A stretch of DNA of 63,688 bases from a virus. The DNA is taken from positions 1-63,688 of the IMG/VR virus record IMGVR_UViG_3300036846_000403. One strand, 5' to 3'. Below the pieces are notes generated by a model. The model ran no database searches and was not told where the DNA came from. It was given only the letters and a program-made list of their open reading frames with translations. Both the position numbers and the translations under genes were made by a program. Below, one piece after another: positions 1 through 63,688 of this stretch (position 1 is the first letter of the stretch; the number at the start of each line of letters is the position of its first letter).

Positions 1-184
1 GGGCCGGCCCGGCCCTCGGCCGGACGTGGCCGCCCGGCCCCCGTACGGTCGTCGGGCCGGTCGACTACGGTCGACTACATACCAGCCGGGCCAGCCAGGC
101 AGCCAGCCACCCAACACTGGGTTTGGCCATGGCCACCGATGGACCATTGGCCAATCACACACATCCACCGATGGACCATTTGCC

Positions 185-236
185 TAGGAAAGTTTGTGGC
201 CAACATTGGAAAGTTTTGGAAAGTTTGGAAAGTTTG
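185..236. repeat. GGAAAGTTTG direct-repeat array, left copy
   Basis: GGAAAGTTTG occurs at 187-196, 218-227 and 227-236, with a GGAAAGTTTTG variant at 208-218. The same unit recurs about 2 kb away (2273-2333), and a TAGGAAAGTATG variant lies at 792-803. Head-to-tail 9-10 bp spacing is typical of protein-binding iterons. Confidence 0.7.
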
Positions 237-306
237 TGCCAGTCACGGCAACCATGACCAGTTTTGGAAACCATGCGCACAGCACACAGCAGCGCAACGC
301 AGAGCA

Positions 307-562
307 TTTGCCCAATATTGCCACACCACGCCACACCACAGCGCACACACACGCTCAGCGCACACAGCGCACACCACACCAGCGCAGCGCACAGCGCACA
401 GCCCAGCCACACCCACGCACACCCATGGCCAAAATTGCCCATTGTTGTGTGTGACCAATATTGTCCGCACCACTAGGCAACATTGCCCAGCAATGCGCCC
501 ACATTCCCGCGCCACACCTCGCAGCAATCTTGCCCAATCATGCCAGCCAATTTTGCCCAATG
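307..562. repeat. Dispersed TTGCCCA(A) motifs
   Basis: TTTGCCCAAT (307-316), ATTGCCCA (434-441 and 482-489), CTTGCCCAAT (529-538) and TTTGCCCAATG (552-562) form a loose array. The reverse-oriented CATTGGGCAGCATTG repeats at 2226-2260 contain the complementary TGGGCA core. A shared DNA-binding protein is inferred, not shown. Confidence 0.55.
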
Positions 563-1079
563 TTGGCAGCACACACCACACAACACCACCACACACCACC
601 AGGCAACAATGGCCAGCAACACACCTCACGCAACAAGCCCAATTTTGACCAGGGGGGTCATTTTCCATTTCAAAAAAGAAGGTCAGAAACAAGAGGGTTA
701 CCCTCCTTCAGGCACTGCCCCTCGGCAGGACCATTCATGCTCACCGATGGACGCAATTGAGCAACACACATCTTCACCACCCAGCATCCACTAGGAAAGT
801 ATGTGTGTGCTGGGTGAAACGTTCAGCACCCGGCCAAAAATGTCCACCCAGCAGCACGCGACCACCCCCGAACAATTTAAAGCTGTCGCCCTGATCACCG
901 CCGCAGAGCCCCGATCCGCGATAGGATAGCGCTAGCGCGCTACGCCGCGCCGCTCCGCTAGCCCGGCCCCCGGCCCGCCTAGCCGACCGGCCCGCCGCGA
1001 ACGCCCGGCCCGTACGCGAGACAGCGAGGGTACCAGCCACTTGAGAACTCCATATTGGAATTGATCTCCCATTCTCCAT

Positions 1080-1134
1080 TCGCCATTCAGGCGAAACGCC
1101 AGTCACTGGCGTCATTGGAGGATTGACCACCTCC
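1080..1134. promoter_or_regulatory. Cluster of three short inverted repeats upstream of the first gene
   Basis: TCGCC-attca-GGCGA (1080-1094), CGCCAGT-c-ACTGGCG (1097-1111, a near-perfect palindrome) and GGAGG-attgacca-CCTCC (1117-1134) follow one another within 55 bp. They could be operators or leader hairpins. The last one sequesters a GGAGG that might otherwise serve a TTG start at 1138. Confidence 0.5.
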
Positions 1135-1176
1135 AGTTTGAACAAGCCAGGTCATCACGAGAATGGGGACATAGGA

Positions 1177-1551
1177 ATGTCTGACAGCGAGAACAAGTCA
1201 GTGGCCTACTGGTATGCTGGTAAGCCGGCATACGCAAGTCGCAAGTGGATAAGCTTCACCACCAAGACTTCGGCCATTGAGGCGATGTTCCACCACGCTC
1301 ACCGGACAGCGGATGCCATCGAGTCAATGCGTGGCCTCCGTGAGATACTGCCGGACTGCCAGAAGGGCAACGAGACCAGCATGGTGCTCCGTGAGCACTT
1401 CGCTGCGATGTTGTCGGCCGCTGACCACTACCGGGCAGCGCGCCGCGCGGCTAAGCTCATTGGCGGCGCGGAAGTCCACTTGCGTGGCTACCGCGTCGTG
1501 GTGACGTGCGACCCGCACGATGAGTGGATCGGCGGCACGCACGTGTACTGA
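1177..1551 (+). CDS. Hypothetical early protein (124 aa)
   Basis: First credible gene of the rightward early block. ATG 1177 is preceded by GGGGAC and AGGA; TTG codons at 1123 and 1138 are alternatives with poorer spacing. The protein has an aromatic N-terminus (AYWYAGKPAYASRKW) and an amphipathic middle (residues about 30-100, HHAHRTADAIESMRGL and DHYRAARRAAKL), suggesting a small helical domain. No family was recognised. It is followed by a strong hairpin (1564-1588) rather than by a directly overlapping gene. Confidence 0.75.
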   Translation: MSDSENKSVAYWYAGKPAYASRKWISFTTKTSAIEAMFHHAHRTADAIESMRGLREILPDCQKGNETSMVLREHFAAMLSAADHYRAARRAAKLIGGAEVHLRGYRVVVTCDPHDEWIGGTHVY

Positions 1552-1563
1552 TGCGTCAGGGCG

Positions 1564-1588
1564 AGGCAGGGGCGCGATGCCCCTGCCT
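1564..1588 (+). terminator. Intergenic hairpin, no U-tract
   Basis: AGGCAGGGGC-gcgat-GCCCCTGCCT, a perfect 10-bp stem with a 5-nt loop right after the stop at 1551. Similar hairpins with GCRAT loops or short loops separate other early genes (7062-7088, 8887-8912). It may act as a terminator, or as an mRNA processing or stability element. Confidence 0.6.
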
Positions 1589-1654
1589 GGCCCCGGTGTT
1601 TCAGTGACACCGACCAAAGGTCCCATAGGAATGGGACAGCAGAAGGAGATCAAG

Positions 1655-1924
1655 ATGGATGACGAGCTGGAGCAAGACCGCTACAGCCAGGACTACCGCT
1701 GCGAGCACGGCATGTACATCGGGCCGCCTGGCGGTCCTGACTACATGTGTGGCTGGTGTGAGGACGGTGTGTCCAGGCAGGAATACCTGGACATTATCAA
1801 CGCCAACAAGCTGTCCGACATCCGCGCCAGGAGTGAGCGTGTTCAGTTCTTCCTGACGCTTGCGCTACAGGCACCAGGCGCCAGCGGTATCGCTGTCATG
1901 GAGATGGCGAGGCACCTTCAGTGA
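1655..1924 (+). CDS. Small zinc-ribbon-like protein (89 aa)
   Basis: ATG 1655 has an excellent AGGAG (1643-1648 area). The N-terminal half carries a C-x-H ... C-x2-C cluster (RCEHGMYIG followed by YMCGWCEDG, residues about 15-38), which resembles a one-zinc knuckle common in small actinophage proteins. The C-terminal half looks helical. The stop overlaps the GTG of the next gene (GTGA, 1921-1924), so the two are translationally coupled. Function unknown. Confidence 0.8.
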   Translation: MDDELEQDRYSQDYRCEHGMYIGPPGGPDYMCGWCEDGVSRQEYLDIINANKLSDIRARSERVQFFLTLALQAPGASGIAVMEMARHLQ

Positions 1925-2034
1925 TCCAGCACCAGGCGCCAGACAAGGCAGAAGAGATCTGCTGGCTGCTCGACTGCCGCAAGTACGGCATCGAGCAGGC
2001 CAACCAGCTTCACCCGGAGGATGGGGACAAGTGA
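1921..2034 (+). CDS. Tiny hypothetical protein (37 aa)
   Basis: GTG 1921 overlaps the previous stop, and its own stop overlaps the GTG of the following gene (2031). It is a helical peptide with two cysteines (EEICWLLDCRKYGIEQ). Both ends being coupled to neighbours is the main reason to call it real. Function unknown. Confidence 0.55.
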   Translation: MIQHQAPDKAEEICWLLDCRKYGIEQANQLHPEDGDK

Positions 2035-2180
2035 AGGAGAAGGACATCGTGGACCTGCTCACGAGCGCGATGACCAAGAAGATGACCCGCAAGCAGAAGG
2101 CCGAGGCCCTGGTTGAATGGGGCGTCGTGTCCTGCCTCGAAGAGGCATACATGTACCTTGAGGACATGGGAGAGAAGTAG
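2031..2180 (+). CDS. Tiny hypothetical protein (49 aa)
   Basis: GTG 2031 lies behind a CCGGAGG site (2014-2020). The charged helical protein (KEKDIVDLLTSAMTKKMTRK then EALVEWGVVSCLEEAYMYLE) has the look of a small protein-interaction domain. It ends the first early operon and is followed by a GNRA-loop hairpin at 2184-2208. No family recognised. Confidence 0.65.
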   Translation: MKEKDIVDLLTSAMTKKMTRKQKAEALVEWGVVSCLEEAYMYLEDMGEK

Positions 2181-2183
2181 CCA

Positions 2184-2208
2184 GGCATGCCCCGAAAGGG
2201 GCATTGCC
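2184..2208 (+). terminator. GNRA-loop hairpin after the first operon
   Basis: GGCA-TGCCCC-GAAA-GGGGCA-t-TGCC: a 10-bp stem with one bulge capped by a GAAA tetraloop, starting 4 nt after the stop at 2180. There is no U-tract, as is usual for GC-rich actinobacterial terminators. Confidence 0.6.
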
Positions 2209-2225
2209 TACACACACCGACGCAA

Positions 2226-2270
2226 CATTGGGCAGCATTGTACACCATTGGGCAGCATTGGACAGCACTG
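2226..2270. repeat. Tandem 15-bp direct repeats CATTGGGCAGCATTG
   Basis: Perfect copies at 2226-2240 and 2246-2260, and a degenerate third copy (CATTGGACAGCACTG) at 2256-2270. The 20-bp period places the first two copies on the same DNA face. They contain the complement of the TTGCCCA motif found at the left end. Confidence 0.75.
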
Positions 2271-2272
2271 TA

Positions 2273-2333
2273 GGAAAGTTTGAAAAGTTGCCGGGAAAGT
2301 TTGGAAAGTTTGCGCGAAAAACTGGAAAGTTGC
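2273..2333. repeat. GGAAAGTTTG direct-repeat array, right copy
   Basis: GGAAAGTTTG at 2273-2282, GGAAAGTTTG at 2294-2303 and 2303-2312, and GGAAAGTTGC at 2324-2333. It matches the array at 185-236, including the TAGGAAAGTTTG lead-in. Confidence 0.7.
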
Positions 2334-2404
2334 AATTCCTCTGGTAAGGCGGGCATGTTTGACAGCACCCGGCATTTTTGGACACCACTCGCGACACGCA
2401 CCTA

Positions 2405-2491
2405 AACATTCTAAAGTTGTCGTTCCGCTGACCTTCCCCACTCCCCCGCGCGTAGGGTAGGGTCTAGGTATCGGGCCGGTAGGGACCGGCC
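2405..2491 (+). promoter_or_regulatory. Class B promoter with upstream box and leader hairpin
   Basis: Upstream box AACATTCTAAAG (2405-2416), -35 TTCCCC (2434-2439), 18-nt spacer, -10 TAGGGT (2458-2463), then a 5'-leader hairpin GGCCGGT-aggg-ACCGGCC (2474-2491) just before the ribosome binding site of the gene at 2510. The same arrangement recurs upstream of 5064. Confidence 0.65.
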
Positions 2492-2509
2492 GAGGCGAAA
2501 GGAACGCTA

Positions 2510-2728
2510 ATGTTGAATTCGATACGTAGCCAGTATGAGACGACTGACCACCACGGAGGTACCCAACACCTAGTCCACCTCCGCGCCGAGCGCCGCCCGA
2601 TGCCCAGTCAGAAGACACTCGACGCCGCCGCCGACTTCGCGCTTACGGGAGGTTGGAACGTGGCCAAGGGGAATATCTGCGACGATTGCCACGAGGCCCG
2701 GTCAGTCAACGGGAACTGTGGCTGCTGA
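2510..2728 (+). CDS. Small zinc-binding-like protein (72 aa)
   Basis: ATG 2510 follows AAAGGAA and a well-formed promoter. The C-terminus carries CDDC-x8-NCGC (residues about 58-72), a compact metal-binding tail, and the middle is a helix (SQKTLDAAADFALTGG). An internal ATG at 2600 would give a 42-aa protein that keeps the Cys cluster. It is the first gene of a four-gene operon (2510-3537). Function unknown. Confidence 0.75.
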   Translation: MLNSIRSQYETTDHHGGTQHLVHLRAERRPMPSQKTLDAAADFALTGGWNVAKGNICDDCHEARSVNGNCGC

Positions 2729-2790
2729 CCACCAACCAAGACGGAGGGTCTCCCTCCCAAAAGGAGGGGGACCCAAAAGGAGGTCCCGAA

Positions 2791-2952
2791 ATGGAATGTG
2801 GATACTGCCACGAGCAGGCCACCGAGTGGATGGAGTGGCGGACAACTGGCCGCCCCAAGGGTGCGCCTGTGTGTCCCGCGCACCGCATCGAGCACGACAC
2901 CCCGGACAACTGGGGACACCACCCGACATTCACCCCGCTGGAGACGCAGTGA
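2791..2952 (+). CDS. Small zinc-finger-like protein (53 aa)
   Basis: ATG 2791 has one of the strongest Shine-Dalgarno sequences in the window (AAAAGGAGGT, 2775-2784). The protein begins MECGYCHEQATEW and later has CPAHRIEH, so a C-x2-C ... C-x2-H ligand set spans nearly the whole chain. The stop overlaps the next GTG (2949-2952). Likely a one-zinc accessory protein; partner unknown. Confidence 0.8.
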   Translation: MECGYCHEQATEWMEWRTTGRPKGAPVCPAHRIEHDTPDNWGHHPTFTPLETQ

Positions 2953-3215
2953 AGGCAGTCGTCAGGTTCGCCGCAGGCGACGAGCAGATACAAGCCGTGC
3001 TTGACGGGATGAAGGATGGCGAGGCAGTCCTCCTCATCCAGCCCGAGGCGACGCCCGTCCTTGCGATCAAGGACCAGATCGGCTGGGCAATCGAGATAAT
3101 GGGAAGTGACGGTGATGCCACAGACGGCGAGATAACCATCTCAACACGCGAACTCACAGACGGCATGGAAGTAGAGCTACAGTATCCAGTGGAGGATGAG
3201 GACAATGCCACGTAA
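2949..3215 (+). CDS. Hypothetical acidic protein (88 aa)
   Basis: GTG 2949 is coupled to the previous stop. The sequence alternates short strands and acidic loops (KAVVRFAAGDEQIQAVLDGM; VLLIQPEATPVLAIKDQIGW), suggesting a small alpha/beta domain. It ends in the acidic tail PVEDEDNAT, which overlaps the start of the next gene. No family recognised. Confidence 0.75.
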   Translation: MKAVVRFAAGDEQIQAVLDGMKDGEAVLLIQPEATPVLAIKDQIGWAIEIMGSDGDATDGEITISTRELTDGMEVELQYPVEDEDNAT

Positions 3216-3537
3216 GTACCCGCACCTGCCGACTATGGGAAGCACGTTCAGCTTCCAGGCAACCAGCAAGGACGGCCTCAAGCCAGAGACTGAGATTGCC
3301 ATCATTGCGGCGATGCTCAGGGCGATGCAGGATGAACAGTGGAACGTCGCCTTCCACTTCAACAGGAACGGCCAGGAGTCCACCGCGGTCTCCCAGCCAG
3401 GCAGTTCACTCTGGACTGTCTGCTTCCGGCCAAAGGACGGAGACCCATCACGCACCCGCCAGTACGTCAATCCCATGGCAGCAGCCAGGGCCATCTACTA
3501 CGGAAAACACCCGGAAACTGTTTCGGTGACTGACTAG
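3205..3537 (+). CDS. Hypothetical protein (110 aa)
   Basis: ATG 3205 is placed 9 nt after GGAGG (3191-3195); the in-frame ATG at 3196 directly abuts that site and is less likely. The protein has a beta-rich look with conserved-style aromatic and turn residues (FHFNRNGQESTAVSQPGS, LWTVCFRPKDGDPSRTRQYV) and a helical end (NPMAAARAIYYGKH). It overlaps the preceding gene by 11 nt and closes the operon. Function unknown. Confidence 0.75.
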   Translation: MPRKYPHLPTMGSTFSFQATSKDGLKPETEIAIIAAMLRAMQDEQWNVAFHFNRNGQESTAVSQPGSSLWTVCFRPKDGDPSRTRQYVNPMAAARAIYYGKHPETVSVTD

Positions 3538-3563
3538 ACGCACCCGCCCGGACGCGGTAGCGT
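3535..3563 (+). promoter_or_regulatory. Class A promoter
   Basis: -35 TAGACG (3535-3540), 17-nt spacer, -10 TAGCGT (3558-3563). The -35 starts on the preceding TAG stop, and the sequence before it (TGACTGACTAGACG) matches the extended TTGACTAGAC form at 6746-6754. It drives 3589-3903 and probably the following genes. Confidence 0.6.
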
Positions 3564-3588
3564 AGGGGTATCGAAAGGAGGCGAGCGT

Positions 3589-3903
3589 ATGAGTTATGAC
3601 GAATGGCCGCGCAGGTGGACTGCGACGATCACGTACGTTGACAACCCACTCGAACTGTATGCGAGTGGCGCGGGCGAGACCGTTGAGGCAGACTGGTCCG
3701 AAGAGGATCTCCAGCGCAGCCAGGCCAAGGCAGCGTACGCCGAGGCCGTCCAGTTCCTGCTCTCTGGCGTGGGCGAAGCGGCTCACGTCCAGCTCTGGAA
3801 GACCACCAAGAAGCACGGCACTGTCCGTGACCACATCGAGTACACCATCGACCGCGACGCGGCGGCGGCCTGGGCGCTGAAGAAGATCGTCAGCGTCCAG
3901 TAA
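3589..3903 (+). CDS. Hypothetical protein (104 aa)
   Basis: ATG 3589 with a strong AAAGGAGG (3575-3582) right after a class A promoter. The N-terminal strands (RRWTATITYVDNPLELYASG) are followed by a long helix (SEEDLQRSQAKAAYAEAVQF) and a further strand-helix unit (HIEYTIDRDAAAAWALKKI). No family recognised; an early protein-interaction domain is a guess. Confidence 0.75.
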   Translation: MSYDEWPRRWTATITYVDNPLELYASGAGETVEADWSEEDLQRSQAKAAYAEAVQFLLSGVGEAAHVQLWKTTKKHGTVRDHIEYTIDRDAAAAWALKKIVSVQ

Positions 3904-3926
3904 CAACCAACCAGAAAGGCGAAACA

Positions 3927-4427
3927 ATGCTTCTCAAGGCATGGGACATGTCCGACGGCACGACCGTCATCCACATGGCGACCTGCAAGCACCGCAAGCC
4001 GATGAAGACCGGCAAGCCCCCGCTCGCGGTCGAGCTGGTGGCCGACGGCAAGCAGGACTTCCTCAGCAAGGAGGCGTTCGCCACCGACTACTGGGCTGGC
4101 GCGGACTCCAAGCCAAAGGACGGCAACGTCTTCGACGGCATGGACTTCAAGCCCTGCGTCGACGAGCTGCCCGAGCGCGAGCCGAAGCCGGCCAAGGGCA
4201 CCAAGAAGGCCGCCGCGGCCAAGGAGCCCCGTGTCCTTGGCCACAAGGCGTACGCCACCAAGGAGCTGCCCCGCGCCATGCGGCAGTTCTCCGACTGGAT
4301 CGCCCGCGAGTACCCGGAGATGGGCAAGATCACCGACCGCGACAAGCGGCTGATCATGATCGCCTCCAAGGCGTACACGTTCTTCCAGAAGAGCGACATG
4401 TGCGACCCGACCGAGAAGGCTGCCTAG
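3927..4427 (+). CDS. Hypothetical protein with Lys/Ala-rich linker (166 aa)
   Basis: ATG 3927 is preceded by AGAAAGGCGAAAC. Two parts are joined by a KPAKGTKKAAAAKEP linker (residues about 86-102): an N-terminal beta-rich part with one Cys-His pair (ATCKHRKP) and a C-terminal helical part (ELPRAMRQFSDWIAREYPEM, DRDKRLIMIASKAYTFFQKS). The lysine-rich linker suggests nucleic-acid contact. A 13-bp hairpin follows at 4440-4477. Function unknown. Confidence 0.8.
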   Translation: MLLKAWDMSDGTTVIHMATCKHRKPMKTGKPPLAVELVADGKQDFLSKEAFATDYWAGADSKPKDGNVFDGMDFKPCVDELPEREPKPAKGTKKAAAAKEPRVLGHKAYATKELPRAMRQFSDWIAREYPEMGKITDRDKRLIMIASKAYTFFQKSDMCDPTEKAA

Positions 4428-4439
4428 CAGTCATGAGCT

Positions 4440-4477
4440 GCCAGGCCGGTGGGTGGCCTATCCTCCACCGGCCTGGC
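4440..4477 (+). terminator. 13-bp intergenic hairpin
   Basis: GCCAGGCCGGTGG (4440-4452) pairs perfectly with CCACCGGCCTGGC (4465-4477) across a 12-nt loop. It lies between two same-strand genes without a U-tract, so partial termination or mRNA stabilisation are both possible. Confidence 0.65.
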
Positions 4478-4495
4478 TCGGACAAGGGACAAAGC

Positions 4496-4714
4496 ATGCC
4501 AAACAAGGACATCAATGACATGCCCGACATTCGGCTGCGAGAAGCCATAGCTGCATTCTTGTACGGTCCCAAGTACACCGCCGAGAACATCCGTGGCATT
4601 GCCATCCTTGGCAAGGGTCGTTGGTACTGCTACCCCACCAAGGGCACCTACACCAGGATCGGCAACTTCATCAAGGTCAACAAAGACGGAGAGGATGGTC
4701 AGGTTTATGTCTGA
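4496..4714 (+). CDS. Hypothetical protein (72 aa)
   Basis: ATG 4496 after AAGGGACAAAGC. A compact domain with a helical N-terminus (MPDIRLREAIAAFLYG) and aromatic beta strands (GRWYCYPTKGTYTRIGNFIK). The reading frame runs open a long way upstream, but only from this ATG does it look like protein. It overlaps the next gene. Function unknown. Confidence 0.7.
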   Translation: MPNKDINDMPDIRLREAIAAFLYGPKYTAENIRGIAILGKGRWYCYPTKGTYTRIGNFIKVNKDGEDGQVYV

Positions 4715-4967
4715 CGACGACGGCTTCAGCATAGGCGAAGAGAACACCCGCATGGCTAGTGTCCTGGCACTGCGTGCCGCACTCGCACTGGAGATCAAGG
4801 GCATGCGCCGACACGGCCGCTCAGCCCGCACCATCGCCCAGGAGTTCCTCAACCTGCCTGGCCGCCCAGGGACACGCACGGTGTACGCGAAGCTGAATGC
4901 CTACATCGTGGAGCAGATCGGCGCGAACTTCGACAAGCCGCTCCCTCCCCCGCCCGGACAACTTTAG
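4707..4967 (+). CDS. Hypothetical helical protein (86 aa)
   Basis: ATG 4707 overlaps the preceding stop region; ATG 4695 is an in-frame alternative that abuts its own GGAGAGG. The chain is mostly helical (RMASVLALRAALALEIKGMR, RSARTIAQEFLNL), with a short basic turn GRPGTRTVYAKL that resembles the recognition part of a small DNA-binding domain. That resemblance is weak. It ends with a PPPP tail, and its stop lies inside the AACAATTTAAAG-like box at 4957-4967. Confidence 0.7.
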   Translation: MSDDDGFSIGEENTRMASVLALRAALALEIKGMRRHGRSARTIAQEFLNLPGRPGTRTVYAKLNAYIVEQIGANFDKPLPPPPGQL

Positions 4968-5044
4968 ATTGGCGCCGTGCGCCCTTCCCCACGCTCGGGC
5001 GCGTCGGGTAGGGTTTACCTATCGGGCCGGTAAGGGTACCGGCC
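4957..5044 (+). promoter_or_regulatory. Class B promoter with upstream box and leader hairpin
   Basis: Upstream box GACAACTTTAG (4957-4967), -35 TTCCCC (4985-4990), 18-nt spacer, -10 TAGGGT (5009-5014), leader hairpin GGCCGGTA-aggg-TACCGGCC (5025-5044). It is nearly superimposable on the promoter at 2405-2491. Confidence 0.65.
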
Positions 5045-5063
5045 GACGGAGAGAGGGACGCGA

Positions 5064-5330
5064 ATGGTGCGTGAATGGAAAGTTGGAGATGTGCTCCGGG
5101 ACCGCGAGTCAGTTGGCGAGCCGGTCGTGGTGGTGGAGGTGTGGCCTGTTGATCACGAGAACCCGCTCCTGGCCGGGATGCCCCGGCTCGTGATGGTGGT
5201 GTACGGTAATGCCCGTGGGTGTATCCGCGAGACGTGGCCGGCCACTGTCGTCGGCTTCCCGGACGGTATCCGCGCCGACGGTGCGCGTAACACTGCCAGG
5301 AAGCTCTGGCGCGACAGGTGGTTCTCCTAA
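5064..5330 (+). CDS. Hypothetical beta-rich protein (88 aa)
   Basis: ATG 5064 after GAGAGAGGGAC and a class B promoter. The chain is rich in alternating hydrophobic strands (EWKVGDVLRDRESVGEPVVV, LVMVVYGNARGCIRETW), like a small barrel or SH3/KOW-type fold, though no family is assigned. The stop TAA overlaps the ATG of the next gene (TAATG), so it is coupled to the AAA ATPase. Confidence 0.75.
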   Translation: MVREWKVGDVLRDRESVGEPVVVVEVWPVDHENPLLAGMPRLVMVVYGNARGCIRETWPATVVGFPDGIRADGARNTARKLWRDRWFS

Positions 5331-6319
5331 TGCCGCTCGTACGCGCGGACGAGCTGGACACCAGCCCGCCCGAGTACCTGATTGAGGGGCTGATCCCATT
5401 CATCGGGACGGGCTTCATCTGGGGCGAGTCCAGGTGGGGCAAGTCACTCCTCACGAATGGCGAGATGGCCCTGGCCATCGCCAACGGCACGGACTTCTTT
5501 GGACGGGATACTGTCCAGGGCAGTGTCGCCGTGTGCCTGGGTGAGGGCCTGTATGATGCGGGCATCCGCAAGACCGCGCGCCTCGCCCGTGAGCAGTCCG
5601 ACCGGGCAGCCATTGCCGAGCAGATCGACAGGAACCTCGGGGCGGGCGCGGGCGTTGACTGGCTGGAGCGCCAGACACCGTACACCGACGACAACCTGTA
5701 CTATATGACTGAGCCATTCGTGCTACCGCTCGATAACGGAGGGACGCCAACCCGCACCTTCACCTCCGCGCTCGACAGCTTGCGACGTATCCCCAACCTG
5801 TCGCTGGTGATCCTGGATGCCCTGTCCGACTTCACCCCCAGCCTCAGCATCAGCAACGACGCTTCGGCCAACCGTATAGTCCAGGGCATGAAGCTAATGG
5901 CGCGGGAGCTGGACTGCGTCGTCCTGGCGGTTGCTCACCCGACTCGTGACGGTGGCCGGATGCTTGGCGCGGGACGCCTCTTCAACTCATCAGACTTCGT
6001 CATCAAGATCGAGCCCGAGCACGGGGCATCCTCAACCAGCCCGTTCCGTAGCGCCACCGTCAGCTGCGAGAAGAACAAGTACGGCAAGCCATTCGAGCCA
6101 TTCGGGTACGAGATCGTGCCGTGCTCCTGGGAAGACCAGGACATCGACCTGGATGGTCACCCCACCGGCACCGCGACACTCGTCCAGACAGCAACCGTCC
6201 GCAGCCTCGAAGACTACGACAGCGAGCCCGCGCCACGCCCTAAGCAGCCACTCCCCAACCTTATCATCCCGAAGGCCACCGACATCACCCCCAAGCGAAC
6301 TGGATTGAGAGGCCGGTAA
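5330..6319 (+). CDS. RepA/AAA_25-type ATPase
   Basis: A RecA-fold ATPase of the RepA-like/AAA_25 group. The Walker A motif GESRWGKS lies at residues about 26-33, the Walker B LVILDALSDF in mid-protein, and a later NSSDFVIKIEP sensor region. Such proteins act as replicative hexameric helicases or as helicase-related ATPases. ATG 5330 overlaps the preceding stop; GTG 5318 is an alternative. Length (329 aa) suits a single-domain RepA. A second protein of this class sits at 57001-58128 beside the primase, so this early copy may have another role such as recombination or regulation. Confidence 0.8.
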   Translation: MPLVRADELDTSPPEYLIEGLIPFIGTGFIWGESRWGKSLLTNGEMALAIANGTDFFGRDTVQGSVAVCLGEGLYDAGIRKTARLAREQSDRAAIAEQIDRNLGAGAGVDWLERQTPYTDDNLYYMTEPFVLPLDNGGTPTRTFTSALDSLRRIPNLSLVILDALSDFTPSLSISNDASANRIVQGMKLMARELDCVVLAVAHPTRDGGRMLGAGRLFNSSDFVIKIEPEHGASSTSPFRSATVSCEKNKYGKPFEPFGYEIVPCSWEDQDIDLDGHPTGTATLVQTATVRSLEDYDSEPAPRPKQPLPNLIIPKATDITPKRTGLRGR

Positions 6320-6609
6320 TGCCCCGCAAGAGGATCAACCTGAAGGAACTGCTCCCGCCGACGTGGAGCGCAGTCCACACCACCCAGGCCGGGCGCAAGG
6401 ACGCAACGCGCTGGATGATCTACGATGGCCAGGACAACTACCGCGGTGACCTGGTGCGCTGGCGCGGTGACTGGCGCAGCAGCTTCCCCGGACACGAGCC
6501 TGGTGAGTCGTGGTCCTGGCAGCCGTACAGCGACATCGACGTCACTGGCGTGTTCGAGGGCACGCTCGATGCCTGTATGGAGGCGATCTTCCGGCTAGCC
6601 GACGGGTAA
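6319..6609 (+). CDS. Hypothetical protein coupled to the AAA ATPase (96 aa)
   Basis: ATG 6319 overlaps the ATPase stop (TAATG). It has a basic start (PRKRINLKELLPPTW) followed by a tryptophan-rich beta section (RWMIYDGQDNYRGDLVRWRG, GESWSWQPYSDIDV). It may assist the upstream ATPase, judged only from the coupling. It is the last gene before the first CTGTCA...TGACAG structure (6640-6717). Confidence 0.75.
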   Translation: MPRKRINLKELLPPTWSAVHTTQAGRKDATRWMIYDGQDNYRGDLVRWRGDWRSSFPGHEPGESWSWQPYSDIDVTGVFEGTLDACMEAIFRLADG

Positions 6610-6639
6610 CGGACCCGAGCCGCACGAGCTGTGCACGGT

Positions 6640-6717
6640 CCTGTCAGCGACGCAGCCTCGCCCGGCGTACTAGGGCTAGGGCCGGAATCCCACTCGCTGA
6701 CAGGCCCGATGCGGGCC
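6640..6717 (+). promoter_or_regulatory. Long-range hairpin element, copy 1 (CTGTCA...TGACAG)
   Basis: CCTGTCAGCGA (6640-6650) pairs perfectly with TCGCTGACAGG (6694-6704), enclosing a 43-nt segment that contains a CCGGC/GCCGG pair. It is followed at once by a GGCCCG-atg-CGGGCC hairpin (6703-6717) that competes for GG. It lies between an operon end and the next promoter, as do copies 2 (8369-8457) and 3 (10155-10263). It is either a structured terminator or an attenuator/sensor. Confidence 0.6.
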
Positions 6718-6720
6718 GCG

Positions 6721-6810
6721 AACAATTTAAAGATGTACCCGTGATTGACTAGACTCACGCCGTACCGGCGCGGTAGGGTTTAGGTATCGCGGGCCGGTAG
6801 GTACCGGCCC
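6721..6810 (+). promoter_or_regulatory. Class A promoter with upstream box and leader hairpin
   Basis: AACAATTTAAAG box (6721-6732), -35 TAGACT (6750-6755) within TTGACTAGACT, 18-nt spacer, -10 TAGGGT (6774-6779), then leader hairpin GGGCCGGTA/TACCGGCCC (6791-6810). It drives the TTG-started gene at 6835. Confidence 0.65.
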
Positions 6811-6834
6811 GGCGCGAGAGGGAAAGGCGACCAA

Positions 6835-7053
6835 TTGAACAAGAAGACGGCCAAGAAGATCGCCAAGCGGTACGAGGCAGAGCTTGAGGTGAAGCTGGAG
6901 ATGGAGACTGACCGTGTCCGTCAGTACTGGCTCCAAGCCGAGCTGGAGGACATCGAAGACGGCCACTGGAACGGGCCGCGTACGGACCAGCCCCCGGAGT
7001 CCTGGCAGGGATGGAGCCCACCGGCCAAGACCAAGCCGGCAACCGACAACTAG
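6835..7053 (+). CDS. Hypothetical charged helical protein (72 aa)
   Basis: It starts at TTG 6835 behind GAGAGGGAAAGGCG, directly downstream of a promoter and leader hairpin, which makes the rare start credible. The N-terminal two thirds form one long charged helix (KKTAKKIAKRYEAELEVKLE, MEIDxxR-type heptads); the C-terminus is Pro/Trp-rich. Function unknown. Confidence 0.75.
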   Translation: MNKKTAKKIAKRYEAELEVKLEMETDRVRQYWLQAELEDIEDGHWNGPRTDQPPESWQGWSPPAKTKPATDN

Positions 7054-7061
7054 CCGCGAGC

Positions 7062-7088
7062 GGGCGGGCGGCGCAATGCCGCCCGCCC
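7062..7088 (+). terminator. 11-bp intergenic hairpin
   Basis: GGGCGGGCGGC-gcaat-GCCGCCCGCCC, a perfect stem 8 nt after the stop at 7053. It has the same loop style as 1564-1588. Confidence 0.6.
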
Positions 7089-7104
7089 TACCCGGAAGGG
7101 ATGA

Positions 7105-7401
7105 ATGATGACGACGGATACCGGACTCGTGCCGTGGTGCGCGAGATGCGAGACCTGGCACGGCAGTGACGAAGATCACTGGGACGAGATCGAGGCGGCG
7201 GCGATGGCAAACAAGTTCGACGGCTTCACCTGGGACGAGCTCAACGTGCTGTGGTCGTCACTCCACGAGCACCGCGAGGCCGCCAAGATCAAGAGCCACG
7301 AGGCCACGGTCATCGAGATCGATGACCTGCTCACGCAGATGTACCGCTCCCAGAACTGGGGCGCTGCCGGGCTCGACCGGAAGCGGGCGGCAACGGCATG
7401 A
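7105..7401 (+). CDS. Small zinc-binding-like protein (98 aa)
   Basis: ATG 7105 (or the adjacent 7108) after GGAAGGG. The N-terminus contains WCARCETWHGSDEDHW, a C-x2-C-x3-H cluster followed by another His. The rest is helical (TWDELNVLWSSLHEHREAAK, VIEIDDLLTQMYRSQNWG). The stop is coupled to the next gene (ATGA). Function unknown. Confidence 0.75.
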   Translation: MMTTDTGLVPWCARCETWHGSDEDHWDEIEAAAMANKFDGFTWDELNVLWSSLHEHREAAKIKSHEATVIEIDDLLTQMYRSQNWGAAGLDRKRAATA

Positions 7402-7772
7402 GCGGCGAACTCCCCGGCTACGACGCGTGGCTGGACAACTACGGCAACCCCGGCATCCAGGAGGATCCAATGTACCCGAGGTGGATGATCGAAGAGCAGA
7501 TCGACGTCACCCAGATCACCAAGCACCCTGACAGCTACCTGGTCGAGCGCGTCAGCAACAAGCGGAATCGGGTCGTGATCAGCTTCGGCTCGAACTCCAC
7601 TGACCCGGACAATGTCGATGAGCGTACCATCCTGCTCAATGGCGAGTACGTGGACCTGGGTGACGACATGATCGACTTCATCTCCGTTCTTGACGAGTAC
7701 CAGGACCAGCACGGCGAACTCGGCAAGACCATTCGCCAACAGCCCTTCAAGGCCGACGATGCCGACCACTGA
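7398..7772 (+). CDS. Hypothetical acidic protein (124 aa)
   Basis: ATG 7398 overlaps the preceding stop. After a short aromatic N-terminus (LPGYDAWLDNYGNPG) comes a beta-rich acidic domain (SYLVERVSNKRNRVVISFGS, RTILLNGEYVDLGDDMID). The protein is strongly acidic overall. No family recognised; position in a small-protein operon only. Confidence 0.75.
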   Translation: MSGELPGYDAWLDNYGNPGIQEDPMYPRWMIEEQIDVTQITKHPDSYLVERVSNKRNRVVISFGSNSTDPDNVDERTILLNGEYVDLGDDMIDFISVLDEYQDQHGELGKTIRQQPFKADDADH

Positions 7773-8058
7773 CGAGCGCGCGGCCGAGATCCGCCGCATG
7801 GCCAAGGACTTCGGCCTGACCATTCACTCCCACAACGGCATCGTCAGCGTCTCGGGCCGGTTCACGCCCGGCGACCTGACGGCCTACCTCGACATGGAGG
7901 TCAAAGCCAACAAGATCCTCAACAAGTTCCGCCAGGTTCGCGCGGGCTCTCAGTGGGGCACTGACGGCGGCAGTGTCGGCGGTGGGCTAGCCATCCAGGA
8001 TGGCCGGTTCGTCCTCAACAAGTCCGGGTGCGAGAAGCGCCTGGCAGCAAAGTTCTAG
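7759..8058 (+). CDS. Hypothetical protein (99 aa)
   Basis: ATG 7759 lies inside the end of the previous gene. The layout is helix (TTDERAAEIRRMAKDFGL), strands with an IVSVSGRFTPGDL turn, a helix (VKANKILNKFRQV) and a Gly-rich stretch (GTDGGSVGGGLAIQDGRF). It resembles a small alpha/beta fold. Function unknown. Confidence 0.7.
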   Translation: MPTTDERAAEIRRMAKDFGLTIHSHNGIVSVSGRFTPGDLTAYLDMEVKANKILNKFRQVRAGSQWGTDGGSVGGGLAIQDGRFVLNKSGCEKRLAAKF

Positions 8059-8066
8059 GAGGCACG

Positions 8067-8216
8067 ATGCTCTACGAGAAGCAGCATATCATCATGATGC
8101 TCGACAAGATGAAGGATGACGACACGCTCACCGTCATCAAGCACGGCGACGAGTTCGAGGCCGTGGACACCGACCAGCCCGCCCAGGGCAGGCACGTCAG
8201 GAAGGAACAAGAATGA
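8067..8216 (+). CDS. Tiny hypothetical protein (49 aa)
   Basis: ATG 8067 has a TAGGAGG Shine-Dalgarno that includes the previous stop. A short helix (EKQHIIMMLDKMKDDDTLTV) precedes a beta hairpin. The stop is coupled to the next gene (ATGA). Confidence 0.65.
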   Translation: MLYEKQHIIMMLDKMKDDDTLTVIKHGDEFEAVDTDQPAQGRHVRKEQE

Positions 8217-8368
8217 GGTACATCCTGATCACCATCGACGATGACAAGTACAACAGGGAAACGCTGCCCAAGATCACGGCGGCTCTGGCCAAGTTCAAGG
8301 TCCGGTTCGTCCAGTCCGTGACCTTTGACGGCAACACGATCAAGGAGAACGTCAAGGCCGACGTTTAG
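8213..8368 (+). CDS. Tiny hypothetical alpha/beta protein (51 aa)
   Basis: ATG 8213 overlaps the previous stop and follows AGGAAGG. The beta-alpha-beta pattern (YILITIDDDKYNRETLPKIT, ALAKFKVRFVQSVTFDGNTI) is well formed for such a short chain, reminiscent of a ferredoxin-like half. Function unknown. Confidence 0.65.
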   Translation: MRYILITIDDDKYNRETLPKITAALAKFKVRFVQSVTFDGNTIKENVKADV

Positions 8369-8457
8369 CCTGTCACGGCCGCTGCGCGGGCCGGTACCTA
8401 GGGTACCGGCCCGCCGTCGCATCCCCTGACAGACGCGCTCCGGGCCGCGCAGGGGAT
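8369..8457 (+). promoter_or_regulatory. Long-range hairpin element, copy 2 (CTGTCA...TGACAG)
   Basis: CTGTCA (8370-8375) pairs with TGACAG (8427-8432). Inside is a perfect 13-bp hairpin GCGGGCCGGTACC/GGTACCGGCCCGC (8386-8414). An alternative pairing, ATCCCCTG (8421-8428) with CAGGGGAT (8450-8457), overlaps the first by two bases, so the two folds could be mutually exclusive. It starts on the base after the stop at 8368. Confidence 0.6.
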
Positions 8458-8512
8458 GGCTACGCGGACGTACGCGGAGGGAAAGCGCCCCGAGATTGTC
8501 GGCTCTGCCCCC

Positions 8513-8541
8513 TAGACGTCACGGCTACCATAGGGTATAAT
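8513..8541 (+). promoter_or_regulatory. Class A promoter
   Basis: -35 TAGACG (8513-8518), 17-nt spacer, perfect -10 TATAAT (8536-8541), with the transcription start expected near 8548 and the gene at 8585. The downstream sequence TATAATCGACGTAAG is identical to that at 25221-25235. Confidence 0.75.
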
Positions 8542-8584
8542 CGACGTAAGCGGGAAACCGCGACCCAACAAGGGAAGAAGGAAA

Positions 8585-8878
8585 ATGAACGACAACGAGC
8601 AGAAGCTGACGCGAGACATCCTTGACTCGTACCACGCAGTCAGCGGGATAGCCAAGGATGCCCTCCAGCTCGCCCAGGAGCAGAATGAGCGTTTCGCGCT
8701 CCACCTGTTCGAGTGCAACTCAACCCTGGAGGCGCGAATTGCTCTTGGACGCGGTCTTGACCGTGAGACGGTAGCGGCCATTCTCCACTCCCTCGCGGAG
8801 GCGATCCGGACGCAGGACTGCGCCGAGTCCATGAGCCCGGTGAGCGACGGCAACACGCTCAGCGAATTGGGGCTGTAG
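8585..8878 (+). CDS. Hypothetical protein, paralogue of the next gene (97 aa)
   Basis: ATG 8585 after AAGGGAAGAAGG. A helical N-terminus (KLTRDILDSYHAVSGIAKDA) is followed by a block shared with the protein at 8935-9159 (EARIALGRGLDRETVAAIL here, EASRFALGDGLTREDVVDVL there), then an acidic stretch ending in SP. The two genes look like a tandem duplication separated by a hairpin. Function unknown. Confidence 0.75.
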   Translation: MNDNEQKLTRDILDSYHAVSGIAKDALQLAQEQNERFALHLFECNSTLEARIALGRGLDRETVAAILHSLAEAIRTQDCAESMSPVSDGNTLSELGL

Positions 8879-8886
8879 CAGCAACC

Positions 8887-8912
8887 GGCCGGGCGGTAAC
8901 CGCCGCCCGGCC
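8887..8912 (+). terminator. Intergenic hairpin between paralogues
   Basis: GGCCGGGCGG-taa-CCGCC-g-CCCGGCC: a 12-bp stem (with one bulge) immediately after the stop at 8878. Confidence 0.55.
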
Positions 8913-8934
8913 AACCCAATAGGGAGGACAGACA

Positions 8935-9159
8935 ATGGACAAGAATAAAGCAACCGAATTCATGATTGAATCGGTTATCGAGGCATCACGGTTCGCGCTT
9001 GGCGATGGCCTCACTCGCGAGGACGTGGTTGATGTCCTTGGGTCCTGCGCCTACGCCATCACGAACAATGACAAGTCCGAGGACACGAGTCCACTGTACC
9101 GTTTCGGGCTCGTGATGGAGACAAGGATGATGCTGGGGCTTCCGCCTCAGCCGGAGTAA
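8935..9159 (+). CDS. Hypothetical protein, paralogue of 8585-8878 (74 aa)
   Basis: ATG 8935 has a strong GGGAGGAC. The chain shares the E-A-x2-A-L-G-x-G-L-x-R-E-x-V core and the acidic ...D...E...SP block with the previous gene but lacks its N-terminal helix. Its C-terminal end (RFGLVMETRMMLGLPPQPE) is unique. Function unknown. Confidence 0.75.
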   Translation: MDKNKATEFMIESVIEASRFALGDGLTREDVVDVLGSCAYAITNNDKSEDTSPLYRFGLVMETRMMLGLPPQPE

Positions 9160-9177
9160 CCAACCAGAAAGGCGAAC

Positions 9178-10140
9178 ATGGAGCTCAACAAAGTCCTCGA
9201 CAAGATCCGGGGCCTTATCACAAAGGCTGAGTCCCTGGAGGAACTGGCGGACGAGCACAGCCTGCTTGAGGCGCTGGCCTGCCGCACCAAGGCCGACGAG
9301 ATGATGCAGAAGTATGCCGTTGAGGAATGGCAGACAATGCGTGCGGCCCCGATCCAGACCAAGCCTGAGCGCATCAAGATCGACATCGGAGAAGAGGACA
9401 ACATGTTCCTCACCGAGATGGCGACACTCGTGAACGTCGTGGCGCAGTTCTGTAAGTGCTCGTCCGTCTGGATGAACGGCAGCGCCTACAAGGCCGGCAA
9501 CAAGCAGGAGTACTGCTGGGTGTACGGCTACGAGTCCGACTTGCGCTACTTCGAGATGCTGTTCACGACGCTGTTCCTCCACATGGGCGGCGCCATCTTC
9601 CCCAAGCCCGACCCCGCCAAGACGCTCGGCGTGAACGCCTATGAGCTTCACAACGCCGGGCTCAACTGGTTCGACATCGCCAAGGCGTACGGCTGGTACA
9701 AGGTGCCGTCCCGCCCCGGCGAGGCAGAGAACATGTACGTCAACCAGAACACCGGCGAGCGCCTGTCCTGGTCCAAGAGCATCGGCAAGATCAAGAACGC
9801 CTACACCAAGGAGATTCAGCACCGGGGCGAACAGCCACTCCGCATTCCGCCAAGCGGCAGCGAGACATTCCGCCGCAACGCAGCGCAGGGCTACCTCGCC
9901 CGCATAGGCCAGCGACTCCGCGAGGTCGCTGGCGCTCGTGGCTCTGGCGCGGAACTGGTGCTGGCCGACAAGAGTGACAACATCAACGAACTCATCCACG
10001 AGTACCACCCATCAATGGCCGTGGCGCGGACCAAGAGCGTGCGCTACAACGAGACTGCCTACCGTAAGGGTGTCAGTCACGCCAACACGGCCAGCCTTAA
10101 CCCGTCGACGACACGAGGCAGCCGCCCGGCCGTCTCCTAG
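9178..10140 (+). CDS. DUF2786-like domain protein (320 aa)
   Basis: ATG 9178 after AGAAAGGCGAAC. Residues about 3-50 (LNKVLDKIRGLITKAESLEE then KADEMMQKYAVEEWQ) match the DUF2786 pattern of a helical pair in which small residues and a K-A-x-E-L-M-x-K-Y motif are typical. The middle contains FCKCSSVW, WVYGYESDLRYFEMLF and a long helical part, as in phage proteins that pair DUF2786 with a second conserved domain. The role is unknown, although such proteins are common near phage DNA-metabolism genes. The C-terminus is basic and disordered. This is the longest gene of the early small-protein region. Confidence 0.8.
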   Translation: MELNKVLDKIRGLITKAESLEELADEHSLLEALACRTKADEMMQKYAVEEWQTMRAAPIQTKPERIKIDIGEEDNMFLTEMATLVNVVAQFCKCSSVWMNGSAYKAGNKQEYCWVYGYESDLRYFEMLFTTLFLHMGGAIFPKPDPAKTLGVNAYELHNAGLNWFDIAKAYGWYKVPSRPGEAENMYVNQNTGERLSWSKSIGKIKNAYTKEIQHRGEQPLRIPPSGSETFRRNAAQGYLARIGQRLREVAGARGSGAELVLADKSDNINELIHEYHPSMAVARTKSVRYNETAYRKGVSHANTASLNPSTTRGSRPAVS

Positions 10141-10154
10141 CGCAAGCCCGGAGC

Positions 10155-10263
10155 GGGGCTGTCAGCGAATGGCGGTCCCGCTCCTAGCTAGGGTACCGGC
10201 CCGGAACCGCATACGGTGACAGAGCCCTTTCCGGCCCGCGTAGGGACGTCCCTACCGGGCCGG
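10155..10263 (+). promoter_or_regulatory. Long-range hairpin element, copy 3, plus palindrome
   Basis: GGGGCTGTCA (10155-10164) pairs with TGACAG-a-GCCC (10217-10227); inside is GCGGT/ACCGC. It is followed by a nested palindrome: CCGGCCC (10231-10237), TAGGGACGTCCCTA (10241-10254), GGGCCGG (10257-10263). No clear -35/-10 was found before the gene at 10287, so this element itself may be the control site. Confidence 0.55.
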
Positions 10264-10286
10264 ATAGGACGGGAAGGACGAGCGAA

Positions 10287-10634
10287 GTGAATGTGCACAA
10301 GTTCGAACGGCAGTTCAAGGGATCGAAGGGAACGGAGACAGTCAGGGTTATCAACCCGGACACCAATGGTGAATACTGGGAGGTGTACGCAATCGAGCGC
10401 CTCATCCTCCTGGAAGAGCCGGACGGTGTGGCTATCATCACAGGGCCGGGACTCGCTACAATAACCGCGGCAGACCTTATAGAAAGTTTGGCAAATTACG
10501 GCTCAGGAGCGAACGTCCAGGCATTTATTCCCGGCTGGGAAGGGCAGCACTTCGCATTCTTCAACATCGCCAGAGTCGATCACGACGAGGCAGGATTCCG
10601 CCTGATTCTTGGCGACTGGATTTGTGGAGCGTAG
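10287..10634 (+). CDS. Hypothetical protein (115 aa)
   Basis: GTG 10287 after GGGAAGGACG. The protein has a beta-rich first half (ETVRVINPDTNGEYWEVYAI, LILLEEPDGVAIITGPGLAT), a helix (AADLIESLANYG) and a second beta part ending RLILGDWICGA. It resembles a small phage structural or accessory fold. Function unknown. Confidence 0.75.
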   Translation: MNVHKFERQFKGSKGTETVRVINPDTNGEYWEVYAIERLILLEEPDGVAIITGPGLATITAADLIESLANYGSGANVQAFIPGWEGQHFAFFNIARVDHDEAGFRLILGDWICGA

Positions 10635-10656
10635 TGAATGACGAGAAAACACCCTC

Positions 10657-10685
10657 TTCCCTCAATCCCGGCCGCCGGGTATACT
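10657..10685 (+). promoter_or_regulatory. Class B promoter
   Basis: -35 TTCCCT (10657-10662), 17-nt spacer, -10 TATACT (10680-10685). It lies inside a longer open frame that begins at ATG 10638, which argues for the downstream TTG start at 10716. Confidence 0.7.
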
Positions 10686-10715
10686 AGGGAGAGGCGCGAG
10701 CGAAGGGAAAGAACA

Positions 10716-11012
10716 TTGGAAGAGAAGTATACATTGGTTCAGCATAGCGCGTACGGCTACAAGCGCAACCCGCAGTTCCGTAAGGCCGTCGAGGTGCGCA
10801 GGCTGAACAACGCCACAGAAGTCAAGCGGGTCGAGCGCGCAAATGGAGTCGTCATTGACGGCTACCGGGAAGCCGAAGATCTCGCAGAGCGCATCAACTA
10901 CCCGTCCGACATGAACCCGCGCAGCATCATCCCGGAAGCAAGGGGGTCATTCAGCACTCTGGAAATCGACAGCCTGCGCATATACATCCCCAAGCGTGCG
11001 ATAGCGGAGTAG
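10716..11012 (+). CDS. Hypothetical basic protein (98 aa)
   Basis: The TTG start at 10716 was chosen because it follows GAAGGGAAAG and a class B promoter whose expected start site is near 10692; ATG 10638 would place the promoter inside the gene. The protein is basic and repetitive in charge (YGYKRNPQFRKAVEVRRLNN, ATEVKRVERANGVVIDGYRE), compatible with a nucleic-acid-binding role. That is inference. It is followed after 2 nt by the next gene. Confidence 0.65.
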   Translation: MEEKYTLVQHSAYGYKRNPQFRKAVEVRRLNNATEVKRVERANGVVIDGYREAEDLAERINYPSDMNPRSIIPEARGSFSTLEIDSLRIYIPKRAIAE

Positions 11013-11014
11013 CG

Positions 11015-11275
11015 ATGGACGATGAAATGCCGACACTGTCAGCCAGAGAAGGCAAACGCAAGAACGGCACATGGCACTTCATGTGCCCGCTCCACAACCC
11101 ACCGTGGCACTGGAGTGAATCGAACTCGATGGTGCGATCACTCGCAACAATGAAGGCGCACATGGATGATCAGCACCCAGGCGTCAAGATGAGACTCAGG
11201 GTGGAAGGAGATTACACGTTCTTCGTGACGTACACAGCAACCAGTATCATCGTACCAAGAGGGGATTTCCTGTGA
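11015..11275 (+). CDS. C2H2-like small protein (86 aa)
   Basis: ATG 11015 is 2 nt after the previous stop. Residues about 22-52 (FMCPLHNPPWHW, then MKAHMDDQHP) give C-x2-H ... H-x4-H ligands, an atypical zinc finger with a helix carrying the second pair. The C-terminal third is a beta hairpin (DYTFFVTYTATSIIVPRG). The stop is coupled to the next GTG. DNA or protein binding is plausible but unproven. Confidence 0.75.
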   Translation: MDDEMPTLSAREGKRKNGTWHFMCPLHNPPWHWSESNSMVRSLATMKAHMDDQHPGVKMRLRVEGDYTFFVTYTATSIIVPRGDFL

Positions 11276-11514
11276 GCATATTCGTCGTCGCGGACAAGCA
11301 GGTTCACGGCACAAGCATCACCTACAAGATCGCTGATGACCACAGCAAGATCGTGCTCTACAAGGCCGTCGTCAACTTCAACAAGAAGACCGCTGTGTGG
11401 AAGTACATCGGCGCCAACGACGGCCTTATCGTGAATGACCGTGGCATCCGCAACGCAATAGACCGCGCCATCGACCGTCACAACGGGGAGCGGGCAAGTG
11501 TTCCTGCTCGATAG
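11272..11514 (+). CDS. Hypothetical protein (80 aa)
   Basis: GTG 11272 overlaps the previous stop (GTGA). The layout is beta strands (IFVVADKQVHGTSITYKIAD, KIVLYKAVVNFNKKTAVWKY) followed by a helix (DRGIRNAIDRAIDRH). A compact beta-alpha protein of unknown function. Its tail overlaps a small membrane-protein gene. Confidence 0.7.
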   Translation: MSIFVVADKQVHGTSITYKIADDHSKIVLYKAVVNFNKKTAVWKYIGANDGLIVNDRGIRNAIDRAIDRHNGERASVPAR

Positions 11515-11671
11515 GTTCTGGGAAACCGTCAGGTGTATCCTCCTGCTAAGCATAGCTATCTTGTCCGTGGATAGCTTGATGGAGAAGATCGCCGTCATGC
11601 TGGTTGTTAGCAGGCAAGTCGTACAGGCACTACACCGATTCATCCCCGACGCCCCCGGAAGATTGTACTAG
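11498..11671 (+). CDS. Small putative membrane protein (57 aa)
   Basis: GTG 11498 after GGGGAGCGGG. One hydrophobic segment (residues about 13-26, CILLLSIAILSVDS) is followed by a second, weaker one (KIAVMLVVSRQVV). The stop TAG at 11669 is the first part of the next promoter's -35. It could be a membrane effector or regulator. No family recognised. Confidence 0.55.
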   Translation: MFLLDRFWETVRCILLLSIAILSVDSLMEKIAVMLVVSRQVVQALHRFIPDAPGRLY

Positions 11672-11697
11672 ACGGCGGCGACCGGACGCGCTATAAT
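11669..11697 (+). promoter_or_regulatory. Class A promoter
   Basis: -35 TAGACG (11669-11674) inside AGATTGTACTAGACG, 17-nt spacer, -10 TATAAT (11692-11697). It is followed by an imperfect GGGCCGGTAGGGACCGACCC leader hairpin (about 11708-11729). Confidence 0.75.
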
Positions 11698-11746
11698 CGT
11701 AGGGAAGCGGGCCGGTAGGGACCGACCCGAAGAACAAGGAGATAAG

Positions 11747-12325
11747 ATGACAGTCAAGTGCGGTAAGGGACACGTACACGAGTCTGTCGCGGAAGTACGC
11801 GAGTGCTATGGTGTGCCGGAAGGCGGCTTCCCCCAGCAGGATTACCGGCCGAACAAGTACGCCGGTAACTGCCGCCTGTGCGGCAGCAAGGTCGAGGCCG
11901 ACCAGGGACGGGTCGACAAGCTCGACGGCAAATGGCAGACGGCTCACCTGGAGGGGAAGTGCGTCCCGAGAACCGGCAAGCAGAAGATCAACAACACCGA
12001 TCGCTATGCCGAGATCCCGAAGGGGCACTACGCAACCAAGAGCCTCACAGGCACCAACGACTTCGACTTCTGGCGAGTTGACCGCCCGGAAGACGGGCAG
12101 TACGCTGGCCGTGCCTTCATTAAGCGCATCGTCGGCGGAAAGCCGGAAATGTCGGTGTCGCGGGTCACAAAGTTCGCGGTGCTGGAGGCCATCATCACCG
12201 AGGGTGTCGAGGTGACCGCGCGCCGGTACGGCCAGGAACTGGGAAGGTGCTCACGGTGCAACCGTTCGCTCACCGACCAGGTCAGCCGCGAGTTCGGAAT
12301 GGGGCCTGAGTGCCGAACCAAGTGA
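11747..12325 (+). CDS. DUF6011-like zinc protein (192 aa)
   Basis: ATG 11747 with AAGGAG. There are three Cys/His clusters: an N-terminal CGKGHVHESVAEVRECY (residues 5-21), a middle CRLCGSKVEADQG (about 42-54), and a C-terminal GRCSRCNRSLTDQVSREFG plus GPEC (about 165-190). The last has the C-x2-C ... GxGPxC form typical of DUF6011 proteins. The middle is a beta-rich domain (NDFDFWRVDRPEDGQYAGRA). Such multi-zinc proteins are frequent in actinophage early regions; their role is not known. Confidence 0.8.
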   Translation: MTVKCGKGHVHESVAEVRECYGVPEGGFPQQDYRPNKYAGNCRLCGSKVEADQGRVDKLDGKWQTAHLEGKCVPRTGKQKINNTDRYAEIPKGHYATKSLTGTNDFDFWRVDRPEDGQYAGRAFIKRIVGGKPEMSVSRVTKFAVLEAIITEGVEVTARRYGQELGRCSRCNRSLTDQVSREFGMGPECRTK

Positions 12326-12531
12326 AGACCTACAAGGCAGTCATCGGGCCGATCGATGACATGCCATCTGACGACTATGACAGCATTCTGCTCCGCATGG
12401 AGCTGACATTCACCGTCGGCCCGCAGTCACTCAAAACGCCGTACCTCATCATCGAGGGATTCCTCAATGATAACTTTCTAGGTGACTACATGGAACTTAC
12501 CTCACTTGAGGAGGTGAAGGATGGGAAGTGA
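12310..12531 (+). CDS. Hypothetical protein (73 aa)
   Basis: GTG 12310 lies in the tail of the previous gene. A beta-rich chain (VKTYKAVIGPIDDM, LLRMELTFTVGPQSLKTPYL) with an acidic C-terminus. It overlaps the start of the glycosyltransferase-like gene, so the three genes are coupled. Function unknown. Confidence 0.65.
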   Translation: MPNQVKTYKAVIGPIDDMPSDDYDSILLRMELTFTVGPQSLKTPYLIIEGFLNDNFLGDYMELTSLEEVKDGK

Positions 12532-13360
12532 CGTCGTCTATATACCAACGTTGAGTAGGCTGGACCTGCTTGAGAGAGTCGTGCCGTTCTGGCTACAGCA
12601 AGAGATGCAAGTCCGCTTGATAGTTGAGCGCCACGAGTATGCCGCGCACCAGACACTCAAGAAAAGGATGAAGTGGGGCGGCAATGTCTACATTCTGCCG
12701 CTAAAGCTGGCTGGGCGCGGAATCGGGTACGCCCGGAGGGAGTGTGTCCTACACGCTCACGCCACGCACCTGAAGTCAGTCATCATGTCCGATGATGATA
12801 TGTACCCGCACCCCGATACCGATGTATGGGAGCTGATTGATGAAGCCGAGCGGCCAGGCGTGCTCGGCATCGGGGCAACCAGGTCACTTCACGATCGCTT
12901 CACTAACGGCGCGATCTCCCGCAACCACGGCGTGATCCTCTGCCCTGGCGGATGGGGGCTTCAGTTGTTCGGGCTCAACATCCAGGAGGCGATCAGCTGC
13001 GGCAACTTCGACCACCGCCTACACACGATAGGCGAGGATGCCGAGCTGGCCCGCCAGGGAATTGCGCGGGGTATTCCCTGGCTAGTTCACTGCGACGTCA
13101 AAGCTGTGGCAGCCGGGAAGCGCTACGCGCCGGGCGGGTTCAGCGCCAAGTACAAGCTGCTCGAAGCGCGCCGGGAAGCCGAGAAAGTGTGTATGGAGAT
13201 CATACACAGACGCTGGCCCGACTACACGAATCCACCAGAGAAGCCACTCCGGATGATGTGGCAGAAAATGCTGTCAAACTACATCCCCGAGTGGCGCGAC
13301 TACTCGGCCCTTCACGGAGGCGACATCAAGAACCTACGGAACAAGCACTTTACACCGTAA
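12521..13360 (+). CDS. GT-A-fold glycosyltransferase-like protein (279 aa)
   Basis: ATG 12521 with a GGAGG in the preceding gene. The pattern fits a GT2-like GT-A fold: an N-terminal VVYIPTLSRLDLLERVV, GRGIGYARRECVLHA, a DDD motif at residues 91-93 (IMSDDDMYPH) for metal and nucleotide-sugar binding, and TIGEDAELARQGI (about 167-179), which is like the catalytic ED motif. Known phage GT-A enzymes glycosylate DNA bases or host surface polymers; which applies here cannot be told. The C-terminal helical part is basic. Confidence in the fold is moderate; the substrate is unknown. Confidence 0.65.
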   Translation: MGSDVVYIPTLSRLDLLERVVPFWLQQEMQVRLIVERHEYAAHQTLKKRMKWGGNVYILPLKLAGRGIGYARRECVLHAHATHLKSVIMSDDDMYPHPDTDVWELIDEAERPGVLGIGATRSLHDRFTNGAISRNHGVILCPGGWGLQLFGLNIQEAISCGNFDHRLHTIGEDAELARQGIARGIPWLVHCDVKAVAAGKRYAPGGFSAKYKLLEARREAEKVCMEIIHRRWPDYTNPPEKPLRMMWQKMLSNYIPEWRDYSALHGGDIKNLRNKHFTP

Positions 13361-13471
13361 CAGATTCCTCGTCCACAGGGGAGGCCGTGAGCGAGACCTA
13401 GCGGACAGTAGGGACGGCACCCGAGGCTAAGGTGTCCACCACCGTATGTCGCGGCTAGGAGAGAGGGAACC

Positions 13472-13579
13472 ATGGATAGCGAGGCAGCTGAGAAGGCAAT
13501 CAAGGGCATGGGGATCGTATTCGTCGCAGGCGGCATCCTCATGATCATCGTGTTCGTGATAGGGATGGTGGTCCAGTAA
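13472..13579 (+). CDS. Single-span membrane miniprotein (35 aa)
   Basis: ATG 13472 after GAGAGAGGGAACC. After a short charged N-terminus (MDSEAAEKAIKG), residues 13-34 form one clean transmembrane helix (MGIVFVAGGILMIIVFVIGM). The stop overlaps the next ATG (TAATG). It may be a holin-like or membrane-associated regulator, but it is far from the lysin gene. Confidence 0.65.
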   Translation: MDSEAAEKAIKGMGIVFVAGGILMIIVFVIGMVVQ

Positions 13580-13728
13580 TGGCTAGTGTAGTTATTATCA
13601 TCACCGTCTCAGATACCGGGCACATAAAGGTCGATGTCCGCGGTCAGAGAATCAGTCAGTCAGGCATCAAGTCGGCGCTCAGTGCCGCGTCACGACTAGT
13701 AGAGCAGGGAGCATATGACCAGGAATAG
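13579..13728 (+). CDS. Tiny hypothetical protein (49 aa)
   Basis: ATG 13579 is coupled to the membrane miniprotein. A strand (SVVIIITVSDTGHIKVDV) is followed by a helix (SQSGIKSALSAASRLVEQG). The end overlaps the dCMP deaminase start by 14 nt. Function unknown. Confidence 0.6.
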   Translation: MASVVIIITVSDTGHIKVDVRGQRISQSGIKSALSAASRLVEQGAYDQE

Positions 13729-14206
13729 GGGTGAACGCCCTAACTGGGACACCTACTTCCTCGGCGTGGCGCTGGCAGTATCCGCGCGAGGCGACTGTAC
13801 CCGTAGGCTAGTCGGGGCAATCATGGTACAACCCTTCACGCACGACATCCTCTACACCGGCTATAACGGAGCACCACGGGGCGAGCCCGGCTGCCTGACC
13901 GCTGGTGCATGTCCACGTGGGCAGCACTACCTAGCGAAAACTGGCGGCCCAGTTACGTACTGCGCTTGCGGCAATACCTGGCCATGTCACCTCTCGGCCG
14001 AGTCGGGCACGGACTATGACGTCGGTAACGGGCTATGTATAGCAATCCACGCCGAAGAGAACGTCCTGCTATGTGCCGGGCGAAACGCAATAGGCAAGAT
14101 CATGTACGTCACGCACAAGCCATGCCTAATGTGTATACGCCTGATCCGTGGCGCAGGCGTTGACCGAGTAATCTGGCCAGGCGGTCAGGAGCTATTCGAC
14201 CTCTAG
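13715..14206 (+). CDS. dCMP deaminase family protein
   Basis: A cytidine/deoxycytidylate deaminase that would convert dCMP to dUMP, feeding ThyX (22543-23442). The zinc-site motifs are clear: HAEEN with H112 and the proton-shuttle E114, and PCLMC with C137 and C140. There are extra Cys/His residues at C60-C66 and the YCAC/CH region (about 83-91), as in dCMP deaminases with a second structural zinc. Length (163 aa) is normal. ATG 13715 follows CAGGGAG. Reaction assignment is from family knowledge. Confidence 0.9.
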   Translation: MTRNRGERPNWDTYFLGVALAVSARGDCTRRLVGAIMVQPFTHDILYTGYNGAPRGEPGCLTAGACPRGQHYLAKTGGPVTYCACGNTWPCHLSAESGTDYDVGNGLCIAIHAEENVLLCAGRNAIGKIMYVTHKPCLMCIRLIRGAGVDRVIWPGGQELFDL

Positions 14207-14213
14207 ATTGTAC

Positions 14214-14242
14214 TAGACTTTCACTCTCTGCTACGGTACGCT
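14214..14242 (+). promoter_or_regulatory. Class A promoter
   Basis: -35 TAGACT (14214-14219) in AGATTGTACTAGACT, 17-nt spacer, -10 TACGCT (14237-14242). A TTTCAC-N17-TATACG reading shifted by a few bases is an alternative. It drives the helicase/recombination operon. Confidence 0.6.
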
Positions 14243-14281
14243 ATACGTAGGGCGTTAAGGAAGCGCCGACGAGTAGGAGCT

Positions 14282-16210
14282 ATGAAAGCTGAAGTAACCA
14301 CCAACGGCAAGAGGATTCTTGCCCGCATCGACTACGCGGGCGGGGCAGGTCCCAAGGCCGCTAAGCACGTCCCAGGTGCGAAAGCTGAATGGGACAAGAC
14401 AGTCACCCCCAACGTGTTCCTGGGCTGGAGCTATCCACTCACGATGGATACCTGCCATGCCCTGCGGAATGAGTTCGGCCCGGAACTCCTGGTGATGGAG
14501 CCTCTGGCCGAATGGGCGCGGGAGCAGATCACCAAGGAGCGCAGCCTGGAAGAGTTCCGTGAGGAGCAGCTCACCAAGGTTGACTTCCCACGGGTCCGCG
14601 CCGAGGCACCGCAGCTCCTGAAGGCGATGATGAACCGCAAGTACCAGCTCGCGGGTACGGCCTTCATGCTCGCGGGTAAGGCGGTGATCCTGGGTGATGA
14701 CCCTGGACTCGGGAAGACGCTCCAGGCACTGGCCGCAATGATCGAGAACGATGCCACTGAAATCCTGGTGGCCTGCCGGAGAACCGCGACCCGCACTGTG
14801 TGGGAGCGCGAGACCCTGCGCTGGACCGACATCAAGCCGTTCGTAGCCCAGGGCACTCGCACCGAGCGCGAGAAGGCAATGATGGATTACGACTCCTACC
14901 GCGACGGCCGGAAGATGCTGATCATCAACATCGAGATGGTCCGCTCTAAGCGCACGGAGGTCTGCCCAGCTACCCCGGATGGTGTGTGCGCGTTCGGTGA
15001 CCGGCCGCCACGGGACCACGTCAAGCACGAGTACCACTCGACGCCGGAATGGCCGTTCCTCAGCCAGGGTACGCTGTGGGATGCGATCATCTTCGATGAG
15101 TCCCACAACCTCCTGGCGTCGACCGCCAACGTCCAGTCGAAGCGTATCACACAGGCCCGCTTCGGCGCGGTACAGATCCGCAAGCGCCTACGGCCGGGCG
15201 GACTGGCTATCGCCCTGTCCGGCACCCCGTTCCGCAGCAAGCTAGAGAAAGGATGGGGGACACTCAATTGGCTACGACCGGACGTGTTCGGTGGCTACTG
15301 GCGCTGGGCCGAGACGTACTTTGGAGTCGAGCAAGGCAGATACGGCAAAGTCGTCGGAGACGGCGACAAGGTTCTAGAGCCACGCAACCCCTCAGCCTGG
15401 GACCGCATGCTGAGACCATACTATCTAAAGAGGACCAAGGCGGAAGCTGCCCCCGATCTACCGCCTATCACTTTTGCCGGGACACCCATCGACCCGGCGA
15501 ACCCTGAGTCTCCGTGCTACGTCCACCTGGAGATGTCTCCGGAACAGGCCAAGGCATACTGGCAGATGGAGAGCCTAGCCGAGGCAACCCTGGAGACCGG
15601 CAAGATCACCGCGACCGGCGTACTTGCTGAGATCACCCGGCTCCGGCAGTTCGCTACCGCGAACCACATCCACGGAACGGGACGGCAGCACCTAGTACCG
15701 ACGCTTCCCAGTAACAAGATCGAGTGGCTAATCGACTTCATCCAGGAACGCGAGGGAACCGGCCAGAAGGTCGTCATCGCCAGCAGCTTCACGAGCATGG
15801 TCGAGCTAGCGGCCGACACGATCAGGCACCAGTGTAATATGGAAGTCCTCACGCTGACCGGCGCGACGTCCGACCGGGACCGCGCCGACCTTGTGACGCG
15901 GTTCCAGGATACCAACGACAGCCTCCAGGTCGTCTGCCTTAACCGGGACGCGGGCGGTGAGTCGATCACTTTGGACGCGGCTGACGAGATGGTCGTGCTT
16001 GATATGCCGTGGATCTCCGACCGTGACGAGCAGCTTAACGCGCGAATCCACCGAGTCAGCCGAATCCACCAGGTCGAGATCTACCGGCTGATCAGCGTCG
16101 ACACGATCGATCAGTGGCTCGCAAATCTTAACGACGAACAGAGAGAGGTGGTGAAAAAGGCGAGCCCGCGAAAGCTCAGTGAGATCGCTATAGCCGGTAA
16201 GAATGTCTAG
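14282..16210 (+). CDS. SNF2/SF2-type DNA helicase or translocase
   Basis: A 642-aa SF2 ATPase of SNF2/RapA style. Motif I GDDPGLGKT is at residues about 138-146, motif II DESH at about 272-275, the SGTPFRS motif III region follows, then a C-terminal helicase domain with the motif VI-like ARIHRVSRIHQ (about 583-593). Phage proteins of this type act in replication, repair or recombination. The first 120 residues hold a small HARP-like or accessory region (VTTNGKRILARIDYAGGAG). It heads an operon with nuclease, annealing ATPase and SSB-like genes. ATG 14282 follows GTAGGAGCT. Confidence 0.9.
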   Translation: MKAEVTTNGKRILARIDYAGGAGPKAAKHVPGAKAEWDKTVTPNVFLGWSYPLTMDTCHALRNEFGPELLVMEPLAEWAREQITKERSLEEFREEQLTKVDFPRVRAEAPQLLKAMMNRKYQLAGTAFMLAGKAVILGDDPGLGKTLQALAAMIENDATEILVACRRTATRTVWERETLRWTDIKPFVAQGTRTEREKAMMDYDSYRDGRKMLIINIEMVRSKRTEVCPATPDGVCAFGDRPPRDHVKHEYHSTPEWPFLSQGTLWDAIIFDESHNLLASTANVQSKRITQARFGAVQIRKRLRPGGLAIALSGTPFRSKLEKGWGTLNWLRPDVFGGYWRWAETYFGVEQGRYGKVVGDGDKVLEPRNPSAWDRMLRPYYLKRTKAEAAPDLPPITFAGTPIDPANPESPCYVHLEMSPEQAKAYWQMESLAEATLETGKITATGVLAEITRLRQFATANHIHGTGRQHLVPTLPSNKIEWLIDFIQEREGTGQKVVIASSFTSMVELAADTIRHQCNMEVLTLTGATSDRDRADLVTRFQDTNDSLQVVCLNRDAGGESITLDAADEMVVLDMPWISDRDEQLNARIHRVSRIHQVEIYRLISVDTIDQWLANLNDEQREVVKKASPRKLSEIAIAGKNV

Positions 16211-16358
16211 TGAGGAGAAGCGCCTTGAGCGACACCGGAGATATAACAGGAGCGCTAAGGGGCAGGCTCGAAACAAGAAATATGAAGCCAAACACCCCGA
16301 GCGGAGAGAGAGATGGGAGGCAGCCAGGAATGCCCTCCGACCGCGATCCGGCTGGTAA
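16203..16358 (+). CDS. Small Arg/Lys-rich protein (51 aa)
   Basis: ATG 16203 overlaps the helicase end; GGTAAGA precedes it. The strongly basic chain (RRYNRSAKGQARNKKYEAKH then PERRERWEAARNALR) is of a type seen in many actinophages and is probably a nucleic-acid binder. It was chosen over the overlapping GTG 16210 frame because the latter's first 40 residues lack protein-like composition. Confidence 0.65.
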   Translation: MSSEEKRLERHRRYNRSAKGQARNKKYEAKHPERRERWEAARNALRPRSGW

Positions 16359-16520
16359 GACTGAGTTCGATCTCGATAACGAGTGGTATGAGGCATTTGC
16401 CGACAAGGTCCACTCCTTCGGGAAGAAATGGCCTGACCCGCTTACCGCCGAGGAATTCACCGCCTGTACTGAGCACGCCGATACCGTCGTGCGCCGGCCG
16501 AGGGAAGAGATGTGGGACTC

Positions 16521-16524
<4 letters not shown>
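16330..16524 (+). CDS. Hypothetical acidic protein (64 aa)
   Basis: ATG 16330 after GGGAGG (about 16315-16320), inside the end of the previous gene. A helical acidic chain (KTEFDLDNEWYEAFADKVHS, PLTAEEFTACTEHADTVVRR). The stop overlaps the next GTG (GTGA). An acidic protein directly following a basic one may form a pair; that is speculation. Confidence 0.6.
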
Positions 16525-17297
<773 letters not shown>

Positions 17298-17299
17298 CC

Positions 17300-17393
17300 G
17301 CTAGGTCAAGCAGCCCGGCCTATCCGGCTGCTTGGCCTAGCTCCCGTCCCGGCGGTCAGCCCCGCCCCCAAGTGACCAGCTGGCCGCCGGGAC
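17300..17393 (+). terminator. Two tandem long hairpins
   Basis: Hairpin 1: 16-nt arms 17300-17315 and 17326-17341 (GCTAGGTCAAGCAGCC with GGCTGCTTGGCCTAGC, one wobble pair). Hairpin 2: 15-nt arms 17346-17360 and 17379-17393 (GTCCCGGCGGTCAGC with GCTGGCCGCCGGGAC, one wobble). They separate the 16521 gene from the nuclease operon and probably terminate or attenuate transcription. Confidence 0.7.
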
Positions 17394-17422
17394 CCAACAA
17401 TCTCTCCGACCAGGAGATGCCG

Positions 17423-18397
17423 GTGGACAGTCTCCCTACGCTACGGACGTCCGAGCGCGCCGCCTTCAAGCGGTGTATGTTTAAGTGGTGGCTAGAGTAC
17501 CGCCACGGGTACCGACCGCGGGCAAAAGACGCCGACGCACTCTGGTTCGGAATAGGTGTGCATGAAGCCCTAGCGGCCTGGTACCTGAAGGGCACGCGGC
17601 GCGGCCCGCATCCGGCCGAGACCTGGGAACGCTGGGCCGCTGATGAGATTGCTTTTGCTAAGACTTACCTTGATGATACGTTCGATGAGCCGGTATGGGT
17701 TGACGCAGTAGAACTCGGCATCGCAATGCTTGAGGCGTACATCGACCGCTACGGCCGCGATGAACAGTGGAGTATCATCTCCACAGAGCAGCCGTTCCGC
17801 GTCCGTATTACCCGCGAGGGAACACCAGTTGCCTACTTCGCTTCGCGATGGGATGGCGTGGCGCGGGATGAAGGCGACGGGAAGATATACCTGCTCGAAC
17901 ACAAGACTGCTGCGCAGATCGTTACGGCCTACCTCGAACTTGACGACCAGGGCGGTTCCTACTGGGCGGTTGCTAGCCAACTGCTACGCGCGAAAGGCAT
18001 ACTGAAGCCCGGAGAGAATATCTCCGGCATCATTTACAACTTCCTCCGGAAAGCCCTACCCGATGAACGCCCGCAGAATGAGGAAGGTCTTCGCCTAAAC
18101 AAGAACAGCTCAGTTTCTAAGCGACAGCCACCGCAGCCGTTCGTCCGGGTAATGGTTGAGCGCAGCCCGAAGGAACAGCGCACTCAGCTAGAACGGATAG
18201 CTGATGAGGTCGCGGTGATGAATGCCGTACGTGACGGCATCATCCCAATCACGAAGACGCCGACGAAAGACTGTACCTGGTGTCCGTTCTGGATTCCCTG
18301 TAACCTACACGAGCGTGGGAGCGATGCCTATCAGACCGTGCTGAAGAACAACTACGTACAGATAGACCCTTACAAGGACATGAGAAAGAGTGCGTGA
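17423..18397 (+). CDS. Cas4/RecB-type PD-(D/E)XK nuclease with Fe-S cysteines
   Basis: A RecB-family exonuclease. The order is an N-terminal Cys (KRCMFKWW, C18), FGIGVHEAL with the motif I His, DGVARDEGDG, then LLEHKT (about 157-161) as the E-x-K of the active site, and C-terminal cysteines CTWCPFWIPC (C284, C287, C293). One early and three late Cys are the Cas4/AddB iron-sulfur arrangement. The start was set at GTG 17423, 6 nt after AGGAG; ATG 17417 is possible. The context (helicase, Sak4-like ATPase, SSB-like) indicates a recombination or end-processing role. Confidence 0.85.
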   Translation: MDSLPTLRTSERAAFKRCMFKWWLEYRHGYRPRAKDADALWFGIGVHEALAAWYLKGTRRGPHPAETWERWAADEIAFAKTYLDDTFDEPVWVDAVELGIAMLEAYIDRYGRDEQWSIISTEQPFRVRITREGTPVAYFASRWDGVARDEGDGKIYLLEHKTAAQIVTAYLELDDQGGSYWAVASQLLRAKGILKPGENISGIIYNFLRKALPDERPQNEEGLRLNKNSSVSKRQPPQPFVRVMVERSPKEQRTQLERIADEVAVMNAVRDGIIPITKTPTKDCTWCPFWIPCNLHERGSDAYQTVLKNNYVQIDPYKDMRKSA

Positions 18398-19332
18398 TGC
18401 CACCAACACGAGGGCTGCGAGGGGCAAGGCCGGGAGCCCAACGACAATCAGCAAAGCAATCAAGGGAAGCGCCGCTCTCTATGATGGAAGCGGATGTCGA
18501 GATCGTAACCGAGGATCTGTCCGAGTCCGGACAGACGGCCCCGGTCAACATCCTGATCCACGGGCCGTCCGGCCACGGCAAGACCCTACTCGCAGGCGGC
18601 GCGGCCGACGGTACCCGGCCGGTAACCTTCCTGTCTACCGAGACGGAAGGTGTAGCCAGTGCCCGCGCCGTCGGCAGTATGGCCAAGCTGTGGCGGTGCC
18701 CATCCTGGGAACACGCCGTCGCCGGGGTCAAGAAGGCAGAGCAGGAATTCACGATCAGGGACTGGATGGTCGTCGACTCCGGCACCAAGATGCAAGAGAT
18801 GTATATGCGCTGGATCCTGGCGCGCGAGAATGAGCTGAACCCTCAGCGTGACCTCGACATCCCAGCGATCCAGAACCACCAGAAGTACCAGAACGGATTT
18901 AAGCGCTGGTGCGACCGGCTTATCGACGGCCAGTTCAACGTGATCTTTATCACGACATCAATGACTGCCGACGACGCCGAGGGTGAGGAACGGATCATCC
19001 CGCACCTCCTGGGGAAGAAAGGCGAGATCTCGGATTATGTCTCGGCTCAGTTCTCCGTCGCGCTGTACTACTCCGTCGCCCGCGAGTCGCGCGAGATGCG
19101 CGGACCCGTTATGCGCCGAGCCCTAGCCCAGCCCTATCCTCCCTGGTACGCCAAAGACCGCTATATGGCTCTCGGCAAGTTCTGGGATGTCGAAGAGGGC
19201 AATTACTTCGCGATGTCTGCGATGATCGAAGCGATCGACAAGGCAAGGGGAGCAGATGCCGGCGAGGAAACCGAAGCCCCAGTCAGAGCCCGCGTCCCCC
19301 GTCAGGCTCGTAGATCCAGGAACTCAAACTAA
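18397..19332 (+). CDS. Sak4/AAA_24-like RecA-fold ATPase
   Basis: A phage recombination ATPase of the Sak4-like/AAA_24 group. Walker A GPSGHGKT is at residues about 56-63 and Walker B WMVVDSGTKM follows; ITTSMTADDAEG and a large middle segment fit the family. Sak4 proteins anneal or pair single-stranded DNA with the help of SSB, and an SSB-like protein is encoded just downstream. ATG 18397 overlaps the nuclease stop. The first 28 residues are low in complexity, so the double ATG at 18481/18484 is a real alternative start. The C-terminus is basic. Confidence 0.8.
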   Translation: MPPTRGLRGARPGAQRQSAKQSREAPLSMMEADVEIVTEDLSESGQTAPVNILIHGPSGHGKTLLAGGAADGTRPVTFLSTETEGVASARAVGSMAKLWRCPSWEHAVAGVKKAEQEFTIRDWMVVDSGTKMQEMYMRWILARENELNPQRDLDIPAIQNHQKYQNGFKRWCDRLIDGQFNVIFITTSMTADDAEGEERIIPHLLGKKGEISDYVSAQFSVALYYSVARESREMRGPVMRRALAQPYPPWYAKDRYMALGKFWDVEEGNYFAMSAMIEAIDKARGADAGEETEAPVRARVPRQARRSRNSN

Positions 19333-19456
19333 GGAGTGGCTACACAAACACGTCCTCAAACGACACCCCGGCGTCCGGTTCGTAACCTGGGGAGACCATG
19401 ACGCAAACCACCGCCTCCATCAGCCCTATCTAGATCACACGCACGAAGGGACATGA
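19256..19456 (+). CDS. Small His-rich, zinc-finger-like protein (66 aa)
   Basis: ATG 19256 has a good AGGGGAG 6 nt upstream and lies wholly out of frame in the end of the ATPase gene, over 77 nt. The sequence KEWLHKHVLKRHPG then DHDANHRLHQPYLDHTHEG is unusually His-rich and could bind a metal. It sits between the Sak4-like and SSB-like genes. Function unknown. Confidence 0.6.
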   Translation: MPARKPKPQSEPASPVRLVDPGTQTKEWLHKHVLKRHPGVRFVTWGDHDANHRLHQPYLDHTHEGT

Positions 19457-19457
19457 C

Positions 19458-20294
19458 ATGGTTCGCCTACGTAAAGAGGACACCGAAGACCTCAATGTCG
19501 AGGAACTCGACGCCGTAGAATACTCAGATGAGCAATTCGACAGTTACGACGGCGAGGTGCCGCCCAAGGATCTCGAACTGACCGGATTCGTCCGGAAGAT
19601 GTGGTGGACCCGGAGCGGCGCAGGCGACCCGATGCTCAAGGTGCTCTGGGTGGCCGCCGAGAACGACGGCGACAACGACGAGTACAATGGCTGTCCGTTC
19701 TGGCTGAACGCAGCGCTGATCGGCGCGGCGAAGTTCCGGTGGGCACCGTTCCTCGACAACTTCGGCATCACGCTCAAGCAAGTCAAGAACAACACCGATG
19801 TCCAGGACAAGGACGACCAGAACGGCGCGCCCATCAACAAGATCGCCAACTGGCGGCCCGGCGAAGAGAACGATGAAGCCTGGTGCCGGATTATCACCGA
19901 TCGGGAGCGCTACCAGGGTGAGTGGCAGCCCAAGGTGAAGACATGGCTTCCCTACGACGCCGACGAGGCAGATGAGGAGCCTGCGGACGACGAAGAGACA
20001 GACGACGAGTACGATGAGGAGGATGAGGACGACTCAGAGCCCGAGCCCGAGCCGGAACCGGAACCGGCGCGCGGCAGGGGTCGCGGAGCGGCCCGGAACG
20101 CCCCTGACAAGGCCGCACCCGCCCGGTCGGGTAGAGGTACCCGCGCCGCCGCCCCAGCCGCTGACAAGCCCGCTCCGGCCCGTACGGCGAGAGGCGCGCG
20201 ACCGGCTAAGGCCGCTGCGCCCGCCGAGAAGCCTGCGCGCGGACGTGGCCGGGCACGCAGCAAGGACGGCTACGACGACGAGCCGCCATTTTAA
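19458..20294 (+). CDS. SSB-like protein with long PE/RG linker (278 aa)
   Basis: ATG 19458 after GAAGGGACATGAC. The first 170 residues look like a DNA-binding domain of SSB/DUF669 type (LTGFVRKMWWTRSGAGDPML, KVLWVAAENDGDNDEY, WLNAALIGAAKFRW). Then come a very acidic stretch, PEPEPEPEPARGRG and Ala/Arg/Lys-rich repeats, and finally the tail YDDEPPF. An acidic tail ending in P-F is the signature by which bacterial SSBs recruit partners (consensus DDDIPF). Assignment as the phage SSB is inferred from that tail and from the recombination neighbours. Confidence 0.65.
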   Translation: MVRLRKEDTEDLNVEELDAVEYSDEQFDSYDGEVPPKDLELTGFVRKMWWTRSGAGDPMLKVLWVAAENDGDNDEYNGCPFWLNAALIGAAKFRWAPFLDNFGITLKQVKNNTDVQDKDDQNGAPINKIANWRPGEENDEAWCRIITDRERYQGEWQPKVKTWLPYDADEADEEPADDEETDDEYDEEDEDDSEPEPEPEPEPARGRGRGAARNAPDKAAPARSGRGTRAAAPAADKPAPARTARGARPAKAAAPAEKPARGRGRARSKDGYDDEPPF

Positions 20295-20391
20295 CCCGAT
20301 CGCAAGAAACCTAGCGCTAGAGATCAGGCGGCTCCGTGAGGAAGCTCATCAGAGTTTCCTCCGGGCCGTCTGGTCCGGGAAGTGGCCATAG
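20245..20391 (+). CDS. Possible small overlapping gene (48 aa)
   Basis: A frame from GTG 20245 to TAG 20391 fills the gap between the SSB-like gene and MazG. Its last 32 residues (NPIARNLALEIRRLREEA then HQSFLRAVWSGKWP) look like a natural amphipathic helix, and the stop is coupled to the MazG GTG (TAGTG). The N-terminal part overlaps the SSB gene and is less convincing. No good Shine-Dalgarno was seen. Confidence 0.35.
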   Translation: MAGHAARTATTTSRHFNPIARNLALEIRRLREEAHQSFLRAVWSGKWP

Positions 20392-20753
20392 TGAGTTACC
20401 AAGATGACAGCATCGACTGGCAGATCATTCGTTACGTAGACAACTGGCTCGATGAAGATGTTCCCGAGTACTACAAGGACCAGCCACTCGCTCAGGACTG
20501 GGCGCGGATCTCTAAGGTTATCGAAGAACTTGGCGAAACCATATCCGCGATAATCGGCGCGACCGGCCAGAATCCTCGCAAGGGGATTACCCACAAGTCG
20601 ACAGACATCGTCGATGAACTCGCAGATGTCGTGATGACGGGAATCCTCGCCATCCAGCACTTCACCAAGGACGCCCCGGCGACACGGGATATCCTGCTCC
20701 AGAAGCAGGCATTCATCTACCGGCGAATGATGAATCTGGAAGAGAAGAAATGA
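20391..20753 (+). CDS. MazG-like nucleotide pyrophosphohydrolase
   Basis: A MazG/all-alpha NTP pyrophosphatase-like protein: KVIEELGETISAIIGATG (E-E-x2-E motif) followed by VDELADVVMTGILAI (D-E-x2-D-V motif) in the middle of a 120-aa chain. Such enzymes hydrolyse (d)NTPs to monophosphates, cleansing pools or lowering alarmone levels. The start GTG 20391 follows GGGAAG and is coupled to the upstream stop; GTG 20382 is an alternative. It begins the run of nucleotide enzymes to 24134. Confidence 0.8.
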   Translation: MSYQDDSIDWQIIRYVDNWLDEDVPEYYKDQPLAQDWARISKVIEELGETISAIIGATGQNPRKGITHKSTDIVDELADVVMTGILAIQHFTKDAPATRDILLQKQAFIYRRMMNLEEKK

Positions 20754-21517
20754 GCGTAGCCGTCCTTGGCTGCGGGCCGTCCGGACTGGCGGCGGCTCTG
20801 GCTGCCGTCAACTCCGGGCATAAGGTCCTGATAGCAAGCAACACCACCATCCCAAGTACCCAGTATGGATGCCAGTATCTTCACTCTCCCATCCCCGGCT
20901 ACCGGGACGTAGCCCACGCCACAGTAGAGTACCACCTAAACGGTACGGCCGAAGAATACCGCCTGAAGGTTTACGGGCGGAAGTGGACGGGTAGGGTATC
21001 CCCGGAAGACTTTATAGGCGAACATGAAGCCTGGGACATCCGCGAGACGTACCAGGAGATGTGGGGAGATCTTCACGAGAACGCGAGAGTTACATTTATC
21101 AAGATTCCTAAAATCAAATCTGGTATCATATCTAAGCTTGTGTATAGATTCGATCCCGCCTTCATCATCTCGACCGTACCCGCGCCAGACCTATGCTACA
21201 ACCCGGCCCATCAATTTATCTACCATAACATCTTCGCAAACGGCAGCACGAAGCCGGCAACTGAAGCCGTCAACACAGTAGTGTGCGACGGCACCCCGAT
21301 GAACGACTGGTACCGGAACGCCTGTGTGTTCGGGTACCGGACGATCGAATGGCCACACCGGCCAACGAACGGCGACGCAACAGTTTCCGTCAGGAAGCCA
21401 CTCACCACCGACTGCGACTGCTACCCGGAGTATTTCAGGATCGGCCGGTACGGCAAGTGGCAGAAGTCCTACCTAGTTCACCAGACTTATCCGGAAGTGA
21501 TGGAGATCCTTAGTTGA
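20750..21517 (+). CDS. FAD/NAD(P)-binding Rossmann oxidoreductase-like protein
   Basis: A dinucleotide-binding fold: VAVLGCGPSGLAAALAAVNS at residues 3-22 is a textbook GxGxxG beta-alpha-beta unit, followed by GHKVLIASN (the second strand). At 255 aa it is shorter than typical flavin monooxygenases, and the rest (EDFIGEHEAWDIRETYQEMW, ...TVVCDGTPMNDWYRNAC, CDCYPEYFRIGR) matches no family I know. ATG 20750 overlaps the MazG stop and its stop overlaps the HAD gene. Linkage with ThyX (an FAD enzyme) suggests a nucleotide-related redox step; that is inference. Confidence 0.7.
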   Translation: MSVAVLGCGPSGLAAALAAVNSGHKVLIASNTTIPSTQYGCQYLHSPIPGYRDVAHATVEYHLNGTAEEYRLKVYGRKWTGRVSPEDFIGEHEAWDIRETYQEMWGDLHENARVTFIKIPKIKSGIISKLVYRFDPAFIISTVPAPDLCYNPAHQFIYHNIFANGSTKPATEAVNTVVCDGTPMNDWYRNACVFGYRTIEWPHRPTNGDATVSVRKPLTTDCDCYPEYFRIGRYGKWQKSYLVHQTYPEVMEILS

Positions 21518-21552
21518 TCAGTATTAGGAATCCTTCAAGGTCACAGCCAATC

Positions 21553-22239
21553 ATGAGAGGGGTAAAGCAATTGCGTAGACGAGAGTTCCGCAGCGGCGAA
21601 GGAAAGCCAGTCGTGGCGCTCGACATCGATGGGACGCTCGGCAACTACCACGCCCACTTCCTCTGGTTCGCGGAACGCTGGCTCGGTATGCCTATGCCGT
21701 CCGAGTACGACATCAACCCCGGTCGTCGCCTTCACGAGTTCATGAACGTCCCCCACCATATCTACCGGGAATGTAAGCTAGCCTACCGGCAGGGCGGCCT
21801 GAAACGCTTCATGCCTGTGTACCCTGGCGCCGCCGAGCTAACACACAATATCCGTAATGCCGGCGCGGAAGTATGGATCTGTACGACGCGCCCGTATATG
21901 CGCCTAGACAACATCGACCCCGATACGCGGGAATGGCTCGGCCGCAATCACATCGACTACGACGCCGTGATCTTTGAAGGAGTGCCGCTCGGTGACAGGA
22001 TTACAACCAAGTATGAAGATCTGGTCCGACAAGTAGGCATAGACAGGGTTGTCGCGGCAGTCGACGACCTACCCGAGCAGACAGCGGACGCAATCAAGAA
22101 CGGCATCCGGCGCGTCTACCTCCGCGCCCAGCCATACAACCAGAGTCCCGAGGTACTAGGCGAACGCATCGACACCCTGGGCGTCCTGTGGCTGAGACTC
22201 CGCAAGGACATATCCGAATGGCAGGCAAATCACTCATGA
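21553..22239 (+). CDS. HAD-family 5'(3')-deoxyribonucleotidase-like protein
   Basis: HAD phosphatase: ALDIDGTLGNY places the catalytic DxD at residues about 24 and 26, CTTRPYMR is the motif II Thr region, and AAVDDLPEQ the motif III/IV aspartates. The order and the 228-aa length fit NT5C-like deoxynucleotidases, which dephosphorylate dUMP/dTMP. ATG 21553 was chosen; TTG 21514 (overlapping the previous stop) and TTG 21571 (better Shine-Dalgarno, GAGAGGGG) are alternatives. It lies directly before ThyX. Confidence 0.8.
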   Translation: MRGVKQLRRREFRSGEGKPVVALDIDGTLGNYHAHFLWFAERWLGMPMPSEYDINPGRRLHEFMNVPHHIYRECKLAYRQGGLKRFMPVYPGAAELTHNIRNAGAEVWICTTRPYMRLDNIDPDTREWLGRNHIDYDAVIFEGVPLGDRITTKYEDLVRQVGIDRVVAAVDDLPEQTADAIKNGIRRVYLRAQPYNQSPEVLGERIDTLGVLWLRLRKDISEWQANHS

Positions 22240-22550
22240 AGAAAACCTTTTGCGACGTAGACGGTAAGCAGTGCGTCAACACGACCGTCCTAGTACACAT
22301 ACAAGTCCATCACCACACGAAGGACGGGCAGCCCGTAGGCCAGGATTACTTCAGGCCGATCGAGGTCTGTACGGACTGTGAGACTCTTCTCAAGAGACTA
22401 TTCCCGCAGGCGTTCGTTATGGACCACAGCCGTAGCGAAGAACCGATGATTGCGGAAACTCCGGTCGCCTACGAGAACGCAGCCGCAAGGCAAAGGATAT
22501 CAAGGGAAGAATTCGAAGAGGCAATGGAAAGGCGGCACAACGGTGAGTGA
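22236..22550 (+). CDS. Small cysteine-rich protein (104 aa)
   Basis: ATG 22236 overlaps the HAD stop (ATGA). FCDVDGKQC at the N-terminus and EVCTDCETLLKRLFP in the middle give a four-cysteine zinc-ribbon-like arrangement around a beta hairpin (TTVLVHIQVHHHTKDG). The C-terminal third is a charged helix. The stop overlaps the ThyX start. Function unknown. Confidence 0.75.
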   Translation: MKKTFCDVDGKQCVNTTVLVHIQVHHHTKDGQPVGQDYFRPIEVCTDCETLLKRLFPQAFVMDHSRSEEPMIAETPVAYENAAARQRISREEFEEAMERRHNGE

Positions 22551-23442
22551 CGACGACAAGAGCAGGCTACCCGCTCGATGGGCTGACGTAGCGATGTACT
22601 CGGCCCCTCCGCTTGTAGAACCAGGCGACAAGGTAACACCGCGGGTGTCCCTGGTATCCATGACGCGGAATCCCCTTCGCGTTATGGCCGCTGCCGCCGA
22701 GACGTACCAGGGAGGTGTCTACCGCGACCCGAGTACCGTAACCCACGATCAGTGTATGAAGTGGCTTAACGGCTTCAAGGACAGCGCCATCACCGCACCG
22801 CTGGAGTTCGTCAGTCTTCACTTCTACTTTGAAGGCGTGACGCGGGCCTTCACTCACCAGCTTGTCCGGCAGCGCACCGCGACATTCGTACAGGAGTCGA
22901 TGCGGTTCGCCGTCAAGGAGAATGCCGCCTGGGAGGTGGCCGACCCGCCCAGCCTGGAAGGACTGAAGGATGACCATCCCTGGCGCCTAACCTGGGACGC
23001 TGCGACCTCCTACGCGGCGCAGGCATACAACCGGCTAGTCGCCAACGGTATGCCGGCCGAAGACGCACGCGGGCTCCTGCCGACGAACATCACGACGCGA
23101 GTCCACTACCACACCGACCTCCTCAACCTTACCCGGCAGGCCGGGAACCGGCTCTGCTCTCAGGCTCAGCACGAGTGGAAGGTTGTCTGGAACCAGATGA
23201 TCCTCGCCATCCTCAACTACGGCTCAACCGACGAGAGGTGGCAGCAGAAGGAGATCGTCAAGCTGTTCAAGCCGGTCTGCTACCAGAAGGGCAGTTGTGG
23301 CTTCCACGGCCCGGCCGACCGCTGGTGCGTTATCCGTGACCGGGTTGATGCCCACGCCGCTGCCGGCGATCACCCAGACACCTGGACTGACATCAACCCG
23401 CGCGAGCCCCTCAGCGCCGCAGCCGCTAGGAAGCCGAAGTGA
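22543..23442 (+). CDS. thyX: Flavin-dependent thymidylate synthase ThyX
   Basis: ThyX converts dUMP to dTMP using FAD, NADPH and methylene-tetrahydrofolate. The signature RHRx7S is present as RQRTATFVQES (R109, R111, S119), with His replaced by Gln, followed by MRF. Other family features are THQLVRQR, the TRVHYHTDLLNL block and R-x-C-SQAQHEW. GTG 22543 overlaps the previous stop and follows GGAAAGGCGG; 299 aa is slightly long. The C-terminal extension has cysteines (KPVCYQKGSCGFHGPADRWC) not typical of ThyX, perhaps a metal site. It works with the dCMP deaminase upstream. Confidence 0.95.
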   Translation: MSDDDKSRLPARWADVAMYSAPPLVEPGDKVTPRVSLVSMTRNPLRVMAAAAETYQGGVYRDPSTVTHDQCMKWLNGFKDSAITAPLEFVSLHFYFEGVTRAFTHQLVRQRTATFVQESMRFAVKENAAWEVADPPSLEGLKDDHPWRLTWDAATSYAAQAYNRLVANGMPAEDARGLLPTNITTRVHYHTDLLNLTRQAGNRLCSQAQHEWKVVWNQMILAILNYGSTDERWQQKEIVKLFKPVCYQKGSCGFHGPADRWCVIRDRVDAHAAAGDHPDTWTDINPREPLSAAAARKPK

Positions 23443-24134
23443 AGGGACTTATCATCGGCGCCAGCTCCGGCATAGGCCAGGCTATTGAAGAGTACATCAG
23501 CAGCCACGCCGACGCGACCGAATGTGAAGACTGGCTGACGCCGGGAACTGACGTTCTCGATGTACGCTCCTCAGCCGAGTGCTACGCCTGTATCCGACAG
23601 GAAGGTCCGTTCGACTACATCATCTATAGCGCAGGCATCAACGAGCTAGCCTGGATCACCGCGATAGGTATGCAGTGGGACAACACGTTCGAGAACGTCT
23701 GGGACGTCAACTGTCACGGATTCGTCCGGATCGTGGGCGCACACGAGCACCTCTTCCCCGAGGCAGGCGGAAGTATCGTAGCTATCAGCAGCGATGCCGC
23801 CCGCCGGCCAATGCGCGGCTCGATCGCCTACTGCTCTAGCAAGGCCGCGCTCGACATGTCGGTAAGGGTTATGGCGCGGGAGCTAGCGCCACGCTGGCGC
23901 GTAAATGCGATAGCACCCGGCATCACCGACGATACCAATATGACTAGGTACCTCGACGATAACATCCCAATCTTCCGGGGCTGGACCTCCGACTACGCCC
24001 AGGAGTATGAGAAGTCCCAGATACCTATGGGTCGTCGTGCCGCACCCGGAGAGATTGCCGAAGTAGCCGTATCCGTACTGATAGGTCCCGAGTACCTAAC
24101 AGGCGCTATCCTTGAGATCAACGGAGGAAGATGA
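23439..24134 (+). CDS. Short-chain dehydrogenase/reductase
   Basis: A classical SDR of 231 aa: GASSGIG at residues 7-13 (cofactor), IYSAGIN, a SSD catalytic Ser region (AISSDAARR), YCSSK with Y131 and K135, and NAIAPGI after it. The enzyme would use NAD(P)H to oxidise or reduce an alcohol or ketone; the substrate is unknown. It is unusual in a phage and is embedded in the ThyX/HAD operon with 4-nt overlaps on both sides (GTG 23439), pointing to a shared pathway. Confidence 0.9.
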   Translation: MKGLIIGASSGIGQAIEEYISSHADATECEDWLTPGTDVLDVRSSAECYACIRQEGPFDYIIYSAGINELAWITAIGMQWDNTFENVWDVNCHGFVRIVGAHEHLFPEAGGSIVAISSDAARRPMRGSIAYCSSKAALDMSVRVMARELAPRWRVNAIAPGITDDTNMTRYLDDNIPIFRGWTSDYAQEYEKSQIPMGRRAAPGEIAEVAVSVLIGPEYLTGAILEINGGR

Positions 24135-24391
24135 TGACCGAGCCAACACCAGCGCAAGAACCCCCGGCCGCACCTCCGGCCGAACCAGACCACTTCCATG
24201 TCTGGGACATCCTGGAGACCCAGATACCAAAGGGTCAGGCCATACACCCACGTATACGCCCGGAGAACTTCACGATCGTGCTCGTGAGATGTAGGACGTG
24301 TAACCTCCCGAGGGGAATCGAGGTGCCTGGTCTCTGGAACCTGGAACAGATACTCAAAAACTACGCCCAGATAAGGAAGCCCGGTGAGTGA
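24131..24391 (+). CDS. Small protein with CRTC motif (86 aa)
   Basis: ATG 24131 (or 24134) behind GGAGGA. A Pro/Ala-rich N-terminus (TPAQEPPAAPPAEP) leads into a domain with HFHVWDI, VLVRCRTCNLPRG (C-x2-C) and a terminal helix (LWNLEQILKNYAQIRK). It is possibly a one-zinc protein using the His pair. Coupled to both neighbours. Function unknown. Confidence 0.7.
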   Translation: MMTEPTPAQEPPAAPPAEPDHFHVWDILETQIPKGQAIHPRIRPENFTIVLVRCRTCNLPRGIEVPGLWNLEQILKNYAQIRKPGE

Positions 24392-24725
24392 AGATGAAAT
24401 CCGCGCCGCAGCTTACGAGTTCATCGTCAAGCTAGACGTCACGCCTACGCCCGATGCCATCAGCCAGCTATCAGGTCCGTTCGCAACAGCACTGATGATC
24501 ATGTGCGATCGCGGATACGATCCTGAAGGGGCAACCTGGCAGTCAAAAGGATGGAAGGGACTCGTCCAAGACATCCTGAACAAGGCCGGTCGCCTAAAGT
24601 TCCACTCATGGCGGAACAACCGCTTTGATGAAGACTCCGCGATCGACATCATCAACTTCGCCGGTTTCTACTGGCGCCTAAGAAATGAAGGTTCCAAGTG
24701 GGGCGAGCTAGGTGAGCCTGGATGA
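24384..24725 (+). CDS. Hypothetical helical protein (113 aa)
   Basis: GTG 24384 overlaps the previous gene. Helix-rich throughout (DEIRAAAYEFIVKLDVTP, ISQLSGPFATALMIMCDRGY, LVQDILNKAGRLKFHSW, AIDIINFAGFYWRLRNEG). It resembles the small alpha-helical phosphoribosyl-ATP pyrophosphohydrolase-like proteins near MazG genes in size, but no motif proves it. It ends overlapping the next ATG. Confidence 0.7.
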   Translation: MSEDEIRAAAYEFIVKLDVTPTPDAISQLSGPFATALMIMCDRGYDPEGATWQSKGWKGLVQDILNKAGRLKFHSWRNNRFDEDSAIDIINFAGFYWRLRNEGSKWGELGEPG

Positions 24726-24850
24726 TAAGCGCCCACACGCACGGTCACGGTTACGTAAACCTGTACATCAGTCCGCTCTCGATAGCATGTATCATAATCG
24801 TCGTGCTTATCATCGCAGTAGTGATGTGGGAGTCCAGGAAGGGAAACTAA
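24722..24850 (+). CDS. Single-span membrane miniprotein (42 aa)
   Basis: ATG 24722 overlaps the previous stop. A His-rich N-terminus (MISAHTHGHGYVNLY) precedes one transmembrane helix (residues about 18-35, PLSIACIIIVVLIIAVVM) and a short basic tail (ESRKGN), so N-out/C-in is expected. The stop overlaps the next ATG (TAATG). Function unknown. Confidence 0.65.
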   Translation: MISAHTHGHGYVNLYISPLSIACIIIVVLIIAVVMWESRKGN

Positions 24851-25200
24851 TGGGGAAGCTAGACAAGGCACCAGATGACCCGCGCTTCATCGCAGCCGTG
24901 GACCTTATCGGCCGTACCGGCGCGAAGCAATTCAAGATAGGCTACTGCGATGAGGATGCCCCGCCTGTCGTCTGGTACGTCTGCGTTCTCTACGGCGACC
25001 ACTGGGAAGTAACCGGAGGGCAAGGACCACTCCTAGCTATCTTCCGGATGCTGGAGTCACTCATCGACGGCGGCGTCTGTATGCACTGTAAAAAGCCAAC
25101 CGGCTTCGAGGAAAGTGCCGAGCCCGTACCGCTCGACCAGCTAGTGTGCTGGTACCAGTGGGACCCCAGCACTAAGACTTACGCAAGAGGATGTGCCTAG
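24850..25200 (+). CDS. Zinc-ribbon-like protein (116 aa)
   Basis: ATG 24850 is coupled to the membrane miniprotein. The first half is an alpha/beta domain (FIAAVDLIGRTGAKQFKIGY, VVWYVCVLYGDHWEVTGG). Residues about 77-113 hold CMHCKKPTGF ... LVCWYQWD ... RGCA, four Cys for a zinc site. It ends the long operon; the promoter at 25198 starts on its stop codon. Confidence 0.75.
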   Translation: MGKLDKAPDDPRFIAAVDLIGRTGAKQFKIGYCDEDAPPVVWYVCVLYGDHWEVTGGQGPLLAIFRMLESLIDGGVCMHCKKPTGFEESAEPVPLDQLVCWYQWDPSTKTYARGCA

Positions 25201-25226
25201 CGTACCGCGCCCGGATAGGATATAAT
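25198..25226 (+). promoter_or_regulatory. Class A promoter
   Basis: -35 TAGCGT (25198-25203), 17-nt spacer, perfect -10 TATAAT (25221-25226). The -10 and the next nine bases are identical to those at 8536-8550. It drives the polymerase operon. Confidence 0.75.
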
Positions 25227-25255
25227 CGACGTAAGGGACCTAGAAAGGACATCAA

Positions 25256-25459
25256 ATGTCAACCTCCTACTTCTGTGACCCGTTCTGGCATGACGGCGAC
25301 AAGACAGTCAAAGCCAGGTTCCTAATTCTGCCTACCCCGATGGAACGCCACCTCTCTCTCAACGGGTACGCCTGCTGTGAGATGCACGCAGGCCCAGCTC
25401 TACGGTTCATGCTAGAGAAGGTCAAGATAGTTACGGTGCGTGACGTCGGAGGTGAATAA
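25256..25459 (+). CDS. Small cysteine/histidine protein (67 aa)
   Basis: ATG 25256 after GAAAGGACATC and directly behind a class A promoter. YFCDPFWHDG and YACCEMHAGP give Cys/His ligands; the end is a helix plus strand (RFMLEKVKIVTVRD). A one-zinc protein of unknown role at the head of the polymerase operon. Confidence 0.75.
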   Translation: MSTSYFCDPFWHDGDKTVKARFLILPTPMERHLSLNGYACCEMHAGPALRFMLEKVKIVTVRDVGGE

Positions 25460-25471
25460 GGAGTGATTTGG

Positions 25472-25678
25472 ATGGATATACCCGGAGGCAGCCCGGTATA
25501 CATTCTCCCAAAAGATCCTCCGAACTGCCCTATCCACAAAGGACCTATGAAGCTCAACTTCCAGGCCGACCGTTACGACTGCCTTGGCTACGACGGCGAA
25601 GGATGTGAGTACAAGGTTAGCTGCGAAGAGTTCCTGTTCGAAATAGGTACTACCGAACCGGGCGGATTCGAGGTATAA
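25472..25678 (+). CDS. Zinc-ribbon protein (68 aa)
   Basis: ATG 25472 lies 8 nt after AAGGAG; GTG 25463 is an alternative with GGAGG. Ligands: PPNCPIHKGPMKL (C-x2-H), YDCLGYDGEGCEYKVSC (three Cys). The layout of two beta hairpins with paired ligands is a zinc ribbon. It precedes the PHP gene by 7 nt, so it could be a polymerase accessory. Confidence 0.75.
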   Translation: MDIPGGSPVYILPKDPPNCPIHKGPMKLNFQADRYDCLGYDGEGCEYKVSCEEFLFEIGTTEPGGFEV

Positions 25679-25685
25679 TAGGAGT

Positions 25686-26615
25686 ATGAGGTACGTCAGC
25701 CTTCACCACCACAGCACCTTCAGTCACGGTGATGGGCACAAGCCTCCCGCAATTCACGTAGCCCGCGCCGCAGAACTTGGATACACCGCTATGGCTCTGA
25801 CCGAGCACGGCGGCACGAGCAGCCATTTCCAATTCGAGCAAGCAGCTATCAAGGCCGGGGTAAAGCCTCTCTTTGGGCTTGAAGCCTACACCGGCCCGGT
25901 CGACGCGAACCGGAGTCAATGGAAGTACCATCTCACGATCCTCGCCGGGAGTAATGATGGATACCGAAACCTCAATCAACTGGTCACCCAGTCTTGGCGC
26001 GATCATCACTACCATCCAACAGTTTCTGGAGAGAATCTCCAGCGCAATTCTGGAGATCTGTACATACTTTCTGGATGCACTGGATCGATGCTTGCCTGCG
26101 CTCTTGTGGGAGGTAAGGGGATTCCAGAACCTACCTCGCGCGACGGATATGGATGGGATGACGCAAGACGCATCATCAGCCGTTTTTCCCGACTATCGGG
26201 AGAACGTTATTTTCTTGAAGTCCAGCCCTTCTGGGAACTTGAGAAAACCTGTCGAATCAACCCAGCTTATGAACGCCTATCAAGGGAAACTGGCGTGCCA
26301 CTTGTCGCAACCTGTGACGTACACTACCCTAGACCCGACGACTCTGAGATGCAGGCTATCCTACACGCAGTACATCGAGGCAATCAATCGATCGATGATG
26401 CGATGAGGGCGTGGAACTATTCGGTACCAATGACGCTTCCGACTTCGGATAAGGAACTAGGCGAGCGCCTGATTAAAACTGGCCTGTCGCGGAACGCTGC
26501 CTGGGAAGCTATCCTTAACACGGAGTGGATAGCTAGCCAGTGTAACGTAACCCTGCCGAAAGCCGAGCGCCTAGTGTACCCGATTGAGGAAGGTGACTGG
26601 AAGCCGTGGACCTAG
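25686..26615 (+). CDS. DNA polymerase III alpha, PHP-domain half
   Basis: A 309-aa protein matching only the N-terminal PHP domain of DnaE. HHHSTFSHGDG at residues 7-17, LTEHGG and ATCDVHYP supply the metal-binding motifs that, in DnaE-type polymerases, give or descend from a Zn-dependent 3'-5' exonuclease. The chain ends at the linker where DnaE would continue into the catalytic palm. ATG 25686 follows AATAGGAGT. The motifs are intact, so this half could be an active proofreading nuclease. The polymerase half is encoded separately at 26787, so the holoenzyme is presumably reassembled from two chains. Confidence 0.85.
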   Translation: MRYVSLHHHSTFSHGDGHKPPAIHVARAAELGYTAMALTEHGGTSSHFQFEQAAIKAGVKPLFGLEAYTGPVDANRSQWKYHLTILAGSNDGYRNLNQLVTQSWRDHHYHPTVSGENLQRNSGDLYILSGCTGSMLACALVGGKGIPEPTSRDGYGWDDARRIISRFSRLSGERYFLEVQPFWELEKTCRINPAYERLSRETGVPLVATCDVHYPRPDDSEMQAILHAVHRGNQSIDDAMRAWNYSVPMTLPTSDKELGERLIKTGLSRNAAWEAILNTEWIASQCNVTLPKAERLVYPIEEGDWKPWT

Positions 26616-26803
26616 CTAAGTGTAAGTGTACGGCGTTCTGGGTACCGTGCGTGCGCCTAGCGACGCAGGAGGATATGCTCTGTGACGAATGCCGAGAAAA
26701 TACCTGCTGTGTAATCGAGCTGCCTGAACAAGATCCTGTACACGCACATATTATAAAACTTGATCCACGACACACTTGGAGGATCGGTGAACCGGGACTC
26801 TGA
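26606..26803 (+). CDS. Cys-rich small protein bridging the split polymerase (65 aa)
   Basis: GTG 26606 overlaps the end of the PHP gene by 10 nt, and its 3' end overlaps the catalytic-half gene by 17 nt. CKCTAFWVPC ... LCDECRENTCC gives seven Cys in the first 36 residues, a probable zinc-binding unit; the rest is a short beta/turn segment. GAGGAAGGTG lies 10 nt upstream. Its position exactly at the break between PHP and palm suggests a structural link or assembly role. That is inference. Confidence 0.65.
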   Translation: MDLAKCKCTAFWVPCVRLATQEDMLCDECRENTCCVIELPEQDPVHAHIIKLDPRHTWRIGEPGL

Positions 26804-29039
26804 ACAACTACTTTGGCAGTGGGTCCGCTACGGCTGGAACTACCGCAAGATCAACCAGCTCCCGCGCGCCGAGATAGACTGGTACGTCGAGCGCATCAAG
26901 TATGAAATGGACCTTATCCTGAAGCGCGGACTTGCTGACTTCTTCTTGTTTACCTCGGATACTATCAGATGGGGCAAGGATCACGGCATTCCATTCGGGC
27001 CGGGGCGTGGAAGCACCGCGGCCAGCGTGGTTGCCTACCTCCTACGGATTACCGAGATTCCCCCGCACAAGTACAAGGGCATGATCTTCGAGCGCTTCAT
27101 TGACATCTCCCGGCCCGACCCGCCCGACATCGACGTCGATGCCTCTGATGAGGACCGCTGGCGTGTGTGGGAGTACCTGGAGGGGAAGTATGGCGCGGAT
27201 AAGGTCGGCCATATCGGGAACTTTGTCCGGTACCGTGGGAAGAACTCGCTGGCTGACGTAACGAAAGTTTACAACATCCCGATCTATGCGCGAGAGACAG
27301 TAGCCAATCTACTGATAGAACGTTCCGGTGGAGACTCCCGGTTTAGCTCTACTCTGGCCGACACATTCGATCTCTTCCCTGAAGCACAGAAGGTACGCGA
27401 CGAGTACCCGGACATAGCCAGGGCCTGCCGTCTCGAAGGGGACGTGCGCGGGATGTCCGTCCACGCGGCCGGGCTCGTGATAGCGAATAGCCCGCTTACC
27501 GATATCTGCGCCGTGTACGAGCGCGACGGCGTTAAGGTAATGTCGATCGACAAGTATGACGTCGAGTACGCCGGTGCCCTGAAGCTTGACTTCCTTGGTC
27601 TCTCGACTATGGGGATGATTGCCCGGTGTCTCCGGATGGCCGGCCTAACCCTGGAGGATCTATATGCGGTTCCTGACGATGACCCTGAAACTATCGAGGT
27701 ATTCCGGAAGAGTGATGTCGTTGGAGTCTTTCAGTTTGAGGGTCGCGCTACACGGCTCGTCAACCGAGACGTCCATCCAGATCACTTCATGCATATCTCA
27801 GACATCAATGCTCTGTCGCGTCCTGGACCACTATTTTCCGGACAGACGGCCGCATACGTGGATGTCCGTCACGGACGCAAAAAAGCTGAAAGGCTACATC
27901 CGCTCGTGGATGAAGTCACCCTTGAGACTTATGGGCAGATCATCTACCAGGAACAGATCCTCCGAATCCTCAAGGAGATCGGTGGATTCGACTGGTTCTC
28001 TGTTAGCCAGATCCGGCGGATTATCTCGAAGAAAATGGGCGAGGCTGCCTTCCAGATGTCGTATCAGCAGTTCGCGGACGGGGCGAAGTCCCTCCACGGT
28101 ATCCCCGCCGAGACTGCTGATAAGATCTGGCGCCGCCTCGTGACGTCCGGAACCTACAGCTTTAATATCGCGCACTCGATCTCGTACTCGATGCTTGCCT
28201 TCTGGACGGCATTCCTGAAGATACACTACCCAGTCGAGTTCTACGCGGCCAGCCTAGCGAAAGCCACGAATGCCGATTCACAGTTCAGGCTTATGCGCGA
28301 TGCCCTTGCTCACTCGGTCGACGTAAAGCCACCGTCCCTCACACACTCCCGCGCCACCTGGCGTCCGGTTCCCGGCATCGGCCTAGTCGCTGGCTGGCAG
28401 TCAATCCCGAAGGTAGGCGAGAAGACTGCCTTGCGTATCGAGGCGCTAGCCGGTGACTACGGATTCGATGACTGGATCGAACTCCGCGCCATCCCAGGGA
28501 TAGGTGATAAGACTATCGCCCGTATGGAAGAGTGGACCCTGGCGCGGGACCCATTCGGACTGTACCGGACGGAGAAGCGCCTGGCCGCTGTTCTCCGGTT
28601 CCTCAAGCATCAAGGGAAAGGAGCCGCGCCAATCCCTACGCACGACGGCGACAAGCTTTCCGGAATGAAGGTGAAACAGCGTCAGCCGGGTCAGAGATGG
28701 GTACCGGGTCCGCGCGTCGTCTATATGGGGATGGTAGGTAAGGTCGAGTATAAGGACATTGTGGAAGACGAGAGGTCCCGAACCGGCAAGGAAGTAGAAG
28801 AGATCCTGAAGGAGCTGAAGCGCCCGGATCTCGTGAAGCGGGCTACTCTTCACTGCTTCGATAACAGTAATGAGGAAGTCTACGCGCGGGTGAATAGATG
28901 GCAGTTCCCGCGCCTACAGAAACAGCTAGCACAGATACACCCGAATCACGACGTCGTGGTTATCCTCGGGAACCGCATCGCCGGATTCGGTACGCCGGTA
29001 ACCGTCGAGAGAATATGGATCTTTGATCCCGACAACTAA
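26787..29039 (+). CDS. dnaE: DNA polymerase III alpha, catalytic half
   Basis: A C-family DNA polymerase lacking the PHP domain: 750 aa from GTG 26787 (GGAGGA 4 nt upstream; TTG 26760 is an alternative). It starts with NRDSEQLLWQWVRYG, the segment that follows PHP in DnaE. GRGSTAASVVAYLL (about 74-87) is the palm signature, PDIDVD (D114, D116, D118) carries catalytic aspartates, LKLDFLGL the third. FNIAHSISYSMLAFWTAFLK matches the end of the palm/fingers. A tandem helix-hairpin-helix (IPKVGEKTA, IPGIGDKTI) and a C-terminal OB-like domain follow. This is the phage replicative polymerase. Confidence 0.93.
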   Translation: MNRDSEQLLWQWVRYGWNYRKINQLPRAEIDWYVERIKYEMDLILKRGLADFFLFTSDTIRWGKDHGIPFGPGRGSTAASVVAYLLRITEIPPHKYKGMIFERFIDISRPDPPDIDVDASDEDRWRVWEYLEGKYGADKVGHIGNFVRYRGKNSLADVTKVYNIPIYARETVANLLIERSGGDSRFSSTLADTFDLFPEAQKVRDEYPDIARACRLEGDVRGMSVHAAGLVIANSPLTDICAVYERDGVKVMSIDKYDVEYAGALKLDFLGLSTMGMIARCLRMAGLTLEDLYAVPDDDPETIEVFRKSDVVGVFQFEGRATRLVNRDVHPDHFMHISDINALSRPGPLFSGQTAAYVDVRHGRKKAERLHPLVDEVTLETYGQIIYQEQILRILKEIGGFDWFSVSQIRRIISKKMGEAAFQMSYQQFADGAKSLHGIPAETADKIWRRLVTSGTYSFNIAHSISYSMLAFWTAFLKIHYPVEFYAASLAKATNADSQFRLMRDALAHSVDVKPPSLTHSRATWRPVPGIGLVAGWQSIPKVGEKTALRIEALAGDYGFDDWIELRAIPGIGDKTIARMEEWTLARDPFGLYRTEKRLAAVLRFLKHQGKGAAPIPTHDGDKLSGMKVKQRQPGQRWVPGPRVVYMGMVGKVEYKDIVEDERSRTGKEVEEILKELKRPDLVKRATLHCFDNSNEEVYARVNRWQFPRLQKQLAQIHPNHDVVVILGNRIAGFGTPVTVERIWIFDPDN

Positions 29040-29048
29040 GGAGGAAAT

Positions 29049-29282
29049 ATGCCGAGCTACACTGAAGAAGAAGAGGCAATTATCAGGGTCCGTAATGCGG
29101 ATTCTATGACGGTCGAGTTCTTCAAAAAGCATATGGAAGCGCGGCACGGTGAGACAATACTCCGGTTCAAGTATATGGACCTAGATGATACGGAATACCT
29201 AGAAGCGTGCTGGCGTGCGTACCACGGCGCTATCCACCGTTTTGGACTTCATGATGACCTCGACCACTATCATGGTAGGTAG
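29049..29282 (+). CDS. Hypothetical protein (77 aa)
   Basis: ATG 29049 has AAGGAGG right after the polymerase stop. Mostly helical and acidic with His near both ends (FFKKHMEARHGETILRF, LEACWRAYHGAIHRFGLH, DLDHYHGR). The clustered His/Asp at the C-terminus could bind metal. It may associate with the polymerase, judged from position. It overlaps the next gene by 11 nt. Confidence 0.7.
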   Translation: MPSYTEEEEAIIRVRNADSMTVEFFKKHMEARHGETILRFKYMDLDDTEYLEACWRAYHGAIHRFGLHDDLDHYHGR

Positions 29283-29472
29283 TAACCACGGCCGTCGAGT
29301 CAGAGTTAGGTACCGGCGAAGCCTCTCGCCCTTCAGCGGCCGTACAGGGACAATAGTTAAAAGGGATGCTAGGCCGCTCGGCCCGCTCGATACGTGGGTC
29401 CTGCTCGACCACCCAGTCATGGGCAGCCGTGTATTTGCCTTTCGTCGCTGGGAGCTGGAACGGCTCGCATAG
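29272..29472 (+). CDS. KOW/SH3-like small basic protein (66 aa)
   Basis: ATG 29272 is inside the end of the previous gene, without a clear Shine-Dalgarno. GRRVRVRYRRSLSPFSGRTG then TIVKRDARPLGPLDTWVLLD resembles a KOW-type barrel (basic strand, G-x-x-G-x-I/V turn, acidic strand). It ends in RRWELERLA. It is the last rightward gene before the convergent late region. Assignment is by pattern only. Confidence 0.65.
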   Translation: MVGSNHGRRVRVRYRRSLSPFSGRTGTIVKRDARPLGPLDTWVLLDHPVMGSRVFAFRRWELERLA

Positions 29473-29522
29473 ACCCCGCCGCTAACCCCCGGCCGACCGG
29501 CCCGCTATACCCCTCGCGCACG

Positions 29523-29626
29523 GCCCGGAGACGAAATCTCCGGGCCTATCTCCCCCTAGCCGGTACCTACCGGCCGGGAAGCCCGGCAAAGGCTGTCAGG
29601 ACCCTCTCCGCACGATTCGGAGGGAG
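29523..29626. terminator. Convergent-gene terminator region
   Basis: Between the converging gene blocks: GCCCGGAGA-cgaaa-TCTCCGGGC (29523-29545), CCGGTA/TACCGG (about 29560-29573) and an imperfect CCCTCTCCG/CGGAGGGAG stem (29602-29626) followed on + by CCTCCGTTT. Probably bidirectional termination. Confidence 0.6.
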
Positions 29627-29637
29627 CCTCCGTTTAC

Positions 29638-30249
29638 CTATCCGGGGTACCCGACTGGTGTTGGGACTAGCGGGTCGTATGGCTCCTGCCGCCTAATCAT
29701 TGCGTCGTAGACGCCGGTCTTGAAAGCTGGCTTTCGCCATACACCGCGGAATGGCGCTCGGTAGAAGCACGGCCAGGAATACGGCTTGTTGGAAGTCCAG
29801 CACATCATGAGCACCGAACCGTGCCGCATCGCTTCCTGAACCGAAGCCTCGAATGCCGACTCGGCTTCATCAGTCTTGAATGGCCGGCCGATGTACACGA
29901 TGTCGTATTCGGACCAGTTCGGATGTTCCTCGCGGAAGTCCATGTACCGCGCATCAACTCCGAGCGCGGCTGCCTTCTCCAGGTAGTCATGCGAGATCTC
30001 GAAGCCGACGGCTTCCATGTCAAAGTACCTTTCCGCCAGGTACAGCTTCGTGCCAATGCCGCAGCCTGCCTCACAGAACTTCAGGTTGCGGAGTCCCTTG
30101 AATAGCTGCCGGGCGATCGTAAGCATATGATCAAACTCGGTCAGCTCTAGCGGGCTCCACCGCCACATCTCCGGATCAGGGTCCGTCGTCTCACGCTCGT
30201 GCGTAACCTGCTCTAGTTCCATTCGCCATAGTTCTTGCTTCGATATCAC
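29638..30249 (-). CDS. Class I SAM-dependent methyltransferase-like protein (203 aa)
   Basis: GTG 30249 with CTGGAGG upstream; the first 59 nt overlap the cytosine methylase gene. FCEAGCGIGTKLYLAERYF (about 56-74) is the SAM-binding motif I; the following acidic residue in AVGFEISHD and YDIVYIGRPF (motif IV region) fit class I methyltransferases. The substrate could be DNA, a nucleotide or a small molecule. It is the last gene of the late transcript, paired with a C5-methylase. Confidence 0.75.
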   Translation of the reverse strand: MISKQELWRMELEQVTHERETTDPDPEMWRWSPLELTEFDHMLTIARQLFKGLRNLKFCEAGCGIGTKLYLAERYFDMEAVGFEISHDYLEKAAALGVDARYMDFREEHPNWSEYDIVYIGRPFKTDEAESAFEASVQEAMRHGSVLMMCWTSNKPYSWPCFYRAPFRGVWRKPAFKTGVYDAMIRRQEPYDPLVPTPVGYPG

Positions 30250-30952
30250 GACGCCTCCAGGCTCTCATGAACATCCTCATTTGCTTGCCTAGGTAGAACG
30301 TATATGCCGGCGGGATCGCCTGGGAAAGCTCAGCGATATTCATCCAGTCGATACCCATAGCGGTTCGCCAGATTTCTAGCTGCTTCATGTTCTCGAAATG
30401 GGAACCGTCGCCTCCGCCATATACGTTGATTACTCCGGCATACCTCTCACTTCCCGGCCCATTGCTGACCACTAGGTACGGCTGATGCCTATCCTGCCAT
30501 TCATGCCGGCATGTCGTCCCGGTAAGGGGCATGTTCGACTCAAAGAACCTATGACGCCTCACCCGTAGCGCGAGCGCCGACCCGCACACCATCACCGGGT
30601 CGATAAGCGGAGCACCCGGCACATTCTCAATAATATACGGCAGCCCGGTCGCCTTAGCAATCGCGCGGGCTGTCGGGATAAGGTCTTCGTGATTCAGCTT
30701 GTATCGCTTCGGCGTTAGTATTGAGTGTACCTTACAGGGCGGGCTGAACGCTACGGCATCATAGTCCCGCGCGATCCGGGATATCTGCTTGTCGGTTATG
30801 TCCTTGATATTGTCCTGGTAGAACTGAAACGGGTAATGCGGCTGGGGCTCGATATCGACGCCACAGACATCGAATCCGGCCATATGGTATCCCATAGAGG
30901 TACCTCCAGCCTTACAGCAGAAATCGATGAGGCGCGGGAGATGGCCCGTCAC
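30191..30952 (-). CDS. DNA cytosine-5 methyltransferase
   Basis: GTG 30952 overlaps the stop of the preceding gene (TAGTG). The order of C5-methylase motifs is clear: DFCCKAGGTSMGYHMAGF (motif I), VDIEPQPHYPF (II), FSPPCKVHS with the catalytic C73 (IV), IIENVPGAPL with E109 (VI), and RRHRFFESN (VIII). The target-recognition region is short and the chain is 253 aa, so it is a compact phage Dcm-type enzyme. Likely role: methylation of phage DNA against host restriction. Confidence 0.88.
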   Translation of the reverse strand: MTGHLPRLIDFCCKAGGTSMGYHMAGFDVCGVDIEPQPHYPFQFYQDNIKDITDKQISRIARDYDAVAFSPPCKVHSILTPKRYKLNHEDLIPTARAIAKATGLPYIIENVPGAPLIDPVMVCGSALALRVRRHRFFESNMPLTGTTCRHEWQDRHQPYLVVSNGPGSERYAGVINVYGGGDGSHFENMKQLEIWRTAMGIDWMNIAELSQAIPPAYTFYLGKQMRMFMRAWRRRDIEARTMANGTRAGYARA

Positions 30953-31125
30953 TAGTGCTTCAAGGCTTCTATGTGATCCGGGAGTTTCTGGTTTGGCACC
31001 AGAGCGAAGCACCACGGGCATACGGTCACCCGGAGTGTACCATCCTGCTGAAGAACCCCGGCCAGGAACTCCCCGACATCCTGCGTGTCGATGATCATCC
31101 TGACCGGGACATCGATTGTAGACAT
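30952..31125 (-). CDS. Small C2H2-like protein (57 aa)
   Basis: ATG 31125 with GTGAGGAT upstream; stop coupled to the methylase start. The C-terminal CPWCFALVPNQKLPDHIEAL plus KH gives C-x2-C ... H-x5-H, a classic small finger; the N-terminal part is a beta-alpha unit (IDVPVRMIIDTQDVGEFL). It may guide or regulate the methylase; that is inference from coupling. Confidence 0.7.
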   Translation of the reverse strand: MSTIDVPVRMIIDTQDVGEFLAGVLQQDGTLRVTVCPWCFALVPNQKLPDHIEALKH

Positions 31126-31129
31126 ATCC

Positions 31130-31441
31130 TCACTTCCAGCTAACTAGGACCGTGACCGAAGCGCCAGGGTCTATCGAGATGAGCGTGGCGCGGAGGAACT
31201 GAAGGGAATGCTGACCTTCACTTCGGATACCTGGGCCAGTAATACTTCCGAATGGGAACCAGTGGATGCCATCCATCGAACCTTCAACCTTCACCTCGAA
31301 GACAGCACCAAGTGGATCTGTGAATGTCTGGAAAGACTGCGTCCTTGGCATATCCTTTGTGTCGACGACGCCAATGACGCCTGCTTCTGATTCATCATCA
31401 AGCAGGAACAGGGCCTTCAGGGCTGGCGGTGCTGCTGGCAT
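31130..31441 (-). CDS. Beta-rich protein downstream of lysin (103 aa)
   Basis: ATG 31441 with AGGAGGGG. Beta-sandwich-like pattern (FEVKVEGSMDGIHWFPFGSI, LQFLRATLISIDPGASVTVL) of a kind seen in small virion decoration or tail accessory proteins. It follows the endolysin by 16 nt. Function unknown; a virion component is plausible. Confidence 0.65.
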   Translation of the reverse strand: MPAAPPALKALFLLDDESEAGVIGVVDTKDMPRTQSFQTFTDPLGAVFEVKVEGSMDGIHWFPFGSITGPGIRSEGQHSLQFLRATLISIDPGASVTVLVSWK

Positions 31442-31457
31442 TTCCCCTCCTACGTAC

Positions 31458-32258
31458 CTACGTCACCGGAGCCGACCATGTCGCGTTCCACGTCTGCGAC
31501 CCGACCAGGCCGTCCACACCGAGGCCCTTCTCTGACTGGAACTGACGGCAGACGTTCTCGGACTGCGGCCCGAACTCGCCGTCCACGTCGATTGTCCATC
31601 CGCGGCCGGACATCTGGGCTTGCCAGACCTGGACGTCACCGCAGGTCCGGTTGTGGTTCTGGCCGAAGTAATCGACGTGGAGCGGCGGTGCCTTCTGGCC
31701 GGTTGACGGAGGTGGAGTGGAGCCGCCTCCCCCACCGCCGCCGCCGAACATGTCCACGGCCATCGAGAGGACATAATCCATCGGGAAGCCGTTCCCGCAG
31801 TCGGAGTGATTCCCTCCCCAGCTGCCGAGGTCGCGGTGCTGACAGACTCCGCGCCCGGACCCCTGCGCCTGTGACGCCGACAGCTTCGTGATCGGGATGC
31901 CGAACTTGCCCGCCTCTTCCGCGATCCACCGGGCCGTGTTGTTGAGCATGTTCGCGTGCGAGTTCTGCCAGGTCGATTCCGACCACGACGCGAACGCGCA
32001 CATCTCAGCCTGTACCGCGACCGGGTTGGCGTTCGCTGCGGTCCACGCCTTGTTCCCGCGCGTCACGTACTCACCGACCGTGCCTAGCGTGTCGTCGATA
32101 CCGACGTGACTAGACACGCCGACGTCACCCTGGAAGTACGACCCCAAGGACTGGTACGTCGTTGCCCCTTCCGCCGTGTGTAGCACGATGAGGCGGACCC
32201 CGGCCCCGCCGCGCGATGAGTAGTTGGGTGATGCGATCCAGACTCGGTTAAGTCCCAT
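31458..32258 (-). CDS. Endolysin: N-acetylmuramoyl-L-alanine amidase with PG-binding domain
   Basis: A 266-aa modular lysin. Residues about 5-165 are an Amidase_2 domain: LIVLHTAEG (zinc ligand H27), VSSHVGID, and CQHRDLGSWGGNHSDCG near its end. A Gly8 linker and a PPP segment (about 170-190) lead to a peptidoglycan-binding_1 domain (QVWQAQMSGRGWTIDVDGEF then GLGVDGLVGSQTWNATW). ATG 32258 follows GAGGAG; GTG 32261 is next to it. It cleaves the stem peptide from peptidoglycan at lysis. No holin is adjacent. Confidence 0.93.
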   Translation of the reverse strand: MGLNRVWIASPNYSSRGGAGVRLIVLHTAEGATTYQSLGSYFQGDVGVSSHVGIDDTLGTVGEYVTRGNKAWTAANANPVAVQAEMCAFASWSESTWQNSHANMLNNTARWIAEEAGKFGIPITKLSASQAQGSGRGVCQHRDLGSWGGNHSDCGNGFPMDYVLSMAVDMFGGGGGGGGSTPPPSTGQKAPPLHVDYFGQNHNRTCGDVQVWQAQMSGRGWTIDVDGEFGPQSENVCRQFQSEKGLGVDGLVGSQTWNATWSAPVT

Positions 32259-32419
32259 CACTTCTCCTCGGCGTGGTCTTTGATGTCATCTAGGAAGCCC
32301 CAGGGCTCGTGCTGGCGATCGACCTTGGGCTCGGCATTCGGGACTACCTGAACTCGGTCGTTGTCGTCGAGCGGATCGAATGCGACCTTCATCTTCTTGT
32401 TCTTCTTTTTGTCGTTCAT
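32258..32419 (-). CDS. Small charged protein between fibre and lysin (53 aa)
   Basis: ATG 32419 overlaps the preceding stop (ATGA) and the gene ends on the lysin start. A Lys-rich N-terminus (MNDKKKNKKMKV) followed by an acidic body (DPLDDNDRVQVVPNAEPKVD, WGFLDDIKDHAEEK). No membrane segment, so it is not an obvious holin. Function unknown. Confidence 0.65.
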   Translation of the reverse strand: MNDKKKNKKMKVAFDPLDDNDRVQVVPNAEPKVDRQHEPWGFLDDIKDHAEEK

Positions 32420-33519
32420 CAGTTTGCCACCCTATCGAATGTAGCACCGTAACACGTAAGTACCGGCGCGCCGGCAACAGATGTCCATGCTCCTTGTAGG
32501 ACCATTGATTGATTTGCGTTTACGACAACGCCCCCGTTTCCTAGCTGCCCGGCAACCGCCTGGTTAGAAGTCGATGGCGCCGGATTGTATACTGAATGGC
32601 TTACCGAGAAGTGACCGTAGAAGCTAGCCTGGCCAGTTGCCGAGACGATGAGCTCACACGAGTAGTACCAGTTGAAATTGGATCCGGGCGAGATACCGCC
32701 CGTGTCCTGGATCTCTCCCCAGATCTTCCCGAAGGCATTCACCAGCAGCCCGAACGGCCGGGCCGTACCAGCGGCCTGTACTCCGTGACCGCCGCAGCGA
32801 AGCCGGTAGGAGCACGGCCCGAGCGCCGAGTCGTTCGCCGGGATCTGGAATGGAGTATGTAGGTTAGCATAGCCGGTCGTATTCGCCGTAAGTCCGGTTT
32901 GTAGAACCTGGTTCTTCGGGCCGATGTTCCGCCACACCGAGCCGTCCCAGCGCTGTAGGTACCCGGTATCAGTCTCCAGGGCTAGACGTGGGTGCGCAGG
33001 GGCTGGCCGCGCGGACGACAACATCGCCACGACCGAATGCCCGGAGAACTGACGCCGGTCAATCAGGGAGTCGATTACAGACCCATTCCCCGTCGAACGC
33101 GCTCTCCACTGAGCTACCGGAATATCATACAGTCCGGAAGTAGTTTGCTGGATAGCTGGCACGGCTGGCGCCGCAGCCGGTGTACCGGTGATGATGTACG
33201 GCGCTACAGTCCCTACGGAAGTCGGGAAGGTTCTGTCAAGACGTATGACAAGAACGTCATACCGATCGTAAGTAGGATCTGCGGCCGAAATAGCTGTCTT
33301 GACAGACGCATCACACCACCACAACTGCCCCTTGATGATAACAGTGCCGGTCGAGATGTTGATGTTGCGTGCAGGTGACGCATCAAGAGTTGGCACCATA
33401 CCGGTTGTGACTGAGCCATCGATGCCGTCCCACACGCCAATCGTCGTGAACAACTTCTCCCAGTCAGCCGTTGTCGCTATCTGGTTAAAGTTATTCGGCT
33501 TAGCATCATGTGTAGCCAT
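32419..33519 (-). CDS. Minor tail / tail-fibre-like protein (366 aa)
   Basis: Follows the distal tail genes. N-terminal half (WEKLFTTIGVWDGIDGSV, NINISTGTVIIKGQLWWCDA, YDVLVIRLDRT) matches the common baseplate/upper-fibre domain of actinophage minor tail proteins. The ETDTGYLQRWDGSVWRNIGP segment is a typical connector, and the C-terminal third (SCELIVSATGQASFYGHFSV) is a beta-sandwich, probably a receptor- or cell-wall-binding head. Virion tip component by position and fold pattern. Confidence 0.75.
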   Translation of the reverse strand: MATHDAKPNNFNQIATTADWEKLFTTIGVWDGIDGSVTTGMVPTLDASPARNINISTGTVIIKGQLWWCDASVKTAISAADPTYDRYDVLVIRLDRTFPTSVGTVAPYIITGTPAAAPAVPAIQQTTSGLYDIPVAQWRARSTGNGSVIDSLIDRRQFSGHSVVAMLSSARPAPAHPRLALETDTGYLQRWDGSVWRNIGPKNQVLQTGLTANTTGYANLHTPFQIPANDSALGPCSYRLRCGGHGVQAAGTARPFGLLVNAFGKIWGEIQDTGGISPGSNFNWYYSCELIVSATGQASFYGHFSVSHSVYNPAPSTSNQAVAGQLGNGGVVVNANQSMVLQGAWTSVAGAPVLTCYGATFDRVAN

Positions 33520-33521
33520 GG

Positions 33522-34814
33522 TTACCTTCCCTGCGTTGCTAGCTTTGCTTCTAGCGCCTTAATACGAGCAGCAAGTTGTCCTACTACCGTCTTGTCGGTG
33601 AGAGCAGCATTACTCGAAATACCGATTGTCGGCACCACACCGATAACTGGGGACTGTCCAGGATCAACTGTTAGCGTAACGCCTGATATGATATCCTGAT
33701 AGGTAATGCCAGGACGTACCTCAACCGTGACCTTATCACCTATGAAGTAATCATGACCAAATACTAGGTATGGCGAGTCAGTAGCTGTAGTAATTAGGCT
33801 TGGACCGGCCGTGCCTGCGAACAAGGCATTCTGTGCAGCCGTGGAGAGGTTATTCGGTATCGACTCATTCGCGTCATTAACATACTGCTCAGTCTTAGTC
33901 CATACCGTACTAGGTGTTGTCGCGGATATGAATGAAGGTGCGGTAGGATCTACCGTCGTGCCATCAGCTTTCGTCATAGGAGTCTTGCCCTGAACAAGTG
34001 CATCAGTACACGTCGGGTCCGTCATGGCTAGCGATACGGAAGTCAGGTTCCCTAGCGACTCTGAGAACACCGCATTAGCAGTCTTGTCAGCTACCAGGTA
34101 AACATCGAACAGAAGACGACTTCCATTCTGCTTAATCTGTATGCCCATTCCTACGCCCGCCGCCCCGTACGCCTGAGCTATAAGCGCACGGATAACATCC
34201 ATCAGATTCAGCGACTGTCCGGACGTAAAGTTGACCGAGTAGTTAACTTGCGGACCGCGCCCTTGATCAGTAGCTATATCGAGCAGCGGATGTTTCCGCG
34301 TCGCAAGAGCATTCGGCCCTACGTTGTACTTGACGTAATACTTGATGGCCGTTTCAAGCGGCCCGCTAATAATCACAGACTGGTTGCCGGGCTTCTGTGC
34401 CGACCAGGCGACGGTAGGATCAGGGTAAGCAATCCGGTTCGCAATGATAGCTAGATAATCCGCACCGGCCAGGGTAATGAATTGGCCAGCTCCGCCACTA
34501 GAACTTCCGGAGCCTCCAGATCCCGGCAGGGAATCTGAGTAGGTGGGAGTCTCGCACTTACCACCAAATGTAAAGATCCCGCGCCAGTTCACCCGGACGA
34601 TGAAGTCTCCGGACCTCATCGTATTCCATACGGCGTCCGAATACGGCATACGAATTGAATATGATCCTACAGCATTATAGTACAACATTGCCGAAATAGT
34701 CGAGAACTGATACATTCCCATACTAGCAAGGTTGTTGGGGTTAAGCAACTCGACCATTGCCGTATATTCCGGCAACGGGGTGAATTCAATTGGCTGAATA
34801 GGAAGTGTCGTCAT
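33522..34814 (-). CDS. ReqiPepy6 Gp37-like minor tail protein (430 aa)
   Basis: ATG 34814 overlaps the previous stop. The N-terminus (EFTPLPEYTAMVELLNPNNL, SYSIRMPYSDAVWNTMRSG, FIVRVNWRGIFTFGGKCET) resembles the Gp37-like siphovirus tail family, a baseplate hub/tail-associated protein. A Gly/Ser-rich loop (about 105-118) and a C-terminal coiled coil (VGQLAARIKALEAKLATQ) are visible. It would sit below the distal tail protein at the tail tip. Confidence 0.75.
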   Translation of the reverse strand: MTTLPIQPIEFTPLPEYTAMVELLNPNNLASMGMYQFSTISAMLYYNAVGSYSIRMPYSDAVWNTMRSGDFIVRVNWRGIFTFGGKCETPTYSDSLPGSGGSGSSSGGAGQFITLAGADYLAIIANRIAYPDPTVAWSAQKPGNQSVIISGPLETAIKYYVKYNVGPNALATRKHPLLDIATDQGRGPQVNYSVNFTSGQSLNLMDVIRALIAQAYGAAGVGMGIQIKQNGSRLLFDVYLVADKTANAVFSESLGNLTSVSLAMTDPTCTDALVQGKTPMTKADGTTVDPTAPSFISATTPSTVWTKTEQYVNDANESIPNNLSTAAQNALFAGTAGPSLITTATDSPYLVFGHDYFIGDKVTVEVRPGITYQDIISGVTLTVDPGQSPVIGVVPTIGISSNAALTDKTVVGQLAARIKALEAKLATQGR

Positions 34815-35761
34815 GCTCGGGCCCACTTGTTGTAGTAGCTTATCTGAACACTAGTAGCGCCGGCAGTTCCGTCAGGCACACTTACCTCTATCTGATTGTC
34901 TCCTGATACTAGCGGCCACAAATCGTGCGGCCCCGAGAATACCAGGTTACCCCACCAGTTGACTTTCGTCGTAAGATTGAGAACACCCTGCTTTCCGGGA
35001 GCAGTTGTTACCTGTACTTGCTGCCCGGCCGGGATCGCCGTGTTAAGTCCCCATGACCGGTCAGTCGTGATATTCGACATCGTCGGGGTACCAGGCCCAG
35101 TAATAATCCAGGTCGGGTAAGAAGGCATATCACCATTGATAGTTATTGGCTGAGTATTGCCAATAGTGTAGATAGTGTCTAGCGATACCGGGAGCAGAGG
35201 GAGGATTCCGGCCGATACCCCCAGGGAAACCCTGAAGGTATAGAACGAGACAACAATATCACTCCAGAACGGGTCAGGAGTCGAGAGCGACAGTGAGAAG
35301 ATCGAGTAGTCATTCTTCCCAACCTCCGGAGTGTTAAGGCCAGATGTCGTAAAGACCTGTATCTGTCGCTTATTGCCGTCAGGACGCTTAATGAACAAGG
35401 TGCCTGGCTTAGGAACGCCGTTGCGGCGATTGTAGAACGCCCGCACAACCCGGTCAAGCAAGTTCATGTAGTCAAGTGAGCTGCCGCCGGGCGGACGCCC
35501 TACCAGAATAGCGATGCCGATCGTGCCTGTCTGTGGAATGTATATGTTAGGGACCGCCGTGCCATCAAGCAGCGGAATCGTCTGCATCATGACCTGAAGA
35601 CCCTCGATACCGGCGATAGCCGAGCAGCAGTATCCGTTCGGCATCGTCGGGTCTGACAGGTACCATACATGAGGGATATTTTTGGTGTCAGTTGGAAGAA
35701 AATCAGGATCGTAATCAGGGTCATAATACTCGATCTCATATGGCCTTATGGGGTACGTCAT
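34811..35761 (-). CDS. Distal tail protein-like (316 aa)
   Basis: ATG 35761 overlaps the tape measure stop. The N-terminal portion (GIEGLQVMMQTIPLLDGTAV, SLDYMNLLDRVVRAFYNRRN, GTLFIKRPDGNKRQIQVF) follows the Dit/siphovirus tail-component pattern, and the C-terminal part (ITINGDMPSYPTWIITGPG, WWGNLVFSGPHDLWPLVSGD) is a galectin-like beta domain. It connects the tail tube end to the tip. Assigned from order (directly after the tape measure) and pattern. Confidence 0.8.
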   Translation of the reverse strand: MTYPIRPYEIEYYDPDYDPDFLPTDTKNIPHVWYLSDPTMPNGYCCSAIAGIEGLQVMMQTIPLLDGTAVPNIYIPQTGTIGIAILVGRPPGGSSLDYMNLLDRVVRAFYNRRNGVPKPGTLFIKRPDGNKRQIQVFTTSGLNTPEVGKNDYSIFSLSLSTPDPFWSDIVVSFYTFRVSLGVSAGILPLLPVSLDTIYTIGNTQPITINGDMPSYPTWIITGPGTPTMSNITTDRSWGLNTAIPAGQQVQVTTAPGKQGVLNLTTKVNWWGNLVFSGPHDLWPLVSGDNQIEVSVPDGTAGATSVQISYYNKWARA

Positions 35762-38700
35762 TATGACCGCCTCCCTTGCCTCTGAAGGTAACCTTGCGTT
35801 AGTGACATCGTGCTGAATGCCGTCTGTACATGAGACTCGATAGCCGCGCCGGTTAGGCCATCGAAGTGAGCATGGTACTGCGTACCGCCAGCCTGAAGTG
35901 AGGTTAGCTCATCAGGTGATAGAATCCGCTCAGACTTCCCGGTGTTGTTATAGGCGAGGGTAACGCCCGGAGGTAGCCAGCCACCAGTATCATAACCGTG
36001 ACCGGAACCCATGCCCTGTCCCTTAACATTCATCAAGGTCGGGCCATACTTGTGCATCGCATAATTGATGGCCGCGGCAATGTTAGCGAGCGGGTCATAG
36101 ATATTCTCAGATGTACCCTTTACGTGATACTGCGCGAACGTAGCGCCAATTGTCTGTAGGAGTCCGCGCGACGGGTCACCCTTCCTAGCATTCGAGTCAG
36201 TGAGGTTGATCGCATTCGGGTCGCCGCCTGATTCCGTCTGCATCTGGTACAGCACCTGTCCCGAGAGTGCCTGCGGAAGCCCTAGCATCGTGAGCGCCTT
36301 AGAGACATCCCCGGCCCACCGCGCCACGCCGGTACCGGACGAGATGATGTTACGCCAGGCGCGGGTGATGTTCTGTGGTATGTACTTCCCACCCTTAACA
36401 GGCGCGCCACCTACCTGGCCGATGATCCCCTGAAGGAACTTCTGGGCAGCAGGATTCAGTTTCGTCGGGTCGAGCCCCTTTGACACGAATGAAAGAATAG
36501 CCTTTGGCCAGTCACCGAAGACCTTGGCGACGAACTGGCCTATATGTCCGCCGGTATCCATCATGCCGTGGATGATGCCTTCAACGATCTGACTACCGAT
36601 TGGCTTCATCTTCTTTGACGGAGACTTAATGTTGAATCCGTTCGGGCTCGTGAGGTAGGTGATGATCGGCTGTACCACGGCAGTATTTAGCCAGATGTCC
36701 ATACCGATCATTTCCTCGGTAATGCCCTCCTTCATTCCATCGACGATACCCCAGCCAATCTTGACCGTCTGCTGCGCGGGCTGCATTCCTGCCGTAGTCC
36801 CGGCATTCGACATCCCGAACCCGTACGTGTCGCCAACAAGAGCGGTAAGGATTGGCGCAACCACCCAGGTAGCGATCCATGGCGGCAAACCGCCGACGGC
36901 AATCTGCATACCCTGCATGATACCGCCGATAAGATCCTTACCAGTGGGAATCGTTTCCTTTGATGGAGAGTGAGTCTGGAATCCGTCATTGATGTGTTTG
37001 ACATAAGGCGTTGTAATCTTTGCGTTAACTTCCGGACCACTCGCGGCCGACTGCACAGCCGCTCCCTGGGTGACGCCCTTAATTATATCGGCACCAGCCT
37101 TAATGAAGTCGCCCATTTTAGCAGCAATGGCATCAGTAAAGTCAGGACTGGACGCAGCTTTCTCACCCTTAGCGGTAAGTCCTGCCGCAGCCGCACGCCC
37201 GGTCATAACACCAGATGGTGGATTATTGCCTCCCGTGAAGAAGTCAACAGTACTATTCCAAATACTTCCCCATGTCTTCTGAACTTGAGTTGCAAACATA
37301 TTGGTAACAATATTTTCAGCGCCAACTATAGCCTGCTGCCATCCCGGTAGCTTATTAAAGTTTGCCTCAGTATGGACTGCTGAGTAAGGAGAATTTGGAT
37401 TAATTCTTTGCGCGTAAGAAATCTGATATTGACTTGCTGGTGGACCGACTAGAGCATTAGGAACCCCTCCTTGTAGGCCGAGATGCGTAATCGGCTGGTA
37501 ACCGGCCCAGGCCGCTGTCCCAGCAACTCCAGGCACCGCGGCAACACCCGGAATAGCGGCGGTAGCGGGATGGATGAGCTTGTGAGTCTTTGGGTCGTAA
37601 ACTGCTGCGTGCGCCGGTACTGCCGCCCGCCCCTTGACGGGCGCGATTGCCGGAATACTGACAGTGGCCGGCACACTCTGCCCGAATTGTGTAGCTTGTC
37701 CTGGTGTTCCTTGAGCTGCCGGCCCCGGCACAGACTTGATACCAAGTGCCTTCGCAACCCATGGCCATTGCTGCTCAAGTTTGGTGGCGAGATTCGTAAG
37801 AGACCCGATAGCGTTGAGAAGGAATACGACAAAATTAGTGATAAGAGTAAAAAAGTCAGCAATAGCCTGCGGGTTATTTGAAATCTGGTTAGCTATATTG
37901 GTTATCGCAGTTGCTAGCTTATCCATGTTCGGAGCAATAGTCGGCGTGATCGCATCGAGTATCGACCCGAATGCTCTAGCCACCGCGTCGATCGAGGTCG
38001 CAACAGAAGGCAGCCCAAACGACTGAACTATCGCAGTAAGGAACTTCTGTAGTGGTCCAGATATAATTTGCTCAGCACCCTTGAATACCGGGGTGAGCGT
38101 AGTGATCGTTCTTGATATCACATCGAGCACACTAGCAAGTACGGGGACCAGAGGCCCGCCAATTGATATCATGAAATTGTGAAATGCTGTGCTCAAGTCT
38201 TTCAACGGCGTAGCCAGCTTGCCAGACATGAGTGCCCCGGCAATACCCATGCCGGCCAGAACCGTGCCAAGTCCACCAACAATAGCGCCGCCTACCTGCT
38301 GAACTACCAAGGTGACTAGAGTAGCTATTGCCGGAATAGTGATTGCTGCCTGAGGACCACTAATCAAGCCACCAATAAGTGGAATGCCGCCTACCGCTCC
38401 ACTTACTGCCCCTCCAATTTTAGACAAGGCACCACCACTGCTACCGGATGCCGCCCCGGCTATTCCTCCACCTCCCTTACCACCAGAGCCTCCGCCACCA
38501 AAGAGGCTAAGGATATTGCCGAGGATGCTACTTCCCGCAGCTGCTACTCCTGACCCGGTCTGAACAATAGCCTCGACATCAGTAGCAGCCTTGCCTACTC
38601 CAGACTTAACTCCCTTCTCTGTGCCGGCGCCAACCGCAGTCTCTACAGCCTTCGCTAGCTCGGCAGTTGCCTTGTGCGTGTTGAACGTTAGGTCGATACC

Positions 38701-39102
38701 GTGCGCCTTTGATTTAAGCGCCTCAAGCTCGGCCGTCACTACGGCAATTTCTTCCGTAGCCTTTGATGAGTCGAGTACCGGCTGATTGTGTATTTCCTCG
38801 ATCTTCCGGCGGATCTCTTCAAGCTTCAGGTCTAGCTCTTCAGTATCACCATCAAGCTTAACCTTCGGAAGTTTTGCTAGAGCGGCTTCTAGATGTTCCC
38901 TGAATCTCTTTCCGAACTCATCACCAGCATCTTCCCCGGCCCACCCAAGCCTAGTGGTGAGAGCCTTGCCCATTGCTGTGCCTGCTTCATCACCAACCTT
39001 CTCAGCGGCCGGTACTACCTGCTTGCGCATCTTCTCATCGATACCGCGCGCATCAGGGACGACGCCAACGGCTACCGACCCTACAAAGATCTCGCCTGCC
39101 AT
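35761..39102 (-). CDS. Tail tape measure protein with SLT-type lytic domain (1113 aa)
   Basis: The largest gene: the length sets tail length. The order is charged helical N-terminus (about 90-150, KLEEIRRKIEEIHNQPV), Gly-rich and hydrophobic segments (about 200-340, GGGIAGAASGSSGG, TIPAIATLVTLVVQQVGGA), an extended helical region, repeats of KSPSKKMKPIG and HSPSKETIPTG type (two related sites), and near residues 945-1040 a lysozyme-like SLT domain (QTESGGDPNAIN, SRGLLQTIGATF, YDPLANIAAAINYAMHKYG). The latter presumably cuts peptidoglycan during DNA entry. ATG 39102. Confidence 0.95.
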   Translation of the reverse strand: MAGEIFVGSVAVGVVPDARGIDEKMRKQVVPAAEKVGDEAGTAMGKALTTRLGWAGEDAGDEFGKRFREHLEAALAKLPKVKLDGDTEELDLKLEEIRRKIEEIHNQPVLDSSKATEEIAVVTAELEALKSKAHGIDLTFNTHKATAELAKAVETAVGAGTEKGVKSGVGKAATDVEAIVQTGSGVAAAGSSILGNILSLFGGGGSGGKGGGGIAGAASGSSGGALSKIGGAVSGAVGGIPLIGGLISGPQAAITIPAIATLVTLVVQQVGGAIVGGLGTVLAGMGIAGALMSGKLATPLKDLSTAFHNFMISIGGPLVPVLASVLDVISRTITTLTPVFKGAEQIISGPLQKFLTAIVQSFGLPSVATSIDAVARAFGSILDAITPTIAPNMDKLATAITNIANQISNNPQAIADFFTLITNFVVFLLNAIGSLTNLATKLEQQWPWVAKALGIKSVPGPAAQGTPGQATQFGQSVPATVSIPAIAPVKGRAAVPAHAAVYDPKTHKLIHPATAAIPGVAAVPGVAGTAAWAGYQPITHLGLQGGVPNALVGPPASQYQISYAQRINPNSPYSAVHTEANFNKLPGWQQAIVGAENIVTNMFATQVQKTWGSIWNSTVDFFTGGNNPPSGVMTGRAAAAGLTAKGEKAASSPDFTDAIAAKMGDFIKAGADIIKGVTQGAAVQSAASGPEVNAKITTPYVKHINDGFQTHSPSKETIPTGKDLIGGIMQGMQIAVGGLPPWIATWVVAPILTALVGDTYGFGMSNAGTTAGMQPAQQTVKIGWGIVDGMKEGITEEMIGMDIWLNTAVVQPIITYLTSPNGFNIKSPSKKMKPIGSQIVEGIIHGMMDTGGHIGQFVAKVFGDWPKAILSFVSKGLDPTKLNPAAQKFLQGIIGQVGGAPVKGGKYIPQNITRAWRNIISSGTGVARWAGDVSKALTMLGLPQALSGQVLYQMQTESGGDPNAINLTDSNARKGDPSRGLLQTIGATFAQYHVKGTSENIYDPLANIAAAINYAMHKYGPTLMNVKGQGMGSGHGYDTGGWLPPGVTLAYNNTGKSERILSPDELTSLQAGGTQYHAHFDGLTGAAIESHVQTAFSTMSLTQGYLQRQGRRS

Positions 39103-39621
39103 CTAGTCCACCCCTCTCCCATACTGGCTCGCCATCAGCGCGCGGATCTCGTCGTCACTCAGATTCTTGAGGCGCGGGTCTAGAGTACGGACTTCGCTCA
39201 TCCGCATGAGGTTACGCTTACGGTGCCCTCCGGAAATGCCCGGACGCCGGATATTCTGCGGGTGCTGTATCGTCGACTTGGAATGCGCCGAAGCGTACAT
39301 CCAGGATAGATTCCGGATCTCATCGATCACGGTAGCAAGCAGTGTCTCGACCGAACTCCATGGAGCACGAATCGGGTCGCCAACATGCCGCGCCAGTTCG
39401 TGATCCGGCGTCGCATTCCGTATCGCCGTATTCAACGCAGCCTCCGGTGGGAGATGGTCCACTAGTACGAGCAGCTTCCGCCACGAGAGACCCCGGCCAA
39501 GGTCAGTCAGGGCTGTCCCGTAGTAGCGCTGCAGATCTGCTTCTAGCGCCTCCGGGAATTCGGATGTGATCCAGAGCGCTTTCTGGATTTTCCCACGTTC
39601 AGCCTCGACTGCCGTCCACAC
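39103..39621 (-). CDS. Tail assembly chaperone, -1 frameshift extension
   Basis: This frame gives the C-terminal part of the longer tail chaperone. It is probably not translated alone (GTG 39621 has no good Shine-Dalgarno) but reached by a -1 shift at GGGAAAA (39594-39588 read on the minus strand) from 39543-39932. From the slip it adds about 161 residues (KALWITSEFPEALEADLQRY, DHLPPEAALNTAIRNATPDH) with a basic end (GHRKRNLMRMSEVRTLDPRL), giving a fusion of about 276 aa. The short and long chaperones coat the tape measure, gpG/gpGT-like, during tail assembly. Confidence 0.8.
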   Translation of the reverse strand: MWTAVEAERGKIQKALWITSEFPEALEADLQRYYGTALTDLGRGLSWRKLLVLVDHLPPEAALNTAIRNATPDHELARHVGDPIRAPWSSVETLLATVIDEIRNLSWMYASAHSKSTIQHPQNIRRPGISGGHRKRNLMRMSEVRTLDPRLKNLSDDEIRALMASQYGRGVD

Positions 39622-39932
39622 TCGTTGAACACGGCCTCGATCTGGTAGTTGTGAAGGTCAGATGAGACCCAGAGCCGGAACTCCTCATCGTCATCAATGA
39701 CCTCCCGCGCCCACGTGTCCCAGTCACCGGCCGCCGCCGCACGCATCGCGGTTGACGACCAGTCCTTGGCGTGCGACACGTGTACGACCTTGCCGTCGAT
39801 CCGGACGGTCGTGGCCTCACCAACGGACTCCTTGCGGAGTGTTTCGTCGATAAGGTCCAGGTCCACGTCGACCGGGATTTCCTGGGGCTCTTCTGCTCCC
39901 TCGCCCCACTCGGTGCTCAGCGGCTCGGTCAC
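39543..39932 (-). CDS. Tail assembly chaperone (short form, 129 aa)
   Basis: GTG 39932 overlaps the tail-tube stop (GTGA). Acidic N-terminus (EWGEGAEEPQEIPVDVDLDL), a strand pair (ATTVRIDGKVVHVSHAKD), helix (STAMRAAAAGDWDTWAREVI) and EFRLWVSSDLHNYQIEAVF. Position directly between tube protein and tape measure is diagnostic of the G-like chaperone, and the slippery heptamer sits in codons 114-115. The last 14 residues (SRKRSGSHPNSRRR-like) after the slip site are probably not conserved. Confidence 0.8.
   Translation of the reverse strand: MTEPLSTEWGEGAEEPQEIPVDVDLDLIDETLRKESVGEATTVRIDGKVVHVSHAKDWSSTAMRAAAAGDWDTWAREVIDDDEEFRLWVSSDLHNYQIEAVFNECGRQSRLNVGKSRKRSGSHPNSRRR
39588..39594 (-). other. 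-1 programmed frameshift heptamer GGGAAAA
   Basis: Read on the minus strand the zero frame is G|GGA|AAA|TCC. A -1 slip re-reads GGG AAA ATC and enters the 39103-39621 frame. This is a canonical X-XXY-YYZ slippery site at the classic gpG/gpGT position. Confidence 0.8.
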
Positions 39933-40669
39933 TGGAAGTACCCCGAAACGTCCTTGCCGTAGTCGATCGTGCGCTGCGCGACGGCCGGCGTTGGGTCGGA
40001 CCCGATGTGGCCGGGATACATCGTGACGGTCATGTCCGTCATGACGATGTCACCCTGCTGGGCCTGATCGTTGCCGCGGGTGGTGATCTTCCCGAACGGC
40101 GCGTACAAGCGCTGCCGCTTGGTACCGTCGATACTGTCGAAAATGAACGAGTAACGGTTGTCGTTCGGCGGGTCCGGAATCACGTACGTGACCTGGGTGG
40201 CCGTTAGCGGAGGAACCACGGGTGTCGCCGGCATGAGTGGCGACGATGCCACAGGGAAGATTGGCACATCGTCGTACAGGGCACGCACGAACGGGTTGAG
40301 CGCCTCCAGGAAGGTACACTGCGCGGTCTTGATGCCGCCTGTGAGGATCGATCGCACGGGCGTCAGGATGCCGGCGGCCGGGATGTCCTTGATGGTCTCG
40401 TCGAGCTTGAAGATGTAGCCGGAGACATCGACCCAGCCAAGGCAGTAGTAGATGCCGGAACCGAGTGTCGTTGGGTCTTCGAAGGCGAGCGGCGGCGAGG
40501 CGTTGTTGGGCTGCCCGACCCACACAACGACATCGCCAGCCGCGTACAGCAGCTCGTCGTCCTTGTAGAGTCCGGTGCCGGGCGTCGGTAGGCCGGAAAG
40601 CGGTACGGGAAGGTCATATGTCGTTGCTGCGCCACGGTTGCTCTTCGTCGTGGTCTTCTCGTCAGCCAT
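39929..40669 (-). CDS. Major tail tube protein (246 aa)
   Basis: ATG 40669 with GGAGGGAACAAA. Pattern of tail-tube proteins: N-terminal flexible part (KTTTKSNRGAATTYDLPVPL), LGWVDVSGYIFKLDETIKDI, GIKTAQCTFLEALNPFVRAL, SFIFDSIDGTKRQRLYAPFG, and QGDIVMTDMTVTMYPG near the end. Lies between the terminator-like protein and the tail chaperones, the usual place. It polymerises into the tail tube. Confidence 0.85.
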   Translation of the reverse strand: MADEKTTTKSNRGAATTYDLPVPLSGLPTPGTGLYKDDELLYAAGDVVVWVGQPNNASPPLAFEDPTTLGSGIYYCLGWVDVSGYIFKLDETIKDIPAAGILTPVRSILTGGIKTAQCTFLEALNPFVRALYDDVPIFPVASSPLMPATPVVPPLTATQVTYVIPDPPNDNRYSFIFDSIDGTKRQRLYAPFGKITTRGNDQAQQGDIVMTDMTVTMYPGHIGSDPTPAVAQRTIDYGKDVSGYFQ

Positions 40670-40680
40670 TTTGTTCCCTC

Positions 40681-41094
40681 CTAGGAACGTACTCTGAGTT
40701 CAAAAGTTGCGGCAAACCGCACGAAATTCTGATTTACCTCCGGAAGTTCTCGTGGACCTTGTACAGTAGTAACGCGCTGAATAACCCCCACTACATTCTG
40801 ATTAGCGTCCAGGACTACCGCGCTCATTAGCGACAGCATCTGGGACTGGATCGTGCGAGCAGCAAGAGACACATTTCCTGTTTGTGCCTTAGGGCCAAAT
40901 ACATCAACATCAACAACAGGACTATCAATAAGGATGTTCTGATTCGTACCGGACGTACGCTTGATACGAACAGTAATTTTGGTCGGGTCTCCGGACGGCA
41001 GCTTTGTCCCGATACGCATGCCAGGATTAAGCGGCACGAGAACGTACATGAGCATAACTTCTACGTCAGGGAAGATGCTAACGGTGCTCATCAT
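40681..41094 (-). CDS. Tail terminator-like protein (137 aa)
   Basis: ATG 41094 overlaps the stop of the preceding gene (ATGA). A beta-alpha-beta pattern (VSIFPDVEVMLMYVLVPLN, ITVRIKRTSGTNQNILIDSP, AARTIQSQMLSLMSAVVLDA, ATFELRVRS) and its place between the gp10-like protein and the tube match tail terminator/completion proteins that cap the tube. Confidence 0.75.
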   Translation of the reverse strand: MMSTVSIFPDVEVMLMYVLVPLNPGMRIGTKLPSGDPTKITVRIKRTSGTNQNILIDSPVVDVDVFGPKAQTGNVSLAARTIQSQMLSLMSAVVLDANQNVVGVIQRVTTVQGPRELPEVNQNFVRFAATFELRVRS

Positions 41095-41537
41095 TCACCT
41101 GCCAGCGGGCCGAACGCCGCACGCTTCAGAATATGGAATGGTTCCCGGCCTCGGTGTCCAAATTCAACGTACATAGCGCTCGGCGCGTCATTGTACAGTA
41201 TAGCTTCCGCCCGGTCATTAGTGGCACCGCCATTACGATGCGACCGAACCTCAAAGCCATTGATGTAATGCTTCCGACCGGCCCGCCAGGAAGCCTCGCC
41301 GCCAAACGACAGCTTCCCGCCATAGATCTCGGCCAGGGCTAGATCCTCGGCACGATGCTTGATATCATTGGCGACCTTGAGCATCGCCCGGCGCATCTCG
41401 TCCGAATTAAGCAGCTCACCGATTCCAGGGCTGTACCGCATAAACGTGCCGGCAGGCTGGAAGTGTTGCTCGATCTCAAATTCAGACATAGGGTCAGGAC
41501 GACTCGACTGAATCTCGTGCGTCCACATCTCGCTCAT
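41091..41537 (-). CDS. HK97 gp10-like head-tail/tail completion protein (148 aa)
   Basis: ATG 41537 overlaps the preceding gene. The C-terminal AEAILYNDAPSAMYVEFGHR then REPFHILKRAAF is typical of HK97 gp10 family proteins (conserved A-x-Y-x-E-F/Y-G-T/H). The N-terminal helix (DEMRRAMLKVANDIKHRAED) also fits. Acts at the head-tail interface. Confidence 0.8.
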   Translation of the reverse strand: MSEMWTHEIQSSRPDPMSEFEIEQHFQPAGTFMRYSPGIGELLNSDEMRRAMLKVANDIKHRAEDLALAEIYGGKLSFGGEASWRAGRKHYINGFEVRSHRNGGATNDRAEAILYNDAPSAMYVEFGHRGREPFHILKRAAFGPLAGE

Positions 41538-41887
41538 GTCGTCACACCCGTAATCTTAGTAGCGCTGATACGTATCGGGGAAACCCTGCCAGAGAACGGA
41601 GATGACCAGATATCAGGAGATCCGTTAACCTCATACGTATCCCCATTGAACTCGATAGCATCAAGCACAGATACGTCCGTGCCATAAGGCATGTAGAACG
41701 TCTCACTCTGCGTCGACTGATCGGCAAAAGAAACATTCTCACTACTTCCGGCCGGCACGAACACGACATTTGGCACAGTAGCACGGGTAACGGACATGAT
41801 GTCATTCCCGTACTCGTCAACCTGGCCAGAAGGGGCGCGATGTACCAGGACGACAGCAATGCTGAACGTGAAGACTGGACTAGTCAT
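41534..41887 (-). CDS. Head-tail stopper-like protein (117 aa)
   Basis: ATG 41887 with GGTGAGGCT. All-beta small barrel pattern (FTFSIAVVLVHRAPSGQVDE, VVFVPAGSSENVSF, YGTDVSVLDAIEFNGDTYEV, GRVSPIRISATKITGV) as in gp16/HK97 gp9-like stoppers. Order adaptor, stopper, gp10-like, terminator is canonical. Confidence 0.72.
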   Translation of the reverse strand: MTSPVFTFSIAVVLVHRAPSGQVDEYGNDIMSVTRATVPNVVFVPAGSSENVSFADQSTQSETFYMPYGTDVSVLDAIEFNGDTYEVNGSPDIWSSPFSGRVSPIRISATKITGVTT

Positions 41888-42531
41888 AGCCTCACCTTCA
41901 ACGTTCCGAAGCCCTGCCGGTAATCCGAAAGCGCCGTCTTCATACCGGCGTCGACCAGCGCAGCATTAAGACCCGCGCCGCTCGTGCGCCGCATCGAGTA
42001 GGAGTAAGCCCCCACGCTCTCACTCATCAACGTCGCGGACATGGTCGGTGTCGCTAGCTCGGACGTGATCGCGGTACACAGTACTGACACGACGTCGCCG
42101 GGAACGTCAAGGAACCCGTGCGACCCGGTTATCGTGAAGGTGCCACCCCACCAGAATGTCTCCTCATACCACATCTCCGGCAGATTGATAATTCCGGAGT
42201 AGGCCGGGTTGAAGACTGTGATCTTGTCGACCTTGTCGAAGTGGTACCAGGTAACCGGGATGTCGGGGATTCCCGGCGTACCGGAGAGCGCGAGAACCCC
42301 GTCAATCGACGCGATCGGCCTCCACGAGAACAGGCGCATGATGCCGCCGTCGGCCGTCGTGGTTATCGTGTCCGTGTCATGGTACATGAAGTCACGCCGG
42401 CAGTACCGGCGCAGGATTGCCGAGCCGTCCTGTAGAAGAGCATCGACACGTGCAGCCTCGACCTGGTTAAGGCTGCGGCCTAGCCTCGCCGCGATATCGT
42501 CTGGCGAGGCGAGGCTAGGCAGCTGCGACAT
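41884..42531 (-). CDS. Head-tail adaptor (gp6-like, 215 aa)
   Basis: ATG 42531 with GAGGAG. N-terminal helices (ASPDDIAARLGRSLNQVEAA, RVDALLQDGSAILRRYCRRD) match the gp6/gp15 connector ring family (start often xDDLxARLGR); beta middle (WRPIASIDGVLALSGTPGIP) and C-terminal helix follow. Forms the ring below the portal. Slightly longer than average. Confidence 0.8.
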   Translation of the reverse strand: MSQLPSLASPDDIAARLGRSLNQVEAARVDALLQDGSAILRRYCRRDFMYHDTDTITTTADGGIMRLFSWRPIASIDGVLALSGTPGIPDIPVTWYHFDKVDKITVFNPAYSGIINLPEMWYEETFWWGGTFTITGSHGFLDVPGDVVSVLCTAITSELATPTMSATLMSESVGAYSYSMRRTSGAGLNAALVDAGMKTALSDYRQGFGTLKVRL

Positions 42532-42533
42532 TG

Positions 42534-43853
42534 TTACTCCTCACCCTCCTGCTGGCCACGCTGCTGACGACGGGTCGGCCGCTGCTCGTGGCGCGGCTCC
42601 TGGTCGTTCCCGGCCTGCTTCTGGCTTCGCTGGGCGGCCCGCTGCTGGTGGCGCTCGGCCGTCTCACGGACCTGGTCGGCCGTCTGACGTTCCTCGACCG
42701 GCCCGGCAACGCCCTCATCGTACAGACTCGGGCGGTCCCCTTCGACAGCAGCGAACTGGTTCTCACGGGCATCCTCTTCCCACTGAGAGCCCTGGTGGAT
42801 CTCGGCCACCGCGTTGCCGTCGCCCGTTGATAGCAGCGTACCACCAGGGTACGTGCCGATGACGTTGATCGGGCCAGTCGCCGGAACCGCAGTGCCGGTA
42901 CCAAGCACCGCGCCGAACGGCCAGCGGGCCGTCATGCCGACGCCGGGCTTCATGATGGTGACCGGGTTGACGGTCGCGTAGGCGAGGCGCATGGTCATGC
43001 GCATCGCCACGGCGTCCTGCTGCATGAGGTTGAGGATGACCTTGCCGGTGTCATCCGAGATGACGCCCTCGGTGAACATCTTGAAGGTGATGTCCTGGCG
43101 CATGCCAATGATCGCCTTCTTGAAGTCGCCCGCGAGGATGAGCGCGCCGGCAGTGGGGGCCGGCACCTGCCAGGAACCGTTCTCGATCTCGGTAATGTTG
43201 TAGCCGTACAGCTTGCCGCCGGGCGTGCCGGACATATCCGGCTGGAAGACCGGGATGCCCTGCGACGAACGGATTCCGGCCAGCTTCCACGCCATGCCGG
43301 GCATTCCGGCGAAGCCGCTAACGCTGTAGCCCGACTGAGCCATCATCATGCCCAGCTCGGTGACGTCCTGACCGAGGTCGACGCCGGTGCCCTCGACCAC
43401 GACCTGCCCGGACTTGCCCGCGCCGGTGTAGACCGCCTCGCCCCAGGTTGTCGGCTTGTTGATGCCCCAGAGTACGGCCGCGTCGATAAGCGCGCCGACC
43501 GCCTCTGTGATCCGTGGCTGAACCTGCGACCACAGCGGCACGTCCGCGTCGTCTAGGTACGCGATCGGGATTGGCACGATACAGGCCAGTTCCTCGACGA
43601 CCATGATGACGTTCTTCCACGCCATCTGCGAGGTCTGCTTCATGCCGGTGTCGCCGCCGACCCAGTACGCCATGGGCAGCACGTCGAGCACTGGCATGCG
43701 CTGGGTCTTGGATGACAGGGTCGTCCTGTTCATGAGTTGGAGAGCAGCCGACGACTTCGGTGCCTCCTGGATGATGGCCGTCGCCAAAGGCTGCGGCACG
43801 AGGGGATCGGGGGTGCCCGAACTACGGACAATCCCTTCATTGTACACTCCCAC
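42534..43853 (-). CDS. HK97-fold major capsid protein with charged C-terminal extension (439 aa)
   Basis: GTG 43853 with AAGGAAGG. The HK97 pattern is clear: SSAALQLMNRTTLSSKTQRM, PVLDVLPMAYWVGGDTGMKQ, AWKNVIMVVEELACIVPIPI, VGALIDAAVLWGINKP and VILNLMQQDAVAMRMTMRLA. After residue about 360 comes an unusual tail of some 75 residues rich in Gln, Arg and Glu (QVRETAERHQQRAAQRSQK, RPTRRQQRGQQEGEE), likely disordered. It could contact DNA, the scaffold or the exterior. Confidence 0.9.
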   Translation of the reverse strand: MGVYNEGIVRSSGTPDPLVPQPLATAIIQEAPKSSAALQLMNRTTLSSKTQRMPVLDVLPMAYWVGGDTGMKQTSQMAWKNVIMVVEELACIVPIPIAYLDDADVPLWSQVQPRITEAVGALIDAAVLWGINKPTTWGEAVYTGAGKSGQVVVEGTGVDLGQDVTELGMMMAQSGYSVSGFAGMPGMAWKLAGIRSSQGIPVFQPDMSGTPGGKLYGYNITEIENGSWQVPAPTAGALILAGDFKKAIIGMRQDITFKMFTEGVISDDTGKVILNLMQQDAVAMRMTMRLAYATVNPVTIMKPGVGMTARWPFGAVLGTGTAVPATGPINVIGTYPGGTLLSTGDGNAVAEIHQGSQWEEDARENQFAAVEGDRPSLYDEGVAGPVEERQTADQVRETAERHQQRAAQRSQKQAGNDQEPRHEQRPTRRQQRGQQEGEE

Positions 43854-43868
43854 GGAAGACCTTCCTTG

Positions 43869-44477
43869 TTACTGTCCGAGCAGCTGTCGGAACCATTGCT
43901 CTTGGGATGCTGGCGCCGTGCCGGCGGGGGCTGATCCAGCCCGCATAGATTCAACCGGCCGTGCGGCCGATGTCTGCTGACCCTGATTGCCATTGCCGTT
44001 GCGGCCGGCATTCAAGTCCGCCATGAGCTGGTCCGCTATCGCCTGAGCGGTCTCTTCTATCACGCTGGCGAGTAGCTCTGCTCGCTCATTGATTTCCTCT
44101 TCCGTGCCGGAGCCAAGGAAATCGATGAGGTCGACCGGGAGGTCGTGTGTAGCCGCAGCCATCATGCGGGCGTGCATGTTGCGTGCCTCATCCCGCTCGT
44201 GTTCCGCTTCGGCCAGTGCAGCCCGAGCCTTCTCGACGTCGGACATATTCGCATCTTCAATTGTCTTCAACCGCGCAGCCGCAGCCGCGTTCTCCCTGGC
44301 GCGCTTCTCATGTTTCCGCGCCATGTCCTTCCACTTGCGCAGTTCATCGGCCTGATCCGGTTGCGTCTCTTCCGCTTCCGTACCCTGCGCACCTTCCTGC
44401 GACTCTACTTCAGCGCCCTCGCCCGTTCCGGGCACAGCACCATTCGCCATACCGGCGTCAGCTGCATCAGCACTCAT
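43869..44477 (-). CDS. Capsid scaffold protein (202 aa)
   Basis: ATG 44477, directly upstream of the capsid gene. Acidic, low-complexity N-terminus (GEGAEVESQEGAQGTEAEET), a long coiled coil (ELRKWKDMARKHEKRAREN, VEKARAALAEAEHERDEARN), and a C-terminal part with QEQWFRQLLGQ, the usual capsid-binding end. Composition and position are typical of scaffolds. Confidence 0.85.
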   Translation of the reverse strand: MSADAADAGMANGAVPGTGEGAEVESQEGAQGTEAEETQPDQADELRKWKDMARKHEKRARENAAAAARLKTIEDANMSDVEKARAALAEAEHERDEARNMHARMMAAATHDLPVDLIDFLGSGTEEEINERAELLASVIEETAQAIADQLMADLNAGRNGNGNQGQQTSAARPVESMRAGSAPAGTAPASQEQWFRQLLGQ

Positions 44478-44485
44478 GTCATCCC

Positions 44486-47302
44486 CTATTTCTGTACCAC
44501 AGTAACGTTTACTTCACCGTTGCTTAGTTGTCCAGCATTTGCCGTGCCGTTATACCAGTAAGCAAATTGCACCGTATGCACACCAGGAGCCAATCCCAGG
44601 AAAGCCCATGTTCCGCCTACGTTCCCACTAGCGCCGCCTCCTGACGTCTGCGCCATAATTCCGTAAGGGCAAGCAGTCTGGGCCACGCCATCCAGAAGAA
44701 TTGCTCCCTGTAGAATAGCATTCACAGCCGTATTCGATATCTGTATCCGCCCAACCATAAGAGCCACTACAGATATATCAGCACCCGCTCCAGCGACGGT
44801 GAATGTAATAGTGCCGCCATAAGCATGCCACAGCGAGTCATTTGCGGTATTAGCCCAGGCGATAGGGAATGTAATGTTATACAGCACTGTTGACCCTACA
44901 GCAGGTGCCGCAGGGTACCACAACGAGGTACGAGTGCTCCAAATATACTGACAGCTAGTCCCCGCGCCAACCGAGTTAGCCGACCCATTCGCTACGTTCG
45001 AGCCCGAGGCAGCAAAGGTGATTGACCCGGTACCTTCATTAATGATGGTTATCTCCTGGCCATCAATAGTACCAGGAGCCATAATGACACCGGTGACAGC
45101 TGCGCCATTAAACCGCGCCGAGGCAACATTCACCGTAGCGATCGTTCCGCCACTACCAGGAACTATAGCGCCCGCCGAGCTAGGCGTAAGAACAAGGCCA
45201 GTTGATACAGCAACAGTCGAGAAGTTTGAAAGCGGATCGCCGTTATTGCCTGATGAGTACGTCGGACGAGTACCGTATGCGGTCCCGCCGGCAAACATAC
45301 AACCAGTAACAATTGTTTGAGCAGCAGTCGTGAATGTACAGGATGCAGTAACGGCTCCAGCTACACCAGGATTGACGCCTGTGGCAAATGTACAAGCGGA
45401 AACAAGGAACCTGCCCGTACCCGAGTAACACAAGTCATAGTAAGCCCCGGCCGTACGGGCGTTGTTATAGAAGTAGCAGTTTACGATGCTGATCTGTCCT
45501 AGGCCGACAGAACCGTTAATGAACACACCATGGAACTGACACCAGGCAAACGTACAGTTAACAAAACTGACTCTTACCCCAGCCGTGATCCATGCGCCGT
45601 AATTGCCGCCATTCATAAACGTATTTGAGATGTAGACATCTGATGCGTTATTGCCGCTAGTCGGCTGTATGATAAGAGCTGCGGTGGCGCTGGCCCCAGC
45701 ATATGGCCCAAGTATACAGTTGTCGATGTAAACAAGTCCACACACACCACTCAGCACGATACAAGCGCCCTGAGGTCCATTAACTACAGCATTGTCGACT
45801 ACGACAACATTCGTATCCTGCAAGTTAATAGCAGGCGATGACATCGGGTTATCAAATATACAGTCGGTAATGTACGAGTAAACTGCGGTATTCGTCCCGA
45901 CCAAACCCTGGACATTGATACCGCCCTTACCGTACGTGAGATGGTATCCCCGGATCCATCCCCAGGTACTAGCAGAGGTAGCATCAGTTATGATGTTGAT
46001 CCCGTAACCGTTTTGATATACAGTCTCGACATTATCACAATGGAAGTCCGGAGAATGCGCAACCAGAATGCAATCAGCAACCGGATTATTGCTCCACGTT
46101 CCATTAGCGAACTGAACAATAAGATCATTCACAGAATTCCGACTACCAGCAGCAATGCTGATAACTGCCGCACCAGAAAACGCAGCAGTCACCATAAGCC
46201 TTGTTGCTCCAGAGCCATCTCCCTGAATTGTAATGCCGACGGGATTAGCGGGAGTAGTAAGTGGTGCTGATATCTTGTAGTAACCATACGGGATGTAAAC
46301 AACACCGCCATACCCCGTCGCACCAGCAGCATTGATCGCATTCTGGATCGCCGCCGTCGCATCTCGATTGTTAGTGTTATCCGCGCCGAACATCGTCCTG
46401 GCATTGAACCACGGAACCCCTTGCTGAGCCGGAGTACTGCTGTGACCAATCTGGATGTTGTCAAAGTAGCAAGATCCCGTCTCACTTTCAAGCCCAATAA
46501 AGGCACCCATTGACGGTACCGTACCGCCAAGGTTGCCACTATAAATCTGGACTCCATCAATCTTCAGCGTGGCTAGGTTTGGACCTATATCGACCGTCAC
46601 TGTGTGCCATGCAGCAGAAGTAACTGGACCACTACTGCCCATATATCCAGCAGTGAAATTTCCCCAGGAAGTAGTTGTAATAATTCCACAGTTTGTTCCG
46701 GCCCGGCTATCAACACGAACCATATAGCCCGCGCCGAGCGCATTACACCCGAAGTAGAAATCGCACAGAAGGTTCACGGGAATATAGCAGTCGAACTGGT
46801 AATGCGTCTGCGCCCCGATATTCCGTGTAACAACTACGCCGTTCGGCACGATGTAGGAGTTGCCCGGATTCCCTTGAGCCCCGGACACAGCAAATCCAGC
46901 GCTTCCCGCTCCATAAGACCAGGCCGCAGCACTATCGGAAATATCAACTGCTTGTGCCGCTGGCGGCCCGGCCGATCCAGTAGCGCCCGTCGGCCCGGCC
47001 GGTCCAGTAGCACCTTGTGGACCAGTAGCACCTACCGGACCTTGTACGCCCTGTACACCTTGCGGACCCTGCGCTCCTGTCGCACCTATCGGACCCTGTG
47101 GACCAACCGGACCTTGAGGGCCCACAGGGCCTTGTGGACCCTGTGGACCCGTCGGGCCCTGCGGACCGGCCGTGTACGCGACGGCTTTAGCCTGCCCGAG
47201 CATTACCGCTTTCGTGATCGGCTGCTGCTGCCAGGTAGCCTTAGCAGTCAACACGACCGGCGTCTTGGCCGCAACCTTGTATGGCTCGTAAGGAGACGTC
47301 AC
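44486..47302 (-). CDS. Collagen-like, beta-helix tail spike/fibre (938 aa)
   Basis: GTG 47302 overlaps the previous stop. Residues 1-45 form an N-terminal attachment region, about 46-116 are Gly-x-y collagen repeats ([19 protein letters not shown]), then a lectin-like sandwich (about 120-300, [18 protein letters not shown]), and from about 310 a pectate-lyase_3/right-handed beta-helix segment beginning [20 protein letters not shown] and [18 protein letters not shown]-terminal beta domains complete it. It probably binds or degrades surface glycans. Its place inside the head module is unusual. Confidence 0.85.
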
Positions 47303-47769
47303 TGTGTCACCTGCGGATTACACGTAACAGTACCCGCAGCAATCGTCGTAATCGAGGGTGACGAAAGCTGGATGTCCCACGCCGCATGCTGTGGTAGGTA
47401 CGCCGAGTCAGCAGCCGCGACGTGGAGGTGGAGCAGGTTGTGAGTTGTAGCATCTACGGTCACAGTGAGAACCGCAAGAGTGTTAGGGTCGTCAGGAGCC
47501 GGGCGGATCTGACTCATAGGTGCTGCGTTAGTACAGTCAACCGGATTGTTGTTAGGGTCCGTCACCGTCAAGTCGAGGTAGAAGTCATCACCCTGGTAGA
47601 AGGTCAAGTTGATAGGTGTTGGCAGTACGACGACCTCTTGTACTGGAGCGGAAGCAAACTGAACAGGCGGGGCAGCAGGAGCAGCAGAAAGCCGAGGCGG
47701 CCTGGTACCGCGTGTTCTCACTTGAGCCATCATCTCATCAATGACGCCCTCAGGCTCTGGCTCGCCCAT
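47299..47769 (-). CDS. Virion protein with BppU-N-like domain (156 aa)
   Basis: ATG 47769 with GGAGGGG, first gene behind the promoter at 47801-47829. The second half ([58 protein letters not shown]) resembles the N-terminal beta domain of baseplate upper proteins that anchor fibres. It is coupled to the spike gene and so may be its adaptor. Confidence 0.65.
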
Positions 47770-47800
47770 CGAACCCCTCCATCCAACAGTCCTACGCAGG

Positions 47801-47829
47801 ATTATACCGGAAAAACGCCCCGGCGTCTA
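47801..47829 (-). promoter_or_regulatory. Class A promoter for the capsid/tail transcript
   Basis: On the minus strand: -35 TAGACG (47829-47824), 17-nt spacer, perfect -10 TATAAT (47806-47801). The spacer itself contains ACGCCGGGGCGT followed by TTTT, a mini-terminator for the gene ending at 47838. A terminator and promoter are thus superimposed. Confidence 0.75.
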
Positions 47830-47837
47830 GTCCCTTT

Positions 47838-48083
47838 TCACTTGATTTTTCTAAGCGCCTCTTCACCAGGCGCGTGGCCCGGCCAGCCACCGGTAGCATG
47901 CTTATGGATATTGGCGCAGAGCCCCTTGACCATCCCCGGCGAGACATACTTCGACAGCGTTGTGACGCAAGCGTCAAAGTCCCCAGGAACTCCCCAGTGA
48001 AGCTTGGCCGCGCCCTTCCCCTCGGTCCAGTACCGAAGTAGCTGCTGCGGCATATTGGTGTGCTCCGGAGGATCGGTCGCCAT
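47838..48083 (-). CDS. Hypothetical virion-associated protein (81 aa)
   Basis: ATG 48083 with GGAGG; GTG 48086 is in frame. The motif HWGVPGDFDACVTTLSKYVS then KGLCANIHKHATGGWPG recurs in many phage head-region proteins (WGxPGDFxxCxxxL...CANxHK..xGxxPG), often fused to MuF-like proteins. Two Cys and two His may bind zinc. Exact role unknown. Confidence 0.7.
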   Translation of the reverse strand: MATDPPEHTNMPQQLLRYWTEGKGAAKLHWGVPGDFDACVTTLSKYVSPGMVKGLCANIHKHATGGWPGHAPGEEALRKIK

Positions 48084-48451
48084 CACACAGCCTCCACCAT
48101 CAGAGTTCCGTACCCGATAGTAGTTCTGCTATTGTCGGAGCCTACAAAGTCGATTCTCCACCAGAACGCCCCGGCCGACGTGTTGTCACCATCATCAATG
48201 ATGAACCTCGACATACAGGCGCCCAGATTGTCCGGGTCATCCACGACCGGGCTCGCATACACGGTCGTTGATGGGTCCGTGTCCGAAGTTTTCCTATCGG
48301 CTTTATAGTAAAACTCCGATTGCGCCCCAGTGCCGTCCGAGACGCCAGGGTACCGTACAATGACCGTGACATCATTGTTGCACGGGAAGTACAGGACCTG
48401 AGCCGTTACCGGCTCATCCATAGAGACAATGCCGTCAATCGCTACGGTCAT
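48083..48451 (-). CDS. Beta-sandwich virion-like protein (122 aa)
   Basis: ATG 48451 with AGGAGGGG. All-beta pattern (TAQVLYFPCNNDVTVIVRYP, SEFYYKADRKTSDTDPSTTV, FWWRIDFVGSDNSRTTIGYG) like BppU-N/fibre-adaptor domains, similar in style to 47299-47769. Possibly a capsid decoration or fibre anchor. Confidence 0.65.
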   Translation of the reverse strand: MTVAIDGIVSMDEPVTAQVLYFPCNNDVTVIVRYPGVSDGTGAQSEFYYKADRKTSDTDPSTTVYASPVVDDPDNLGACMSRFIIDDGDNTSAGAFWWRIDFVGSDNSRTTIGYGTLMVEAV

Positions 48452-48602
48452 AGTCCCACCCCTCCTGGATCGTGACCGGATCTACCGGAACAAGCCCGAG
48501 CCCCGGAACCTCTGCTATTGGCCATCCAGAGTCCTCATCGATATCGAGTATCTGGATGTGTGTGCCGTTCCGCAGCAAGGCAGACGTACACCGGGGAGTC
48601 AC
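48435..48602 (-). CDS. Small hypothetical protein (55 aa)
   Basis: GTG 48602 overlaps the preceding stop (GTGA), and the gene overlaps the next by 17 nt. A beta-rich short chain (LLRNGTHIQILDIDEDSGWP, GLGLVPVDPVTIQEGW) compatible with a small barrel. Identified by coupling and composition. Function unknown. Confidence 0.6.
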   Translation of the reverse strand: MTPRCTSALLRNGTHIQILDIDEDSGWPIAEVPGLGLVPVDPVTIQEGWDYDRSD

Positions 48603-48889
48603 TTACCGCCACCTTTCTTCCAGGAGTCCGGGATGTCTGAATGCCATCCCTTTTTCTTGGCTACTTTCTTAATGTAGGCACGGACCTTGTTGTGCTCGGC
48701 CGGTGTGTTCGGCTTCGCCCGGCCGACCGCCTTGACCGCCGACGCCAGCGAGTTCGGCCCGGTACGCGCCTGGATCGGGAAGCGCGGCGCGTTAGACTGG
48801 TTGGACTTCGACGGGGGCATCGCCTGCCCCTTGGCCTGTAGGCGCTGTCTGAGCTTCTGGCTCGCCACCGCTGTTCCCTTTGCTGCCAT
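48599..48889 (-). CDS. Basic small head-region protein (96 aa)
   Basis: ATG 48889 with CTGGAG; it overlaps the MuF-like gene by 98 nt in another frame. Basic N-terminus (SQKLRQRLQAKGQAMPPSK) and a C-terminal helix pair (PAEHNKVRAYIKKVAKKKGW, HSDIPDSWKKGG) of a type found next to MuF proteins in actinophages. DNA or RNA contact inside the head is plausible. Confidence 0.65.
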   Translation of the reverse strand: MAAKGTAVASQKLRQRLQAKGQAMPPSKSNQSNAPRFPIQARTGPNSLASAVKAVGRAKPNTPAEHNKVRAYIKKVAKKKGWHSDIPDSWKKGGGK

Positions 48890-49613
48890 TGATATCACTC
48901 CAGTACTGATCCCATGCCTTTACGGCGGCTTTTCCACTTCGTCCTGCGGTCTCTCTCTGCCAGTCAGAAACAAGTCCCGCATTAGCTGACTCCTGGCCAC
49001 GGAACACAACCCGCGCCAGACACTCACAAAAATCGTGCGCTTGAAAAGCATCAGATTCCGTCTTATGTATACCATTGCTAGCAGCAAGACGAGAACAGTA
49101 AGAACAGGAACCAGGCTCAACAATACGCTCCCAGCCAGCAGCGACATCATCGCGTGCGGCGGCTCTTGTGACAGTATTGCGGCCTCCATTCATAACAATA
49201 CGTACCGCCGAGCCACACATCATGTCCCGCGCCTGCGCTGAAGACGTTACCGCGTCCGAGCCTTTGTCTAGGAAATGGAAGAACTGCCCTACTCCCATTA
49301 TGCTAGTCATATGGGAGAGATAGCTCTGATCAATAGGACTGCCAGGAATAGGACCGCCGTAGAAACCAGCAACAGCACGAGACATCCCGTAATACTCACT
49401 AGCATCAGCAGCAGACATTTGATAGTGAGTATCAATGATCCCTTGAATGACCGGCTCAAGAGTTCTCCATGAATCGCTAAACTGCTGTGGGTTCGCTATC
49501 CGCATCCACAGCGACTGGATCGAGCTAAGGACTCGCTGTGCTATGGCATGCTGGTTCATCTGGTACCTATTGTACAGTGCCAGTTGAACGTTCGGCATCA
49601 GTGGCGTAGTCAT
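48792..49613 (-). CDS. MuF-like minor head protein (273 aa)
   Basis: ATG 49613 overlaps the portal stop. A helical N-terminus is followed by the MuF/SPP1 gp7-like C-terminal part: GWERIVEPGSCSYCSRLAAS, then FQAHDFCECLARVVFRG, with a Cys4/His arrangement typical for these proteins. It is injected or sits inside the capsid near the portal. The usual partner of a portal directly upstream. Confidence 0.82.
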   Translation of the reverse strand: MTTPLMPNVQLALYNRYQMNQHAIAQRVLSSIQSLWMRIANPQQFSDSWRTLEPVIQGIIDTHYQMSAADASEYYGMSRAVAGFYGGPIPGSPIDQSYLSHMTSIMGVGQFFHFLDKGSDAVTSSAQARDMMCGSAVRIVMNGGRNTVTRAAARDDVAAGWERIVEPGSCSYCSRLAASNGIHKTESDAFQAHDFCECLARVVFRGQESANAGLVSDWQRETAGRSGKAAVKAWDQYWSDINGSKGNSGGEPEAQTAPTGQGAGDAPVEVQPV

Positions 49614-51166
49614 CCGGCCACCGGCTCATTCGTCGGGCCGCCGGGAGCAGTAGCGGCCGGAGCACCAGGCGGCAGCTGCGGGGGTGGCGCAGCACCGCCG
49701 AGGGACGTTGGTGCCCCGGCCTGTATAGTGGTAGCCTGCTGCTGCTGGATAAGCTGCTGTACCATCTCTTGTGCCTTCTCGCGTTGCGCAGCAAGCTGCC
49801 AGGATGCTACATCATCCGCGGTGACGCCAGGAATCCGCGCCCACAGTTCCTCAGCCGGGACGCCCAGCATCTGTGCAGCCTTTGTCAGGCCGTCGATCGT
49901 CGCGCCGAACGCGCGGGCCGACGTATCCCGCCACACGACCGTACCGAACAGGTCGTTCCAGCCGTCCTTGTTTCCCGACGCTAGCGACGTCAGCCGGAAC
50001 ACGTTCCGCCACGGGTCCGTCATTCCGGCCTGGAGTTCCTCAATCTTCCGGTCTAGGCCGTCCCGCGCCGCAGCGAGCGCTTCGGCCGACATGTTGGCTA
50101 CCTGACCAAGCAGGTGGTACGGCGGCACCTGGCATACGGTCGACATATGCCTGATGCCATCCTCACGCACCGTCGAGTACGGCTGTAGGGCCGTCTCCCC
50201 GAACTCGCCAAACTTCGTGGCCGGGTCATCCGACGCCCATACCCGGTCTACACCGGGCCGGAATGGCGCCTGCTCGCGGCCATCTTCATCGACAGGCGCC
50301 ATTCCGGAGACATACCGCTGCCGGAACGCAGCGAACTGAGTAGAGATCATCAGGTTGAACGTATCGAAGTTGATCTGGTCCTGAATCGGCATGATCGGCT
50401 CGATCTCGCCAATACAGTCTTCCTCGGCGTCCAGGTCGACTTCATACAGGTACCGAACGACCGGACATAGACCCATACCGTGCGTCGAGATTACCGGCTG
50501 CCCGTTCAGCAAGGCGTCCGTGGGATCGGCTAGCTTCAGCTGCGCACTACTGATATCCGGAGCCGCATTCCCGGTGAGGATATAGCGGTTCTCCTCATCG
50601 TAGACGTACACCATCATCTGCGACCTGCCCTTGGGCAAGTTGACGATGTTGACCTCGATGGCGAACTGCGGCCACTCGTCGTCAACCTCATCCGCGTAGA
50701 ACGCAGTCATCCGGCGCGGCGATACCGGCCGGATAACCGGCACGTCGGCTAGCTGCTCCTCATCCGAAGTCATTTGCCCCGGCAGCACGACAGTGTACGC
50801 CGAACCGTACTTGATCACCGCGCGATGAATGCCGTGCTGCCGCGACACCATTCGGTTTGCGCGGAAAGCATCCCACTCGGGCTGAGGCGTCTGTGCGGAC
50901 GCGATCTCATTTGAAGTCGCCCCGCTCGGCCGGTACCCATCAACGTGGAGGTTCTCTGATATGACCGAAATGACTAGCGGCAGGAAGTTGCGCCTGGCCT
51001 TCTTTGCTATCCAGCGGTACTCCGCATTAACCCCACGCGGAATGTACGGCGGGTCCTGACGCCCCCGGACATAGTTCCCAATACGCCGCAGCCGTATCTG
51101 CTCCTGCTGACGAGACTGTAGCGCCGCATTCACGGTGTCAATAAGGTCACTACTGCCGATAATCAT
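49610..51166 (-). CDS. Portal protein (518 aa)
   Basis: ATG 51166 overlaps the terminase stop (ATGA); GTG 51178 is a longer alternative. Features of SPP1/HK97-like portals: NYVRGRQDPPYIPRGVNAEY, KARRNFLPLVISVISENLHV, MSAEALAAARDGLDRKIEEL and a Gln/Pro-rich C-terminus (EKAQEMVQQLIQQQQATTI). It forms the dodecameric DNA gate to which terminase docks. Confidence 0.92.
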   Translation of the reverse strand: MIIGSSDLIDTVNAALQSRQQEQIRLRRIGNYVRGRQDPPYIPRGVNAEYRWIAKKARRNFLPLVISVISENLHVDGYRPSGATSNEIASAQTPQPEWDAFRANRMVSRQHGIHRAVIKYGSAYTVVLPGQMTSDEEQLADVPVIRPVSPRRMTAFYADEVDDEWPQFAIEVNIVNLPKGRSQMMVYVYDEENRYILTGNAAPDISSAQLKLADPTDALLNGQPVISTHGMGLCPVVRYLYEVDLDAEEDCIGEIEPIMPIQDQINFDTFNLMISTQFAAFRQRYVSGMAPVDEDGREQAPFRPGVDRVWASDDPATKFGEFGETALQPYSTVREDGIRHMSTVCQVPPYHLLGQVANMSAEALAAARDGLDRKIEELQAGMTDPWRNVFRLTSLASGNKDGWNDLFGTVVWRDTSARAFGATIDGLTKAAQMLGVPAEELWARIPGVTADDVASWQLAAQREKAQEMVQQLIQQQQATTIQAGAPTSLGGAAPPPQLPPGAPAATAPGGPTNEPVAG

Positions 51167-52812
51167 GAGAACGACCACACTCTCCGCTTTGACTTTGCCG
51201 AAGCCTCTTCCTTGCGCTCCTTGTATTTCTTTGAGCCGAGCACGAGACGCCGGGCATGCCGCGCCCCGACCATACAGACGCAGGCGTCAATTTTCTTCGG
51301 GCTCTTGGGCGCTTCCTTGCCAATCGACACGCCCCAGCGATTCGGACGACGCCTGGCATTAACGACATGCCGGCCTAGCGACGAGTCGCCGTCATGCACA
51401 AACGATGCTCTATCAATCTCAGATAGCACCATCTCACACGCCTGCGTGAACTCTCCCACATGCGAGCGCATATCCCATGCAACCGGCTGAGGATCACGTC
51501 CGCCAGGTACAGCCCATACATCAACAGTGTCTTCAAACCATTCCCGCCAGGTAATCTTGGTGGACTCTTCCCACTCCTTGACGTCCGCGAAGAACGCACA
51601 TACGTTCCAGCGCTCCTTGGCTTCCTGGATCGCTAGGTGTACTTCCTCTGCCGGGATGTACCGTCCCAGTGCCCTTGGCTCCCACACGCCTAGACAGAAT
51701 ATGAATCCTGTCTCGATATGACACCCTACCAGTGCCGTAGCATCCTCAACACGAGAGCCATCAAAGAACATGACGATGTCATCATCATCCGCAATCCTGA
51801 ATTCCGGGTCTGCCATCCGGGCCCACTTCTGCTGCGTGGTCCAGGCGTCTTCTGGAGATTCAGGCCAATTGAGGTAATAACGCTTAGACACATCGAGCGG
51901 TGTGCGAGGCGAGAGGATGCGGTTCTCCACAATGTCCTCAACATCCACCCAATAAGCATCGCCATAAGCAAATTCAACAGCTTTGCGGATAGATGCAGTG
52001 TCATCGAAGTCGACATCAGGAGGGGCCATACGCGCATCATATAGGATACGGCCTTTGCCTTTGAGGCGCCCTTCCTCCTGCGATACCCAAGCATCAAACG
52101 TTGTCTCAGCAACGCTCTCCTTCCCCGGCTCCCATGCATTCGAAGTCTCGATAATCCGCGAGCCCGACTTACCGACGTTGCGGTCCATAACTTCGGCAAG
52201 GTCAACTCCACCGTTTGATGACGTAAACGATTCCGTCTGGTCCAGAATCGCAAACGTGACCAGCGCCCCTTCCTCGGTAGTGGGAGAAGACGTGATGACC
52301 ATGAGCTGGCCACCGCCCGGTACGTGGAAGATGGTCTTGCCAGCCTCGACGTCATAGTCTCGCAAAATTCTCGAGTTCTTTGGTAGGAGAGCCCGGACCA
52401 TACGCATCGTGTTGATGTTGGCCTGGTCATGAGAAGACGCTCCGATCTGGACTAGCGGCATCGACACTTTCTTGCCTACACAACCGCCAGGCACTTCGGC
52501 ATTGAACCGCGCCATACGAACGGGCGCAAGCAGTTCGATCATAGCTAGCACGGCGGCGAAGGGACTTTTCCCCGCTCCTTTTGGGTACCGGCGCACTCCA
52601 TGGTAGAAAAGCCAGCGCCCATCATCACGCACGGCGTACCACCACAATAGGAACCGCACCTGCGACTCAGTGAACTCCCATCTCAGCCCCGCGTCCGGGC
52701 CGTCCGGTTGTTTGAGATACTTCGTCGCCCAATGGATTGCTTCCCACCCGAGTGTGAGTTCGGGGAATCCTTCCGGCAGTGTCACGAGCCGGTCTCGTGG
52801 CGCTACGAACAT
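51163..52812 (-). CDS. terL: Terminase large subunit
   Basis: ATG 52812 with GGGGGGATT. ATPase part: RRYPKGAGKSPFAAVLAMIE is the Walker A region, VTFAILDQTESF the Walker B/coupling segment. Nuclease part: IVMFFDGSRVEDATALVG gives the first catalytic Asp, followed by ...FFADVKEWEES and HDGDSSLGRHVVNARRR. 549 aa is normal. It packages phage DNA with TerS (54251-54694) and possibly the HNH protein (55724-56074). Confidence 0.93.
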   Translation of the reverse strand: MFVAPRDRLVTLPEGFPELTLGWEAIHWATKYLKQPDGPDAGLRWEFTESQVRFLLWWYAVRDDGRWLFYHGVRRYPKGAGKSPFAAVLAMIELLAPVRMARFNAEVPGGCVGKKVSMPLVQIGASSHDQANINTMRMVRALLPKNSRILRDYDVEAGKTIFHVPGGGQLMVITSSPTTEEGALVTFAILDQTESFTSSNGGVDLAEVMDRNVGKSGSRIIETSNAWEPGKESVAETTFDAWVSQEEGRLKGKGRILYDARMAPPDVDFDDTASIRKAVEFAYGDAYWVDVEDIVENRILSPRTPLDVSKRYYLNWPESPEDAWTTQQKWARMADPEFRIADDDDIVMFFDGSRVEDATALVGCHIETGFIFCLGVWEPRALGRYIPAEEVHLAIQEAKERWNVCAFFADVKEWEESTKITWREWFEDTVDVWAVPGGRDPQPVAWDMRSHVGEFTQACEMVLSEIDRASFVHDGDSSLGRHVVNARRRPNRWGVSIGKEAPKSPKKIDACVCMVGARHARRLVLGSKKYKERKEEASAKSKRRVWSFS

Positions 52813-52831
52813 GGAATCCCCCCATCTTGTT

Positions 52832-54247
52832 CTAAGGCGTGCCGACGTACCTACGCAGGTTTGCCATCACTTCTGAACTCGGCTTCACGACCTGTGACGT
52901 ACCCCGCAGCGCTGCTGCGCCGGTCTTCATTGTGCCCGGTCCCTTTGCTCCCCTCGCGCCGACGACCGTACGCGCTGCGACGGGATGCTTCGGCTTAGCT
53001 GGTGCCCGCGGCTTCTTGGGCTTTGCCGGCGCACGCGGCTTCGGGGGTGCCTTCGGGATCTTGCCCTTTGGCACTGCCTTCTTGCGGTGGTGTAGGTAGA
53101 GCCCCATTTGCCCTAGCTGTAGAGCCGTTATGCCACCGCGCCCGGCACTAGCCAGCGCCCGCCGACGCCGGTCAGCCGCCGCCTGGCGCTTCTGATCCCT
53201 CTGGGCCTTGCGGTCCTTCGCAGCCTTGTCCCGTGTAGCCTGAGCTTGCTTGGCCGACTTCTCCTGAGCCGTTGCCTCTTTCTTTGAGGCTTGATCGCTC
53301 TCCTTCTGAGACTTTGCGGCCGCCCGCTCTGATTCGCGGGTATTGCGGCGCGCTTCCGACTCCTGCTGCCTTAGCGCGGCCCGGACATCAGACTTCTCGG
53401 CCCCGGTCGACGCTGCAACTGCTGACACGTGCGCCTCTCGTGCCCTCCTGGCCTCCGCAACCTTGTGGGTAGCCGCGCGCAGCGCCTCGTGCTCCGGAGA
53501 GCTGCCCCGCTGCGCCGCTGCGGCGTGCTCCTGTGCTCTCTGGTGCTCGATAGCTTGCTTCTTGGCCTCTTTTTCGGCCACGGCCCGTTCCCGCTCGGTC
53601 ATCTTTGAGGCTCGTGCGGATTCCCTCTGCTGCCTCTCGGACGCTCGCTGAGCTTCGCGCTGCCCTCTCTCGAAATTGCGCTGGTGAGCAGTTACCTGCC
53701 TTGCTGCTGTGGCACGCCGCCTCTGCAGATCGCGTGCGGCCCCTTCGTGAGCCCGTTGCGTTGCGGCTGAAGTCCGTGCAGTCTCTCTCTGCGCAGCGGC
53801 TGCGGCCCGCTCACCTTCACGCTGCTGTTGTAGCGCGACGCGCCTTGCCTCGGCCTCGCCCCGCATCTGCTCCCTCTCAGCAGCCCGGATTGCGGTCGTG
53901 CTAACGCCGTGCTGCGCAGCTAGCTGCTTGACCCTTTCATCGGAAAGCCGTTTCTGTGCCTCAAGGGCACGAGCCCGGCCGGCAACCCTGTCAGAAGCAA
54001 GCTGCCCAGCAGCCCGCTCCCTTCCGCCCGCACTGCCACCGCCACCGGCCCGTGCGACACCCATCTTCTGCTTCGCAACACGCTGCGTTTTCTTCTCTAT
54101 TGCCCGGCCGACTCCAGCACCGCCTCCCGCGCCAGTGCCAGGCTTGATAGCGCCAGACTTGAGACGGCGTAGGTGTGGATGGCGTGGCCCGCCTAGGTCC
54201 CAGCGGCCGTGGAACCCGCGCCGCTCAACAGGATTGAAGTTGACCAC
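52832..54247 (-). CDS. Long Ala/Arg/Gln-rich coiled-coil protein (471 aa)
   Basis: GTG 54247 with AGGAGG. After a short Gly-rich start, residues about 85-365 are an almost unbroken charged coiled coil (AQKRLSDERVKQLAAQHGV, QREAQRASERQQRESARAS, REAVAEKEAKKQ-type heptads). Then comes a Lys/Pro/Ala tail (PKAPPKPRAPAKPKKPRAP) resembling histone H1-like or DNA-compacting tails. No family recognised. Between TerS and TerL such a protein is unexpected; it may be a DNA-binding internal head protein or packaging factor. Confidence 0.75.
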   Translation of the reverse strand: MVNFNPVERRGFHGRWDLGGPRHPHLRRLKSGAIKPGTGAGGGAGVGRAIEKKTQRVAKQKMGVARAGGGGSAGGRERAAGQLASDRVAGRARALEAQKRLSDERVKQLAAQHGVSTTAIRAAEREQMRGEAEARRVALQQQREGERAAAAAQRETARTSAATQRAHEGAARDLQRRRATAARQVTAHQRNFERGQREAQRASERQQRESARASKMTERERAVAEKEAKKQAIEHQRAQEHAAAAQRGSSPEHEALRAATHKVAEARRAREAHVSAVAASTGAEKSDVRAALRQQESEARRNTRESERAAAKSQKESDQASKKEATAQEKSAKQAQATRDKAAKDRKAQRDQKRQAAADRRRRALASAGRGGITALQLGQMGLYLHHRKKAVPKGKIPKAPPKPRAPAKPKKPRAPAKPKHPVAARTVVGARGAKGPGTMKTGAAALRGTSQVVKPSSEVMANLRRYVGTP

Positions 54248-54250
54248 GAG

Positions 54251-54694
54251 TCACGCCTCCTTGACGATACCGAGCCGGCCATGCCACTTGATCACGGCCT
54301 CATCTGCGGCATCCTCATCAACATCCGCGACATCCGCATCTTCTAGCTCGATGCGGTTGCGCTTCCGGTCGACAACAGTGACCCCGAGCCGTTCGGTAAT
54401 CCGCAGGAATGACGGCAGCAGATTCGCATGATACGTACGCATGTACATGTCATAGATCTGTGCCGCCACTACTGCGGTTGCCCAGTCGGATGCCTCGTAG
54501 AAGTCCGACTGCCCCGAGAGAGCCAGGGAGTTGAACCAGGACTGCGCCTGCGGATGCCAGTTTGGGTTGGCCGCAGGAATGGGGATGCCTTTCCGCCGAG
54601 AGGTCCCCTGGGTCACGGAAACGAAACGCGGGTCATCAAGCGTTCCGGTTCCGCCGCCAGTACGCTGTTCTGGTTTCTTCCTGGCTGCTACCAT
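54251..54694 (-). CDS. terS: Terminase small subunit
   Basis: ATG 54694 with GGAGGGG. PIPAANPNWHPQAQSWFNSL then SGQSDFYEASDWATAVVAAQ matches the WHPxAxxWxxSLxxSGQxxFYEPSDWA core of actinophage small terminases. A helical middle (IYDMYMRTYHANLLPSFLRI) and acidic end (DADVADVDEDAADEAVIKW) follow. It recognises the packaging site; it is separated from TerL only by the coiled-coil gene. Confidence 0.85.
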   Translation of the reverse strand: MVAARKKPEQRTGGGTGTLDDPRFVSVTQGTSRRKGIPIPAANPNWHPQAQSWFNSLALSGQSDFYEASDWATAVVAAQIYDMYMRTYHANLLPSFLRITERLGVTVVDRKRNRIELEDADVADVDEDAADEAVIKWHGRLGIVKEA

Positions 54695-54703
54695 CGCCCC
54701 TCC

Positions 54704-55513
54704 CTACGCCTTGGCGCCGTGGTGCTTGACGTGCGGGTCATCCGGGTTGGTCTCCGGTGCCGCCGTCGGGATCCACGCCCAGGCCGGGCGCTGCGCGTTG
54801 ACTAGGCACACCACCCAGTCGCCCGGCTGCCGGTCCTCAGGCGGCAGCTTGGGCTGGTACCCCGGCAGGGCATTGTCCGGGAACACGACCTGGGCGATGA
54901 AGGCGCGCTCCATCGCACCGCCGTTGTCGACCCAGTACCAGACGCCGTGGTTGAGGTCCGGCAGGTCCGGGTGGCCGGGGATCTGGTCAGGGTCGAAGGA
55001 CGGCAGTCCCTCGGGCGGGTCGGGCCACACCACGGGCGGCAGGTAGATCGGCGGCATTACGTGGCCGGGCGGCGGCTGCGGCAGGGGCAGTCCGATGTCG
55101 ATGTACTCGGGCGGACGGCCACCCCAGATGCCGGGCGGCTCACCACCACCTCCCGTCGGCGGGTAGTAGATGGGCGGCATCGCCACGGGCGGCCAGCCAG
55201 GAATCGGCTGCGGCTGCGGCGGCGTGGTGTCGACCCACGGAGGCGCTACGCCACCCCAGAAGCCGGGCGGCGAGCCACCGCCGCCACCCGGAGGTTGCGG
55301 CTGCGGCAGCGTGTTGTCGATCCACTCGGGCGGCGTGCCACCCCAGAAGCCCGGCGGGTTGCCCGGACCCGCGCCAGGCGGGTTCGGCCACACCGTCGGC
55401 GGGATGGGGTGCTCTACGTGCGGCGGCGGGCCACCAGGCGCGATGGGGTGCGTCGGCGTCCCCGGCACATCCTCATCCACCCATCCGATGACCTTGACTA
55501 GCTTCCATGCCAT
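54704..55513 (-). CDS. Proline-rich repeat protein (269 aa)
   Basis: ATG 55513 with AAGGGAC. At least three repeats of about 30-40 residues: NPPGFWGGTPPEWIDNTLPQ, SPPGFWGGVAPPWVDTTPPQ and EPPGIWGGRPPEYIDIGLPL, each ending in PQPQPP-like strings. The C-terminal domain (HGVWYWVDNGGAMERAFIA, GDWVVCLVNAQRPAWAWIP) is a compact beta unit. Extended Pro-rich rods capped by a small domain suggest a virion surface or decoration protein; its place beside terminase is odd. Confidence 0.75.
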   Translation of the reverse strand: MAWKLVKVIGWVDEDVPGTPTHPIAPGGPPPHVEHPIPPTVWPNPPGAGPGNPPGFWGGTPPEWIDNTLPQPQPPGGGGGSPPGFWGGVAPPWVDTTPPQPQPIPGWPPVAMPPIYYPPTGGGGEPPGIWGGRPPEYIDIGLPLPQPPPGHVMPPIYLPPVVWPDPPEGLPSFDPDQIPGHPDLPDLNHGVWYWVDNGGAMERAFIAQVVFPDNALPGYQPKLPPEDRQPGDWVVCLVNAQRPAWAWIPTAAPETNPDDPHVKHHGAKA

Positions 55514-55527
55514 GCGTTTGTCCCTTT

Positions 55528-55758
55528 CTACTTTGCTGGCGGCTTCCCTTGTAGCTGCCCGCTTCCCTTGGATGTATTGCCTTTATTGCCAGGCGTGACG
55601 GGTCCGTCTCCCGGCTTCCAGTCGTCCGGCACGGCACCCGCGCCATGACAAGTCTTACACACATGTGTGTCAATGCTGCCCGTCCCCGAGCAGGGTGGGC
55701 ATGCCTTCTCACCTGCGCCAGGCTCACGCTTCTGCTGAATCGGCACGAACGGAGGCAT
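55528..55758 (-). CDS. DnaJ-type zinc-finger small protein (76 aa)
   Basis: ATG 55758 with a perfect AGGAGGTG. CPPCSGTGSIDTHVCKTCHG (residues about 18-37) has the CxxCxGxG ... CxxCxGxG form of the DnaJ central zinc site. The C-terminus is a Gly/Lys/Pro-rich tail. Function unknown; it overlaps the HNH gene end by 35 nt, so the two are coupled. Confidence 0.8.
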   Translation of the reverse strand: MPPFVPIQQKREPGAGEKACPPCSGTGSIDTHVCKTCHGAGAVPDDWKPGDGPVTPGNKGNTSKGSGQLQGKPPAK

Positions 55759-56074
55759 CCGGCACCTCCTCACGAATGTAGCCCGGATGGGGCTCATGTG
55801 GCCTGAACCGCAAAGATCTCATAGCAGCTTGTGATGCACGCCCTTGTTCACCGGTGCGCTTCCGGTGGTGCGGGGTACAAATCCCGCGCAACATCTCTGG
55901 CCGATGGTCATTCGGATCACCCATGTGGTCGGCCTCCGTTGAGTCCTGGCCGCACGGTCCCTGCTCTCCTGGCAGACGGCCCCACTGACACACGGGGTCT
56001 CGCGCCAGCGTCATGTTGCGCAGACGCCCCCACCCAGCAGGCAGGGGCGTGCTACGCCAGGAGCTAGCACTCAT
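55724..56074 (-). CDS. HNH endonuclease near terminase (116 aa)
   Basis: ATG 56074 with GGAGTGG; ATG 56089 is in frame. Core: RDPVCQWGRL, then TEADHMGDPNDHRPEMLRG and CTPHHRKRTGEQG, the C-x-x..., D-H ... H-N-like and C-x2-H-H-x-K of an HNH beta-beta-alpha metal site. HNH proteins beside terminase genes are known to assist specific cleavage in cos-type packaging. First gene behind the minus-strand promoter at 56228-56256. Confidence 0.88.
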   Translation of the reverse strand: MSASSWRSTPLPAGWGRLRNMTLARDPVCQWGRLPGEQGPCGQDSTEADHMGDPNDHRPEMLRGICTPHHRKRTGEQGRASQAAMRSLRFRPHEPHPGYIREEVPDASVRADSAEA

Positions 56075-56227
56075 CAGCCACTCCAGCATTCCAGCACCGG
56101 TCCTGCCCACGCTGCGCATCCACTGGCGACGGGCCAAGGGACAAACCCGCACCATCCACCGTCGGACTATTGAAGCCCTCCACCCTAGATCACCACCCTC
56201 CGCAGCGCATCCGGTGCTTACGGGTCG

Positions 56228-56256
56228 AGGATACCCGATCCGGCCCGGAAAGTCTA
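56228..56256 (-). promoter_or_regulatory. Class A promoter for the packaging transcript
   Basis: Minus strand: -35 TAGACT (56256-56251), 17-nt spacer, -10 TATCCT (56233-56228), about 150 nt before the HNH start. Just upstream (56272-56298) is an AT-rich stretch with three TTCGA/TCGAA-like half sites shared with the divergent gene at 56332. Confidence 0.65.
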
Positions 56257-56331
56257 CCCCAAAGGCCATTCGAACATTTATTCGAGCTATCGAAAGTAAG
56301 TTCTACTCCGGAGCTGGGGTATACTTGGACC

Positions 56332-56901
56332 GTGAACAGGGTTGAGGATGTCGATGAGAGTGTTGCCACCCGGTACAACGGCACCCTGTTCCGTAGCAGA
56401 CTCGAAGCCCGGTATGCCGTGTTCTTCGACGCGGCCGGAATCGACTGGCAGTACGAGCCCGTGCCGCCACTGGTCCTGAAGCGCACCCGCCGCCGGGGCG
56501 ACTCGTTCTGGTACCTCCCCGACTTCGTGCTCCCGCAAACGAACACCGTATGCGACGTGAAGGGCTTCCTTGCTCCGGATGGCCTCCAGCGCCTCCTGGC
56601 GGTGGCCCGCGCCATCCCCCACGGGCTCACTGTCCTCGGGCACCTGCCAAGCGTATGGCAGTCGCGCTGGCCGTGCTCTATTATCAAGCGTAAGGGCGAA
56701 CTCGTCGCCGTGCCGTGGACGCCATATCCCGCGCCATCCCGTCGGCGGGTCGTCTATGAGGAGCATATCACGGCACGCCTCCTTCTGGAAGGGTTCCCGG
56801 TAACCATCCCCGAGTGGGCCGAGGTTCCACTTGTTAGGGCAAGGTACTTCTACTTCCCTAAGACAACAGGCCCTATTCACCCGCGCCAAACCTATTCCTG
56901 A
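56332..56901 (+). CDS. PD-(D/E)XK endonuclease-like protein (189 aa)
   Basis: The only rightward gene between the two leftward blocks. YNGTLFRSRLEARYAVFFDA then GIDWQYEP and WYLPDFVLPQTNTVCDVKGF match the phage PDDEXK family that starts S/R-x-LEARxAVFFD and carries D ... D/E-x-K (D and V-K here: PDF ... CDVKG). GTG 56332 sits at the expected start point of the TATACT (56320-56325), so the mRNA may be leaderless. The role may be DNA processing near the origin-like repeats that follow. Confidence 0.75.
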   Translation: MNRVEDVDESVATRYNGTLFRSRLEARYAVFFDAAGIDWQYEPVPPLVLKRTRRRGDSFWYLPDFVLPQTNTVCDVKGFLAPDGLQRLLAVARAIPHGLTVLGHLPSVWQSRWPCSIIKRKGELVAVPWTPYPAPSRRRVVYEEHITARLLLEGFPVTIPEWAEVPLVRARYFYFPKTTGPIHPRQTYS

Positions 56902-56913
56902 TCAATCGAGCTG

Positions 56914-57013
56914 GGACCGAGTTAGATACTATAACGTAGTTATATCTAACCCCGTCCCAGGTCCCAACTCAAAACAGAGTTGGGACGGTCCCAACTCGTC
57001 CTAACTCCGTCCC
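56914..57013. repeat. Origin-like cluster of inverted 10-14-bp repeats
   Basis: Elements: GGGACCGAGTTAG (56914-56926), CTAACCCCGTCCC (56947-56959), GTCCCAACTC (56961-56970), GAGTTGGGAC (56977-56986), GTCCCAACTC (56988-56997), CTAACTCCGTCCC (57001-57013). 56961-56986 is a perfect 10-bp inverted repeat, and 56921-56950 is an AT-rich imperfect palindrome with 8-bp arms (GTTAGATA/TATCTAAC). It lies between converging genes beside the RepA-like ATPase and primase. An origin is the leading idea. Confidence 0.65.
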
Positions 57014-58128
57014 ATCTGGCTCTGAAGCGCAAATACTTTACTATTCCTTCCCGAAGGTTTTGATACAATATCGCCACTCCTTTCCGCTGCGGATATTACC
57101 TTGGCTCTGAATCCTGATTGCCCATCTATGTACTCTTTCAGGGAAGTGGTGTTGAGGTTCCATGGGCCGGCCTGCTCGATTGCGTTCACTACCTGTTCAA
57201 TTCCATGCTCCATTTTGTCGTATTCACGGCCCTTTGAATCACTTACTACGTGAAGCGTTCCCGTATTGTACTCGTAGTCTAGAGTTAGCTCCGGCCACAG
57301 AGATATACCACGGCCAAAAGCTGAGATATACCGGCGCGAATCAGGTGGTATTTCGCCTATATCACCGCTATGCCGGTACCCGATATTGGCATCAGAGTTC
57401 CCTAGAATGGAGCTAGCGCCCCGTGCTCTCGGCATACCGTCCGTCTGCCCCATTACCGGATGTCCTGCGTGGTGAAGGATGAGCGTAGCTCGGACCCTAG
57501 CTTCTGCTACGATCATTTCAAGTTGTCGGAACCACCTATTGAATTCGGCCGGGTCATTCTCCTCATCAAGCATCCGGCCGAGTGGGTCTATTGTCCATTG
57601 CTCGATATCACGCTCCACGAGCCACTTAACTGTCCATTCAGCTATGTTGTCCTGTATGAAATCCATACGCTTCCCGCGTAGATGTGATGTGAAGATCCGG
57701 TTCGCACCTTTCTTGACCCTGCGATCCTGCCATTCAAACATCTGCGGCTCATCAACCTCAAGATTCCAGTACCCAACATTCCCGCCAATATCATCAACTT
57801 CAAAATAACGCAAGAAATTAGAATGTGAAGCTAGACAAGCTGCCAAGTCTATTCCCAACGTAGTCTTACCGGCCTTGAATTGTGCCGCCATGACCGAGAT
57901 TCCCTCTGGAAGGAACCCGTCGACGACATGACGTACCGGAGTTGGGGGATCTTCTCGTGCTTCTTGTAGTGAACTCCCCGGATCAGGCTCGATCCATGAT
58001 TCGTTATCGACCAAGCGCCTTGCGTCACGCCTGACGCGAATATTATGAGCCTCTTCTCTTACTGATTTGTAGAAGTTGCCGGTCATATCCGTGCTGCCGC
58101 GAAGGCCATTGCCGTTCAGACTATTCAT
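57001..58128 (-). CDS. RepA/AAA_25-type replicative helicase-like ATPase (375 aa)
   Basis: ATG 58128 overlaps the primase stop (ATGA). Walker A AAQFKAGKTT at residues 81-90, Walker B QWTIDPLGRM in mid-chain, LILHHAGHPVMGQTDGMPRA and SSILGNSDANIGYRH as sensor regions. The last 80 residues (HGIEQVVNAIEQAGPWNLNT, KVISAAERSGDIVSKPSGRN) look like a winged-helix. A hexameric helicase partner of the upstream prim-pol; phage and plasmid replication modules commonly pair these. The stop lies in the origin-like repeats. Confidence 0.85.
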   Translation of the reverse strand: MNSLNGNGLRGSTDMTGNFYKSVREEAHNIRVRRDARRLVDNESWIEPDPGSSLQEAREDPPTPVRHVVDGFLPEGISVMAAQFKAGKTTLGIDLAACLASHSNFLRYFEVDDIGGNVGYWNLEVDEPQMFEWQDRRVKKGANRIFTSHLRGKRMDFIQDNIAEWTVKWLVERDIEQWTIDPLGRMLDEENDPAEFNRWFRQLEMIVAEARVRATLILHHAGHPVMGQTDGMPRARGASSILGNSDANIGYRHSGDIGEIPPDSRRYISAFGRGISLWPELTLDYEYNTGTLHVVSDSKGREYDKMEHGIEQVVNAIEQAGPWNLNTTSLKEYIDGQSGFRAKVISAAERSGDIVSKPSGRNSKVFALQSQMGRS

Positions 58129-59180
58129 GACATCTTCCTCCAGTCACCTTTGCCTTCGCGCGGGATATTACGCATACCGCATACGTCTATCTCTTCTTGC
58201 TTGCCTGTTGCGGCGCGGGCCATAGCTGTGTTTACCACATCGGTCCATTCACGCCCAAGATTCCTACGACGTCGGGCATGGATGATTTCTTCCTCAATCA
58301 AATGCAAGGCCATATCAAGTCCTGTGTGTCCTTCCGAAGCATTACGACAGAGATGGGTAACAGCAACACACATAGCATCATGAAGACCGCCAAAATCGGC
58401 AGCGAGCCTTACATTGTTCCTTTGCTTTACCGACATCGCCCTCATATACTTACACATTTCACCATGACCAATTCCGGCATACCATGAAGCAACATTTTCC
58501 AGTTGCACTTTGTCAGTCACGGTAAATTCGCGTTCCGACAAAAGAAAATCGCGCCATTCAACTGGAAGTTTTGTCAATGCGGTGATTATTGGTGGCTTGA
58601 CTAGTTTATCGCCATACCACCAGCGGTACTGACGCCCGGTAGTGTTGTGAATCGACGGCGCGACCGTAGCGAAGCGGTGATGCCATTGCGCGATCTCTAC
58701 GCCAGAGCCCGGCCCGAGGTCGGTTAGCCAAACTTGATTGTTTTCGCGATGTGAGTAGTACAGGTAGATTCCGGAAACTTTGTCCTCGGGCGCACGAGAT
58801 GTAGAACGCCAGGTTGGCGGAAGGTTACATCCAATCATTTTTGCTATCTCGTTTATTGTCTTGGCGCCTGCCCGGCCGTCGTAGGCGTCTACGTCGATGC
58901 CGATAACGTCCCATGGCAGACGAATCCCTATATTGGCGGTAGGGAACTCATCGATGAATGCAAGCAGTTCCTCGTCGGTTGCGTCGATTCCGTTGTGCCC
59001 TGTGACGCCTTTGGCGAGCGGGGCCTTCGTTCCCCAGCGAGTAACAGGGATTGTTCCCTGCCAGCCGATCGAGCGGTAATAGGCCGCTGCCTGACGGAAT
59101 GGGAAGTGCTTGACGCCCCGTTTAGGGCTGTTCGTATTTAGGGCTTTACTTTCCCGGCCGCGTCCGGTATACTCGTTCAT
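58125..59180 (-). CDS. Bifunctional DNA primase/polymerase (prim-pol, 351 aa)
   Basis: ATG 59180 with GGAGGGAG. Prim-pol features: VIGIDVDAYDG (D96, D98), GIYLYYSHRE, GSGVEIAQWHHRFATVAPSI (His/Gln-rich nucleotide site), RQYRWWYGDK. The C-terminal part is helical (MALHLIEEEIIHARRRRNLG, EWTDVVNTAMARA). It would make primers and possibly DNA at the origin, with the helicase downstream. A class A promoter and a palindrome control it. Confidence 0.9.
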   Translation of the reverse strand: MNEYTGRGRESKALNTNSPKRGVKHFPFRQAAAYYRSIGWQGTIPVTRWGTKAPLAKGVTGHNGIDATDEELLAFIDEFPTANIGIRLPWDVIGIDVDAYDGRAGAKTINEIAKMIGCNLPPTWRSTSRAPEDKVSGIYLYYSHRENNQVWLTDLGPGSGVEIAQWHHRFATVAPSIHNTTGRQYRWWYGDKLVKPPIITALTKLPVEWRDFLLSEREFTVTDKVQLENVASWYAGIGHGEMCKYMRAMSVKQRNNVRLAADFGGLHDAMCVAVTHLCRNASEGHTGLDMALHLIEEEIIHARRRRNLGREWTDVVNTAMARAATGKQEEIDVCGMRNIPREGKGDWRKMS

Positions 59181-59245
59181 AGATGGCTCCCTCCGCCATC
59201 GCCACGGCGGGCCGGACCCCCTCTTCAAGTGCCCGGCCCGCCATC

Positions 59246-59272
59246 TAACATACATTGGTAACCTGTATGTTA
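59246..59272. promoter_or_regulatory. Palindromic operator-like site in the primase leader
   Basis: TAACATACA (59246-59254) and TGTATGTTA (59264-59272) are perfect inverted arms around a 9-bp centre that contains GGTAACC. It lies just downstream of the primase promoter's -10, the classic place for repression. The HNH-XRE protein encoded next door is the natural candidate binder (inference). Confidence 0.6.
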
Positions 59273-59289
59273 ACGTTTAGGAAACTCTA

Positions 59290-59318
59290 AGTATACGCCG
59301 GGTAACGGCCGAAGTCTA
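59290..59318 (-). promoter_or_regulatory. Class A promoter of the primase/helicase operon
   Basis: Minus strand: -35 TAGACT (59318-59313), 17-nt spacer, -10 TATACT (59295-59290). The start site is expected near 59283, with a leader of about 100 nt that contains the palindrome. Confidence 0.72.
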
Positions 59319-59358
59319 CTGCATCATGCTGGATTTCTCTCCTAGCGAACGCTGTTTT

Positions 59359-59991
59359 TTACTCAAGGTCGAGAACGTCGGCCAGCTCGATACCAAGGGC
59401 ATCAGTCAGGGCCTGTAGGTTGCGTGGGCGCGGGACCTTCACTCCATTCATCCAGTCGCTGACAGTCTTGGCCGATACACCAGTGGCGTTGGCCAGCTCC
59501 CGCACGCCAAGCCCAGACATCTCCTGGATAGTCCGCAGTTTGTCCGGGCTGAAGATCTTGTTGTGGTTATTCTGGCCGTTCGCCCGTACCTCGGACGCAT
59601 TACGTGTATACAGTCCCAGCATAGACCGCACCTCGGCCTCGGGCTGGGTCCATGTTATTCGCCGGTTAGCAGCGACCACCTCCGGCTTCTGCCATTCGAG
59701 GTTCCAGTAGTTGTTGTTGGCGCGGTTGTGATCTATGTGTACCGCCTGGTACCTGATGCCGTCCGCCGGGAATGGCCCGTTGAAATGCCAGCAGACAATC
59801 CGGGCAACCCTGATCATCTTGTGGCGCCCGTTCGGGTCGAGCACAGCAACTCTGATGTGCCCGCGCTCGTTTACCTGTGGGCTGAGTTCCTCGCCCCGCC
59901 GGCCAACAATACGGCCGTCGTCACTGACGTAGTATCCCTGGTACCACGGCAGCATTTCCTCCCAGCGTACCTTCGGGTGTTTCCTTGGCAT
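59359..59991 (-). CDS. NUMOD4-HNH endonuclease fused to an XRE-type HTH (210 aa)
   Basis: ATG 59991 with AAAGGAGG. Three parts: a NUMOD4-like start (WEEMLPWYQGYYVSDDGRIV, GRRGEELSPQVNERGHIRVA), an HNH core (HIDHNRANNNYWNLEW, about 85-101, preceded by IVCWHFNGPFPADG), and at about 145-208 a Cro/C1-type helix-turn-helix (IQEMSGLGVRELANATGVSA then KTVSDWMNGVKVPRPRNLQA). Homing-type HNH proteins usually end in short DNA-binding modules; a full XRE domain is unusual and resembles a phage repressor. It may be a nuclease, a regulator or both. Confidence 0.85.
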   Translation of the reverse strand: MPRKHPKVRWEEMLPWYQGYYVSDDGRIVGRRGEELSPQVNERGHIRVAVLDPNGRHKMIRVARIVCWHFNGPFPADGIRYQAVHIDHNRANNNYWNLEWQKPEVVAANRRITWTQPEAEVRSMLGLYTRNASEVRANGQNNHNKIFSPDKLRTIQEMSGLGVRELANATGVSAKTVSDWMNGVKVPRPRNLQALTDALGIELADVLDLE

Positions 59992-60011
59992 GTAGCCTCC
60001 TTTCCTACCCT

Positions 60012-60040
60012 AGTATATACCCCCGGAGGCGGATAGGGAA
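60012..60040 (-). promoter_or_regulatory. Class B promoter of the HNH-XRE gene
   Basis: Minus strand: -35 TTCCCT (60040-60035), 17-nt spacer, -10 TATACT (60017-60012), 20 nt before the ATG. It is divergent from the promoter at 60062-60090; the 21 bp between the two -35 boxes are AT-rich (AATTAAAATT). Confidence 0.72.
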
Positions 60041-60061
60041 CTCAGCAATTAAAATTCCCTC

Positions 60062-60090
60062 TTCCCTTTTCCCGGCCGGTAAGGTAGACT
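60062..60090 (+). promoter_or_regulatory. Class B promoter of the resolvase gene
   Basis: -35 TTCCCT (60062-60067; an extra TTCCCT lies at 60055-60060), 17-nt spacer, -10 TAGACT (60085-60090). Divergent partner of 60012-60040, so one AT-rich centre could control both. Confidence 0.68.
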
Positions 60091-60189
60091 AGAGTGGCGA
60101 GTCCTGGTTTTCGCCTTTCTGGGATCGTGCGAGTCGGCCAGGCGGCAGGGACACTCCTTCTGGTCGGCTCGCTAAGGGAGGGAGGGGAC

Positions 60190-60732
60190 ATGCCGCCAAG
60201 AAACATACACGTCATGGGGATCGACCCCGGTGCGACAACCGGATGGTACAACATAACCATTCCCCGGCTGTGTATATTTGGTGATGAGGAAGCTAAGATC
60301 CTTGAAGTTGACTACGGAGAGTTCACCGGCGACGAGGCACACCAGGCCGTCGAGCTAGCCCGCCTGGCGCGGGAGATCCAGAGCATGGACTACAAGTACG
60401 GCCCGGCGCTGATCGTTGAAGCCTGGGATGTAGACCCGACATTCAAATCCACGGACCAGGAAGTGCTCAGCCCTGTCCGGATCGGGGCCATGCTCACCCT
60501 CTTGAAGCACCAGCGACAGCTTGGTGACTGTACACTTCACTTTCAGTCCCGCGCCCTCGCATTCGGCACAGCTACCGATGAGCGCCTACAGAAATGGAAG
60601 CTCTGGGTTAAGGGCTCGGACCACATCAGGGCCGCATCCCGCCATGCCATAGTGGCTCTTCGCAGGGCCAGGGAAAACCCTGAATTCGCCCGTGAATTGT
60701 GGCCGGGAGACCCCTATTATCCAGACTTTTAG
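60190..60732 (+). CDS. RuvC-like Holliday junction resolvase (180 aa)
   Basis: ATG 60190 follows a very purine-rich GGGAGGGAGGGGAC; an upstream in-frame ATG (60094) would sit at the promoter's start site and lacks such a signal. RuvC fold: GIDPGATTGWY with D12, LIVEAWD with E77, and SDHIRAASRHAIVALR with D144/H145, the expected acidic triad plus. It would cut branched DNA before packaging. Leader about 95 nt. Confidence 0.85.
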   Translation: MPPRNIHVMGIDPGATTGWYNITIPRLCIFGDEEAKILEVDYGEFTGDEAHQAVELARLAREIQSMDYKYGPALIVEAWDVDPTFKSTDQEVLSPVRIGAMLTLLKHQRQLGDCTLHFQSRALAFGTATDERLQKWKLWVKGSDHIRAASRHAIVALRRARENPEFARELWPGDPYYPDF

Positions 60733-60736
60733 GGTC

Positions 60737-60765
60737 TTCCTTTTTCCGGCCCGGTACGCTACGAT
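60737..60765 (+). promoter_or_regulatory. Class B promoter upstream of the leader minigene
   Basis: -35 TTCCTT (60737-60742), 17-nt spacer, -10 TACGAT (60760-60765). It precedes a structured leader (60800-60891) and the gene at 60919. Confidence 0.55.
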
Positions 60766-60799
60766 AGGCGAGGACCGATAAGGCGACGGAGGGGAGGCG

Positions 60800-60808
60800 A
60801 TGCGATAA
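60800..60808 (+). promoter_or_regulatory. Three-codon leader ORF (ATG CGA TAA)
   Basis: ATG-CGA-TAA directly follows GGAGGGGAGG (60788-60797), one of the best ribosome sites in the window, although only a Met-Arg dipeptide would be made. It is followed by the 12-bp hairpin at 60837-60891. Together they look like a translation-dependent control leader. Confidence 0.5.
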
Positions 60809-60836
60809 GGCCACACCACGACCGCTTAAATCCCGC

Positions 60837-60891
60837 GCGGCGGGCCGGAGTGGAATCCCCAAAACCACGCCCTCATAAACCGGCCCGCCGC
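60837..60891 (+). promoter_or_regulatory. Leader hairpin with 12-bp perfect stem
   Basis: GCGGCGGGCCGG (60837-60848) pairs with CCGGCCCGCCGC (60880-60891) over a 31-nt loop, ending 27 nt before ATG 60919. Confidence 0.65.
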
Positions 60892-60918
60892 ACCTCCCAA
60901 GAAAGGCGAAGAGTTGGA

Positions 60919-61332
60919 ATGCTAGAGCCGGGCTTTAAGAGATGGCTGACCGATACCGATACCATCATCCTCGTGTGCTGGGACCTCGGCCACGTGTGGG
61001 ACGCGGATTTGTACGACTCGATCGAGCGCATACGCCACGGGTCGTTCGCCATGACCGGCGGTTGCCAGCGAGGTTGCGGCGTAGTCCGGACGCGGGTTAT
61101 GACGTCGAGCTGGACCCTGGACTCTAGCAAGAACAGCTACAAGTACCCGCGCGGCTACTCTCCAAAGGACGTCATCAACGTCAAGGGCCGGGAGTGGAGC
61201 CCATTCTTCATGTCGGCAGAACACCGGGCGGCGATCCGGCGCGAGCTAAACCGGCGCTCCAACGAGAACAGGAAGCCCGTAGGCAGGAAGCCTCGCGGCG
61301 CGGAGGTCGTCAAGGTGAAGTTCACCGGATGA
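60919..61332 (+). CDS. Hypothetical basic zinc-binding-like protein (137 aa)
   Basis: ATG 60919 after AGAAAGGCGAAG. ILVCWDLGHVWDADLYDSIE and GGCQRGCGVVRTRVMTSSW supply Cys/His ligands in the first 70 residues; the rest is basic (YKYPRGYSPKDVINVKGREW, RRELNRRSNENRKPVGRKPR). A nucleic-acid-binding role is likely but unproven. The stop overlaps the next ATG. Confidence 0.75.
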   Translation: MLEPGFKRWLTDTDTIILVCWDLGHVWDADLYDSIERIRHGSFAMTGGCQRGCGVVRTRVMTSSWTLDSSKNSYKYPRGYSPKDVINVKGREWSPFFMSAEHRAAIRRELNRRSNENRKPVGRKPRGAEVVKVKFTG

Positions 61333-61595
61333 TGCCTACTCCAGGGGGACTTCCAAAGCGCGGTGAGGTATGGGAGAGCACAAGAACGCTCCCCGGACAA
61401 GAGACGCACACCACTCGATTCGTCGTACTTGAACGCGGGCGCGGCGATTACTGGTCGATGCGGGTATTCATACCAGGCAAGGGACCGGGCAAAGGCAAGC
61501 AGCTTTGGGTCGATCCTGCTTACCAGATGAAGATGGGCGAGCTGAAGTACATAGGCCCGGCCGGACCCGAGACCAGAAAGAAACTAGGATTGTGA
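61329..61595 (+). CDS. Hypothetical small beta protein (88 aa)
   Basis: ATG 61329 overlaps the preceding stop (ATGA). KRGEVWESTRTLPGQETHTT, RFVVLERGRGDYWSMRVFIP and GKQLWVDPAYQMKMGELKYI give a small barrel like MazF/PemK or SH3 folds by shape (KRGEVW is reminiscent), but no catalytic set is evident. Coupled to the next gene. Confidence 0.68.
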   Translation: MMPTPGGLPKRGEVWESTRTLPGQETHTTRFVVLERGRGDYWSMRVFIPGKGPGKGKQLWVDPAYQMKMGELKYIGPAGPETRKKLGL

Positions 61596-61873
61596 TGAGC
61601 ATCATTATCACTCGCACCGCTATCACGTGCGAAGAATGCGACAGCACAAACTTCGAGCTATACCCCGACACAGGGCATCGATGCGACTGGAGCCGGTACG
61701 GCACAGAGCCACAGTGCGAGCGGGAAGCCAAGGTGGCTCTCATCTTCGGTGATGGAGATCCCATGGTGCCATTCTTCTGTGAGGAGCACGCCGCAGAAGA
61801 GGAACGGTACAATGATGTCGGCTACCCGCCCGACGTCCCAAAGACTCCCAGCGGGAAGGACCCGCATGGGTGA
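61595..61873 (+). CDS. Zinc-ribbon-like small protein (92 aa)
   Basis: ATG 61595 overlaps the preceding stop; GTG 61592 is adjacent. TAITCEECDSTNFELYPDTG, HRCDWSRYGTEPQCEREAKV and FFCEEHAAEEERY give CxxC ... C ... C ... CxxH, a two-site metal protein. Function unknown. Ends 13 nt before the secreted protein. Confidence 0.75.
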   Translation: MSIIITRTAITCEECDSTNFELYPDTGHRCDWSRYGTEPQCEREAKVALIFGDGDPMVPFFCEEHAAEEERYNDVGYPPDVPKTPSGKDPHG

Positions 61874-61886
61874 GAAAGGGAACATT

Positions 61887-62705
61887 ATGTTCCGCAAGGC
61901 AGCAGTACTCGCAGGACTGTCGATGGCGGTGATGGCTATCACGGCAACGACCGCGTCAGCTTCGCCAAGGCCCGCGCCACATCATCAGGACCACGCAACC
62001 GCAGCGGTCGAGCTGCTCGGCGGCGGCAGCGAGCAGTTCGCCACCGTCAACGCCCACTCGCCGCGCGACCGTTACCACCGGGCAGACCTGGGGTTCGTGG
62101 ACTACACGAACTTCAGCATCCCCGGCCGGTCGCGGGTCTGGGGCATCAACCCCCGCAGCGCCGAGAAGCTCACCGTGTGGGCGAACGGCAACGAGTACGA
62201 CCACACCCTCAACTGGGGCGAGATCCAGAAGGCGATCAGCAACAACGAAGAGTCCTTCACGGGAACCGGCTTCTACAACCCGGTCCCCTCGGACACGTGG
62301 TCTGTCGCGGGTGACGTCCACGGTCGCAACGTGACCTTCACCATCACCTACGGCCCGTGGGCGGTCCCCGCCTACTCGGCCTCATTTGCGGGCCAGATCA
62401 ATTTCGACGGCTCGGCACGCGGTACCTTCAGTGACGTCAACCACACGACCGGGACCTGGAGCCTCCCGCGCCACACGTTCAGGACCGTCGTGAACTACTA
62501 CGCACCTCTCAACTACGTCAAGATCGACCCGCGCCACCGCGCGGCGGTCGTTGGTTTCCGCATCCCCCGCTTCAACCTGTTCGCGGGTACCGAAGTGGAC
62601 TGGTCATTCGGCAACTTCTTCGGACACAAGTTCTTCGCCCAGAGCTTCAACCACGGGCGGTTCTTCCCGGAGCTGGTTGAGTCCGGCGTGATCGACGTCG
62701 ACTAG
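61887..62705 (+). CDS. Secreted protein with Sec signal peptide (272 aa)
   Basis: ATG 61887 with AAAGGG. Residues 1-26 are a textbook actinobacterial signal peptide: MFRK, hydrophobic AAVLAGLSMAVMAITA, cleavage after ASA. The mature part is rich in Asn, Phe, Thr and Trp (VDYTNFSIPGRSRVWGINPR, GDVHGRNVTFTITYGPWAVP, DGSARGTFSDVNHTTGTW, FFGHKFFAQSFNHGRFFPEL), a beta-rich secreted fold I do not recognise. No cysteine. It looks like a host-derived or moron gene acting outside the cell, for example in surface exclusion. It is followed by a strong hairpin. Confidence 0.75.
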   Translation: MFRKAAVLAGLSMAVMAITATTASASPRPAPHHQDHATAAVELLGGGSEQFATVNAHSPRDRYHRADLGFVDYTNFSIPGRSRVWGINPRSAEKLTVWANGNEYDHTLNWGEIQKAISNNEESFTGTGFYNPVPSDTWSVAGDVHGRNVTFTITYGPWAVPAYSASFAGQINFDGSARGTFSDVNHTTGTWSLPRHTFRTVVNYYAPLNYVKIDPRHRAAVVGFRIPRFNLFAGTEVDWSFGNFFGHKFFAQSFNHGRFFPELVESGVIDVD

Positions 62706-62723
62706 CAGGAAGGTATAACCCCT

Positions 62724-62760
62724 GGAAGCCCGGTCGCCTCAGACTGGCGGCCGGGCTTCC
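62724..62760 (+). terminator. Long GC hairpin after the secreted-protein gene
   Basis: GGAAGCCCGGTCGCC-tcagact-GGCGGCCGGGCTTCC: 15-nt arms with one wobble pair, followed by TTACACC. No full U-tract, but a strong terminator by actinobacterial standards. Confidence 0.72.
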
Positions 62761-62775
62761 TTACACCAAAAAGCC

Positions 62776-62834
62776 CCCGCCTGCGCGTACCACCGTCGAA
62801 ACTCCCCAGTAACCGCCGGAGGCGCGCAGGCGGG
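62776..62834 (-). terminator. Minus-strand hairpin with U-tract
   Basis: CCCGCCTGCGCG (62776-62787) pairs with CGCGCAGGCGGG (62823-62834). Read leftward it is followed by GGCTTTTTGG, i.e. a rho-independent-like terminator for leftward transcripts, though no leftward gene ends here. Confidence 0.5.
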
Positions 62835-62843
62835 ACCTAGCCC

Positions 62844-62893
62844 CTAAATTGTTACGGGAGGGGCTTCCCTCGGATCTCCTGCTACGGTATAAT
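62844..62893 (+). promoter_or_regulatory. Class B promoter with inverted upstream box
   Basis: CTAAATTGTTA (62844-62854, reverse complement of the AACAATTTAAAG box core), -35 TTCCCT (62865-62870), 17-nt spacer, perfect -10 TATAAT (62888-62893). Drives 62937-63568. Confidence 0.72.
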
Positions 62894-62936
62894 AGAGGGA
62901 CCGGGATAAGCGGGGAAACAGAAAGGCGCTTAGGAA

Positions 62937-63428
62937 ATGGCGAAGTCATCAGCAGAGATCCGACGGGAACTCCTAGCAGCAGAAGAGCGCGAGCGGGCCG
63001 AGGCGCGGATCAAGAAGGAGGCGACCAGGCCCCAGTTCGAGTTCTGGATCGCACCGGCCGAACTCCGTACGGAGACCAGCTTCGGCAAGATGTACGACCC
63101 GACCTGCCACCAGTACGAGATCAGGCGCACCATCATGAACCGGGAAGCCGCGAGCGCGGCGGGCTGGTCGGACCAGGACATGAAAGAGGGGAGCGCCGTG
63201 TACGTCTACAATGTCGTGACGCGGCGAATCGTCTGCGCGGTGGGCGGCGGAACCCTCTACATCAACAAGGCGTTCCCCGGCGAGCATGAGGACTACGCCG
63301 ACGACACGGCCATGTTCCAGATCGGCTCGTACCTGGCCGAGTTCCCTGGGGGCGGCGACATCACCTATATCGTCGAAGACTTCAAGGCCACTCGCAAGGC
63401 CAAGCTCAACGGGAACGGCCCGAAGTAA
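62937..63428 (+). CDS. Hypothetical protein with N-terminal coiled coil (163 aa)
   Basis: ATG 62937 with TAGGAA, behind a class B promoter. Residues 1-30 are a charged helix (AEIRRELLAAEERERAEARI). A beta-rich domain follows (FEFWIAPAELRTETSFGKMY, SAVYVYNVVTRRIVCAVGGG, DITYIVEDFKATRKAKLNG). The stop overlaps the next ATG (TAATG). No family recognised. Confidence 0.75.
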   Translation: MAKSSAEIRRELLAAEERERAEARIKKEATRPQFEFWIAPAELRTETSFGKMYDPTCHQYEIRRTIMNREAASAAGWSDQDMKEGSAVYVYNVVTRRIVCAVGGGTLYINKAFPGEHEDYADDTAMFQIGSYLAEFPGGGDITYIVEDFKATRKAKLNGNGPK

Positions 63429-63568
63429 TGGGCGCCATAATCTACGTAACCATCCTCATCATGTACCTATGCTTCCGTTTTGCCTGGGAGCTATTCGAGC
63501 TGATGATCAAGCTCACGGTGTTCGCGGTGTGCCTCCTATTCGGCCGCCGCGTCTGGCTTCGCCTGTAG
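63428..63568 (+). CDS. Two-span membrane miniprotein (46 aa)
   Basis: ATG 63428 coupled to the previous stop. Hydrophobic segments at about 3-17 (AIIYVTILIMYLCFR) and 25-39 (ELMIKLTVFAVCLLF), with a basic tail GRRVWLRL. Two short spans and a positive C-terminus resemble small holins or antiholins; as no holin is next to the lysin, this is a candidate, but it lies 31 kb away. Last gene before the terminator. Confidence 0.65.
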   Translation: MGAIIYVTILIMYLCFRFAWELFELMIKLTVFAVCLLFGRRVWLRL

Positions 63569-63583
63569 GAACATCATAGAATT

Positions 63584-63617
63584 AGCCCGGCAGCGCGTGG
63601 AGCCTGCCGGGCTTTTT
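63584..63617 (+). terminator. Rho-independent terminator
   Basis: AGCCCGGCAG-cgcgtggagc-CTGCCGGGCT followed by TTTT (63614-63617): a perfect 10-bp stem and a U-tract, the clearest terminator in the window. Confidence 0.88.
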
Positions 63618-63688
63618 CACACACATGCATGCTACATGGGACCCCAAAAATGACAGTGTTGGCTATTGGTTGCGATTCCTGAGGGTGA

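What the first reader, a model, noticed from the sequence alone, without database searches (positions are those of the whole stretch)
59246..59991. HNH nuclease fused to an XRE repressor domain, beside its likely operator
A NUMOD4-HNH core continues into a full Cro/C1-like domain. The gene has its own class B promoter, divergent from the resolvase promoter across an AT-rich centre, and the primase leader next door has a 9-bp-arm palindrome at its start site. A homing nuclease recruited as a replication regulator would be new; a nuclease that is held at operator sites is also possible.
Basis: partly seen in the sequence, partly recalled or inferred. Interest (0 to 1): 0.76.

Follow-up and report, generated by a model that had tools for sequence, protein, structure and literature searches.

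The report
Dead homing nuclease carrying repressor domain
In a group of related bacterial viruses, a gene that looks like a DNA-cutting selfish gene has apparently lost its cutting chemistry but kept its shape, gained a repressor-type DNA-binding end, and been preserved by selection between two replication genes, so it probably now grips DNA rather than cutting it.

Summary
The fusion is real. The 210-aa gene (59359-59991, minus) has an HNH_3 core closest to I-HmuI and a complete five-helix XRE domain. The metal-binding Asn (W+6, I-HmuI N96) is present in 21 of 22 homologs but is Val here, and the residue before the catalytic His is Val.

Two phages of the same group carry full-length orthologs (about 40% identity, XRE included) in the same place and orientation between primase and resolvase. 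Both also lack the Asn (Lys, Arg) and put Trp before the His. That pair has dN/dS about 0.17, so intact, apparently non-cutting proteins are under selection. The gene is patchy (3 of 14 loci) and the carriers are not a clade.

The class B promoters are real. The palindrome 59246-59272 is real but is not supported as this protein's operator: it is absent beside both orthologs, its half-site occurs in two phages without the gene, and it folds into a structured primase leader. No shared operator was found.

Most likely this is a domesticated, nuclease-dead homing-endonuclease relative acting as a DNA-binding regulator; its target is unknown. Homing nucleases acting as repressors have precedents (I-TevI; CapR).

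The parts
59359..59991 (-). HNH-XRE gene, 210 aa
   Evidence: (coding-like codon-position GC in both halves)
59692..59970 (-). NUMOD4/HNH-like core, residues 8-100; 54-59% identical to the two orthologs
59737..59742 (-). V84-H85: general-base His kept, preceding residue (I-HmuI D74 position) is Val; Trp in both orthologs
59674..59676 (-). V106 at the position of the metal-binding Asn (I-HmuI N96; W+6); Asn in 21 of 22 homologs, Lys and Arg in the orthologs
59368..59547 (-). Cro/C1 (XRE) domain, residues 149-208, five helices
60012..60040 (-). Predicted HNH-XRE promoter TTCCCT-N17-TATACT
60062..60090 (+). Predicted resolvase promoter TTCCCT-N17-TAGACT; TTCCCT region conserved in most relatives
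59290..59318 (-). Predicted primase promoter TAGACT-N17-TATACT; -10 conserved in relatives
59246..59272 (-). TAACATACA-N9-TGTATGTTA inverted repeat in the primase leader; unique to this genome among the loci fetched
59206..59242 (-). G+C-rich leader hairpin, conserved in relatives with paired changes
58125..59180 (-). Prim-Pol primase-like gene
60190..60732 (+).

Best explanation
A nuclease-dead relative of phage HNH homing endonucleases that has been kept as a DNA-binding protein. Steps shown by sequence: an I-HmuI-like HNH scaffold joined to a complete XRE domain; loss of the conserved metal-binding Asn and of any plausible ligand just before the catalytic His in all three orthologs; same site and orientation in three phages; purifying selection on the pair where it can be measured; own phage-type promoter divergent from the resolvase promoter. 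Inferred: it cannot cut DNA; the XRE domain supplies sequence-specific binding and the HNH scaffold adds further DNA contacts, as the N-terminal half of I-HmuI does; once bound it blocks or tunes transcription, most simply at the divergent HNH-XRE/resolvase/primase promoters beside it. The target site is not identified.
For: Fold and fusion: HNH core mean pLDDT about 92, XRE about 90; I-HmuI 1u3e E 2e-7; XRE repressors next. Dead centre: W+6 is Asn in 21 of 22 homologs, Gln in one, Val here; Lys and Arg in L042 and L047, which also have Trp before the His and a shortened segment after the Trp of NLEW; the HNH_3 match stops before that column in all three. In SpCas9, D839-H840-N863 is the catalytic triad, and N863A or D839A strongly impairs editing (PMC6706240). 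Maintained: orthologs in L042 and L047 between primase and resolvase, same orientation; L042 vs L047 dN 0.17, dS 1.00, with both domains constrained; the three form a clade, 97/85. Own promoter. Precedents for homing nucleases or their DNA-binding parts as repressors.
Against: No binding site was identified: no shared half-site palindrome among the three carriers, and the window palindrome is not conserved. Patchy distribution, with at least two changes forced on neighbour-gene trees, is also what selfish genes show. dS is near 1 or saturated, and the ratio comes from one pair only. Inactivity is inferred from sequence; the general-base His and D87 remain. The closest relatives of the window phage (L013-L015, 82-83% in the resolvase) manage without the gene.
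Confidence: 0.5

Rival explanations
1. An ordinary free-standing homing endonuclease gene, or its decaying remains, with no role for the phage; the XRE part is just its target-recognition HTH.
For: Related HNH enzymes carry a C-terminal HTH in the same register; 10 relatives with both neighbours lack the gene; carriers are not a clade in neighbour trees; other homing-type genes sit in a relative (L018) at the resolvase and terminase starts.
Against: All three orthologs are intact yet lack the catalytic Asn; L042-L047 dN/dS about 0.17 over the whole protein; a decaying gene should drift.
Confidence: 0.25
2. A still active nuclease with a non-canonical centre.
For: His85, D87, N92, N93, N97 and W100 are invariant in the three orthologs; the residue before the His varies in other homologs too.
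Against: No conserved candidate ligand after W100; the catalytic-helix and linker segment is only 5-21% identical to the orthologs; Trp fills the D74 position in two orthologs.
Confidence: 0.1
3. A shield or competitor: it occupies the target site of active homing endonucleases or of a rival phage, protecting this region from invasion or silencing the rival.
For: The region is a homing-gene hot spot (L018 insertion at resolvase codon 13); a related HNH gene of the normal type sits at the terminase start of the L018 phage. Odn shows HEG nucleases being re-targeted against a competitor (PMC10448857).
Against: No target shown; no co-occurrence pattern could be tested with three carriers.
Confidence: 0.1
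4. The palindrome 59246-59272 is the XRE operator controlling the primase, as the first reader proposed (a sub-hypothesis of the regulator reading).
For: Exact 9-bp arms, close to the primase promoter, unlikely by chance locally.
Against: Absent beside both orthologs; ACATACA present in L017 and L018, which lack the gene; no copy at the gene's own promoter; total span of 27 bp exceeds usual XRE dimer operators of about 14-18 bp (established knowledge); it also forms an RNA hairpin in a strongly folded leader (z -4.7).
Confidence: 0.08

Closest known systems
I-HmuI (PDB 1u3e), HNH homing endonuclease of phage SPO1
   Same: NUMOD4-like N-terminus, HNH scaffold, C-terminal DNA-binding half; best sequence and fold match
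   Different: D74 and N96 positions are Val and Val; C-terminal domain is a full five-helix XRE; free-standing between genes, not in an intron
NUMOD4-HNH-HTH genes of actinophages (Streptomyces phage Samy WNA15395, Arthrobacter phage Wollypog gp58, Streptomyces phage Ibantik gp17)
   Same: Same N-terminal architecture, next to replication genes; Samy and Wollypog 25-33% identical
   Different: They keep the W+6 Asn and have a shorter C-terminal HTH
I-TevI of phage T4
   Same: Homing endonuclease whose DNA-binding domain also represses its own promoter (PMC2988022)
   Different: GIY-YIG enzyme, catalytically active, binds a homing-site-like operator
CapR and Odn (PLE satellites / phage ICP1)
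   Same: Homing-endonuclease-derived proteins reused as repressor (CapR) or re-targeted nuclease (Odn) (PMC10448857)
   Different: T5orf172 lineage with zinc-finger or RepA_N domains, not HNH with XRE

Membership tests
HNH homing endonuclease (I-HmuI type, HNH_3) | HNH_3 profile match | tested here: met
   25.7 bits vs cut-off 24.8, columns 5-38 of 46 only
HNH homing endonuclease (I-HmuI type, HNH_3) | NUMOD4 motif | tested here: inconclusive
   13.0 bits vs cut-off 23.4
HNH homing endonuclease (I-HmuI type, HNH_3) | General-base His | tested here: met
   H85, aligned with I-HmuI H75
HNH homing endonuclease (I-HmuI type, HNH_3) | Metal-binding Asn/His in the catalytic helix | tested here: not met
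   V106 here, Lys and Arg in orthologs; Asn in 21 of 22 homologs
HNH homing endonuclease (I-HmuI type, HNH_3) | DNA nicking and homing | not testable with these tools
   needs purified protein and mixed infection
HNH homing endonuclease (I-HmuI type, HNH_3) | Patchy presence at one site with empty sites in relatives | tested here: met
   3 of 14 loci, empty sites in L013, L015, L016, L017 and others
XRE / Cro-C1 repressor | HTH_3/HTH_31/HTH_26 domain above cut-off with five-helix fold | tested here: met
XRE / Cro-C1 repressor | Conserved palindromic operator near its own or a divergent promoter | tested here: not met
   no half-site palindrome shared by the three carriers; window palindrome not conserved
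XRE / Cro-C1 repressor | Dimerisation and DNA binding | not testable with these tools
   needs purified protein
I-TevI-like autorepressing homing endonuclease | Operator resembling the homing site over its own promoter | tested here: inconclusive
   no candidate repeat at 59992-60060; homing site unknown

The most novel reading that the evidence does not exclude
A family of nuclease-dead HNH homing-endonuclease derivatives that acquired an XRE repressor domain and serve the phage as a sequence-specific regulator (or homing-site shield) at the junction of its divergent replication genes.
Probability: 0.45. Interest if true: 0.7.

Novelty: new variant of a known kind. Interest (0 to 1): 0.55.

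Why it matters
Domestication of homing endonucleases into regulators is known from a few cases (I-TevI autorepression, CapR). Here the steps can be compared directly: related HNH genes with the normal active site, empty sites in sister phages, and three intact orthologs that share loss of the catalytic centre plus an XRE domain. It makes the change from cutter to binder testable by binding and nicking assays on a handful of proteins, and may reveal how these phages time primase and resolvase expression or resist homing elements.

Tried and rejected
Palindrome as conserved operator: rejected on comparison with L042, L047 and 10 gene-free loci. Shared operator search (k-mers; half-sites of 5-6 with spacers 0-12) gave only promoter elements and the leader hairpin. 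Duplication of flanks by insertion of the window gene: only short chance matches. Homologs in cellular genomes (two scans) and plasmids: none. A seven-member phage alignment was too diverse to scan with. The primase as a single-sequence query found no kin; the resolvase did. Paper searches for NUMOD4/HNH-XRE fusions gave no relevant description in the titles and abstracts returned; those papers were not read in full.

Full report
What is there. The window is a 63.7-kb virus contig with a structural-gene arm (terminase, portal, major head protein, tail) and a replication arm. Gene 59359-59991 (-) encodes 210 aa. Pfam finds HNH_3 at residues 64-100 and Cro/C1 domains at 151-210, above curated cut-offs; NUMOD4 is below. 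I-HmuI is the top solved relative by sequence and by fold. The second model, made with the orthologs in the alignment, has mean pLDDT 82, with the HNH core and the XRE domain both near 90 and a poorly defined stretch between about 113 and 142.

Is the fusion odd? Partly ordinary. Related phage HNH enzymes also end in a helix-turn-helix in the same register, and I-HmuI itself is a catalytic half plus a DNA-binding half (PMC3428280). What differs is that here the C-terminal part is a complete XRE domain.

The active site. Aligned without gaps from the catalytic His to the NLxW motif, the protein keeps His85, D87, N92, N93 and W100. The residue at W+6, the metal-ligand Asn of this fold (I-HmuI N96 by alignment; N863 in SpCas9, PMC6706240), is Val. 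Of 22 homologs, 21 have Asn and one Gln. The position before the His is variable in the family (Asn, Asp, Ala, Arg, Cys), so the Val there is weaker evidence by itself. Pfam agrees: the other homologs tested match HNH_3 through column 44-46, this protein stops at 38.

Orthologs. Scans with the resolvase and its alignment gave 13 loci of the same phage group. Ten have the same primase and resolvase neighbours without the gene, several with a roughly 300-bp intergenic stretch that aligns to the window flanks; one more (L019/L048) has a different primase. Two, L042 (IMGVR_UViG_3300036832_001674) and L047 (IMGVR_UViG_3300036832_001236), carry full-length orthologs in the same place and orientation. 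HNH-core identity to the window is 54-59% and XRE identity 34-37%, while the segment that should hold the catalytic helix is 5-21% identical. Both have Trp before the His and Lys or Arg at W+6, with about five residues fewer after the Trp. Between L042 and L047 dN is 0.17 and dS 1.00, both domains being constrained (NG86, rough because dS is high). The three form a clade among HNH homologs (97/85), but the phages that carry them are not a clade in primase or resolvase trees, so the gene has been gained or lost more than once. A further scan with the three orthologs found no other member.

Promoters and palindrome. The gene's promoter and the divergent resolvase promoter share TTCCCT with a TATACT or TAGACT -10; the class is real (4 in the window, 0.1 expected). 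The primase has its own conserved promoter downstream of the gene (59318-59290). The palindrome is exact and locally unlikely by chance, but it lies beyond the primase -10, in a leader that folds far better than shuffles (z -4.7) next to a G+C-rich hairpin conserved with paired changes in relatives. It is missing from both other carriers, and its ACATACA half-site occurs in L017 and L018, which lack the gene. I therefore separate it from this protein.

Mechanism. I commit to a nuclease-dead DNA-binding regulator (0.5). Shown: architecture, loss of ligands, synteny, constraint, own promoter. Inferred: lack of cutting, specific binding by the XRE part, regulation of nearby promoters. Rivals: selfish or decaying homing gene (0.25), unusual active nuclease (0.1), shield against homing elements or a competitor (0.1).

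Known or new. Repression by homing endonucleases is known (I-TevI, PMC2988022), and reuse of their parts as a repressor or re-targeted nuclease is known (CapR, Odn, PMC10448857). I found no description of an HNH-XRE protein with a lost catalytic centre, within an open-access library and capped searches. I rate it a new variant of a known kind.

Noticed in passing
L018 3453-3990 and L020 1438-2077 (both from IMGVR_UViG_3300036828_001309): Two homing-type insertions lie inside the first codons of the resolvase and of the terminase, and each is followed by a synonymously recoded copy of the interrupted 5' end (30/39 nt identical with the same peptide after the start codon; 65/84 nt with 27/28 residues). 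This looks like a natural home-and-rescue arrangement: target destroyed, gene restored.
   Followed up: partly
59206-59242 and the same leader in L013-L018, L042, L047: The primase leader carries a G+C-rich hairpin kept by paired G-C to A-U changes at two positions, plus a small hairpin that puts the Shine-Dalgarno GGAGG in its loop; similar inverted repeats precede the genes at 60190 and 60922.
   Followed up: partly
59181-59330, and the same stretch in L013-L018, L039, L042-L047: Short GTTACC / GTTTACC / GTTAACC words recur around the primase promoter in nearly all relatives, with or without the HNH-XRE gene; possible binding sites of another regulator.
   Followed up: no
25686-26615 and 26760-29039: DNA polymerase is split over two ORFs (PHROG 405 columns 42-327 and 334-1053) with about 145 bp between them.
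   Followed up: no
12521-14206, 21514-23442, 30191-31021: Nucleotide-modification set: HMC-glucosyltransferase-like, dCMP deaminase, thymidylate-synthase-like, polynucleotide-kinase-like and DNA methyltransferase genes; the phage DNA may be modified.
   Followed up: no
L014 3801-3992 and L042 2802-2996: A small gene (MTKGEL..., about 64 aa) sits between the resolvase leader hairpin and the resolvase in two phages, another insertion at this junction.
   Followed up: no
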